The notes under the pieces: generated by a model | Seen by the model: only the letters and a program-made list of their open reading frames with translations | Databases searched by the model: none | What the model was told of the DNA's origin: nothing | Shown here: piece after piece, positions 1-45,376 of the stretch | Layout of the letters: each line of letters opens with the position of its first letter | Numbering within the stretch: position 1 is the first letter of the stretch | Position numbers and translations under genes: made by a program | DNA from: Actinomycetes bacterium | GTDB lineage: Bacteria > Actinomycetota > Acidimicrobiia > Acidimicrobiales > JAKAOS01 | Length of the DNA: 45,376 bases | NCBI GenBank assembly: GCA_021795215.1 | Contig: JAJYPS010000006.1 | Span: forward strand, 1 to 45,376 | Reading direction: 5' to 3'

Positions 1-3
1 GCC

Positions 4-1374
4 ATGAGGCTTCTGACTGCCGTTCGTGGCGACCGGGGAGCCGAAGCGGAGCCCTCCGAGGCCAGGTTCACTGCACGTGCAGTTGCCGGTGCCGCTTTGG
101 AGCAGGTGGGGGTGGCTGCGGGGCAGGGCGTGGCCGGGGTGGGGAACCTCGTGTTCACACTTGTTACGGCCCGGGTCCTGGCACCCCGGTCCTTCGCCCA
201 GATGGCTGCCTTCTCGGCGCTGTACCTGTTGTGGAACCTGCCCTCGACCAGCCTCAGCGCCACCGCGGCGCTCGATCCCACTTCGGTGCGCCGCTCCCGG
301 GTGCGCTTCGGCATGCTGGGCGCGGTGTTCGGCATGGCCATGATCGCAGTGTCGGGTTTCCTGGCACCGGTCCTGGGCCTGCCGGTGGGGCTCGTAGTGG
401 CACTTGCAGCGGCATCCCCCCTGGCGCCGGTGCTGGCGTTGGAGAGAGGCAGGCTGTATGGCCAGCAACGACACGGCCTGCTGGTCGGCAGCCTGGTGGC
501 GGAGCCGGTCGTGCGATTGACCCTCGGGAGCGTCGCCTTGGTCGAGCTGGGGGCTCTTGGAGGAGCAGTATCGGTGATCCTCGGCGGTGTCGCTGCTTTG
601 GAGGTGGCGACGCTGCGCAGCCGGTCGCCGAAGCGATCTCGGCGGCCTCTCGGGGTCCGGCCCTGGGAGTGGGCCGCCAAGGCTCGGGCTGGTGTCGGTG
701 GGGCGTTCCTCCCCGAGGGTTCCTTCTCGAGAAGTCGCTCGGGACGGCAGAGGCACCCCGAAGTGACATCGGTCGCAACGTCAGCCGGTGGCATGTGGGC
801 GGCTCTGGCGTTCATGCTGGTCGGCCTGTTGCAGTACTTGAGCCTCCTGGCGGCCAACCGGCTGTTGAGCGCTTCGGGTGCGGGTGAGTTCGCGGCGGTG
901 TCCACGGTAGGGGGGATCGCCGCGTTCGCCACTGCGACCGTGCCGCTCGTGCTCCTTCCGGCGGCATCCCGGGGACAACGGCATGCTCTCTCGGCGGCTG
1001 TGTCCGTGACGGCGATCGCAGGACTGGTCGCCACCGCCGTCGCATACGCCGCCCCAGGGCTTCTGATCACAGAACTGATGGGCGCAAGGTACGGCTCGGC
1101 TGCGCCGTTGGTCGGGCCGTACGTCGTGGCGATGAGCCTGTTCGGGCTGGTGAGGGTGCTGGTGTCCCACGACTGCGCTACGGGGAGATCCCGCTCGGTC
1201 ACGCTGCTGCTGATCGTGGCGGCCGCCGTCCAGACGGCGGTACTCCTGGCCGAGCATACGGCCGGTGGCATGGCCATGGCGACCCTGGTCACGATGGCAG
1301 CTCTCACCATCGGACAGGGGCTGGTCGCAGTGGGGCGTGCTTTCAGAGGGCGGCGTGCGCAGCACAGGCTCTGA
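4..1374 (+). CDS. Multi-spanning membrane protein, polysaccharide flippase/exporter-like
   Basis: 456-aa ORF with repeated hydrophobic segments (VGNLVFTLVTARVLAPRSFAQMAAFSALYLLWN...); adjacent to a glycosyltransferase. The start lies at the window edge and may be further upstream. Confidence 0.55.
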   Translation: MRLLTAVRGDRGAEAEPSEARFTARAVAGAALEQVGVAAGQGVAGVGNLVFTLVTARVLAPRSFAQMAAFSALYLLWNLPSTSLSATAALDPTSVRRSRVRFGMLGAVFGMAMIAVSGFLAPVLGLPVGLVVALAAASPLAPVLALERGRLYGQQRHGLLVGSLVAEPVVRLTLGSVALVELGALGGAVSVILGGVAALEVATLRSRSPKRSRRPLGVRPWEWAAKARAGVGGAFLPEGSFSRSRSGRQRHPEVTSVATSAGGMWAALAFMLVGLLQYLSLLAANRLLSASGAGEFAAVSTVGGIAAFATATVPLVLLPAASRGQRHALSAAVSVTAIAGLVATAVAYAAPGLLITELMGARYGSAAPLVGPYVVAMSLFGLVRVLVSHDCATGRSRSVTLLLIVAAAVQTAVLLAEHTAGGMAMATLVTMAALTIGQGLVAVGRAFRGRRAQHRL

Positions 1375-1410
1375 TGTTCGGCCTCTGACGTTCGGCCTCT
1401 GACGATCGGC
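1367..1410 (+). repeat. 14-bp tandem repeat (about 3 copies) spanning the stop codon of the flippase-like gene
   Basis: GGCTCTGATGTTC / GGCCTCTGACGTTC / GGCCTCTGACGATC; TGA at 1372, 1386 and 1400. Confidence 0.8.
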
Positions 1411-1514
1411 AAAGATCACGTGCCGGCATGCACGTCGGTACTGGGCGCCAGCAGCGGCGTGGGCAGGTGCCGAGACCGACATCGAGGCGGAGCTCCCCGT
1501 CGAGAAGCACCTGC

Positions 1515-2729
1515 TCAATGCGGAAAGCGGGCTGCTCCGGTGCGCGACGCGAGGGCGAGGAGATGTCCTTCGATGCTTGCGACGGTGGTCCGGATGTCTC
1601 GCTCATCCACGGCATGCTGCCTTGCGGCGGCGGACATCCGCTCGATCTCGGAGGCACCCACCTCCGAGACTCTGGCGATCGCAGCGGCGAGCTCGGCGGA
1701 GGAGCCCGGCGACACGACGCAGAACGGGTAGCGCTTGGCCCACTGGCCGAGGGCCTCGACGCAACCCCCGGTACGAGTCGTGACGACGGGGCAGCCGCAT
1801 GCCATCGCCTCCACCAGTACCAGGCCGAAAGGCTCGTCCCACACGCTCGGAACGACCACCAGGTCCGCCGCCCAGTAAGCAGTTCTGGGATCGCTCACCC
1901 AGTCCCGATGAGTGACTCGTGTCTCCCCGTCGATTGACGCCCTGTCGATGGCGGCTCGGGTCTGGACGGACTCGACTCTTCCCACCAGCAGGAGCGTCGT
2001 GTCGAGCTCCGGCCGACCACGGTTCAGACATTCCCATGCGTCGATCAGGACGGGGGCTCCCTTCTCGTCGTTCAGCCTCCCCACCATGGCCACCATGAAC
2101 GTCCCTTCCTGAACGCCCAGACGATCTCTGCACAGCTTCCTCTGGTCGCCCTCTGCGGGAACGAAATACTCCACGTCGACTCCGTTGAGGACGACGTTGT
2201 CACCGTCCGTAGGGAAGCCGACCCTCTCCCAACTGCTCATATTCGCTCGCGAAACGAATATCGCTCCGTCGATGGAGAGCAGCCTGCGCAACAATCGGAC
2301 GGCGGTCGGAGGCATGGGCAACCGGCCACCGAAGGGCAGAGGAAGGTGCATGTGCCAACACACCGGTTGGCGAAAGACTCTTCCGAGCAGGAATGCGAAC
2401 GCAAAGTTCTCCCAACGGCCGTTGTGGTGCATATAGGCGATCCTGCGTCCCGACCGTCGTTTCCCGTGAGCGGTCGAGACAAGCTGTCTCCAAGCGTCGA
2501 AGCGGCGCAGGTATAGCATCTCCGACGAGAACTCCAGCCAGTTCTGTTCCATCTGGCCGGGACGGCAGAAGGCGACGTGGACGGTGTGTCCTCGCCTCGC
2601 CAGCTCCCTGCAGATCTGCAGCTGCGCCCGCTCCGTGCCGGCCGACTTCGCCATGCTCGGAACCAACGTGATCAGTTCCACGTATGCTTCCGACAGGGCA
2701 GGAGGGGGATGCGGAGCTCGGTTCCCCAA
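1515..2729 (-). CDS. Glycosyltransferase family 4 (GT-B fold)
   Basis: VAMVGRLNDEKGAPVLIDAWECL, VVVPSVWDEPFGLVLVEAMACGCPVVTTRTGG (EX7E-type GT4 motif). Confidence 0.9.
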   Translation of the reverse strand: MGNRAPHPPPALSEAYVELITLVPSMAKSAGTERAQLQICRELARRGHTVHVAFCRPGQMEQNWLEFSSEMLYLRRFDAWRQLVSTAHGKRRSGRRIAYMHHNGRWENFAFAFLLGRVFRQPVCWHMHLPLPFGGRLPMPPTAVRLLRRLLSIDGAIFVSRANMSSWERVGFPTDGDNVVLNGVDVEYFVPAEGDQRKLCRDRLGVQEGTFMVAMVGRLNDEKGAPVLIDAWECLNRGRPELDTTLLLVGRVESVQTRAAIDRASIDGETRVTHRDWVSDPRTAYWAADLVVVPSVWDEPFGLVLVEAMACGCPVVTTRTGGCVEALGQWAKRYPFCVVSPGSSAELAAAIARVSEVGASEIERMSAAARQHAVDERDIRTTVASIEGHLLALASRTGAARFPH

Positions 2730-2812
2730 ACGCGAGCAGGGGGTCTGTTGACAGTGGTTCGCACCGACACATCATTCCATCTGCGGGGTGAGGGCTCCTC
2801 GATTGGGCCCCG

Positions 2813-4852
2813 TCAAATACCGAACGTAGGCGAGGACACCGAAGCCGCGTGTCCGTTTGTGAAGAAAGTAAGGATGACGCGGTGCGTGCCGCTCGGCAGT
2901 ACCCACGGCCAGAGCCATCCCCAGTTGGTGAGGTAGGTGGGCGATGAGTTGTCCGGCGTGTCCCAGGACTGGCTCCAGCCCTGGTAACCGTTCCAAGTGG
3001 GACTGACGAAGTTCCACGTGATGCTCTTGCCGGAGCTGGGCATCGTCCAAGTTACGGCTGGTGCTGCCGGAGCCGAGAACGTGACGTGACTGAGCTCCAG
3101 TTGGGCGACGTAACCTGCGCCGTTGTTGACTTGAAGTCCGATTTGGCCCAGACCGCTCGACATGGCCGGCACAGTCCAGGTCATGGTGCTCCAACCCGGC
3201 GACACCGTCTGGGCAGCCGCGAAGTGGACGGTCCAGCTGCGCGCCCATCCAAAGGGCACCACTTGCACCGGATCGCCCGTGAAGTTGCCGAGGACGAAGT
3301 TGACCGTAGCGCCAGGAGCGAGGCCGTTCAAAGGCTCCGAACCGGAGCTGATCGCGCCGTAGCCGGGCGAGTGGAGCCCTATCACGGCTCCCGTCGAGAT
3401 CGGGGTGGTGGAGATGGAAGGACCGCCCCAGGCCACGGACCAGTTCGGAGTCGTACCGACCGAGCCGGAGATGGAGACCGGAGGAGTCGTGACCGTGGGT
3501 GCTATCGGCGTCTGCGGGGGAGCCGGGGGGCTTGGAGGGTTGGATGCGAGCGTGAGGGTAGGCACGGTCACCCGTTCAGAGCCGGCAGCAAGCGCGGTCA
3601 TGTCGGCCTTGGTGTTGCAACCGCCCAGGTAACACTGGCCGTTTGCGTTGCTTATCAGGCTCGGGAAATTGTTGCCGCCGTTCCACCAGGCCCAACCCGT
3701 GTAGCCGATCCCATGAGAGTCGAAGAAGGACAGGATCTGGGAGTCGTAGGGGGTGACGGTGGAGGACGTGTCCCCGAACTCGGTGGCCACGACAGGATGG
3801 GACTCCGCCACCTGCCCGAAGGCCGCCTGCCATGCGGAGGGATTGGTGCCCGACTTGAACGCGTAGGGATGGGTAGCGTAAGCCACGTTCGTCCCGGAGA
3901 GGGCGTAGCCGTTCAGCACTCCTGACAGGTCGTACGCCCAGTTCAGCCCCCCGGCCAACACCACGTTGGAAGCTCCTGCTCCCCGGACCGCATCCAGCAA
4001 CTGCTGCATGCCGGCGGCCTGATAGGTCGAGCCGCTGGAGACCGTGACGCTGCCCCCATTCCTCCAGACGCTCCAAGAGACGTCGTGGGGCTCGTTGTAC
4101 AGCTCGAACATCACGCCCGCGTTCGACGAGAACGTGGATGCCACGGAGCGCCAGAAGGTGATCGAGTTCTGGTCCGGCATCTGCTGCTGGCCCGGGGTGC
4201 CCATGAGGTTGCCCCGGTCCGACCAGTGCAGGTCCAATATGGCGACCATGTGGTTCGCCTCCACGTTGGCCACGACGTTCTTTACTGTCGAGATGTAGTT
4301 GGGGCAGTTGGACGACGGCGCCACGGTCATGCCCGCAGAGGACAGCCAGAAGTCCTGGTTGAGAGAGATCCGTACCGCGTTCGCATGCCACGAGGAGTGC
4401 ATGGTGGAGAAGTCCGATGCTGGTATTCCCGGCGCTCCACTGACGGCCTGTCCCGAGCAGGACCATTCGAGGGAGGGACGGTCGACCCCGTGGACGAAGA
4501 ACGGCTGACCTGCGCCGTTCTCGATACGATTGCCCACCACGCGGAAGGGACCTGTTGCCGGGGCATTGGCCGGGTAGCTCGGATATGTGACCACCGGGCC
4601 GGCCGTCGTGCTCACCGGCACGGTCGCAGGCAGAGCGCCCGCCGAGATCGAGAGCAGTCCCCCAAGTGCGACGGCGAGAAGCGATTGCCGTCGTCCGGTC
4701 GTTGCCAAGTGGAAAAGAGGGCGTAGAGGGCTTCGGGCAGCAGTTCCAATGCGCAACATCGTCGTTCCTTGTCGGTGGGCTCTCCTTGCCATCGGAGCGC
4801 CGAAGGATCGGCTTGACCTCTCGGCCCTTGGAAAATCCGAGTTGGTCACCAA
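2813..4852 (-). CDS. Secreted glycoside hydrolase family 5 (cellulase-like) with C-terminal beta-sandwich/CBM-like region
   Basis: Signal-peptide-like N-terminus; VHGVDRPSLEW, MVAILDLHWSD, GVMFELYNEPHDVSW (catalytic NEP), PVVATEFGDT, YTGWAWWNGG. Confidence 0.85.
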   Translation of the reverse strand: MVTNSDFPRAERSSRSFGAPMARRAHRQGTTMLRIGTAARSPLRPLFHLATTGRRQSLLAVALGGLLSISAGALPATVPVSTTAGPVVTYPSYPANAPATGPFRVVGNRIENGAGQPFFVHGVDRPSLEWSCSGQAVSGAPGIPASDFSTMHSSWHANAVRISLNQDFWLSSAGMTVAPSSNCPNYISTVKNVVANVEANHMVAILDLHWSDRGNLMGTPGQQQMPDQNSITFWRSVASTFSSNAGVMFELYNEPHDVSWSVWRNGGSVTVSSGSTYQAAGMQQLLDAVRGAGASNVVLAGGLNWAYDLSGVLNGYALSGTNVAYATHPYAFKSGTNPSAWQAAFGQVAESHPVVATEFGDTSSTVTPYDSQILSFFDSHGIGYTGWAWWNGGNNFPSLISNANGQCYLGGCNTKADMTALAAGSERVTVPTLTLASNPPSPPAPPQTPIAPTVTTPPVSISGSVGTTPNWSVAWGGPSISTTPISTGAVIGLHSPGYGAISSGSEPLNGLAPGATVNFVLGNFTGDPVQVVPFGWARSWTVHFAAAQTVSPGWSTMTWTVPAMSSGLGQIGLQVNNGAGYVAQLELSHVTFSAPAAPAVTWTMPSSGKSITWNFVSPTWNGYQGWSQSWDTPDNSSPTYLTNWGWLWPWVLPSGTHRVILTFFTNGHAASVSSPTFGI

Positions 4853-4898
4853 CCCGGCAAAGCGCTGCGTGGGAGGGGAACCGCACTAAAGTGCGACC

Positions 4899-5930
4899 GT
4901 GGCCGCTGTATCCAGCACCCGCAGCGGGGGCCCAGCCGACGGCCGGACAGGCCCCAGGTCGGGGGAGCCCGCCGCCGCCTCGTCCGCTCCCAGTGGGGCG
5001 CAGCACCGTCTGCAGCGGGGAGACCAGGAGCTCGTGGTAACCGAGGTGGGCGGCACACTTCGCCATTACTCGGTCGGGGGCTGGGAGGTACTGGCCGGCT
5101 TCGGCGAGGAAGAGCAGTGTCCCGACTACCGCGGCGCCCAGCTGGCACCGTGGCCCAACAGGCTCCGGGACGGACGGTACTACTTCGACGGCGACCATCA
5201 GCTGCCGCTGAACGAGGCAGCCAACCGCTGCGCGATGCACGGACTTGTCTGCTGGGAGCCGTGGCACGTCGTGAGATCGGCCGCCTCGGAGCTGGTCCTC
5301 GGCTGCACCCTGCACCCGAGGACCGGTTACCCCTTCATGCTGCACCTACAGACCAGCTACGTGCTCGACGGCGGAGGGCTGACGGTGACGCAGGGCGTGA
5401 CCAACTCCGGTCCTCACAGAGCGCCTTGGGGCAGCGGCGCCCACACCTACTTCTCCTTCGGCGACGCCAGCATCGACTCGGTCGTTCTTCACGTACCGGC
5501 CGAGGACTGGTTGCCGTCCGACCACCGGCACCTCCCGATGGGCCGGAGCAGGGTCGGGGGAAGCCCCTACGACTTCTCCACAGCGCGACCGATCGGTACC
5601 GACGTGCTGGACGTCGCCTTCAGCGGGCTGGTCAGGGGAGCCGACGGTCGTTCGACCGTTTCGCTGCGGGCGGCCGACCGCTCGGTCGAAGTGTGGATGG
5701 ACTCACACCACAGATGCGTGATGGTCTTCACATCCGACACGCTGTCCGGTCGATGGCGAAGAGCCAGCGTCGCCGTCGAGCCGATGACCTGCCCGCCGGA
5801 CGCGTTCCGCAACGGGCAGCACTTGCAGGTGCTGGAGCCCGGGCAGCACTTCGCGGCCAGTTGGGGCGTATCGCCCAGGCTCGGCACTGATGCCGTGGCG
5901 CCGCTCGCGAACCGCGGTCGTCCAGGCTGA
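4899..5930 (+). CDS. Aldose 1-epimerase family protein (galactose mutarotase-like)
   Basis: GAQLAPWPNRLRDGRYYFDG...NEAANRCAMHGLVCWEPW and SGAHTYFSFGD motifs; exact start uncertain. Confidence 0.85.
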   Translation: MAAVSSTRSGGPADGRTGPRSGEPAAASSAPSGAQHRLQRGDQELVVTEVGGTLRHYSVGGWEVLAGFGEEEQCPDYRGAQLAPWPNRLRDGRYYFDGDHQLPLNEAANRCAMHGLVCWEPWHVVRSAASELVLGCTLHPRTGYPFMLHLQTSYVLDGGGLTVTQGVTNSGPHRAPWGSGAHTYFSFGDASIDSVVLHVPAEDWLPSDHRHLPMGRSRVGGSPYDFSTARPIGTDVLDVAFSGLVRGADGRSTVSLRAADRSVEVWMDSHHRCVMVFTSDTLSGRWRRASVAVEPMTCPPDAFRNGQHLQVLEPGQHFAASWGVSPRLGTDAVAPLANRGRPG

Positions 5931-5996
5931 TCTGAAGCGCGGTAGAGGCACAGGAAACGGCGGAGACGACTCTGGCCGGACTTGTAAGGGTCCGAC

Positions 5997-6026
5997 CACC
6001 CGCTGGAATATGTACTCCAGCGGGTG
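5997..6026. promoter_or_regulatory. Perfect 11-bp inverted repeat (CACCCGCTGGA-ATATGTAC-TCCAGCGGGTG)
   Basis: Arms 5997-6007 and 6016-6026 are exact reverse complements; 8-nt loop; no T-tract follows. Lies upstream of the HTH gene. Confidence 0.7.
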
Positions 6027-6118
6027 TAATCGCCACTATGGGTGTGCTTGGGGGAATATTGTTAGAAGCTTCCGGGAATCCCTCGTTTGTGGTCAGGGGT
6101 CCGGTAAGCTCAGACTCA

Positions 6119-6382
6119 ATGGAACGTCACCAGGATTCGACACCCATCCAGTGGCTCAGCACTCGAGAAGCCGCAGAGTACCTTGGTGTCACCTTGCGTA
6201 CCCTTTACCGCTTCATTGACGAGGGGCAACTGGCTGCTTACCAGTTCGGGCGTGTAATACGGCTGAAGACCACCGATGTGGAGAATTTCATAGCCGCCTC
6301 TCGAATTTCTCCGGGGTCGCTGCGGCATCTCTATCCGGAGAGCAAGACGGACACGACTCTGACAGAAGTCAGCCATACGTAA
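6119..6382 (+). CDS. Excisionase/BldC-type helix-turn-helix DNA-binding protein
   Basis: QWLSTREAAEYLGVTLRTLYRFIDEGQLAAYQFGRVIRLKTTDVENFI; typical HTH_17 layout; ATG at 6119 preferred over the longer ORF start at 6038. Confidence 0.8.
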   Translation: MERHQDSTPIQWLSTREAAEYLGVTLRTLYRFIDEGQLAAYQFGRVIRLKTTDVENFIAASRISPGSLRHLYPESKTDTTLTEVSHT

Positions 6383-6954
6383 GTCGGTGGAGTGCCGCCG
6401 CTCTCCGGTTTGACCGTAGCGACATCGCTGCCTACTCCGACTAGGCGGCCGACTACGGACGCGTCCTGGCCCTCGAAGGCCATGCGCACGAGGGGTGCCT
6501 CGGCTGCCAGTTCGCTCAGCATGTTCGCCATGGAGAGACCTGCGGACCGGTCCGAGACGGCCTGGGTGGCGGGGATCGAACCGGGCTGCCCGGGGGTTGG
6601 CCGCACGGCGGCGACTGCCCGAAGCGAGATCAAGAGCATGGGGCGGCTGTCTACGAGCAGGAAGTCGGAACCTATGGCCGATAGGGCACCGGTGTGGAAC
6701 GTGCCGTCGGACAGCATCACAGTCGCCACGGAGCGGCGGGCGACCATCTGCTCCAGCACGCCGATCCAGTCTGCGTCTTCGCTGGCTTGGCGCAGGAGGG
6801 AAGAAGTCAACGAGCGGGACCTCGCTCCGGATCGCCGTCGCTCGTCCAGCGACAGGTCGGTCCACTCGTCGAGCGCCCATTCTTCTGTGGACCGGTTGGC
6901 GCGCGGATCGTCGGGCTCGCCCTCTGGATACGAATTGTTCACGGTGTTCACCAC
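6331..6954 (-). CDS. Conserved hypothetical protein
   Basis: 207-aa ORF, MVNTVNNSYPEGEPDDPRANRSTEEWALDEWTDLSLDERRRSGARSRS...; divergent from the HIT gene; no domain recognised with confidence. Confidence 0.6.
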   Translation of the reverse strand: MVNTVNNSYPEGEPDDPRANRSTEEWALDEWTDLSLDERRRSGARSRSLTSSLLRQASEDADWIGVLEQMVARRSVATVMLSDGTFHTGALSAIGSDFLLVDSRPMLLISLRAVAAVRPTPGQPGSIPATQAVSDRSAGLSMANMLSELAAEAPLVRMAFEGQDASVVGRLVGVGSDVATVKPESGGTPPTYVWLTSVRVVSVLLSG

Positions 6955-7011
6955 GCCCTTGCCGACCCTTCCGAGATACCTTCGGAGCCATCGTCGGCGG
7001 AAAGGACCGCA

Positions 7012-7386
7012 GTGACGGCAACCGAACCAAGCGCAACCGAACCAAGCGAGTGTCTATTCTGCAGGGTCGTATCGGGCGACCTGCCGTCGGAGGGTGTCGT
7101 GTCCAACGAGCGGACCTACGCGTTCTCCGACATCGAGCCGGTCGCTCCGGTGCACGTGCTGGTGGTGCCCAGAGAGCATATAGCCGATGCGGACCAGCTG
7201 AGGGAGCACCACGGCGAACTGCTGGCCGAGATGTTCACGACCGCCCAGGCCGCCGCGAAAGCGCAGGGAGTGGCCGAAAGCGGATATCGGCTGGTGCTGA
7301 ACGTGGGCCCGGACGCGCTCAATTCCGTCGCCCATCTCCACCTGCACGTCGTCGGCGGCCGAAGGCTCGGGTGGCCCCCGGGTTGA
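7012..7386 (+). CDS. HIT family (histidine triad nucleotide-binding) protein
   Basis: CLFCRVVSGDLPSEGVVSNERTYAFSDIEPVAPVHVLVVPREHI...NSVAHLHLHVVGGRRLGWPPG; GTG start at 7012. Confidence 0.92.
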   Translation: MTATEPSATEPSECLFCRVVSGDLPSEGVVSNERTYAFSDIEPVAPVHVLVVPREHIADADQLREHHGELLAEMFTTAQAAAKAQGVAESGYRLVLNVGPDALNSVAHLHLHVVGGRRLGWPPG

Positions 7387-8462
7387 TGGCTCGAGACGCA
7401 GACGCTCCGGCTACCCGTCGGCCTGGTACGCTTGGCGGCAGGTCCGATGTGTCCCTGCCACAGGTAAAGATCCTTGTTCCGGGCAACCATCTCATGGTTG
7501 CGCTGGTAGGGCAGCAGGACGAGTTCCTGCGTCTGGTCGAAGAGGCGTTCGGGGCCGTGGACATACTGGTGAGGGGCAACGAGATCACCGTCACGGGCGA
7601 AGGATCGGACAGGGTGGCGCGCCTGTTCGAGGAGCTCCTGGTCATGATCCAGAGAGGCCAGCTACTGGACTCGGCCAACGTGGGTCGGACGATCGACATG
7701 GTCAAAGCCGACGAGCGACCGTCGGAGGTCCTGGCGACGCAGGTGCTCAAGTCCGGCAAGGGCCGGGCGGTTCGTCCGAAGACGTCCGGTCAGAAGCGCT
7801 ACGTGGACGCGATCGTGTCCAATACGATCACTTTCGGCATCGGCCCGGCCGGTACGGGGAAGTCCTACCTGGCGGTGGCGCTGGCGGTGCAGGCACTGTT
7901 CGACAAGTCGGTCCACCGGATAATTCTCACACGGCCCGCCGTGGAGGCGGGGGAGAGGCTGGGCTTCCTACCAGGTGATTTGATGGCCAAAGTGGACCCT
8001 TATCTCCGGCCGCTCTACGACGCCCTTTACGACATGCTCGAACCGGAGGGGGCGCAACGGCTCCTGGAGCGGGGCACTATAGAGGTGGCGCCCCTGGCCT
8101 TCATGCGAGGTCGGACGCTCAACTCCAGCTTCATCATCCTCGACGAGGCTCAGAACACGACGCCGGAGCAGATGAAGATGTTCCTCACCAGGATCGGCTT
8201 CGGCTCGAAAGCGGTCGTGACCGGTGACGTCACCCAGGTGGACATCGCCGCCGGGCGGTCTGGACTACTTGGTCTCGAGAACGTGCTTTCCGGGATCGAA
8301 GGCGTGTCGTTCGTCCGACTGGGCCGGCGCGACGTGGTGCGGCACAGGATCGTGGCCGACATCGTGTCGGCGTACGAGCGGGCCGAACAGGGGACGGACG
8401 TTGGCGTGCGCCAGGTCTCCGGCCTCACCGAGACGGTCGCCGGCAGCGGGGTGGGACTGTGA
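7386..8462 (+). CDS. phoH: PhoH-like ATPase
   Basis: GIGPAGTGKSYLAVALAVQAL (Walker A), SFIILDEAQNTTPEQMKMFLTRIG, AVVTGDVTQVD; ATG overlaps the HIT stop. Confidence 0.95.
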   Translation: MARDADAPATRRPGTLGGRSDVSLPQVKILVPGNHLMVALVGQQDEFLRLVEEAFGAVDILVRGNEITVTGEGSDRVARLFEELLVMIQRGQLLDSANVGRTIDMVKADERPSEVLATQVLKSGKGRAVRPKTSGQKRYVDAIVSNTITFGIGPAGTGKSYLAVALAVQALFDKSVHRIILTRPAVEAGERLGFLPGDLMAKVDPYLRPLYDALYDMLEPEGAQRLLERGTIEVAPLAFMRGRTLNSSFIILDEAQNTTPEQMKMFLTRIGFGSKAVVTGDVTQVDIAAGRSGLLGLENVLSGIEGVSFVRLGRRDVVRHRIVADIVSAYERAEQGTDVGVRQVSGLTETVAGSGVGL

Positions 8463-9016
8463 CGGCGGAGGTCTTCGTGGGCGACGAGCAGTCGGCGCTG
8501 CCGATGGAAGTGGACCGCTGGGGCGGCTTGGCCCGCTACGTGCTCGAAGCCGAAGCGGTGCCGGAGGACTGCGAGCTCTCGATCCTGTTCGTCGACCGGG
8601 GCACCATTGCAGCACTGAACGGTAGGTTCCGGGAGGTGGACGAGCCGACGGACGTGCTCGCTTTCGGCATCGACGACGACCAGGGTGTCGGCTCGGGGCG
8701 TTCGCCCGACGGTGGTGGCACCGGACCGGGCTGGGTCCCTCCCGAACCGGCCGACATGCCGTTCCTGCTGGGAGACGTGGTGATATGTCCCGAGGTCGCC
8801 GCGGCGAACGCGGCCGAGCACGGCGTCACGCTGGATCGTGAAGTGGCCCTTCTTGTCGTGCACGGCATCCTGCATCTCCGGGGCCACGACCACGAGGAGG
8901 AGAAGGAGGCGCAGGAGATGGAGCGCCTGGAGCAGGAGCTGCTGGAACGATGGTGGGCCGGGGAAGCCGGTCCGGTCGGAGAGGTCGAGGAGCGTCGAGA
9001 TGGAGGGGCTGCCTGA
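8459..9016 (+). CDS. ybeY: Endoribonuclease YbeY (rRNA maturation)
   Basis: LNGRFREVDEPTDVLAFG and VHGILHLRGHDHEEEKEAQEMERLEQELL (H-G-x-LHL-x-GHDH zinc motif). Confidence 0.95.
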   Translation: MTAEVFVGDEQSALPMEVDRWGGLARYVLEAEAVPEDCELSILFVDRGTIAALNGRFREVDEPTDVLAFGIDDDQGVGSGRSPDGGGTGPGWVPPEPADMPFLLGDVVICPEVAAANAAEHGVTLDREVALLVVHGILHLRGHDHEEEKEAQEMERLEQELLERWWAGEAGPVGEVEERRDGGAA

Positions 9017-9019
9017 GCC

Positions 9020-10528
9020 ATGCCATTAGCGACGGCCACCTCTCACAGTTTCAGGCCGACCGACTGGGCGATCCTGGCTGTGATCGTGGTTCTGGTGGCA
9101 CTGTCAGCCATGCTGGCCCTGGCGGAGACCGGTCTCGTCCGGATGAGCCGGGCGAAAGCGATGAGCCTTCAGGAAGAGGGGCGTCGCGGGGCGTCGCATC
9201 TCGTGCGGATGGTCGAACGTCCGGAACGGTTCCTGAACCCGGTGCTGTTGCTGGTGCTCCTCTGCCAACTGGTCGCCGCCACGTTGGTGGGCGTAGTCGC
9301 CGAGCACCTGTTCGGCGCCCTGGGTGTTGCGGTGGCCACCGGCTTCGAAGTGGTGGTCATATTCGTAGTCGGCGAGGCGGCGCCCAAGAACTGGGCGGTC
9401 CGCCATCCCGACCGGGCGGCGCTCCTCGCCGCGCCAGCCGTGTCCACCATCGTCGCCTTCCCCCCCATCCGTTGGATCTCGTCGGGGCTGATCGCGCTGT
9501 CCAACCTGCTCCTTCCCGGCAAGGGCTTCAGCGGTCCCTACGTCTCCGAGCGGGAGCTGCTGGCAATGGCCGACGTCGCGGTGCAGCACGACGTGATAGA
9601 GACCGAGGAGCGGGCGCTCATCCAGTCGATAATCGACTTCGGAGACACGGTCGTTCGAGAGGTGATGGTGCCGCGGACCGACATGGTGACGACCGAGTCG
9701 AGAGCACGTGTGGCCGACGTGCTGGAGGTCGCAATGGCCGCAGGCTACAGCCGCATCCCGGTCTACGGGCAGAACGTGGACGACGTGGTGGGCATCGTCT
9801 ACACCAAGGACCTGATGAGGGCCGATCTGGCCAACGAGAGCGACATCGCGGTGAGCAGGCTCGTCCGGTCGGCCCACTTCGTGCCTGAGACGAAACGGGT
9901 GTCGGAGCTCATGCGTGAGATGCAGCAGCAGAAGTACCACATGGCGATCGTGGTAGACGAGTACGGCGGCACGGCCGGGTTGGTCACGTTGGAGGACCTG
10001 ATAGAAGAGCTGGTGGGGGAGATAGTCGACGAGTTCGACGTCGAAGAGCCTCTCGCCGAGCCGCTTGCCGGAGGCGGCTATCGGGTGAATGCCAGGATGC
10101 CGCTGGACGAAGTGAACGAGCTGCTGGCGGCCGACCTGCCGACCGGCGACTGGGACACGGTGGGCGGCTTGGTGTACAACGTGCTCGGCCACGTGCCGAC
10201 TGAGGGTGAGGCTGCCCTCACTCGGAGCCATCGACTGATAGCGGAAAAGGTCCAAGGACGCCGGATCGGCCGCGTCCGCATCGTTCCGCTTCCTTCGGAG
10301 GAGGCCGTCGGCTCCGGCTCGGCCGGTCCGACAGGTGCAGCCGGGCAGGGACAAGCGATCTCCTCCTCGGGGGACACCGAACACCATGTGGCCCGGAGCG
10401 AGACGGGTCCGGCGGACTCCCCCGCGCACCTGTCGACTGAACCGGTACCGGGTCCCGTCCCCGGAGAGCGGCAGGGGAGCGGCGAGGGCGTGCCCCCTTA
10501 CAGCACCGCTCGGCGCTCGCGGAGCTAG
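9020..10528 (+). CDS. CNNM/CorC (hemolysin-family) membrane protein with CBS pair
   Basis: N-terminal DUF21-type TM segments; [67 protein letters not shown]-terminal CorC_HlyC-like domain. Confidence 0.93.
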
Positions 10529-10568
10529 GTACCGTAGTGCGGAACGGGGCGACAGGGTCAAAACGGGG

Positions 10569-11408
10569 ATGAGGTCCGGCTTTGCCACCATCGTAGGCAG
10601 GCCGAATGCCGGGAAGTCCACCCTCCTCAACCGGATACTCGGCCGCAAGGTGTCCATCGTGTCGGACAAGCCGAACACCACCCGCTCGGCGGTGCGGGGG
10701 ATACTGCACCATCCCGACGGTCAGGTCGTGTTCGTCGACACGCCCGGCCTCCACAAGCCCCGCAGCCTGCTCGGCAAGCACCTGAACCTCGCGGCGCGGT
10801 CGTCGCTGTCGGACGTCGACGTGGCGATAATGGTTGTCGACGCGGCAGCCGACGTAGGCAGGGGAGACGCGGTGGTCGCCTCGTCCGTCCCTGCCGATGC
10901 TGCGGTTGTGCTGAACAAGGCGGACACGGTCGACCCAGGGCAGCTGGAAGCGCAGAGAAGCCGTCTGAGGGCGCTCGGACTTACGGGTCCGCTGATGGCG
11001 GTGTCCGCTAGGACCGGCGAGGGCGTGGACACCCTGGTCCAATCGGTCCTGGCCAGGATGCCCGACGGTCCGCCCTACTACCCCGAGCACATGGTGAGCG
11101 ACGTGGGGGAGGGCGAGTGGGTTGCCGAGCTGGTGCGTGAGCAGCTGCTGGCGGTGGTCGACGACGAGCTGCCGCACGCGATCGCGTGCCAGGTCACCGA
11201 GTGGGAGTGGCCGAGGGTTCGAGTCGAGATACTGGTCGAGCGGGACAGCCAGAAGGGCATCGTCATAGGTTCGCGAGGGCAGGTGCTGAAAGCGGTCGGC
11301 ACCGCTGTCAGGCAACAGATGGACCCAGGTGCTTACCTGGAGCTCTTCGTCCGCGTGGACAAGGACTGGCAGAGGCGGTCGTCGGCTCTGGCGCGGCTCG
11401 GTCTCTGA
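10569..11408 (+). CDS. era: GTPase Era
   Basis: GFATIVGRPNAGKSTLLNRILGRKVSIVSDKPNTTR, FVDTPGLHKPR, NKADTVD; KH domain VIGSRGQVLKAVGTAVRQQMDPG. Confidence 0.96.
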   Translation: MRSGFATIVGRPNAGKSTLLNRILGRKVSIVSDKPNTTRSAVRGILHHPDGQVVFVDTPGLHKPRSLLGKHLNLAARSSLSDVDVAIMVVDAAADVGRGDAVVASSVPADAAVVLNKADTVDPGQLEAQRSRLRALGLTGPLMAVSARTGEGVDTLVQSVLARMPDGPPYYPEHMVSDVGEGEWVAELVREQLLAVVDDELPHAIACQVTEWEWPRVRVEILVERDSQKGIVIGSRGQVLKAVGTAVRQQMDPGAYLELFVRVDKDWQRRSSALARLGL

Positions 11409-11472
11409 AGCTGCTCGGTCTCTGAAGCTGCTCGGTCTCTGAAGCTGCTCGGTCGCTGAAGCTGCTCGGTCT
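11400..11472 (+). repeat. 17-bp tandem repeat (GGTCTCTGAAGCTGCTC, 4 copies plus partial) spanning the era stop codon
   Basis: Direct reading of 11400-11472; TGA at 11406 (era stop), 11423, 11440 and 11457. Confidence 0.9.
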
Positions 11473-11659
11473 ACCATCTCGGCTGTTCAATGCAATGGCC
11501 TGGGCGCCTTCAACGGCCTGGGCGCCTTCGGCCGCGGTTTAGCCGAATGTCCACCGCCGGTTCACCTCTACGCAACCCGTCTATCACTCTGGGGGGGCAC
11601 CGTATATTCGGTGGTCGTCCAATCGGGCGCTTCACTGCGCAAGAGGGAGTTGCCGATCG

Positions 11660-11818
11660 ATGGAAGAGATCGTGTTGATGCTGGTTGGCGAAGCGATGTT
11701 GTTGGTGCTCAAAGCGCTGTTGGGGCCGGTCGTCACTTGGGCGATAGGAGCAGTGACCGGAGCACCGGAGGCCGGAGCACCGCGGACTGTCGCACCTGGG
11801 GCTGTTGCCGTCAGCTGA
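11660..11818 (+). CDS. Candidate small hydrophobic peptide (52 aa, one predicted TM helix)
   Basis: ATG at 11660, MEEIVLMLVGEAMLLVLKALLGPVVTWAIGAVTGAPEAGAPRTVAPGAVAVS*, preceded by AGAGGGAG at RBS distance; below the ORF-track size cutoff. Confidence 0.45.
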   Translation: MEEIVLMLVGEAMLLVLKALLGPVVTWAIGAVTGAPEAGAPRTVAPGAVAVS

Positions 11819-11879
11819 CCGAGCCCATCCGGACTCGACGGGCCGCCACGGCGTGGCTCAACTGTCCCGACTGGCCAGA

Positions 11880-14645
11880 TCAGGCTGCGATCTTGAACCA
11901 CACCCGCTTGCCGGTGGGTAGCCGCTCCACCCCCCACTCGCGGGCCAGATGCTTCACCAGCCACAGCCCCCGGCCCCCTTCGCTCTCCTCCCCAGGTGAG
12001 ACCACGCGGGGCAGGCGGTGCGAGCTGTCGCTGACCGCGCAGTAGAGCGTTCCTGGCGCCTCCTTGATTATCACCTCTATGCGGCTCTCGGCGTGCCTCA
12101 CTGCATTCGCTGCAATCTCGCTGAGCAGTAGAAGGACATCGTCCGCCACGTCCGTCGATCCCCACTCGGACAGCAGGGCGGAGGCCCAACGGCGGGCCAA
12201 TGAGGGACTGTTGAGTGCGGCAGGAAAGAACGCGGCGCCGGACCGTTCCGCAGGGACCTCGGAAGCGGCCCGCTCCAACGAGAGCATCACCATGCGGCGC
12301 CTGGCGGACCCCCCCTCCGCCTCCGCTGCGGCCATCAGCCCGTCGCTGAAGAGGGCAGACTGTGCCTGGGTCCGGGCCACCAGTCGGCGGAAGTGAGACA
12401 TGGCCCGGTCCTGCTGTCCCGCGCCGTCGGAGAGCAGCCCCTCGGTGAAGACCACCATCCGCGTATCGGGACGCAGGTAGAGCACAGTGTCTACAAACCG
12501 GCACTCCATAAAGGCTGGCATCGATCTCGCCAGATGGACGTACTGCGCCCTGCCGCCGGAGGCGAGCAACGGCGGCAGGTGAGCGGCAGAGGACATGGTG
12601 ACCTCTCCACGCCGCACGTCCCACACGCCCACCAGAAATCGGCAGGCAAGCGAGTCGGTCGTCTCCGGGGGGCACCCCCGTGCCTCATCGGCCAGGCGCC
12701 CGAGGGCGGCAGCCGGACTTTCCCCTGCCAGCAGGTCCGCCTTCAGTGCTCTTGCAACGCCGATGGCGGGATGCGGCGGCGGGGCCGTGTTCAGGGCCTC
12801 ACCGACGAAGAATGCCACTTTCCCCGATGCGCCGGCCGTCGGCTCCGCATCCCCTCCGGATGGCACAGCCGTTCCTGATGGCACAGCGGTTCCGGATGGC
12901 ACAGCGGTTCCGGATGGCACAGCCGTTCCTGATGGCACAGCCGTTCCTGATGGCACAGTGAAGGCTTCACCCCACACCGGCCGCCGCGGGTCGTGCTCGC
13001 CTGCATGGCGCAGGACGAGCCTGAGGCCATCCGAGATCCCTATGTTCTTGTCGCCGGTGCCCCCGACGAGCTCGGGAACGGGATGCGAAGTGGGGGCCTC
13101 CCCGCCGATCGGAGGGCATGGTGCGGTCCACCCTCCGAGGCGATCGAGCGTGACGCCGAGACGCCGGGCTATCTCCTGTACCCAGCACGTCTCGAGGGGC
13201 ACCTGTCCCGTCGGAACGGCCGGCCGTGCCGAGAGCGGGATATCCCCGCCCGCGAGGTCACCGCGTAGTTCGACGGTGCCGAATACGACTTCGGCCGGCA
13301 CGCCTTCCTCATCGGGCGACGTGTCGCCTGTCTCTCCGTGTGGCTCTCGGTCCCTTGCCACCCCGACTGCGTGGCGACCGACCAGAGGGCGGTCCGGGCG
13401 AGACTGGAACCAGATGCACCCGAGGGGCCCGGCACCGCCCGGGACGGTCACCACATCCCACTCCTCCGGTGTGATGGCGATCGACGCCGCCATCCGCTCA
13501 GGTGCCGCCGCCACGAGCGGATCGGGCAGGCGCCCGGCCGCTACGCTTCGGCCAAGATCGCAGCTCTCGATGTCGAGCGGGACATGACACGACACGACAG
13601 GGAGGTCTCGCGACCCGTAGACCGCACTCTGCGGCTCTCCCCGGAGTGGTCGAGGCACGACGACGCACCACTCGGCCACGCATTCGACCGTTGTCTCGGC
13701 GACCATCCGGGCAGCAGCGTGCCGATCCGAGGCGCGTGCCAACTTGGTGGCCAGCACGGCGAGAGCGGCCGAGCGGCGATTGGAGGTCCTGTAGTCGGCT
13801 GCCGCCTCCACCTGGGTGGTGATGTCCTGAAGGGCCATCACCACCCCCTGGCGTCCTCCCTCCAGGCGGGCCGGGGAGAGCGTCACTTCGGCCAGCCCCC
13901 CCGGCTTTCCTGGAAGCTTCGCAGTCGACACCACGCCCGATCCGTGAGCGACGACCCGCTCTACCAGCTGCGACAGGTCCGGAGGCAGCAGTCCCGGCAG
14001 GAGGGAGCCAGGAGAGTGTCGCTGGTCCCCCGTGCTGCCCTGGGCCGGGTCCGGCGGCAGCAGCAGCATGTCGGCTGCACGGCGGTTCCAAGTGGAGATC
14101 GCTCCTTCGGAGTCGGCCAAGAGGACGCCGACGGCCGCCTGGTCCATCCCGCTGCTCGACCCGCCGGGGTCATCGCCGTGCGTGGTAGCCCTGTTCGGCG
14201 GTCGCACACCGGAGCTTGCCGGCGGCTCGGCGCCTCGCAGCCTCCTGTTGCGAGCTTCCGAGGCCGCCACCGCGCGGGCGACAGCTTCCACCAGTCTCTC
14301 CGCATCTCCGGCTGCTCCCGCCGCGGCCGGGGCTTCGAGGGCCTCCACCCCCACTCCCCAGAACGGACCCAGCGCCAAGCGGCGGCAGACGTGCTCCAGG
14401 GAGTCCCGGTCGACCAGCAGGATCACCGATGCCGCCGGTGTGGTGCGCTGGACCGCCTCGGCAACCCCAGTGACGCCGGGGCCAGAGCCGGACACGACCA
14501 CCACGTCGGGATCGCACAGCCGCTGCACGTCGGACAGCCGGGCGGGCAGAGGGAACGTCATCACTTCGTGGCCGCTTCGTAGGCACCACTGTTCGATCGG
14601 CTGGCTCAACGCCTGGTTCAGGTCCAGGAGCACGACTTGCGCCAT
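11880..14645 (-). CDS. SpoIIE/RsbU-type PP2C phosphatase with degenerate N-terminal receiver, PAS region and C-terminal HATPase (anti-sigma kinase-like)
   Basis: PAS-like MDQAAVGVLLADSEGAISTWNRRAADML; PP2C region GVARALKADLLAGESPAAALGRLADEARG...LPPLLASGGRAQYVHLARSMPAF; HATPase DDVLLLLSEIAANAVRHAESRIEVII...EGGRGLWLVKHLAREWGVE. Confidence 0.85.
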   Translation of the reverse strand: MAQVVLLDLNQALSQPIEQWCLRSGHEVMTFPLPARLSDVQRLCDPDVVVVSGSGPGVTGVAEAVQRTTPAASVILLVDRDSLEHVCRRLALGPFWGVGVEALEAPAAAGAAGDAERLVEAVARAVAASEARNRRLRGAEPPASSGVRPPNRATTHGDDPGGSSSGMDQAAVGVLLADSEGAISTWNRRAADMLLLPPDPAQGSTGDQRHSPGSLLPGLLPPDLSQLVERVVAHGSGVVSTAKLPGKPGGLAEVTLSPARLEGGRQGVVMALQDITTQVEAAADYRTSNRRSAALAVLATKLARASDRHAAARMVAETTVECVAEWCVVVPRPLRGEPQSAVYGSRDLPVVSCHVPLDIESCDLGRSVAAGRLPDPLVAAAPERMAASIAITPEEWDVVTVPGGAGPLGCIWFQSRPDRPLVGRHAVGVARDREPHGETGDTSPDEEGVPAEVVFGTVELRGDLAGGDIPLSARPAVPTGQVPLETCWVQEIARRLGVTLDRLGGWTAPCPPIGGEAPTSHPVPELVGGTGDKNIGISDGLRLVLRHAGEHDPRRPVWGEAFTVPSGTAVPSGTAVPSGTAVPSGTAVPSGTAVPSGGDAEPTAGASGKVAFFVGEALNTAPPPHPAIGVARALKADLLAGESPAAALGRLADEARGCPPETTDSLACRFLVGVWDVRRGEVTMSSAAHLPPLLASGGRAQYVHLARSMPAFMECRFVDTVLYLRPDTRMVVFTEGLLSDGAGQQDRAMSHFRRLVARTQAQSALFSDGLMAAAEAEGGSARRRMVMLSLERAASEVPAERSGAAFFPAALNSPSLARRWASALLSEWGSTDVADDVLLLLSEIAANAVRHAESRIEVIIKEAPGTLYCAVSDSSHRLPRVVSPGEESEGGRGLWLVKHLAREWGVERLPTGKRVWFKIAA
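12859..12960 (-). repeat. In-frame 18-bp tandem repeat encoding (VPSGTA)5 inside the phosphatase gene
   Basis: Five 18-bp units plus a partial on the + strand, GATGGCACAGC[C/G]GTTCC[T/G]. Confidence 0.95.
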
Positions 14646-14701
14646 CGACGCTCAGCTACCCGGCCTATTCGGAATGACCCCCACCGGTCATCACTGTAGG
14701 G

Positions 14702-15520
14702 TCAACTCGGGTGACGCTGAGTGTTGAGGTGCAGACGAGGCGCAGTGGGAGAGATCAACTGGAGCGGATCCCTTTCGTACTTACCGGCGGCCGAGGGTGA
14801 GATAGCTCCCGTCTCGGCCAGCTGAGCCAGCACCTCTCCTCGCCTCTCCATCGCCGCTCCGGGGTGCCGGAGCGGATCGTAAGCTCCGGGTGCCTGCACC
14901 GTTCCGGCCAGCAGGGCCGCCTGGGGCCAGGATAGGCGCCGCGGCTCCTGGCCGAAGTACCGCAGGCTGGCCTGGCGAGCCCCGTAGGAGCCGTCACCGA
15001 AGTACGCCGCGTCGAGATACAGGTTCATCAGCTGGGCATGGCTGTAGTGCAGTTCCAGGCGGAAGGCCATCCCCGCCTGGTCGAGCTTCGCCAAGGGCCC
15101 GTTGCTCGGGAAGAACAGCAGCTTGGCGAGCTGCTGGGCCAGCGTCGATCCGCCCTGCGGCCCGCTGGAGGTGACGTGTCCCCATATCCAGCGCGCTGCA
15201 CCGTACGCGATGTCGGTCCCCGGCGGCCCGTAGAAGGCATGGTCCTCGATGGCGACCACCGATGCGGCCAGCCGGTGAGGGGGAGGGACGTGCAACGGTC
15301 GGGTCCCGTGCTTCGACAGCAGGCGGTCCACCCTGGTCGCAGCGGCAGAGGGAGCGGGCAGGCTCGCGAGGAACAGCAGTCCCGAGCCGATTGCGACAGC
15401 AGCCAGCACTGCGGCGGCGCGCCGAGCACGGCGCCTCCTGCCGCGACTGCGACTCCGTGGCGCCACAGGTAAGTCCGCCGCGGCCCGGTGCGGCCGTCGG
15501 GACCGGCCAGCCGCCCGCAT
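14702..15520 (-). CDS. Monofunctional peptidoglycan transglycosylase (GT51)
   Basis: VVAIEDHAFYGPPGTDIAYGAARWIWGHVTSSGPQGGSTLAQQLAKLLFF...AYFGDGSYGARQASLRYFGQEPRRLSWPQAALLAG. Confidence 0.9.
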   Translation of the reverse strand: MRAAGRSRRPHRAAADLPVAPRSRSRGRRRRARRAAAVLAAVAIGSGLLFLASLPAPSAAATRVDRLLSKHGTRPLHVPPPHRLAASVVAIEDHAFYGPPGTDIAYGAARWIWGHVTSSGPQGGSTLAQQLAKLLFFPSNGPLAKLDQAGMAFRLELHYSHAQLMNLYLDAAYFGDGSYGARQASLRYFGQEPRRLSWPQAALLAGTVQAPGAYDPLRHPGAAMERRGEVLAQLAETGAISPSAAGKYERDPLQLISPTAPRLHLNTQRHPS

Positions 15521-15574
15521 CCCGGCAGATTACCCCGCCACCAGCACTGGAGGCTGGGCAGCTAAGTTCGCACC

Positions 15575-16294
15575 GTGGGACTCGACGGGATCGACATGCA
15601 CCGTGTCCCCTCCCATGTGGCCTGCGTCATGGACGGCAACGGACGTTGGGCCACGAGGCGCGGGCTTCCGCGGACGGATGGGCACGGAGCAGGGGAGAAG
15701 GCCCTGCTGGACACCGTCTACGGCGCTTTGGACCTGGGCCTCGACTGGTTGACCGTGTACGCGTTCTCGACGGAGAACTGGAGACGACCCGCCGACGAGG
15801 TCCGCTACCTGATGCACTTCAACGAGGGCATCCTGCTTCGGCGCCGGGACGAGCTGAACGATCTGGGCGTACGGGTACGGTTCTCGGGGAGACGGGACTG
15901 GCGCGTTCCCCGCCGGCTGCTCCGCCACATCGACGACACCGTCGCACTGACCGGGTCGAACCGGAAGCTGACGCTGACGTTCGCGTTCAACTACGGCGGC
16001 CGAGCGGAGATCATCGACGCGGTACGAGCCGTGGTGGCAGACGGCGTTCCGGCGTCCAAGGTGGACGAGCGGGAGTTGCGCAAGCGCCTCTACTTCCCCG
16101 ACATGCCGGATCCCGACCTGGTCGTCAGGACTTCCGGCGAGTTCCGGATCTCCAACTTCCTGCTGTGGCAGCTGGCCTACTCCGAGCTCGTATTCTCCGA
16201 CGTGCTCTGGCCCGACTTCCGCCGGGAGCACCTTTTCGACGCCGTCCGGGAGTACCAGCGGCGTGACCGCCGGTACGGGACGGTGGAGGCTTGA
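15575..16294 (+). CDS. uppS: Isoprenyl transferase (undecaprenyl diphosphate synthase family)
   Basis: HVACVMDGNGRWATRRGLPRTDGHGAGEKA, VYAFSTENWRRP, DPDLVVRTSGEFRISNFLLWQLAYSELVF. Confidence 0.95.
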   Translation: MGLDGIDMHRVPSHVACVMDGNGRWATRRGLPRTDGHGAGEKALLDTVYGALDLGLDWLTVYAFSTENWRRPADEVRYLMHFNEGILLRRRDELNDLGVRVRFSGRRDWRVPRRLLRHIDDTVALTGSNRKLTLTFAFNYGGRAEIIDAVRAVVADGVPASKVDERELRKRLYFPDMPDPDLVVRTSGEFRISNFLLWQLAYSELVFSDVLWPDFRREHLFDAVREYQRRDRRYGTVEA

Positions 16295-16506
16295 TGCCCG
16301 GCAGCGAGGAGCCCTCCCTCGAGCGACCGAGATCCACACCGAGGGGGAGGCTCTCGATCGTGGCGGCGGCCGTGGCTGCGGTGGTCCTGTTCCTGTTGCT
16401 GATAGCTGGAACAGCGATAGGCGCCCCCGGTGCTCGCCAGCTGCTGATCACCTCGGTCCTGCTCGTCGGCCTCATAGCGGCAGGGACAAGGATGCACCGG
16501 CGCTGA
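16291..16506 (+). CDS. Small hypothetical membrane protein
   Basis: 71-aa ORF overlapping the uppS stop by 4 nt, with two hydrophobic stretches. Confidence 0.6.
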   Translation: MMPGSEEPSLERPRSTPRGRLSIVAAAVAAVVLFLLLIAGTAIGAPGARQLLITSVLLVGLIAAGTRMHRR

Positions 16507-16760
16507 GGCGACCTCCGCAGCCGCCGGAGCGATCCCCGGTCTCGGGATCGGGCCTTGGGGCTGGAGGGCTCGCAGGGCACGGGAGCAGCTCGGTGCCCGA
16601 CTCCGGCCACACGCCGCCGATCCGCCCCCGTCTCTGAGAGAATGTCTGCAGTCCGGGGCCTGAACATCTCCGGGCCGGAACAGTTCCCGGCCGGCCCTCC
16701 GTCCGACCGGGGGAGCTCTATCGGGAACCGGGCTTTGCCGGCCACTTCGGGAGGTGGAGG

Positions 16761-17477
16761 ATTCCGCTCTACAAGGCACAGGGAGTCGTGCTTCGCACGA
16801 CGAAGCTCGGCGAAGCCGACAGGATCGCCCACCTGGCCACGGACAGGCGCGGTCGTGTGCGCGCAGTCGTGAAAGGCGTTCGCAAGACGAAGAGCCGGTG
16901 GGGCAGCCGCCTGGAGCCGATGAGCCACGTGTCCGTGCTGTGCTGGGAGGGACGGGACCTGGACGTCGTGACGCAGGCCGAGACGATCGACCACTTCCGG
17001 GCCATCCGGGAGGATCTCGACCGTATGGTGAAGGCGGCGGTGCTGCTGGAAGTGGCGGACCGCCTGGGTCTGGACGGCTGGGAGGGCGGCCAGACCTACC
17101 GCATGCTCGTGGGGGCTCTCCGCTTCCTGTCCCAGCAGGACTCGGCGGCACTGGTAGGAGCGTTCCTCTGGCGGCTGCTCGCTGAGGAGGGGTTTGCTCC
17201 GGTGCTGGATCGTTGTGCCGCCTGCGGCGGACCGGGCCCGCTGGTTGCGTTCGAGGCTGCTGTGGGGGGAGCGCTGTGCCGACGATGCCGCCAGGGAACC
17301 CCGCTCAGCGGGGAGGCACTCGTTCTGATCGCCTCCGCGCTCGGAGGTCGTCTGACCGACGTGCTGCGGGAGCCGCCGTCGAGGGCAGTGACCGAGATGG
17401 AGACGTTGGCTACCCGTACGATGGAGGCTCATATCGAGCGGAGGCTGCGTAGCGTGGGCGTGTTGGACCGGGGCTGA
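16761..17477 (+). CDS. recO: DNA repair protein RecO, apparently with a non-canonical ATT start
   Basis: IPLYKAQGVVLRTTKLGEADRIAHLATDRRGRVRAVVKGVRKTKSRWG...; zinc-ribbon-like CAACGG...CRRC; GGAGG at 16750-16754. The ORF track starts at the internal GTG 16788. Confidence 0.85.
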   Translation: MPLYKAQGVVLRTTKLGEADRIAHLATDRRGRVRAVVKGVRKTKSRWGSRLEPMSHVSVLCWEGRDLDVVTQAETIDHFRAIREDLDRMVKAAVLLEVADRLGLDGWEGGQTYRMLVGALRFLSQQDSAALVGAFLWRLLAEEGFAPVLDRCAACGGPGPLVAFEAAVGGALCRRCRQGTPLSGEALVLIASALGGRLTDVLREPPSRAVTEMETLATRTMEAHIERRLRSVGVLDRG

Positions 17478-17521
17478 AATCGGAACGGTCCCGACGAGGA
17501 GGATCTTCGAAAGGAGCCGGA

Positions 17522-17866
17522 ATGGTCGAGGTGAGAGAGCAGAGCGAACAGCCCCTATGGGCGTCGTGGGAGGAATCGGTCGCCTTCGATGGAGCGGGGG
17601 CGACCGTTCGCACCGTCGGGGAAGGTCAGGGGTCCAAGACGTTCGTGGTAGGGCTCGAACCGGGCCAGGTGCTGCCGACGCATCCGGCTCCGGAGGACCT
17701 CTGCCTCCTCGTGGTGCAAGGTGACGTGAATCTAGTGGCATCCGAGGAACGGCGTCCGTGCCGGAGCGGTGACGTCGTGCAGATGCGAGCGGGGGTTCCC
17801 CACTCGATCGAGAACGGCGACTCGACCAGGGCGGTCGTGGTCGGGGTGCTGCGCAAGCATCCGTAG
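17522..17866 (+). CDS. Cupin-domain protein
   Basis: 114-aa beta-rich ORF: GQVLPTHPAPEDLCLLVVQGDVNLVASEERRPCRSGDVVQMRAGVPHSIENG. Confidence 0.8.
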   Translation: MVEVREQSEQPLWASWEESVAFDGAGATVRTVGEGQGSKTFVVGLEPGQVLPTHPAPEDLCLLVVQGDVNLVASEERRPCRSGDVVQMRAGVPHSIENGDSTRAVVVGVLRKHP

Positions 17867-18176
17867 GGGCGTAACCCGAGGGGAACTTGTCCCCGCCCCC
17901 TGTCCGTCGTACCTGGAAGCAGGCCCCGCCGCTTCCCTGACGGCGCGCGTCCCGGTGCCGCACGAAAGACGACGGACCCGTCCCCTGGAACGGCCACCGC
18001 CCGGAACGGTCACCGCCCGGAACGGTTCGGTCGGGTCTCGCCGGGCTGTTCACGAAAACGGCATCGGCTCGTCACGCGAAGGTCGCAGCACGGCCACTTC
18101 TGCAGTGGAGTATGGCGCTGCCATGCAAGACGACGCAGCGAAAGCCCCCCGCTTTCGTCCGAAGGAGCCCTGCCCG

Positions 18177-19505
18177 ATGCACCAGCGACTCGTCCCGTCA
18201 ATTGCCGCCCTAGCAGTGGTGCTCTCGGGGTGTGCCACGACCAAAGCGCCGGCCGCCTCGAAGCCGACCACGGCCACTCCCACCAAGGCACCCACAGTAG
18301 TCACCTTCTGGGAGTCCCATAGTGCGAGCAACGAGCAAGGCCATGCGATCGCTCAGATCGTCTCCAAGTTCAATGCTGCGAACCCAGGAATACGCGTACA
18401 GATCCATGTCACACCCGCCTCGGCAAAAGCTCTGGCAGCAGTCACAGCAGGTGATCCCCCTGTGATGGCAATGATCGGGCACGCGCCGCAGTACGGCTAC
18501 GAGCGGGCGAACGCGCTGGTGAACCTGCACAAGTTCATCTACGGCAAGAACGGCTTTCCCAAGGCACAGCTCGCAGGCATCTGGCCCGGAGTCTGGAAGG
18601 CCGAGTTCACACCTTCCCACCAGCAGTTCCTCTTTCCAGTGGACGTCAAGGTGGCGGAGTACTTCTACAACGCCACTCTCTGGAAGCAGGCGGGACTGGG
18701 GGCTCCCCCCACTACTTGGGCAGCACTCGTCCACGACGCCAATGTGATCCACCAGAAGACCGGCGCGATGGGTTTGACCGCCCGCATGGACCACAACGAC
18801 TGGCTCCCGCAGTTCTACTCCAACGGGGGCCACTACTTCAAGAACGGCTCGACCACGACCTTGGACCTCAACTCGCCGGCGATGGCGACGACCATCCAAC
18901 AGCTGCTTCAGAGGGACCGAGCGCCGGGCGTTCAGACCCTCACTTCTTACACGACCGGTCTTCAGGACTTCGCTGCCGGAAAGGTGGGGATACTGGAGAA
19001 CACTGCTGACGGCTTCGAGATGGTGAGGGAGGGGGTCGGCAACAAATTCCCCGTCGGCGTCTTCGGGGCAATGCCCGGCGCCACCGGCAAGGCATACACC
19101 CTTTACCAGGGGCTCAGCTTCGTCATCTTCAGCCACTCCTCCTCGGTCCAGCAGGCAGCGGCCTGGAAGTTCATCAAGTACTTCGACTCTCCTTCGGGCC
19201 AGGCGATCTGGGCGGTCGTCGGCGGGGAGCCCCCCGTGAGCAAAGCGGACCTACCCGCAGTGAAGAAGCTCGCCGGACCGACCTGGTCTGCCAACCCGGG
19301 TCCCTACGCCGGAACTGCCGAGGCAGTCAGGGAGCTGCAGGCCGGCACGACGATCGACAAGCCGATAGGCCCCGATCAGACGGGCATCGACACGGTCGTG
19401 CAGAACGAGATCCAGAAGGTGCTCCAGAACGGTCTGCAGCCTGCTGCGGCGATGAAGGCAATGGAGAGCCAGGGCAACGCCGTTGCCTCGGGGCAGGTTC
19501 CGTGA
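18177..19505 (+). CDS. ABC sugar transporter substrate-binding lipoprotein
   Basis: Lipobox LSGC; TVVTFWESHSASNEQGHAIAQIVSKFNAANPGIRVQ...; GAAGGAG RBS; followed by two permeases. Confidence 0.9.
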   Translation: MHQRLVPSIAALAVVLSGCATTKAPAASKPTTATPTKAPTVVTFWESHSASNEQGHAIAQIVSKFNAANPGIRVQIHVTPASAKALAAVTAGDPPVMAMIGHAPQYGYERANALVNLHKFIYGKNGFPKAQLAGIWPGVWKAEFTPSHQQFLFPVDVKVAEYFYNATLWKQAGLGAPPTTWAALVHDANVIHQKTGAMGLTARMDHNDWLPQFYSNGGHYFKNGSTTTLDLNSPAMATTIQQLLQRDRAPGVQTLTSYTTGLQDFAAGKVGILENTADGFEMVREGVGNKFPVGVFGAMPGATGKAYTLYQGLSFVIFSHSSSVQQAAAWKFIKYFDSPSGQAIWAVVGGEPPVSKADLPAVKKLAGPTWSANPGPYAGTAEAVRELQAGTTIDKPIGPDQTGIDTVVQNEIQKVLQNGLQPAAAMKAMESQGNAVASGQVP

Positions 19506-19596
19506 GCCACGCGGTCAGGCGCTCGTCGCCCTTTGTCTTCTCCGCCACTACGTCGCCGGTCAAGCCGTCCCCGATCTGCCGACTTCGGGCTCTCCC

Positions 19597-20604
19597 GTGG
19601 TGAGCCCCGGCAACGTGCTGGCGAACGTGGGAGAGCTGGCTGCCACCAACGCTCTCGAACCGGTCGGTGTTGCGCCTGGAGGTAGGACGCCTTCACGGTC
19701 GTGGTGGCGAGAGACTGCGAGCGGAGTGGTGCCGGTACTTCCCGCGCTGGTAGTGCTCGGCACGTTCGTCTATGGTCCCGCAGTCCTGGTAGTGGCCATG
19801 AGCTTCTTCCACTGGAACCTGGCCGGCTTCTCCCAGTCACAGTTCGCAGGCTTGTCGCACTACCGAGCGCTGTTGAACCCGGTCTCCGGTTTCGTTCCGT
19901 CGCTCGGAGTGACGGCCTACTACGTGGGAGTGATGGTTCCGGCCACGGTGGTGATGGCGCTGCTCCTCGCGATGCTGCTGCGGGACTCCACCAAAAGGGT
20001 CAGGGGCCTGTCGTTCTTCCGAGCAGTCGTGTTCCTACCGTACGTGACGCCCAGCATCGCCACCGCAGTTATATGGGTGTTCATCTTCGATCCGCAGTTC
20101 GGACTGGCGAACGCGGCCCTGCGCCTGGTACACCTCCCCGCTGTCGGCTGGCTGTCGAGCACCCACTGGGCGCTACCCGCAGTGATGATCGACAGCATGT
20201 GGAAGCAGGTGGGGTTCTCGGTCGTGCTGTTCCTCGCAGGACTGTCCCGCATACCGACCGAGCTCATGGAAGCGGCCCGGCTGGACGGCGTGGGCCCTAC
20301 TGCAATATTCAGGCGTATCGTACTGCCCTATTTGTCACCTGTCACGCTTGCCGTCGTGATGTTGACCACCATCGCGTCGATGCAGACGTTCGGGTCGATC
20401 TACGCAATGACCGGAGGTCAGGGCGGGGGAGGAGGTGGCCCGATAGGCAGTACCACGACCACCGCCGTTTACCTGTACAAGGTGGCGTTCGTCGACTTCC
20501 ACTACGGCTTCGGTGCCACCGTGGCGGTCGCTCTCTTCGTCCTGATCCTGGGCCTGATACTCGTTCAGCGGCGCGTGGGCGAGAGACGGACGTTCTATCG
20601 ATGA
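19597..20604 (+). CDS. ABC sugar transporter permease (UgpA/MalF family)
   Basis: EAARLDGVGPTAIFRRIVLPYLSP (EAA loop); TM-rich; start uncertain (ORF opens at 19483). Confidence 0.9.
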   Translation: MVSPGNVLANVGELAATNALEPVGVAPGGRTPSRSWWRETASGVVPVLPALVVLGTFVYGPAVLVVAMSFFHWNLAGFSQSQFAGLSHYRALLNPVSGFVPSLGVTAYYVGVMVPATVVMALLLAMLLRDSTKRVRGLSFFRAVVFLPYVTPSIATAVIWVFIFDPQFGLANAALRLVHLPAVGWLSSTHWALPAVMIDSMWKQVGFSVVLFLAGLSRIPTELMEAARLDGVGPTAIFRRIVLPYLSPVTLAVVMLTTIASMQTFGSIYAMTGGQGGGGGGPIGSTTTTAVYLYKVAFVDFHYGFGATVAVALFVLILGLILVQRRVGERRTFYR

Positions 20605-21530
20605 CGATCACGAGAAGGTCAGAACCCACCGAGGGGAGGCACCGGCCCTACACGATAGGCGATGCCGCATCGGACCGTCTGCCAGGATCCTCGTTTGCGG
20701 CCGGTACACGACTCCGAGCGCACGTCGGCACCGGGGTCCGGTACATCCTTCTGACCGTCGTCGCCGCCATGTTCCTGTTCCCGATCTACTGGGCTGTGGT
20801 CGTGAGCGTGGACCACCGTTCCCAGGTGTTCACGCTGCCCCCTCACCTGGTACCTTCATTCGACCTGAACCCGATCCGGCGGGCTCTGGTCGTCCTGCCG
20901 TGGGCCAAGTACTTCCTCAACACGACCATCATCACCCTTGCCACCATCGTGTCCGTGCTCGTCACCGGGGCGCTGGCGGGGTACTCGCTCGCGCTGAGGG
21001 AGTTCCGGGGGAGGGAAGTGCTCTTCGCCGTGCTCTTGGCGGCGTTGATGGTGCCTCCCGAGGCGACCCTCATCCCGGACTACGTGATCACCGCCCGGCT
21101 GGGGCTGCTGAATACCCTCGCAGGCCAAGTCGCTCCGGTTGCCGCGAACGTGTATGCCATCTTCCTCTTCCGGCAGTTCTTCAAGACGCTTCCGCCGAGC
21201 CTGTGGGAAGCCAGTCAGTTGGATGGCGTGAGCTGGTACCGGTACCTGTCGAGGGTCGCCGTTCCGATGGCTCGCCCGGCTGTGGTGACGGTCACGCTCC
21301 TGACGTTCGCTTCCCAGTGGAGCGCCTTCGAATGGCCCCTGATCATCACCCAGGGCTCGAGAGCCCGTCCCGTGGAAGTCGCCCTTTCGTTCTTCCAGGG
21401 CTTCGACGGCACGCATTGGCGTGAGATATCCGGTGCCGCCCTGATCACAATGTTGCCGATCCTGATCGTCTTCAGCTTTGCCCACAAGTACATCGTCAAA
21501 TCAGTCGCAGGTGACACCGGTGACACATAG
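20601..21530 (+). CDS. ABC sugar transporter permease (UgpE/MalG family)
   Basis: EASQLDGVSWYRYLSRVAVPMARPAVVTV EAA loop; ATGA overlap with the upstream permease. Confidence 0.92.
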   Translation: MTITRRSEPTEGRHRPYTIGDAASDRLPGSSFAAGTRLRAHVGTGVRYILLTVVAAMFLFPIYWAVVVSVDHRSQVFTLPPHLVPSFDLNPIRRALVVLPWAKYFLNTTIITLATIVSVLVTGALAGYSLALREFRGREVLFAVLLAALMVPPEATLIPDYVITARLGLLNTLAGQVAPVAANVYAIFLFRQFFKTLPPSLWEASQLDGVSWYRYLSRVAVPMARPAVVTVTLLTFASQWSAFEWPLIITQGSRARPVEVALSFFQGFDGTHWREISGAALITMLPILIVFSFAHKYIVKSVAGDTGDT

Positions 21531-21556
21531 ATCTGCGAGAAGAGGAGGCTCCACCA

Positions 21557-22696
21557 GTGGCTCGGCTCCAAATCGAAGGTGCGGTTAAGTCGTTCGGCAG
21601 CACGCGGGCGGTCGACCGCGTGGACCTCGACGTGGCCGACGGCGAATTTGCCGTACTGCTCGGTCCGTCGGGATGCGGCAAGACGACCCTGCTACGTCTC
21701 GTCGCCGGTCTGGAGCAATTGGAGCAGGGCCGGATCCTGTTGGGGGGCCGGGATGTCAGCCAGGCGGCCCCCGCCGATCGCGACGTCGCAATGGTGTTCC
21801 AGAGGTACGCCCTTTACCCGAACATGACCGTGTTCGAGAACATCGCCTTCGGTCTGAGGGCACGGAAGATCGGAAAGTCGGAAGTCGCCCAGCGCGTCGA
21901 GCGGGTGGCGGCCGCCCTCGAGATCTCGCAGCTGCTGGGCAGACGGCCCGGGACGCTGTCCGGTGGGCAGCGTCAGCGGGTCGCGTTGGCAAGGGCGATC
22001 TCCAGGGAACCGAAGCTCTTCCTTATGGACGAGCCGCTGTCGAGCTTGGACACCAAGCTCAGGTCGACCATGCGGGCCGAGCTGAAGCGGCTGCACCATC
22101 GCCTCGGAGCGACGGTCCTGTACGTGACGCACGACCAGGTGGAGGCGATGACGATGGGCTCGAAGGTGGCGGTCCTTCGCGATGGCCGCACCGTCCAAGT
22201 CGGTTCGCCGTCCGACATCTACCATCGGCCGGCCGACGACTTCGTGGCATCCTTCGTCGGGTCGCCGCCCATGAACCTCCTCGACGGGACAGTCGTCCGG
22301 GCCGAACCGGGCATGGTCGTCGTCGGTGTCGGATCTGCTTCCCTCACCCTCTGTGGGACCGACTGGAGCGGCACCGCAAGTGGGATGGGAGTCCGGATAG
22401 GAGTCCGGCCGGAGGACCTACGCCTCGGCCCCCCGCACGACTCCCGACATCGGCTCTTGGGCGACTGTACGGTAGAGGTGTCCGAGCCGATGGGGCACGA
22501 GACTGTGCTCCACGTAAACCTGGGCGGCGACTCGCTCGTTGTCCGTACCTCCTCCGATGGCCTGCCCGAGTACGGGGAGAAGGTGCCACTCGCCATCGAC
22601 CCGGCGCGCGTGCATCTGTTCGACGTAAGCACGGGCGTAGCCGTCGGCGCCGCCACCGAAGGGTCCGTCCTCTCGCCGGTCGGGGCGGCTCGCTGA
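21557..22696 (+). CDS. ABC transporter ATPase (MalK/UgpC family)
   Basis: LLGPSGCGKTTLLRLVAGLE, LSGGQRQRVALARAISREPKLFLMDEPLSSLD, VLYVTHDQVEAMTMG; C-terminal TOBE-like region. Confidence 0.95.
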   Translation: MARLQIEGAVKSFGSTRAVDRVDLDVADGEFAVLLGPSGCGKTTLLRLVAGLEQLEQGRILLGGRDVSQAAPADRDVAMVFQRYALYPNMTVFENIAFGLRARKIGKSEVAQRVERVAAALEISQLLGRRPGTLSGGQRQRVALARAISREPKLFLMDEPLSSLDTKLRSTMRAELKRLHHRLGATVLYVTHDQVEAMTMGSKVAVLRDGRTVQVGSPSDIYHRPADDFVASFVGSPPMNLLDGTVVRAEPGMVVVGVGSASLTLCGTDWSGTASGMGVRIGVRPEDLRLGPPHDSRHRLLGDCTVEVSEPMGHETVLHVNLGGDSLVVRTSSDGLPEYGEKVPLAIDPARVHLFDVSTGVAVGAATEGSVLSPVGAAR

Positions 22697-22735
22697 CGCC
22701 CGGACTCGCTGATCCTTCCGACTCGCTGACGCCCC
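22690..22735 (+). repeat. 16-17-bp tandem repeat (3 copies of CTCGCTGA) spanning the ABC ATPase stop codon
   Basis: GCTCGCTGACGCCCGGA / CTCGCTGATCCTTCCGA / CTCGCTGACGCCCCCA; TGA at 22694, 22710, 22727. Confidence 0.75.
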
Positions 22736-22767
22736 CACTCCCGCGACGCAAATCCCCGAGCTGCCGC

Positions 22768-23916
22768 TCAGACGGCGTAGCGCTCCGCGTCGGCCTCCTT
22801 CAGGACCAGACCAAGTCCCGGCACTGACCTGTCGGGCCGCAGCGCTCCGTCCTGTGGCAGGAGGCAGCCGTCGAACAGCATGTGCTCGATCCGGACGTGG
22901 TCGTGGAAGTACTCGAGGTGACGCAGGCGCCAAGCGGCCGAACAGACGTGGGTGCTCAGTTGGGGCGCGCAGTGTGCGGAGAGGTCGATGCCCCAGGCAT
23001 CGCACAGCGCCGCGGCACGGAGGAAACCGGTGTAGCCGCCGCAACGGGTGGCGTCGGCCTGCAGGCAGTCGACCGCTTGGGACTGCAGCATCCGGCGGAA
23101 GTAGTGCTCGTCGAACCCGTACTCGCCGGCAGCCACCTGGACCGGTGGGGCGGCGGAAGCCCTCACCTCGGCCAGCCCGTCGAGGTCATCCGAGCTGACC
23201 GGCTCCTCGAACCACCGGACGTCCCACTCCGAGGCATAGCGATCGGCCCATCCGATCGCCCGCTTGACGTCGAAAGCACCGTTGGCGTCGACGAACAGTT
23301 CGACGGAGTCACCCACCGCTTCCCGGGCGGCGGACAATCGGGGCGGGTCTTCCTCCGGACGACGGCCCACTTTGAGCTTCACACGGGGAATTCCCTGTTC
23401 GGCCCACCCTCCCAGCTGGCGGGCGACCTCCGAAGGCCCGTAGGTGGTGAAACCTCCGCTGCCGTAGATCGGCACGGCGGGGTGGTATGGCCCGAGCAGC
23501 GCGCTGACCGGCAGTTCCAACAGACGGGCCTTGACGTCCCACAGGGCAACGTCCACCGCCGAGATAGCCATCGACGCCACTCCCGGTCGACCCACGTTGC
23601 GGACGGAGGCCACCATCGCCGCCCAAGATGCCCCGATGTCCGTTGCCGGCTTCCCGACGACCTGCTCCGCCAAGGTGGACCGTATGACGGTCGCGATCGC
23701 CGGGCTGCCGTAGGTGTAGCCCAGCCCTGTCACGCCCCCCGCCTTCACGTGGCAGACCACCAGAGTCGTCTTGTCCCACGCGATGGTGCCGTCGGACTCG
23801 GGGCGGTCGGTCGGGACCGTGTACACGCGGGGATCGACCGACTCCACCAGGACGTCCGCTGTTTCGGGTGTCGACCGAGCGTCTTGCAGCTTCGAGCCGG
23901 CCGCGGAGGTGCTCAA
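22768..23916 (-). CDS. Mandelate racemase/muconate lactonizing enzyme family protein (enolase superfamily)
   Basis: PRVKLKVGRRPEEDPPRLSAAREAVGDSVELFVDANGAFDVKRAIGWADRY, WFEEPVSSDDLDGLAEVR. Confidence 0.92.
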   Translation of the reverse strand: MSTSAAGSKLQDARSTPETADVLVESVDPRVYTVPTDRPESDGTIAWDKTTLVVCHVKAGGVTGLGYTYGSPAIATVIRSTLAEQVVGKPATDIGASWAAMVASVRNVGRPGVASMAISAVDVALWDVKARLLELPVSALLGPYHPAVPIYGSGGFTTYGPSEVARQLGGWAEQGIPRVKLKVGRRPEEDPPRLSAAREAVGDSVELFVDANGAFDVKRAIGWADRYASEWDVRWFEEPVSSDDLDGLAEVRASAAPPVQVAAGEYGFDEHYFRRMLQSQAVDCLQADATRCGGYTGFLRAAALCDAWGIDLSAHCAPQLSTHVCSAAWRLRHLEYFHDHVRIEHMLFDGCLLPQDGALRPDRSVPGLGLVLKEADAERYAV

Positions 23917-25697
23917 CGGTGGACGAACTCCTGCAACTTGCCCTTGAAGCCCTCTCGGACGATCTCCCTGGAGCCGCGGTCACCCTTCAGCATCGCCTTC
24001 ATCAGGGACATCGCCTGATCCTTCTCGACGTGAGGCGGAAGGGGCGGGACTTCCGGATCGGTCATCGCCTCGATGACCGTCGGCCGATCCGCCGACAGCG
24101 CCTGCTGCCAGGCTCCACGGATCATGTCGGGCTGGTCCACCTTGATTCCTCCCAGCCCCAGCATCTGGGCGTAGCCGGCGTAGGGGAACGACGGCAGGTC
24201 CTGGGAAGCTTCGAACTTCGGATCGCCCTCCATCGCCCGCATCTCCCAGGTGACCTGGTTGAGGTCGTTGTTGTGCAACACCATCACGATCAGCCGGGGA
24301 TCGGCCCACTCCTCCCAGTACTTCGAGATCGTGATCAGCTCGTTGATGCCGTTCATCTGCATCGCCCCGTCACCGACGACTGCGATCACCGGCCGCGTGG
24401 GGTGGGCGAACTTGGCGCCGATCGCGTAGGGGACCCCGGGACCCATCGTCGCCAGGTTGCCCGAGAGCGAGCCCCGCATCCCCCGCCGCATCTTGAGATC
24501 CCTCGCGTACCAGTTCGCAGCGGAGCCCGAGTCGGACGTCACTATGGCGTCCGACGGCAGCAGAGGAGACAGCTCCCAGAACATCCGCTCGGGGTTCACC
24601 GGGTTCGCTTCGAGCATCGCTCGGGACTCGGTCACCTTCCACCACTTCTCGATGCCGCTCTTGATCTCTTCCTGCCAGCTCCGGTCGGTCTTCCGGGACA
24701 GCATCGGGAGCAGCGCCGAAAGGGTCGCCTTCGCGTCGCCGACCAGGTTCACCTCCATCGGGTAGCGGATGCCGATCATGCGGCCGTCGATGTCGATCTG
24801 CACCCCACGAGCCTGTTCCCAGTCCGGCAGGAACTGGCTGTAGGGGAAGCTGGAACCCACCATCAGCAGCGTGTCGCAGCCCATCATCATGTCCCAGCTC
24901 GGCTTCGTGCCGAGCAGTCCGATGGGGCCGGTCACGATGGGGTTCTCGTCGTCGAGGACGTCCTTGCCCAGCAGCGCCTTGGCGACCCCGGCGCCAAGCA
25001 GATCGGCTGCCTGGAGCACCTCGTCTGCTGCCGAGCGCGCACCTTGGCCGACGAGGATCGCGACCTTGTTGCCCGCGTTCAGCACGTCCGCGGCTAGACC
25101 CAGCTGGCGCGCGTCGGGAACCGTCGTCGGCTGCTCCCACCCGACGTTCGACAGCGCCATCTTGAATGCGTGGGGAGGTGCTTCGTACGGCTCGTCCTGC
25201 AGGTCGGACGGCACGATGATGCAAGTCGGCGCTCGCTCCGCCAGCGCGATGCGGATTGCCCGATCGATCAGCAGCGGGAACTGCTCCGGCTCGGACGCCT
25301 GGTGGACGTACTCGTGAGCCACGTCTTTGAACAGCGACACGAGGTCCACTTCCTGCTGGTAGTGCGCTCCGATCGCCGTGCGGGAGGTCTGGCCGACGAT
25401 CGCCATCACCGGCACGTGGTCCATCTTGGCGTCGTACAGCCCGTTCAGCAGGTGGATCGCTCCGGGACCCGACGTGGCGAGGCACACGCCGACCTTCCCT
25501 GTGAACTTGGCGTAGCCGACCGCCTCGAAGGCTGCCATCTCCTCGTGTCGCGCCTGCACCAGCCGAGGCCGGTCACCCGCCCTGTTCCACGCTCCCATGA
25601 TCCCGTTGATGCCGTCGCCCGGGTAGCCGAACACATGCTCCACCCCCCACTGCTGAAGCCGCTGCACGATGAAGTCGGAGACGAGCTGCTTGCCCAT
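23913..25697 (-). CDS. Thiamine pyrophosphate-dependent enzyme (pyruvate oxidase/acetolactate synthase-like)
   Basis: VEHVFGYPGDGINGIMGAW, RHEEMAAFEAVGYAKFTGKVGVCLATSGPGAIHLLNGLYDAKMDHVPVMAIVGQ, VVGDGAMQMNGINELITISKYW; 4-nt overlap with the enolase-family gene. Confidence 0.93.
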   Translation of the reverse strand: MGKQLVSDFIVQRLQQWGVEHVFGYPGDGINGIMGAWNRAGDRPRLVQARHEEMAAFEAVGYAKFTGKVGVCLATSGPGAIHLLNGLYDAKMDHVPVMAIVGQTSRTAIGAHYQQEVDLVSLFKDVAHEYVHQASEPEQFPLLIDRAIRIALAERAPTCIIVPSDLQDEPYEAPPHAFKMALSNVGWEQPTTVPDARQLGLAADVLNAGNKVAILVGQGARSAADEVLQAADLLGAGVAKALLGKDVLDDENPIVTGPIGLLGTKPSWDMMMGCDTLLMVGSSFPYSQFLPDWEQARGVQIDIDGRMIGIRYPMEVNLVGDAKATLSALLPMLSRKTDRSWQEEIKSGIEKWWKVTESRAMLEANPVNPERMFWELSPLLPSDAIVTSDSGSAANWYARDLKMRRGMRGSLSGNLATMGPGVPYAIGAKFAHPTRPVIAVVGDGAMQMNGINELITISKYWEEWADPRLIVMVLHNNDLNQVTWEMRAMEGDPKFEASQDLPSFPYAGYAQMLGLGGIKVDQPDMIRGAWQQALSADRPTVIEAMTDPEVPPLPPHVEKDQAMSLMKAMLKGDRGSREIVREGFKGKLQEFVHR

Positions 25698-25861
25698 GGG
25701 CCCTCCTGGGTAGTCGTTCCTGGGTCGCTACCCCGGTCCCGCCCGGTTGGAACCTGAGCCGCGGCCGGTGAGCCGCGGCTGGTGAGCCAAGGATCGCCGG
25801 CTGGGTGCAGGTGACGAGACCGGGCGCTGCTCCGACCCGGTGCCGGACGCTCCGGCATGTC

Positions 25862-25940
25862 CGGTGGACGGGAGGGATGGACCGGGTAGGGATGGACCGG
25901 GAAGGGATGGACGAGGTAAGGACGAGGTAAGAACGAGTGA
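25862..25940 (+). repeat. Degenerate 15-bp tandem repeat (GGGATGGACCGGGTA-like), 3 or more copies
   Basis: gggatggaccgggtagggatggaccgggaagggatggacgaggtaaggacgaggtaag in the divergent intergenic region. Confidence 0.7.
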
Positions 25941-26121
25941 TGACGAACGGCGTGGAGCCCGGATCGGGCAGTCCGGCAAGCACCGTCGAGGACGGGAGGA
26001 CGGTTTGAACTTGGCGTCGTTGCGCCCAGCGGAGGGCAGGAAGCCCGCACCGCTCCGGCAGGGGGCGGGGAAGGCGGGAGCCCGCCCCGCGGTGGGTCGG
26101 TGGGAGGGAGCGCTGGACCAC

Positions 26122-26532
26122 ATGGTCCGGAACGTCGAGCACGGTCGGTTCGAGCGCTCCCTGTCCGGTCTCACCGCGTTCGCAGCAGTCATAACCGGAG
26201 CGGAGTTGTGGCTCGAGCACGACAGGGCCAGCTTCTGGAACCGGATGATGTGGCTGCCGGTCGCACTGACACCTCCCGTGGCGGTGTCCGCAGTGGCGGG
26301 CGTGTTCAGCCGCCGGATCGCCAAGACGGCGCTCCCGGTCACTTCCGCGCTGGTCATGTTGAACGGAGTCCAGGGCACCTACCTGCACATCAGAGGCATC
26401 TCGCATCGACCGGGCGGCTGGAAGCTGCCCCGCTACAACGCAGAGATGGGGCCTCCGGTCTTCGCGCCCCTGCTGTTCTCGATGGTCGGAGGCATGGGTC
26501 TGCTCGCGGCCCTGCTGCGGAGAGAGCGCTGA
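26122..26532 (+). CDS. Hypothetical membrane protein of the GMC oxidoreductase operon
   Basis: Hydrophobic segments; ATG at 26122 more plausible than the ORF-track start at 25840; abuts the next gene. Confidence 0.65.
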   Translation: MVRNVEHGRFERSLSGLTAFAAVITGAELWLEHDRASFWNRMMWLPVALTPPVAVSAVAGVFSRRIAKTALPVTSALVMLNGVQGTYLHIRGISHRPGGWKLPRYNAEMGPPVFAPLLFSMVGGMGLLAALLRRER

Positions 26533-27191
26533 TGCAGCAGCGCTTCCCGGGCTACGACGTGATGTCCCAGGCGCGGGAGTGGGATCCGGTGACCCAGGCC
26601 GTGGTGCAGGCGAGGTTGGGCCCCCGGCCGGCTCTCGCGTTCTTCACGCCGCCCGAGGAGGCGGTGGCCCGCCCGCTGATGAATAGGCTCTTGGAGCTGG
26701 ACGAGGGCCCGGCGGTCCCGGTGCTGGAAGGGATCGACCAGAGGCTCGCCACCGGTCAGCTCGACGGCTACAGGCAGGTGGGCATGCCTCCTGCTCCGGA
26801 GATGTGGCGCCGGTCGCTGGTCGCATTGGACGAAGCCTCCAGGGAGCGATGCGGCAGGGAGTTCGCTCTGCTGGACCGGGACTGCCAGCTGCTCGTGCTC
26901 GAAGGTGTCCGCACGGGGGGGGACTTCGGGGGAATGCCCGGGCCGGAGGTGTTCGCTGCGTGGCTGCGTTTCGGGTGCACCGAGCTGTACTCCCATCCCG
27001 ACATCTGGAACGAGATCGGCTTCGGAGGACCTGCTTATCCGCGGGGCTACAAGGCCACGTCACCCGGTATCCGGGAGCCCTGGGAGCGAGCCGACGTCGC
27101 CCCGGCGGAGGACCCGGTGCCCATCGGCGCCAGGATGGAGCAGGCCCGCAAGCGACACCTCGACGGTGTCGCCGCGAGGGCGGCGAAGTGA
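26532..27191 (+). CDS. Gluconate 2-dehydrogenase subunit 3 family protein
   Basis: FFTPPEEAVARPLMNRLLELDEGPAVPVLEGIDQRLATGQLDGYRQVGMPP...FGCTELYSHPDIWNEIGFGGPAYPRGY; located before the GMC gene. Confidence 0.8.
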   Translation: MQQRFPGYDVMSQAREWDPVTQAVVQARLGPRPALAFFTPPEEAVARPLMNRLLELDEGPAVPVLEGIDQRLATGQLDGYRQVGMPPAPEMWRRSLVALDEASRERCGREFALLDRDCQLLVLEGVRTGGDFGGMPGPEVFAAWLRFGCTELYSHPDIWNEIGFGGPAYPRGYKATSPGIREPWERADVAPAEDPVPIGARMEQARKRHLDGVAARAAK

Positions 27192-27222
27192 GCCGCTTAG
27201 CATCCTCGGGACGTTGGCGCCG

Positions 27223-28854
27223 GTGAATCGGCCGAGGTCGGTACGAGACCGGAACGAGTCGGCCTGGCTGCTCCCCAAGGACGGGCGACGCTGCGACCCG
27301 GCGCTCGTAGAGGGCATGAGACGTTTCGCCGACGACGACGTCGTGGACCTTGTAGTAGTCGGGTGTGGCGCCGGAGGAGGGGTGCTGACGCAGCGCCTGG
27401 CGAGGCGCGGGTGGAGGGTCGTCTGCCTCGACGCCGGTCCCTTCTGGGACCCGGACCGGGACTGGGTGAGCGACGAGAAGGGATCACACCACATCTACTG
27501 GACGGACCCGAGGGTGATCGGGGGCTCGGACCCTGTGCCACTGGGATCCAACAACTCGGGTCGGGGAGTGGGCGGCGGGACGGTGCACTACGCCGGGTAC
27601 ACGCCTCGGTTCCACCCGTCCGACTTCAACACCCGCACCGCAGACGGCGTGGGGCAGGACTGGCCCATCTCCTACGGCGACCTGCGCCCTTACTACGAGG
27701 CGATGGAGGAGGAGCTACCCGTCGCCGGCCAGTCGTGGCCCTGGGGAGACCCGCACCGCTACCCGCAGTCGCCGCATCCGGTCGGACCCAACGGGCAGAT
27801 CGTCATGCGCGGAGCGGAGCAGCTCGGCATCGACGTGCGGGTGGGTCCGGTGGCCATCGTCAACGGCGGGTTCGGCCACCGACCGCACTGCATCTACCGC
27901 GGGTTCTGCCTGCAGGGCTGCAAGGTCAACGCCAAGGCGTCCACCCTGGTGACCCATGTCCCCGACGCCCTCGCCCGCGGTGCGGAGATAAGGCCCGACT
28001 CCATGGTGACCAGGATCGAGCTGGACGACGCGGGCAGGGCCGCAGGGGTGGTGTACATAAGAGAAGGAGTGGAGCGGTTCCAGAGGGCGGCCGCCGTTGC
28101 GGTCGCCGGATATGCGATCGAGACGCCTCGGCTGCTGCTCAACTCGGCCACCAAGCGGTTCCCCGACGGCCTGTGCAACAACGAGGACCTGGTCGGACGC
28201 TACGTGATGGTGCAGGGAGCCCCCCAGGTGACCGGACGGTTCGAGGAGGAGGTCCGGATGTACAAGGCGCCCCCTCCTGAAGTCTCCTCCGAGCAGTTCT
28301 ACGAGACGGACCCGACCAAGGACTACGCCCGCGGCTTCAGCATCCAGACGGTGTCGCCCCTGCCGATCACCCATGCCGAGCACGTGGCGGCGGAAGGGCA
28401 CTGGGGCTCGGTCCTCCGGGAGTACATGCGGGACTACGTCCACTGGTCCACCATCGGCGTGCTCTGCGAGCTTCTTCCCCTTCCCGACAACCGGGTCACG
28501 TTGGCGGACGAGAAGGACCGGTTCGGCCTCCCGGTCGCCCACTTCGACTACAGCCAATGCGACAACGACCGCAAGCTGATCGAGGCGTCGGAGAAGGTGG
28601 CCGTGTCGATCCTGGAAGCGGCGGGTGCCCAGGAGACCCTGAGCATCCAGCGGTATGCCCACCTCGTCGGAGGTGCGCGCATGGGGGCCACTCCGTCCGA
28701 GGGAGTCGTCGACTCGAACCTCCGGTCGTTCGCGGTGCCCAACCTGTACATCACCGACGGAAGCGTGCTGCCGACGCAGGGCAGCGCCAACCCGGCGCTC
28801 ACCATCATGGCGCTGGCCGCCAGGGCGGCGGACCATCTGGCGGCGAGCCGATGA
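27223..28854 (+). CDS. GMC family oxidoreductase
   Basis: DLVVVGCGAGGGVLTQRLARRGWRVVCLDAG; NNSGRGVGGGTVHYAGY; C-terminal LYITDGSVLPTQGSANPALTIMALAARAADHL. Confidence 0.93.
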   Translation: MNRPRSVRDRNESAWLLPKDGRRCDPALVEGMRRFADDDVVDLVVVGCGAGGGVLTQRLARRGWRVVCLDAGPFWDPDRDWVSDEKGSHHIYWTDPRVIGGSDPVPLGSNNSGRGVGGGTVHYAGYTPRFHPSDFNTRTADGVGQDWPISYGDLRPYYEAMEEELPVAGQSWPWGDPHRYPQSPHPVGPNGQIVMRGAEQLGIDVRVGPVAIVNGGFGHRPHCIYRGFCLQGCKVNAKASTLVTHVPDALARGAEIRPDSMVTRIELDDAGRAAGVVYIREGVERFQRAAAVAVAGYAIETPRLLLNSATKRFPDGLCNNEDLVGRYVMVQGAPQVTGRFEEEVRMYKAPPPEVSSEQFYETDPTKDYARGFSIQTVSPLPITHAEHVAAEGHWGSVLREYMRDYVHWSTIGVLCELLPLPDNRVTLADEKDRFGLPVAHFDYSQCDNDRKLIEASEKVAVSILEAAGAQETLSIQRYAHLVGGARMGATPSEGVVDSNLRSFAVPNLYITDGSVLPTQGSANPALTIMALAARAADHLAASR

Positions 28855-29339
28855 CGGCCGGCCCCGGAGAGGGACCGTCCGGTGTCGAGCCGGCCGGGGC
28901 AGGGGGAGTGGGCGTCGGAGCTCCTGCGCCGGAGCGCAAGGGGATCCTGCCGCGAAGCACAGGCGGCATGGGCCTGACTTCGGCGCCGGTGGCGGCATTC
29001 GGAGCGATCCGGCTCGTATGGGGTCTCTACCTGCTCACTCGTCCAGGTGCCGCGCTGAGGCTGCTGTCCCCTCGCAGCACCGGGCCTGCTTGGAGAGTCG
29101 TGGTCAGGGTGCTGGGCGGCCGCCAGGCCGCCCAGGGGGCACTGACGATCGCAAGGGGTCCGGGAGCGCTCGAGACGGGGTCCGTAGTGGACCTGCTGCA
29201 CGGAGCCAGTGCAGTCGTGTTCGCTCTTGCCCGTCCCCAGGAGCGCCGGCTGGGTGCCGAGGAGGCCGCCCTGGCCGCATTGCTGGCCGCAGCGGGTTTG
29301 GCGTTGCAGTCTTCCCAACGGAAAGTGAGGTTCGAGTGA
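28851..29339 (+). CDS. Hypothetical small membrane protein
   Basis: ATG at 28851 overlaps the GMC stop; hydrophobic segments; GTG of the next gene overlaps its end. Confidence 0.65.
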   Translation: MTAGPGEGPSGVEPAGAGGVGVGAPAPERKGILPRSTGGMGLTSAPVAAFGAIRLVWGLYLLTRPGAALRLLSPRSTGPAWRVVVRVLGGRQAAQGALTIARGPGALETGSVVDLLHGASAVVFALARPQERRLGAEEAALAALLAAAGLALQSSQRKVRFE

Positions 29340-30349
29340 GGCGGAGTGGCATCGAGGGGACGGTGGTCGTTACCGGAGCGACTTCCGGAGTGGGAAGGGC
29401 GGTCGCCGCGGAGCTGGGCCGCAAGGGGTGCAGCGTGGCGCTTCTGGCCAGGGGAGAGGACGGTCTGGAAGGGGCCGCCAAGGAGGTCCGGGCGTTGGGC
29501 GGCAGAGCGCTGCCGATCCAGGTCGACGTGGCCGACCACGAAGCGGTCGAGGCGGCCGCAGCGAAGGCGGAGTCCGAGCTGGGCCCCATCGACGTGTGGA
29601 TCAACAACGCGATGACGACGGTGTTCAGCGAGCTCAAGGACATCACCCCCGAGCAGTTCCGCCGGGCTACGGAGGTCACCTACCTGGGCTCGGTCTACGG
29701 AACGATGGCGGCGCTGAAGCGGATGCTGCCGAGGGACCACGGGGCGGTGGTCCAGGTCGGGTCCGCGCTCGCCTATCGTGGCATCCCGCTCCAGAGCGCC
29801 TACTGCGGCTCCAAGCATGCCCTCCAGGGGTTCATGGAGTCGTTGCGGTGCGAGCTGCTGCACGATCGGACCAGGGTGCGAGTCATCTCGGTACACCTGC
29901 CCGGGATGAACACACCCCAGTTCGACCACTGCGAGAACCACCTGCCGAACAGATCGATGCCCGTGCCGCCCATCTACCAGCCGGAGGTGGCCGCCCGTTC
30001 CATCGTCTGGGCGGCACAGCACCCTCGGCGGCGCGAGGTGTGGGTCGGCGGCTCCACGGTGGCGACCATCCTGGCGAACTACGTAGCACCGGGACTGCTG
30101 GACCAGTACCTGGCGCGGACGAACTTCAAGGCGCAACAGCGGGACGAGCCGAAGCCGGCCGATGCCCCCTCGAACCTGTTCCATCCGGTGGCTGGCGACC
30201 CGGGAGCCCACGGATCGTTCGACGACAAGGCACATCCGAGAAGCGCCCAGGCACTGCTGTCACGTCACCATTGGGCCCTGCCGCTGATCCCGGCGGCAGC
30301 CGCCGGCGGAGTCGTAGGCGCGATGGCGGTCGTACGAGCCACCCGGTGA
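29336..30349 (+). CDS. SDR family oxidoreductase
   Basis: VVVTGATSGVGRAVAAELGRKG; WINNAMT; VGSALAYRGIPLQSAYCGSKHALQGF (S-Y-K). Confidence 0.93.
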   Translation: MRRSGIEGTVVVTGATSGVGRAVAAELGRKGCSVALLARGEDGLEGAAKEVRALGGRALPIQVDVADHEAVEAAAAKAESELGPIDVWINNAMTTVFSELKDITPEQFRRATEVTYLGSVYGTMAALKRMLPRDHGAVVQVGSALAYRGIPLQSAYCGSKHALQGFMESLRCELLHDRTRVRVISVHLPGMNTPQFDHCENHLPNRSMPVPPIYQPEVAARSIVWAAQHPRRREVWVGGSTVATILANYVAPGLLDQYLARTNFKAQQRDEPKPADAPSNLFHPVAGDPGAHGSFDDKAHPRSAQALLSRHHWALPLIPAAAAGGVVGAMAVVRATR

Positions 30350-30353
30350 CGAC

Positions 30354-30896
30354 ATGGATATGAGCCGCGAGGCTCTGGCCGACGCGATCGTGCAGGCCTC
30401 GCATCTGCGAGGCCAGTTCCTGCTCAGGTCGGGAAGGACGTCGACGGAGTACTTCGACAAGTACCGCTTCGAGGCGAGCCCCGCCCTCCTCGACGCTATT
30501 GCCCATCATCTGGCCCCACTGGTGCCGGCCGGGACCGACGTGCTGGCGGGGTTGGAGTTGGGAGGGGTGCCGCTTGCGGTGGTGCTCTCCTCCAGGTTGG
30601 GCATCCCGACTGCGTTCGTACGCAAGACGGCCAAGCAGTACGGGACCTGCAGGCTGGCGGAAGGCGCCGAGGTAGGGGGGCGCAGGGTGGTGGTGATCGA
30701 GGACGTGGTGACCTCGGGCGGCCAGGTGGTGACCTCCGTAGGCGACCTGCGACAGGAGGGAGCCCTGGTCGAGAGCGCACTGTGCGTCATCGACCGCCAG
30801 GGAGGTGGTGCGGATGCGCTGGCGTCGGCCGGAGTCGAGCTGACCGCTCTGTTCACCTTGGACCAACTGCCACGACCGGCCGCGCCCCGTTCTTGA
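30354..30896 (+). CDS. pyrE: Orotate phosphoribosyltransferase
   Basis: GQFLLRSGRTSTEYFDKYRFEASPALL; VLAGLELGGVPLAVVLSSRLGIPTAFVRKTAKQYGT; VVVIEDVVTSGGQVV PRPP loop. Confidence 0.95.
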   Translation: MDMSREALADAIVQASHLRGQFLLRSGRTSTEYFDKYRFEASPALLDAIAHHLAPLVPAGTDVLAGLELGGVPLAVVLSSRLGIPTAFVRKTAKQYGTCRLAEGAEVGGRRVVVIEDVVTSGGQVVTSVGDLRQEGALVESALCVIDRQGGGADALASAGVELTALFTLDQLPRPAAPRS

Positions 30897-30917
30897 AACC
30901 GAGATCGGCGCCGGTGG

Positions 30918-31784
30918 CTATGCCATCCGCTGCTCGGTGTCACCGGAGGAGCCGAGTGCGGTGCCGGTGTCGTAGATCACCAGGCCGTCTCGAGCGCACT
31001 TCGCTATCGCCTCCAGCTTGGAGTGCGCGCCCAGCTTGTCGAGGATGCGCTGGACATGGTTTCGCACCGTGTGAAGCGATATACCCAGTCGATGAGCAAC
31101 GACCTTGTTCGGAAGACCTTCCGCCATGAGTGCGAGAACGTCCAGCTCCCGAGGGGAAAGCGGCCTCGGCAACTGGTCCGCCAGCGAGTGGTCCTGGCGT
31201 AGCGGGGTGTGGCTGGCGTCCATCCCGTAGGCCTTCGCATCGTGCTCCGCGGCGGCGAGGGACCTGACGGTCGGGAAGACCGCCCGGCCGGAGCTTGCGG
31301 CCCTCACCGCAGAGACCAGCTCTCCGAGCGTCTGCGCCTTGCTCACGCATCCTGCGCACCCTGCTGCAGCGGCACTCAGCAGCAGCATCGCGTGAGCCTC
31401 GTGGTCACCCATCAGGATGACGCTCACCTCGGAGTGGCCGGAGCGGATGGAGCGGGCCATCGAGAGCCCGTCTCCGTCGGGCAGAAGGTGGGCGACGAGC
31501 ACGACGTCCGGCAGCAGCGCAGCCGTCAGTCGCATGCCGTCCGAAGCGGAGTGGGCCACTCCCACCACGGTGATCCCCTCGACCCCTCCCAGCACCACTT
31601 GGAGAGCTTCGGCGAGAATCCGCTCGCTGTCGACCACCAGCAGATCCACAGCGGTCGGCACACCTGCCGCCTCCGAACGGTCCCTTTCGGTGCCAGTCGA
31701 GACCGGCCCTTGCCGGACGTCTGCCGCGACGCCGCCGGCTCCCGCTCCGCCGAGCGCGTCGATACCGCCCCCCATCTGCAGCAC
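30918..31784 (-). CDS. LuxR-family response regulator with atypical receiver
   Basis: Receiver-like DLLVVDSERILAEALQVVLGGVEGI...PDVVLVAHLLPDGDGL; HTH PRPLSPRELDVLALMAEGLPNKVVAHRLGISLHTVRNHVQRILDKLGAHSKLEAI. Confidence 0.9.
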   Translation of the reverse strand: MLQMGGGIDALGGAGAGGVAADVRQGPVSTGTERDRSEAAGVPTAVDLLVVDSERILAEALQVVLGGVEGITVVGVAHSASDGMRLTAALLPDVVLVAHLLPDGDGLSMARSIRSGHSEVSVILMGDHEAHAMLLLSAAAAGCAGCVSKAQTLGELVSAVRAASSGRAVFPTVRSLAAAEHDAKAYGMDASHTPLRQDHSLADQLPRPLSPRELDVLALMAEGLPNKVVAHRLGISLHTVRNHVQRILDKLGAHSKLEAIAKCARDGLVIYDTGTALGSSGDTEQRMA

Positions 31785-31897
31785 AATAGCGCTGCGCTGC
31801 GGCGAACGCGGGACTGCGGGCGGCGGTGTTAGATTGCCGTCCTGCCGAAGCCGAGCCGGGACGAGCGCTCCCTCGGCGTCTGGGAGGGGGGTGCGGT

Positions 31898-32197
31898 GTG
31901 ATCCGCCACATTGCGATGTTCCGGTGGAGGCCCGACGTTTCGTCCTCGGACGTCGCCCGAGTCGAGGACGCTCTCCGGAAGCTTCGCTCGGAACTGACCG
32001 GTCTCCGGGACTACCGCTTCGGGCGGGACGTCGGGCTCGTCGATGGCAACTGGGACTTCGCCGTGGTGGCGGACCTCCACGACGAGCCCGCTTTCCGCCG
32101 CTACGTCTCGAATGCCGAGCACCAGAGGATCATCTCCCAGCTGATAGCTCCGATGCGTGGCGAAAGGGCCGCAGTACAGCTGCTACTTCCGGAATAG
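31898..32197 (+). CDS. Dabb family (stress-responsive alpha/beta barrel) protein
   Basis: IRHIAMFRWRPDVSSSDVARVEDALRKLRSELTGLRDYRFGRDVGLVDGNWDFAVVADLHDEPAFRRYVSNAEHQRI. Confidence 0.88.
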   Translation: MIRHIAMFRWRPDVSSSDVARVEDALRKLRSELTGLRDYRFGRDVGLVDGNWDFAVVADLHDEPAFRRYVSNAEHQRIISQLIAPMRGERAAVQLLLPE

Positions 32198-32272
32198 CGC
32201 GCACACGTCGGCCGCCCGGCCAGTGTCTGTCCCACAGCTCGTGCCCGGGCTGGCCGTTGGTCGTCCCATGGC

Positions 32273-32308
32273 TCAGCCGAACAGCGCCGTGGGTCAGCCG
32301 AACAGCAG
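32273..32308 (-). repeat. 21-bp tandem duplication including the SDR stop codon
   Basis: Minus strand: CTGTTCGGCTGACCCACGGCG CTGTTCGGCTGAGCCATGG; stop complements (TCA) at 32294-32296 and 32273-32275. Confidence 0.75.
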
Positions 32309-33202
32309 AGCCAGCCGACGGTACAGCCCCGGGGCAGCCGCCCTCAGCACCGTGGGGACTCGCAGCCACCTCGGCAAGATCGCTTCTGCGCGGTGGTCGA
32401 CTATGGCGGCCACCACCGCGTCCACCACTGGCGCACAGGGGATCGGCTTGGGCCACCGCCTGGTGTAGGGGCGACCTCGCCTATCGAAGAACGGCGTGTC
32501 CACCGGGCCGGGGCTGACCACGCCCACATGGATGCCCAGGGGCCGGATCTCCTCGGCAAGGGCCTCACCCGCAGCTACTAGCCCCCCCTTGGCGGCCGAG
32601 TAGACGACTTCGCTGGGCACGCCCAGATGCCCGGCGATGGACGAAACGAAGACGATCGCCGCCGGCCCGGACTCCCGGCTGCTCCCGGCGATCTCCGGCA
32701 CGCAGGCCCTTGCCAGGTGGAGCGGAGCGGTCAGGTTCAACGCCACCGTCTTGTCGATGTCCACGTGGGGCATGTCGGCGAAGGAGCCGCCCCATCCGGC
32801 GCCGGCATTGGCGACGACGACGTCGAGACCTCCCATCAGCTGGCTGGCGGTCTTCGCCAGGTTCGCAGGGGCGTCCCCCTCCAGCAGGTCGCCCTCGACT
32901 GTCGAAGTCGATGAACCCAGCTCCGAGTGAAGCACTCTCAGGGCGTCCCCATCCCTGCCATGCAGAACCACCGTTGCGCCCATGCCTACCAGCCGCCGTG
33001 CGAGCGCAGTTCCTATGCCCCCCGACGCTCCGGTCAGCAGGATGCGGGTGGAGTCGAGAGCAGGCCGCCGGATGTCCGCTTCGCCGCCGTGCGAGGGCCG
33101 GCCACGGACCTTGGGAAGCTCTTTCGACCGTGCTGCCCACCGTGCTCCCCACTGGGCTCTCGCCTGGGCTCCCCACTGGGCTCTCACCGGTGCTCCGACC
33201 AC
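32294..33202 (-). CDS. SDR family oxidoreductase, last gene of the hopanoid operon
   Basis: STRILLTGASGGIGTALARRLVGMGATVVLHGRD; VVANAGAGWGG; VSSIAGHLGVPSEVVYSAAKGGL. True start is probably downstream of the repeat-encoded N-terminus. Confidence 0.88.
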   Translation of the reverse strand: MVGAPVRAQWGAQARAQWGARWAARSKELPKVRGRPSHGGEADIRRPALDSTRILLTGASGGIGTALARRLVGMGATVVLHGRDGDALRVLHSELGSSTSTVEGDLLEGDAPANLAKTASQLMGGLDVVVANAGAGWGGSFADMPHVDIDKTVALNLTAPLHLARACVPEIAGSSRESGPAAIVFVSSIAGHLGVPSEVVYSAAKGGLVAAGEALAEEIRPLGIHVGVVSPGPVDTPFFDRRGRPYTRRWPKPIPCAPVVDAVVAAIVDHRAEAILPRWLRVPTVLRAAAPGLYRRLALLFG

Positions 33203-34191
33203 GCCCGCACCCGGTCTTCGGCTGCCGACATCGCGTCGCCTCCGGAGGTCATCGCCTCGATGGCGCGGAGCGTGGGATAGCCGTTCCGCTGCTCGTCCTG
33301 CAACCTCCTGGCGAAGCTGCCCGAGCGGATCTCGTCGGTCACCGAGCTGAAGTGGTTCCGCATCGCCACCGTGTCCATCTCCAACGTGCGCAGGAAGCCC
33401 CCGAAGGTCGCCACCGCGCCATGTCCGTTGACGGAACGGTAGAAGCCCTTGTCGGCGAATGCCGCGAAGGTACGGGACATCTCGCCGGACGCGTACAGTT
33501 CCAGCACCATCGCTTCGGGAGGTAGGCCCGCGGCAGTCCCCATGGCGAACGCCACCTGTATTGCCGTGCCGAGGTAGGGCCCGACCGTCTGCTCCACCAT
33601 CAGGTCGAGCATCGCTTCCTTCGCCGCAGGCAGGACCAGCGCCCCGCGTCGGAGAGCACCGGCAGCAGTCGCGAGCGCCAACAGCCTGGCCTTGGCCGAA
33701 CCGGTGGCATCCCGCTCCACCGAGCAGTAGCTGTAGAAGCCGGTGCCGTCGACGGTGGACGACCGGACCTCTTCCCCGAGCATCCGGGGAGCCAGCATCA
33801 GCACGTCGATCCCCTCGGGCACGACCACCAGACCGAAGGCCAGGCAGTAGCCCGAACCGAATGCCACCGCCGTGCCCGGCCGCAGGGACGGAGCCACGTC
33901 CGAGTCGAACCGGGCGGGTATCGCCTCGTCCGGAATCAGCAGGTACACCAAGTCCGCGTCGGCGCAGGCCTCCTCTATGCCGAGGACCTGGAAGCCATCC
34001 GTCTCCGCCCTGGACTTCGCATCGTCGTCGATGTTGCCCACCACCACGTCCAGTCCGGCGTCGCGGAGGTTCAGCGCCATGGACGATCCGAGGTTGCCGT
34101 AGCCGACGACGGCGATCGTGGAGCTCTTCAGGCCCTCGTGGTCCATGTATGCGCTGTCGTAGAAAATGACCTCGTCGGTAGTCGTCGTCAT
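33184..34191 (-). CDS. Ketol-acid reductoisomerase-like NAD(P)-binding protein
   Basis: TIAVVGYGNLGSSMALNLRDAGLDVVVGNIDDDAKSRAETDGFQVLGIEEACADADLVYLLIPDEAIP...PEGIDVLMLAPRMLG...AKEAMLDLMVEQTVGPYLG...SGSFARRLQDEQRNGYPTLRAIEAM; MTTTTDEV start at 34191. Confidence 0.78.
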   Translation of the reverse strand: MTTTTDEVIFYDSAYMDHEGLKSSTIAVVGYGNLGSSMALNLRDAGLDVVVGNIDDDAKSRAETDGFQVLGIEEACADADLVYLLIPDEAIPARFDSDVAPSLRPGTAVAFGSGYCLAFGLVVVPEGIDVLMLAPRMLGEEVRSSTVDGTGFYSYCSVERDATGSAKARLLALATAAGALRRGALVLPAAKEAMLDLMVEQTVGPYLGTAIQVAFAMGTAAGLPPEAMVLELYASGEMSRTFAAFADKGFYRSVNGHGAVATFGGFLRTLEMDTVAMRNHFSSVTDEIRSGSFARRLQDEQRNGYPTLRAIEAMTSGGDAMSAAEDRVRAWSEHR

Positions 34192-34280
34192 CCGCTCCTC
34201 TGATCGTGGTAAGGCGTCGCTCCGGCCCTTCTTCCGGCGCCGCGCGCGCTGCTTCGGGCGCTCGGCCTGCCGAGCCGCCG

Positions 34281-35288
34281 TCAGTGTGTGCCCAGCGTGG
34301 CCCTCAGACTGGCACGAAGCGATGAGGTTGTGGCTAGCACCGCCGTCGGTTCGTATCCACAGTGGGCCATGCAGTTGGCACAGCGGGGGTCCTTGCCCCG
34401 GCCGTAGCTCTCCCAGTCGGTGGTCTCCAGCAGTTCGGCGTAGGTGGACGCATATCCGTCGGACATCAGGTAGCACGGCTTCTGCCATCCCAGCACCGAA
34501 TAGCTGGGGATGCCCCACGCCGTGCAGCCGAAGTCGGCCTTTCCCTCCAAGAAGTCCAGGAAGAGGGGGGTGTGATTGAGCTTCCAACGTCTCCGCCTGC
34601 CATCGGCGAAGACCTTCGAGAACAGCTCCCGCGTCTCGGTCACCCCAAGGAAGTGCTCCTGGTCCGGCGCCCTCTCGTAGGCGTAGGCGGGAGACAGCAT
34701 CATCGCGTCCACCTGGAGCTCATTGTTCAGGTAGTCCAGCACTCCTATGACACTCTGGGGCGAGTCGTTCGTGAAGAAAGTGGAGTTGGTCGTCACCCGG
34801 AAGCCCGCCTTCTTGGCGGAGCGTATCGCCGCGGTTGCCTTGTCGAACACCCCTTCGCGGTCGACCGCCGCGTCGTGCCGCTCGGCCAAACCGTCGATGT
34901 GGACGGTCCAGGCGAAGTACGGCGACGGCCGGAACTGCTCCATCCGCCTCTCCAGGAGGACTCCGTTCGTGCACAGGTAGACGAACTTGCGCCGCTTGAC
35001 CAGCTCGTCCACGATTCGCCCTATCTCCGGGTGCAGCAGCGGCTCACCGCCCGCTATCGACACCATCGGGGCCCCGCTCTCCTCGATCGCCCCGACCGCC
35101 TCCTCCACCGAGAGCCGCTTCCGAAGGATCTCCGTCGGCTGGCGCACCTTGCCGCATCCCGGGCAGTGGAGATTGCAGCTGTACAGCGGCTCCAGCTCCA
35201 CGAGTAGGGGGAAGCGCTTCTGACCTTTCAGCTTTTGGCGCGCCAGGTAGGAGGCCATCGTCAGGTTCTGGCGCCAGGGAATGGACAT
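34281..35288 (-). CDS. hpnH: Adenosyl-hopene transferase HpnH (radical SAM)
   Basis: YLARQKLKGQKRFPLLVELEPLYSCNLHCPGCGKVRQPTEILRKRLSVEEAVGAIEESGAPMVSIAGGEPLLHPEIGRIVDELVKRRKFVYLCTNGVLL (CxxxCxxC-type cluster). Confidence 0.95.
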   Translation of the reverse strand: MSIPWRQNLTMASYLARQKLKGQKRFPLLVELEPLYSCNLHCPGCGKVRQPTEILRKRLSVEEAVGAIEESGAPMVSIAGGEPLLHPEIGRIVDELVKRRKFVYLCTNGVLLERRMEQFRPSPYFAWTVHIDGLAERHDAAVDREGVFDKATAAIRSAKKAGFRVTTNSTFFTNDSPQSVIGVLDYLNNELQVDAMMLSPAYAYERAPDQEHFLGVTETRELFSKVFADGRRRRWKLNHTPLFLDFLEGKADFGCTAWGIPSYSVLGWQKPCYLMSDGYASTYAELLETTDWESYGRGKDPRCANCMAHCGYEPTAVLATTSSLRASLRATLGTH

Positions 35289-35315
35289 GGGCAGCTCTCC
35301 TGTTCAATCGTCTCT

Positions 35316-35349
<34 letters not shown>

Positions 35350-35373
35350 GCCGTGTCGCCGGTCATCGTACGA

Positions 35374-36033
35374 TCAGTACCCAATCCCCTCCGAGAGGTG
35401 GAGCGGAGGACGGCCCAACGCCCGGGCCGTCCTCCGTACAGCGGCAAGACCCGCCAGACCGGACCTGGGCAGACCCGCCAGACCCGTCGAGGGAGCGTCC
35501 GAAACGGCTCTCACCGCGGCCATCGGCCGCGCCCCCAGCGCCTCGAACAGGTAGCCCGTCTCGGTGTCCACCACGTCCCCGCCTGAGGCCGCCAGTTCGG
35601 CTCGCCGCGTACCCCAAACCGGCCGTCGCACCGTTTCCACGGCGCCCAGTTCCGCTCGGATGCCGCTGCGACGGAGAGCGTCGACGACGACCGACGTGAG
35701 TTGGTCGTCCGGCGACAGGGCCGTCTCCCTACCTTCTACCGACACCCTTTCGGCCACCACCACCTGCCCGGGCTTTGCCGACCGACGAAGAGCACCACAT
35801 ACGCCCAGAACGATGACCGGTCGCCCTGGAGCGAGCCCGGCGGCCAGACGAGCACCGGCGCTTCGTGCTTTTTCCGGCCCCATGCCGCAGCGCCTGATCG
35901 GTGCTCCCGGACGGCCGAGCCCGATCGCAAGGCGCTCGATCCAAATGGCGGTCACCAGGACCGGCACCGCCGGGTCACCCCGCCGTCCCGACGCCCACGC
36001 CGAGCGGCCCGGCAGCGGCTCGTCAATCCGCAC
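35374..36033 (-). CDS. hpnG: Hopanoid-associated nucleoside phosphorylase HpnG
   Basis: GMGPEKARSAGARLAAGLAPGRPVIVLGVCGALRRSAKPGQVVVAERV...VDTETGYLFEALGARPMAAVRAVSDAP; overlaps the shc stop; GTG start. Confidence 0.88.
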   Translation of the reverse strand: MRIDEPLPGRSAWASGRRGDPAVPVLVTAIWIERLAIGLGRPGAPIRRCGMGPEKARSAGARLAAGLAPGRPVIVLGVCGALRRSAKPGQVVVAERVSVEGRETALSPDDQLTSVVVDALRRSGIRAELGAVETVRRPVWGTRRAELAASGGDVVDTETGYLFEALGARPMAAVRAVSDAPSTGLAGLPRSGLAGLAAVRRTARALGRPPLHLSEGIGY

Positions 36034-38107
36034 TAAACACGCCGTTCTGACGGCTGTCGGAGTTGTGCCGGTCCTCGGGACGGTCCAGGCCCTGCCAGCT
36101 CCGCCACCGCCCCAGAGCCATCACCGGGAACACCAGCCTGTAAAGGTGGTAGTTGATGTGGAAGTCGCCAGGAAAGCCCGTCCCGGTGAAGTAGGGCTCG
36201 TCCCAGCTGCCATCGTCGTCCTGAGTCGCCGCCAGGTACTCCACTCCTCGGCGGATCGCTTTGCGGAACTGGGCCTGGGCGATGTCCACTTCGCCATCGC
36301 CGGACCCGCCGTGGGCCCGGCGAGCCTCACCCGGCGGCGTGGCCAGGCACAGCAGTGCCAAGAGCGCCCAGGAGGTCTGTGACGGCGTCGAAGCCCCGCG
36401 ACCACGCCATGCCGGGTCGGTGTACGACCTCATGTCCTCGCCCCATCCTCCGTCGGCGTTCTGGTGCTCGCACAGGAACCTCCCGGCAGCCGCCAGACGA
36501 GGGTCGGACGGCTCTGCTCCCGCGGCCACCAGGGCAGGAACAGCTGCGCCGGTTCCGTAGACGTAGTTTGCTCCCCAGCGACCGAACCAGGCCCCGTCGT
36601 CCTCCTGCTCGCGCCAGAGCCAGGCGACACCGCGGGACAGGGCGTCCGGGTGGGTTCCGGTCGCCGCCAGCATCTCCACCGCATGCGCCGTGACGTCCGC
36701 ACTCGGAGGATCGGTCACCTCGCCGAAGTCGCAGACGGGAAGCTTCTCGACCAGCCTGCTGGTGTTCTCGGCGTCGAACGCAGCCCATCCGCCGTCCCTG
36801 CACTGCATCCCTACGACCCACTCGACGGCCCTGAGCACCGCCGCCCGGGTACGCAAGGGGTCCGATCCCTCGCAGCGGCGGAGCGCCAGCACCACCAGCG
36901 CAGTGTCGTCGACGTCGGGATAGTTGTCGTTCTCGAACTCGAAAGCCCATCCGCCCGGCTCGAGGTGCGGCCGCCGAACGGCCCAGTCCCCCTTCTTGGT
37001 CACTTCCTGACCGACGAGCCAGTCTGCAGCCGATACGAGAGCCGGCTCGGACGGGTCGGCCCCGGCGTCGGCGAGAGCCAGCACGGCCAGGGCGGTGTCC
37101 CACACGGGCGACTGGCAGGCTTCGAGGCGCACCTGGTCGCCGTCGGTGACGCTGAAGGCTTCGAGACCACCTACAGCCGAAGCCAGCACCGGGTGCTCCA
37201 TCGAGTACCCGAGCAGGCTCAGGGCGAGCATCGAGTACACCCACGGGGGTTGGATGCCGCCCCAGCTGCCGTCGGGCTCCTGGCGCTCGACGATCCACGC
37301 CTCGGCCCGGCGGAAGGCGAGCCTGCGCAGCGGCTTGAACGGAAGCCGCTCGTACGCGGCCAGCGCCTTTCCCAGCAGGTGGAACATGCCCGCAGTGCTG
37401 AACAGGGCAGGCGGCTCCTCCGGGGGAAGGCCGCCACGCAGCTCCTCGATGGAGAAGGGGACCGGTCTGACCGGGCGGTGGGCGGCCACGACGGTGAGGG
37501 GGACCATGGTCTGGCGGGCCCAGCACGCGAAGTCGTAGATGTTGCAGGGGAACCACGAGGGCAGCAGGATCAGTTCGGCCGGCAGGGCCGGCAGGGCGTC
37601 CCACCGCCACAGGCCGAACAGAGCCAGCCAGAACCGGGTGAACAGCCTGGTTCTCTCGACCCCACCCTGGTCCCGGACCCACGCTGCTGCCCTGCGCATC
37701 GCTTCCAGATCCGAGGAGTGCCCGGCCAGTCGCAGCGCGACGTACGCCTCCACGGTCACCGAGAGATCCGGCGGCCCCCCGAAGAAGCTGGACCAGGTCC
37801 CGTCCGCGTCCTGCTTGGCAGCGATCCACCTGGCGACCGCCGCACGGCGCTGCGGGTCGACTATCCCGAGGAAGTGGCGCAGGAGCATGTCCTCGGCGTC
37901 CATGCTGACGTTCGTCTCCAGCTCCCCCTTCCACCATCCGAGCGGATGCTGGAGCTCGGTCAGACGGGCTACGGCGCGGGACAGCGTGCCTGCGGACAGA
38001 GCGCCTGCGGTCCGCGAGGCTAGCGATCCTGCGTCGGGGACACTCTGTGCGCCTTTGAGATCCGTCGACCCGTCGCCGCCCACCTGGGACGCCGGGTCAG
38101 AATGCAC
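36023..38107 (-). CDS. shc: Squalene-hopene cyclase
   Basis: Multiple QW motifs (QEPDGSWGG, QNADGGWGED, QEDDGAWFGRWG), DVDDTALVVLALRR (DXDD motif), LLPSWFPCNIYDFACWARQTMVPL. Start by overlap with the upstream gene. Confidence 0.96.
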   Translation of the reverse strand: MHSDPASQVGGDGSTDLKGAQSVPDAGSLASRTAGALSAGTLSRAVARLTELQHPLGWWKGELETNVSMDAEDMLLRHFLGIVDPQRRAAVARWIAAKQDADGTWSSFFGGPPDLSVTVEAYVALRLAGHSSDLEAMRRAAAWVRDQGGVERTRLFTRFWLALFGLWRWDALPALPAELILLPSWFPCNIYDFACWARQTMVPLTVVAAHRPVRPVPFSIEELRGGLPPEEPPALFSTAGMFHLLGKALAAYERLPFKPLRRLAFRRAEAWIVERQEPDGSWGGIQPPWVYSMLALSLLGYSMEHPVLASAVGGLEAFSVTDGDQVRLEACQSPVWDTALAVLALADAGADPSEPALVSAADWLVGQEVTKKGDWAVRRPHLEPGGWAFEFENDNYPDVDDTALVVLALRRCEGSDPLRTRAAVLRAVEWVVGMQCRDGGWAAFDAENTSRLVEKLPVCDFGEVTDPPSADVTAHAVEMLAATGTHPDALSRGVAWLWREQEDDGAWFGRWGANYVYGTGAAVPALVAAGAEPSDPRLAAAGRFLCEHQNADGGWGEDMRSYTDPAWRGRGASTPSQTSWALLALLCLATPPGEARRAHGGSGDGEVDIAQAQFRKAIRRGVEYLAATQDDDGSWDEPYFTGTGFPGDFHINYHLYRLVFPVMALGRWRSWQGLDRPEDRHNSDSRQNGVFSAD

Positions 38108-39113
38108 GCTGGACCACGAACTCCGCCATGTCGGCCAGCTGCCGGCGGGATGGAGCGGCGAGCGGTGCCGACTCCAGTGCCTGCAGTGCCGACTGCTTGT
38201 GCAGGCGCGCCGCCTCTTCGCAGTACGCCCGACCGCCTGCCTGCTCCACGACGAGAGCCGCCCGAGCGAGGCCGTCCTCGGGGCACGGGCGCTGTCCGAG
38301 CAGGTGCCGCAGCTCCTCGGCATGGTGGCCGCCCGCCGCCATCGCGGCGGCGACGGGAAGGCTGGCCTTGCACTGGCGCAGGTCGCTCCAGGCCGGTTTC
38401 CCGGTGCGGGAAGGGTCGCCCCAGATGCCGAGCACGTCGTCGGTCGCCTGGAATGCCAGGCCCAGCTCCACTCCGAACTCCTCCAGCGCCGAGAGCTGTT
38501 CGGCAGTGGCGCCGGCCAGTTCGGCTCCGATGGAGGCGGCGGCGCCCAGAAGGGCCCCTGTCTTGCCCCTCTCCATCTCCTCGCAGGCAGCGACGCTGAT
38601 CTCGGCCAGCCCTTCGCCGGCCATGTCGTTGGCCTGCCCGACGATCATCGACGAAGTGGCGCGGGCCAGCCGGCTCGCGGCCGCACATCGGTTGGGCACC
38701 TGGCTGTCCAGTAGGACCTGCTGCGCCAGTGACGCCAGGGCGTCCCCCACGATGACCGCCTGGCCGACTCCCCACACCGCCCACACGGTCGGGCGATGGC
38801 GGCGCCGGGAGTCGCCGTCGATTATGTCGTCGTGGATCAGCGAGAAGTTGTGCACCAGCTCCACGGCGACGGCGCCTGGAACCCCTGTCTCGGCGGCAGC
38901 TCCCGCGGCCGTGGCCGACAGAAGGGCGAGAGCGCTCCGAACCCCCTTGCCGCCGTTCGCCGACTGGGGGACACCACCTGCGTCGGTCCATCCGAAATGG
39001 TAGAAAGCCGGCCTGCTCAGCTCGCTGCCGAGCCTGCCCACGGCTGCACGCAACTCTCCTTCGCACATCGCCGCCGCCTTCTCCAGGATGGGGGGTGCCA
39101 CGGCAGCCTCCAT
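38097..39113 (-). CDS. Polyprenyl synthetase (farnesyl/geranylgeranyl diphosphate synthase-like), hopanoid-linked
   Basis: VELVHNFSLIHDDIIDGDSRRRHRPTVW (first DDxxD) and AFQATDDVLGIWGDPSRTGKPAWSDL (second); ATG at 39113 overlaps the hpnE stop. Confidence 0.93.
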   Translation of the reverse strand: MEAAVAPPILEKAAAMCEGELRAAVGRLGSELSRPAFYHFGWTDAGGVPQSANGGKGVRSALALLSATAAGAAAETGVPGAVAVELVHNFSLIHDDIIDGDSRRRHRPTVWAVWGVGQAVIVGDALASLAQQVLLDSQVPNRCAAASRLARATSSMIVGQANDMAGEGLAEISVAACEEMERGKTGALLGAAASIGAELAGATAEQLSALEEFGVELGLAFQATDDVLGIWGDPSRTGKPAWSDLRQCKASLPVAAAMAAGGHHAEELRHLLGQRPCPEDGLARAALVVEQAGGRAYCEEAARLHKQSALQALESAPLAAPSRRQLADMAEFVVQRAF

Positions 39114-40492
39114 CAGAAGGCCCGGGTCGATTGGTCGGCCAGCTCCGCGTTCCCTTTCGACGACAGGTCGGCCACGACACAGCTCGCTGCCGCATGGCCG
39201 CTCAGGACAGCACCCTCCATCGTGGCCGGCCAACCGGTGGCAGTCCATGCGCCCGAGAGGTAAAGACCGGGAGCGGACGTCCGCGGTCCCGGCCGGAGCG
39301 CCCCGGAACCTGCAGAAGCCCTGAAGGTCGCGAAGCGCTCTCGGGTCACTACGGCATCGGTCACTCTCGCCTGGCTCACCTTTCCGAAGATCTCTCCCAA
39401 TGCAGCCAGCACGGTCGACACCACCGTCTGGGGCCTGCCGCCCAACCACTCCTCGGCTCCCGACAGCGACACGCCGATGCACTGCCCCTCTGCGAGGCCC
39501 ACTGCGCGGCTCCTGTCGAATACCCACTGCAACGGCGAATGCACCACGGCGGCCATCTCCACGTCCGTTACCCGCCTGTCGAACACCACCTGGACGTTCA
39601 CTATCGGAGACGTCCCCAACGAGTCGAGCGACGGCGGCACCGTTGCGGGCGGAACCAACGCGGCCAGGCTCCAGTGGGGCACGGACATCACCACGGCAGC
39701 GGAGGCGATGCGTCCGCCGGGGCCGTCCACGAGCCACCTCCGGTCCTTGCTTCCCGCCGCAGGGCGGCCCTGCACCGAGGACACCTCCCAACCGGAACGG
39801 ACCTCCACGCCAGCCGTCGACAGGGCACTCTGCGCTGCCCCTCCGTGCAACTCCGCCAGTGGGACCCCAGACCAGCCGATGTCGCCGGCGTCGACGCTGT
39901 CCAGCAGTCCGGTGCGGACCACTCGGGTGGCGTTCTGGAGCGAGCACTCTTCGGCGGAGATGTTGCAGGTGGCGCGGAGCAGGAGGTCCCACACCGCCTC
40001 TCTCGCTTCCCGAGACTGGCACTGGCTGTCCATCCAGGCACCGAAGGCCACCGCGTCGAGAGCGTGGTCGTCCGGATCGAGCCGGCGGATTGCTCGGAAG
40101 GCGTTCGCCACGGACAGCCGGTCCTGCACCGTCAGGGGGGAGTAGCGGGCCAGCGAGCCGACCAGGTGCAGAGGAGCCGGTCCGAGGGAGCGTCGCAGCA
40201 GAGCCGGGCGGCCACCTGGCCGAAGGACCTGGATCTCCAGCCTGTCCTGCAGCTCGACCTTCTTGCCGACGCCCAACCGGTCCAGCAGTCGTCGGTACGA
40301 CGTGCAGGACCGCAGGAAGACGTGCTGGCCGTTGTCGAACGTCAGACCGTTGCGCCGGAACGAGTAGGTGGCACCCCCCAGGCTCCCCTTGCGCTCCAGC
40401 AGCACCACCGACAGACCGGCATCGGCAAGGTCCAACGCTGCTGTGATCCCGGCCAGCCCTCCGCCCACCACCACCGCGTCAGTGCTGTTCAA
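39113..40492 (-). CDS. hpnE: Hydroxysqualene dehydroxylase / squalene-associated FAD-dependent desaturase HpnE
   Basis: DAVVVGGGLAGITAALDLADAGLSVVLLERKGSLGGATYSFRRNGLTFDNGQHVFLRSCTSYRRLLDRLG; C-terminal GLYLSGAWTATGWPATMEGAVLSGHAAA. Probable TTG start overlapping the hpnD stop. Confidence 0.94.
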   Translation of the reverse strand: MNSTDAVVVGGGLAGITAALDLADAGLSVVLLERKGSLGGATYSFRRNGLTFDNGQHVFLRSCTSYRRLLDRLGVGKKVELQDRLEIQVLRPGGRPALLRRSLGPAPLHLVGSLARYSPLTVQDRLSVANAFRAIRRLDPDDHALDAVAFGAWMDSQCQSREAREAVWDLLLRATCNISAEECSLQNATRVVRTGLLDSVDAGDIGWSGVPLAELHGGAAQSALSTAGVEVRSGWEVSSVQGRPAAGSKDRRWLVDGPGGRIASAAVVMSVPHWSLAALVPPATVPPSLDSLGTSPIVNVQVVFDRRVTDVEMAAVVHSPLQWVFDRSRAVGLAEGQCIGVSLSGAEEWLGGRPQTVVSTVLAALGEIFGKVSQARVTDAVVTRERFATFRASAGSGALRPGPRTSAPGLYLSGAWTATGWPATMEGAVLSGHAAASCVVADLSSKGNAELADQSTRAF

Positions 40493-41331
40493 GGCGCCCT
40501 GCCTGCTATCGCCAGCGCGGCGACCCAAGCCTTTTCCGCCCGCGAGAGGGATACCCTCTCCGACAGGACGGACTCTGGTCGCCTTTCGATCGATCCGAGC
40601 AGACGGCGGTAGATGCCGGCCATAGCTGCGGTGCATGCGCGGCTCCGCCAGTCCAGCAGCGACAGCAGGCCAAGTCCTTCGGTATAGAAGCTTCGAGCCC
40701 GGCTGGCCACCAGGAGGATCACCCCCACTACGGCGTCGGGCGGCCCGGTCGCGTCCGGCTCCGCCCCGAATCGCTCCAGGTCGCGTGCCGGAAGGTACAC
40801 CCTGCCCATCTGCTCGCGGTCCTCCCGGATGTCCCGCAGGATGTTCGTCAGCTGCAGCGCCACTCCGAGTTGATCTGCCAGCCGGGGGGCCCTCTCACCC
40901 GCAGCGGCACCGAACACGCCGAGCGACAGCCGTCCGATGGAGCCCGCCACCAGCCGGCAGTACGTCACCAGGTCGTCGAAGGTGTCGTAACCAGATCCGT
41001 GGCAGTCCCACTCGCAACCCTGGATCAGCTCGTCGAACGCCTCGAGAGGGATGGCGAAGCGGGAAGCGGAGTCGGCGATGGCCACAAGGACCGGGTCCGA
41101 GCCGTCTCCCGGCAGCAGCTTCAAGTCCTGGCGCACCTTGGCCAGTCGTTCCAGCTTGGACTCGCTGCTGCCAGGCCCGTCGCCGATGTCGTCGATACGG
41201 CGGGCCAGTGCGTAGACGGCGGACAGTGCCCGCCTTCTCACCGGGTCCAGCAGGCGGATGCCGTAGGAGAAGTTGCGAGCCTGGGATGCCGTGAGCTGCT
41301 CGCAATAGCGGTAAGCCTCCTCGGAGTTCAT
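40489..41331 (-). CDS. hpnD: Presqualene diphosphate synthase HpnD
   Basis: ARNFSYGIRLLDPVRRRALSAVYALARRIDDIGDG; GVALQLTNILRDIREDREQMGRVYLPARDLERFG. Confidence 0.94.
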   Translation of the reverse strand: MNSEEAYRYCEQLTASQARNFSYGIRLLDPVRRRALSAVYALARRIDDIGDGPGSSESKLERLAKVRQDLKLLPGDGSDPVLVAIADSASRFAIPLEAFDELIQGCEWDCHGSGYDTFDDLVTYCRLVAGSIGRLSLGVFGAAAGERAPRLADQLGVALQLTNILRDIREDREQMGRVYLPARDLERFGAEPDATGPPDAVVGVILLVASRARSFYTEGLGLLSLLDWRSRACTAAMAGIYRRLLGSIERRPESVLSERVSLSRAEKAWVAALAIAGRAP

Positions 41332-42458
41332 TCCGCGGTCGGGCTCCGGAGCATGGGCGAAGGTGCGGAGGCGACCAGCAGGCGGCCCATGTGCCAGGCA
41401 ACTCGCCCGCGTCTGGGTCGGCAGTCCCGACCGAGCACGTCGTGACCGGCCGCCTCCACCGAGTCCAAAGCCGCCTCGCCGCCGGCCACGAACCCCGCCA
41501 CTGCCAGGCGGCCCCATCCCGACAGCATCCGCAGCAGGGGCAGCCCCTCGCCGAGCATGCATCTCGCCCGCCTGGCCTCTATGCACACCACTGCGCGCAG
41601 GGCCAGGCCCGCCCTATCGGAGGCCAGATCGGCCTCCGCGCAGCCCACCCGGTCCATGTCCTCCTCAGGCAGGTACACCCGGCCGTCCCGGAAGTCCTCC
41701 CCGACGTCCTGGAGGTGCTCGATCACCTGCAGCGCGCTGCAGATCGAGTCGGACGCCCGGAGCATCGCCGCCGAGTCCTCGCCGACCGGGTGACCGTCCG
41801 TAGTGTCCCCGCACCCCCCACGCTCCGCGGCTGGTCCGACCGTCGGTGTCGGCTCGCCAGCCCCGGTCACCTCGGTGCCCCCGGTAGGCTCGCCAGCCCC
41901 GGTCGGCTCGGCGTCCGGGAAGCCTCGGCCCCGTTGCGCCCGGGTCGATGCGTCTGCGACCCGAGCCGGCGGGAATGCCCCGAACAGAGCCAGCACCAGT
42001 CTGCCGAGCGGGTTCGCAGAAAGGTCGCAGTAGCCCAACAGCTCGGCGAAGGTGCGGTATCGGTGGACTGTCTGATCCTGGCGGTTGGCCTGTACCAGCT
42101 TGCGCAGCAGCGCCGGGTCGAAGCCGGGACGTCGCAGAAGCGGCTGCACCGGCACTACGGCGGGGTGGGCCGACGAACCCTTCTCCGCCAGCGTGATCTC
42201 GGCTTCCAGGTGGTCCAGCAGTTCGAGACGGTCGCCGCCCCACTCGTCGCCGATCTGGTCGACGAACCTGGCAAAGCCGTAGAGTGCCATCAGGTCGTTC
42301 CGCAGGTGGCGGGGAAGCACCCTCAATGCCACCGGGAAGTTCTCGTTGCGAGCGCGGGAGGCGAGCTGCGTGCTCAGATCGAGGTCCGAACGCGCCTCGG
42401 AAGGACCGAGCGGATCGGTTCCGCCGACGCTCCCGATGGTCTGCACGCTGGTGCTCAT
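41328..42458 (-). CDS. hpnC: Squalene synthase-family HpnC with low-complexity internal insertion
   Basis: RARNENFPVALRVLPRHLRNDLMALYGFARFVDQIGDEWGGDR; SICSALQVIEHLQDVGEDFRDGRVYLPEEDMDRVG. Confidence 0.93.
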   Translation of the reverse strand: MSTSVQTIGSVGGTDPLGPSEARSDLDLSTQLASRARNENFPVALRVLPRHLRNDLMALYGFARFVDQIGDEWGGDRLELLDHLEAEITLAEKGSSAHPAVVPVQPLLRRPGFDPALLRKLVQANRQDQTVHRYRTFAELLGYCDLSANPLGRLVLALFGAFPPARVADASTRAQRGRGFPDAEPTGAGEPTGGTEVTGAGEPTPTVGPAAERGGCGDTTDGHPVGEDSAAMLRASDSICSALQVIEHLQDVGEDFRDGRVYLPEEDMDRVGCAEADLASDRAGLALRAVVCIEARRARCMLGEGLPLLRMLSGWGRLAVAGFVAGGEAALDSVEAAGHDVLGRDCRPRRGRVAWHMGRLLVASAPSPMLRSPTAE

Positions 42459-42714
42459 CCGTCGCTTCTCCCTCGTGACCTGGCCGATGCCGGCTGGCTC
42501 AACCCTAAACGGCTCGCGGCCCTCCGCCCCCAGCCCCAGGGGCAGCGGCCCCATTGCCCCGCGCCCGCGCCGCCCGGGGGGAGACCCGCACAGGCGACAC
42601 CCGACGGGTCGATCCAGGGCCGGCGTACGACGCTGCGGCGCCCCCGTTCCGCCGGGAGGAGTATGTTTCCCAGGTGGTGACCGCTGCCAGGAGCCTGACC
42701 ATGAGATCGACGCC

Positions 42715-43506
42715 GTGCTGACGGCGCTCGCGATCGTGACTGCGGTCACGGCAGTCCTCGCGGTGGTGCTGGGAGTCCTGTTGGCCAAGACGCACTCCGA
42801 CCTGGCCTCCGAGCGACGGAGCCGAGCTCAGGCAGAAGAGGAGAAAGCGGCAGTCCGGGCCGAGACGGAGGCGGCGGAGCGAGCCCTCTCCTCTGCTTCG
42901 ACTCGACTGATCGAGACCCAGACCGCCTTGGAGGCCGAGACCCTCAGAGCGGACCAGGCGGAGATCCCATTGCACGAGGCGGAGCGCAGGGCCGCTCTCG
43001 CCACTCAGGCGATGGAGGCATGGGGAGAGGCGGCGCTGGCGCTCGAACGTCTGGGCAGGCATCGTGCGTGGTCCGTGCTGGCGGGGCCGTCCCTGGCGCC
43101 TCCCTGGTCCGAAGGAGAGGCGGAGGCTCCCGGCATGACCCTGCTGCACGGGATCGAGGTAGAGATCGAGAGCATCAGGGAGGAGGTCGGCACACCGGGC
43201 CAGCTGGAGGTGGTGCTGGGCGAGAAGCTGGACCTGACGCCTGCTGCAGCGGCGCTCGGCCTGGTGGCGATCCGAGAGCTTCTGCGAAGGCTTGCTCCCG
43301 GTTGCGAGGAGCTGCAGGTGCATGTCGACGGCTCGCCCGTGCCGCCCGAGATCGCCGTTCAGGCCGTCGGGGTCCGCTCCCTGGGGGACGTCGCCGGCAC
43401 TGCGTCGGACGTGATGGCGGCCGTATCCTCCCAGGGTTGGCCTTCCCTGGTCGCCATCGAGGACCCCGAGACCGGCCGGGTGGGCATCGAGCTTTCGTTG
43501 GGCTGA
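42715..43506 (+). CDS. Membrane-anchored coiled-coil hypothetical protein
   Basis: N-terminal TM (LTALAIVTAVTAVLAVVLGVLLA) then a charged coiled-coil (ASERRSRAQAEEEKAAVRAETEAAERAL...). Confidence 0.7.
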   Translation: MLTALAIVTAVTAVLAVVLGVLLAKTHSDLASERRSRAQAEEEKAAVRAETEAAERALSSASTRLIETQTALEAETLRADQAEIPLHEAERRAALATQAMEAWGEAALALERLGRHRAWSVLAGPSLAPPWSEGEAEAPGMTLLHGIEVEIESIREEVGTPGQLEVVLGEKLDLTPAAAALGLVAIRELLRRLAPGCEELQVHVDGSPVPPEIAVQAVGVRSLGDVAGTASDVMAAVSSQGWPSLVAIEDPETGRVGIELSLG

Positions 43507-43510
43507 GCCT

Positions 43511-43605
43511 GCGTGGCCGCACAGGGACGGGGGGCGGCTTGGAGAGGAGCGACCCGGATCGGCGTGGCCGCACAGGGACGGGGGGCGGCTTGGAGAGGAG
43601 CGACC
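43511..43605 (+). repeat. Near-perfect direct duplication, period 51 bp, 44-nt exact core
   Basis: GCGTGGCCGCACAGGGACGGGGGGCGGCTTGGAGAGGAGCGACC at 43511 and again at 43562. Confidence 0.92.
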
Positions 43606-43724
43606 GGGGCGGACGTCCGCCGAGAGCGCGCATACGGTTCGGACGTGGCACTACCGGGTAACCCGCCTCGGCAAGACGGGGACGTGACGAGCGACCGGGG
43701 GAGTGCCCTGGGACGTGGAAGGGA

Positions 43725-45376
43725 ATGCCTGTGACCAGCGAAGCGTGGAGTAGGGGTTGGCCTGTGCTGCGACAGCTGACGGGCGGGGATCGCTACGGGA
43801 GGGGTAGTGCAGCCCAGTCCCGGCGCTCCAGGCGGTTGTCCCCGCGTACGGCGGCTGCGACGAGAGTGGTCAAGTCGGTGTGCCCCTACTGCGCAGTCGG
43901 CTGCGGGCAGGACGTGTACGTGCAAGACGGCAAGGTGACCCAGATCGAAGGGGACGCGGACAGCCCGATCTCGCGGGGAAGGCTCTGTCCCAAGGGCTCC
44001 GCCAGCCTCCAGCTGACCACCGGTGAGGCCCGCGGCCGCCACGTCCTCTACCGGCGCCCGGGTGGCACCGATTGGGAGCGGCTCGAGCTGGACAAGGCAA
44101 TGGCGATGGTGGCGGACCGGGTGGTGAAGACGAGGAGGGACACCTGGGAGTGGGAGTCCGAGGGGGCGAGGGTCCGCCGGACGCTCGGGATAGCGAGCCT
44201 GGGGGGGGCGACACTGGACAACGAGGAGAACTATCTCCTGAAGAAGCTGTTCACCGCCCTGGGCGCCATCCAGATCGAGAACCAGGCCCGAATATGACAC
44301 TCCTCCACCGTGCCCAGTTTGGGCACATCGTTTGGTAGGGGGGGAGCGACCAGCTTCCAGCAGGACCTGGCGAACTCGGACTGCATCCTGATCGAAGGGT
44401 CCAACATGGCCGAGTGCCATCCGGTCGGCTTCCAATGGGTGATGGAGGCCAAGGCGCGGGGGGCGAAGGTGATACACGTGGACCCTCGGTTCACGAGGAC
44501 CAGCGCGGTAGCCGACATCCACGTGCCGCTGCGGGCGGGGTCCGACATCGCATTCCTCGGCGGCCTGGTGAACTACGTGATCCAACGGGAAGCGTTCTTC
44601 CGCGAGTACGTGGTGTCCTACACGAACGCTCCGGTGATCCTCCGAGAGGACTTCGGCGACACGGAGGATCTGGACGGCGTGTTCTCGGGACTGGACACCG
44701 AGAAGGGAACGTACGACACCGAGACCTGGCAGTACGAGGGAACGGAGGTGTCTTCCGCAGCCGGCCAACGTGAGGAGCAGGCGACGGACCGCAGGGAAGC
44801 TGCCGGCTCCGGCGGCGACGCCGACGAAGGGGGCCATCGAGGGCAGGTACGACACTCGGCCCGGGGCGAGTCGCACGGGTCGGGCGGTGCGGCGATCAGC
44901 GGCGAAGGGGAGCGGGACGAGACCCTTTCGCATCCCCGGTGCGTGTTCCAGGTTTTGAAGCGGCATTTCGCCCGGTACACGCCGGAGATGGTGGAGCAGA
45001 TATGCGGCGTCTCGCAGCAGCAGTTCCGTGAGGTGGCCGAGGCGCTCGTCGCGAACTCGGGACGGGAGCGGACGTCCGCCTTCTGTTATGCGGTGGGATG
45101 GACTCAGCACACGGTGGGCGTGCAGTACATCAGAACTGCTGCGATCCTGCAGCTTCTCCTGGGCAACATCGGCCGTCCCGGGGGCGGCATAATGGCGTTG
45201 CGGGGACACGCCAGCATTCAGGGTTCGACCGACATCCCGACGCTGTTCAACCTGCTCCCGGGATATATTCCGATGCCTCATGCACAGCTGCATCGGGACC
45301 TCGACTCGCTGGTGTCGGACGACGCCCCCGAGAAGGGGTTCTGGGCCGGGATGAAGGCGTACACGGTGAGCCTTCT
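43725..45376 (+). CDS. Formate dehydrogenase alpha subunit, selenocysteine-containing; UGA (44295-44297) read as Sec; truncated at the window edge
   Basis: VVKSVCPYCAVGCGQDVYVQDGKVTQIEGDADSPISRGRLCPKGSASLQL ... GAIQIENQARI-U-HSSTVPSLGTSFGRGGATSFQQDLANSDCILIEGSNMAECHPVGFQWVMEAKARGAKVIHVDPRFTRTSAVADIHVPLRAGSDIAFLGGLVNYVI ... the same frame stays open to 45376. Confidence 0.94.
44298..44345 (+). promoter_or_regulatory. Bacterial SECIS element downstream of the Sec UGA
   Basis: Perfect hairpin GTGCCCA-GTT-TGGGCAC at 44310-44326, 12 nt after the UGA; possible outer helix CTCCTCC (from 44300) with GGGGGAG (around 44338-44346). Confidence 0.85.

Follow-up and report, generated by a model that had tools for sequence, protein, structure and literature searches.

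Sequence evidence for a UGA-encoded selenocysteine in a formate dehydrogenase of the Acidimicrobiales

We analysed a window of 45,376 nt, which is one whole contig (C118) of a 2.6 Mb draft genome (152 contigs, 92.7% complete) from a host of the order Acidimicrobiales. The window ends inside fdhA, a gene that almost certainly encodes a selenocysteine (Sec)-containing Mo/W-bis-MGD formate dehydrogenase (FDH) alpha subunit, in which an in-frame UGA is decoded as Sec by means of a downstream hairpin (Table 1). The biology is well known and the case is an ordinary new example of a Sec-FDH. The annotation is corrected by this reading, since the stop called by the ORF finder would be a sense codon, and without this correction the FDH would be annotated as two pieces or as a pseudogene. 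The analysis also gives a clean comparative set, made up of 87 Sec genes and a single Cys clade nested among them; in this set the SECIS shows covariation at wobble positions and is lost after the Sec-to-Cys change.

Table 1. Positions of the features discussed, in the window unless another contig is named
Feature	Position	Strand	Remark
fdhA, formate dehydrogenase alpha subunit, N-terminal 550 codons	43725..45374	+	truncated where the contig ends; position of the start codon approximate
Predicted Sec-encoding UGA codon, residue 191	44295..44297	+	aligned to the Sec/Cys of solved FDHs
bSECIS apical hairpin, 7 bp, loop GUU at 44317-44319	44310..44326	+	perfect pairing; conserved in homologues
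Full-length match to Rfam SECIS_3 (RF01989)	44292..44350	+	22.7 bits, E 0.0055, model 1-59 of 59
selD of the host, locus L015 (G000:C147)	538-1594	-	UGA at 1540-1538

The fdhA gene, its UGA codon and the downstream hairpin

The ORF 43725-44297 ends in ...IENQARI-TGA. When this TGA is translated as Sec, a single frame of 550 residues runs to the end of the window, with one TGA and no other stop. Its product matches the NCBIfam profile NF041513 (formate_DH_Act) with 972.7 bits, over residues 9-550 and profile positions 3-530 of 1067. The coverage stops at position 530 because the contig ends inside the gene, and a score below the whole-protein cut-off of 1400 is expected, since the truncated gene can match no more than about half of the profile. 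The product has molybdopterin oxidoreductase domains (Pfam Molybdop_Fe4S4 and Molybdopterin) with FDH-type sequence, and it matches Sec-containing FDHs of known structure with an E value of 1e-124. Precisely, residue 191 (...QARI-U-HS...) aligns with the X (Sec) or C of the solved FDH chains, which puts the UGA in the Mo/W-ligating Sec/Cys column. An earlier note on this DNA had placed the TGA at the metal-ligating Sec/Cys position, in a frame otherwise open to the window end, and had proposed an alignment of this position with FDH homologues; translation and alignment agree with it on each point.

Some other features of the window were observed. A hydrophilic linker insert of the product, encoded at 44739-44897 (about residues 339-391), is also present in the actinobacterial homologue L050. 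Just upstream of fdhA, at 43511-43608, there is a 47-nt direct repeat in two copies that are 98% identical, with a spacing of 51 nt. Short tandem repeats are many in the window (20 entries, e.g. 11396-11472 and 12855-12958, with units mostly of 11-54 bp), and similar ones are visible on other contigs of the host genome. On the minus strand, at 34281-42788, Pfam matches outline an apparent hopanoid gene cluster, with a squalene-hopene cyclase, two squalene/phytoene synthases, a flavin amine-oxidoreductase-like protein and an HpnH-like radical SAM protein.

The hairpin, GUGCCCA-GUU-UGGGCAC, starts 12 nt after the UGA and has 7 perfect pairs. In E. coli fdhF the minimal SECIS hairpin is 17 nt long and begins 11 nt after the UGA. 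The 17-nt hairpin of the window folds alone at -10.5 kcal/mol, and a stretch of 46 nt folds at -16 kcal/mol with a z of -1.56. Considered alone, the hairpin carries little weight and exceeds chance only modestly: when synonymous recodings are weighted by codon usage, 7.2% of them form 7 bp as well. With about 7% of recodings matching it, we rejected the hairpin alone as proof of a SECIS.

We compared the hairpin with a published bSECIS model, which asks for a loop of 3-9 nt, an upper stem of 4-16 bp, 16-37 nt between the UGA and the loop, a minimum free energy (MFE) of -7.5 kcal/mol or lower, and a loop with a G among its first two nucleotides, after which G or U is common (PMC13188914). The loop of 3 nt, the stem of 7 bp and the distance of 19 nt from the UGA to the apical loop (44298-44316) all fall within these ranges, as do both folding energies, and the loop has its G, being GUU in the window and GUC or GUU in homologues. 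The covariance-model search proposed in the earlier note returned a SECIS_3 match that is full-length and in register, with a score that stays below the gathering score of 63. Hence the hairpin is a bSECIS in kind, though it is not filed under Rfam SECIS_3. The same note had described a hairpin of 7 bp with a 3-nt loop, 12 nt after the UGA, and its coordinates proved exact.

Conservation and covariation among homologues

We considered 80 named homologues, all from Actinomycetota and about 70-75% identical to the window FdhA. The codon at the Sec position is TGA in 76 of them and TGC in the other 4, and it is TGA in all 10 members of the order with the same FDH type. Together with the window gene, the 76 named homologues and the 10 order relatives make 87 UGA genes, and all 7 hairpin pairs are formed in every one of them (87/87), whereas the four TGC (Cys) homologues keep only 4-5 of the 7 pairs.

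The pair 3 of the stem links two third codon positions, one in a Val and one in a Gly codon, and changes at either are synonymous. Among the homologues it appears as C-G, U-A, U-G or G-C. In 32 distinct sequences 100% of the cells at this pair are paired, compared with 95.5% in shuffles; 12 cells are changed on both sides, compared with a shuffled mean of 3.4, and none of 500 shuffles was as high. When the partner was slid by 1-3 columns the pairing fell to 25-65%. Between the window (G-C) and its nearest order relative, G023 (C-G), both sides of pair 3 differ. Two-sided variation is limited to this one pair because codons fix most of the remaining pairs. On this comparison of sequences we take conservation and covariation to put the hairpin beyond chance and to be decisive across homologues. 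The earlier interpretation as a Sec UGA with a bSECIS is thus supported: where the homologues have UGA the hairpin shows covariation, and where they have a Cys codon its pairing has decayed.

In the FDH tree the Cys genes (L083, L086, L091 and L093) form one clade (99/92) nested inside the UGA genes, a pattern that would result from a change of Sec to Cys with subsequent loss of the SECIS. In this clade the Pro of VP[SG]LG is replaced by Ala (VAGLG) where the SECIS is lost, which suggests that the SECIS constrains the protein sequence. The window gene has a mixture of Actinomycetota around it, and the genes from the order do not form a single clade, so a horizontal transfer of the window fdhA is possible. 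Many members of the order (G002, G006, G008, G014, G018, G019, G026, G029 and G036) have an additional, distant FDH-like family whose genes contain an in-frame TGA.

Selenocysteine machinery of the host and alternative explanations

The earlier note had predicted that the host encodes selA, selB, selC and selD and that none of them lies in the window. No match to any of the four genes was found in the 45,376 nt, which bears out the second prediction, and the first one holds for selC and selD, which are on other contigs. The tRNA-Sec (selC), with a UCA anticodon, is at C97:3969-4064 and was found both by the Rfam model RF01852 (65.8 bits, over the cut-off) and by ARAGORN, as tRNA-SeC(tca). The selD gene scores 354.7 bits with TIGR00476 (cut-off 125) and has one in-frame TGA, in the context GSG-U-ACK. 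A hairpin of 7 bp with a GUC loop follows, the loop being 33 nt downstream of the UGA, and in most of the UGA-selD relatives that we checked the corresponding site also forms a hairpin, of different but complementary sequence (e.g. arms UGGCGCA/UGCGCCG, UGGCCCA/UGGGCCA and UGACGCA/UGCGUCG), L180 being an exception under the scan used. By its sequence the host selD is itself a predicted UGA/SECIS selenoprotein gene, and together with fdhA it would bring the selenoprotein genes of the host genome to at least two.

The prediction did not hold for selA and selB, which were not found in the host draft, either with curated families or with actinobacterial SelA and SelB sequences as queries. The best selB-like match in the host, on C87, was rejected as it is EF-Tu, and the pattern of matches suggests that those on C61, C112 and C139 are other translation GTPases. 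The absence of selC or selB from the genome had been named as a ground against the Sec reading, and this ground applies in part, through selB; we judged that the reading is not refuted.

Assembly gaps explain the missing genes adequately, because the assembly lacks the 3′ half of fdhA as well, because selA and selB are neighbours in relatives, and because the number of genomes of the order lacking selA is close to expectation. Indeed, the 3′ half of fdhA, encoding the C-terminal half of the protein, is nowhere in the host draft. The contig C90 starts with fdhB, at the point where fdhA would be expected to end, and an NrfD-like gene comes next. From the gene order in L050 this contig probably follows C118 in the genome. 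In relatives selA adjoins selB, therefore one gap can remove both. The two genes were not found on C90 directly downstream of the NrfD-like gene, where L050 has them. ArsA-like ATPases, which adjoin selAB in relatives, lie inside the host contig C122, where we saw no sel genes next to them, and a metallo-hydrolase probe for the selAB neighbourhood gave weak matches only; the position of selAB is therefore not conserved and the gap is not locatable by synteny. We then counted the 28 genomes of the order whose match to tRNA-Sec is strong, at 58 bits or above. We found selA in 25, in one as a fragment at a contig end, and its absence in three, namely the host (G000), G002 and G020, is to be compared with 2.1 expected from the stated completeness (P of at least 3 = 0.36). 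The drafts of all three have tRNA-Sec, selD and UGA-containing genes, and neither selA nor selB is in any of them. As the host and G002 are of the same family, the gap explanation calls for mild caution.

The same absences would also fit a host that has recently lost selA and selB, so that translation now ends at the UGA and fdhA is a remnant in decay, the more so as G002 lacks both genes too. We consider this very unlikely, given that the fdhA frame is otherwise intact, that the hairpin differs from that of G023 by a two-sided compensatory change, and that the host still has the tRNA-Sec, the UGA-containing selD and the hairpin in it, fdhB and the NrfD-like gene; moreover, three absences agree with the incompleteness of the drafts, and the 3′ half of fdhA is itself missing from the assembly. 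Equally improbable is that the host, and perhaps G002 and G020, are truly without SelA and SelB and decode the UGA as Sec by replacement factors. Slightly less credible still is a UGA read without SelA and SelB by an unfamiliar machinery, or read through with another amino acid, for which the absence of the two genes from the draft is the sole point; a standard tRNA-Sec and SelD are present, selA accompanies tRNA-Sec in nearly all the genomes counted above, and the gap explanation suffices. A sequencing or assembly error by which TGC or TGT, coding for Cys, became TGA is conceivable in a draft assembly but of negligible probability, as the same TGA occurs in 86 homologues of other genomes, each with a paired hairpin that is missing in Cys homologues, and as the downstream codons fit the SECIS form of the gene, not the Cys form.

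Returning to Sec decoding, the genome contains the UGA at the Sec position, the covarying hairpin, tRNA-Sec, SelD, and fdhB with the NrfD-like gene on C90. In the proposed mechanism SelA and SelD, the former presumably encoded with SelB in unassembled sequence, would make Sec-tRNA-Sec, carried by SelB; SelB would bind the hairpin and deliver Sec at the UGA, where the ribosome would go on instead of stopping. The selenium of the inserted Sec would ligate the active-site metal, probably Mo or W, which would oxidise formate to CO2.

Comparison with known systems

In Actinomycetospora chiangmaiensis the FDH1 cluster has the order fdhA1-fdhB1-fdhC1-permease-selA-selB, with a UGA in fdhA, and formate removal was experimentally selenium-dependent (PMC7176365). 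The window system has in common with it the UGA in fdhA, the bSECIS and the genes of fdhB and a gamma subunit, and it differs in its lineage, in that its cluster, as assembled, is without selA and selB, and in being known from its sequence alone.

The Sec-FDH clusters of Streptomyces, Actinomadura and Pseudonocardiaceae (among L017-L096) encode a protein about 70-75% identical, with the UGA at the same position and the same 7-bp hairpin with a GUC or GUU loop. There, selD, selC, selB and selA are often close downstream of fdhA, whereas selC and selD of the host are on other contigs, and selD uses Cys where that of the host uses UGA.

Corynebacterium aurimucosum has a UGA-containing fdnG clustered with the genes for Sec synthesis and incorporation, selABD and selC (PMC2830990). 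It resembles the window system, by description rather than by sequence, as an actinobacterial FDH with an internal UGA and Sec machinery, and differs in genus and in the clustering of its sel genes with fdnG.

In the literature searched we found no paper on a Sec-FDH in Acidimicrobiia. FdhA and SelD, the two proteins for which the host has UGA-containing genes, are the two most widespread bacterial selenoproteins (PMC13188914; PMC5029168). As for the solved Sec-FDHs (e.g. PDB 9qm0, 6sdr and 1kqf), the linker insert of the window FdhA is missing in the best-matching chains, and the protein family and the Sec position are the same.
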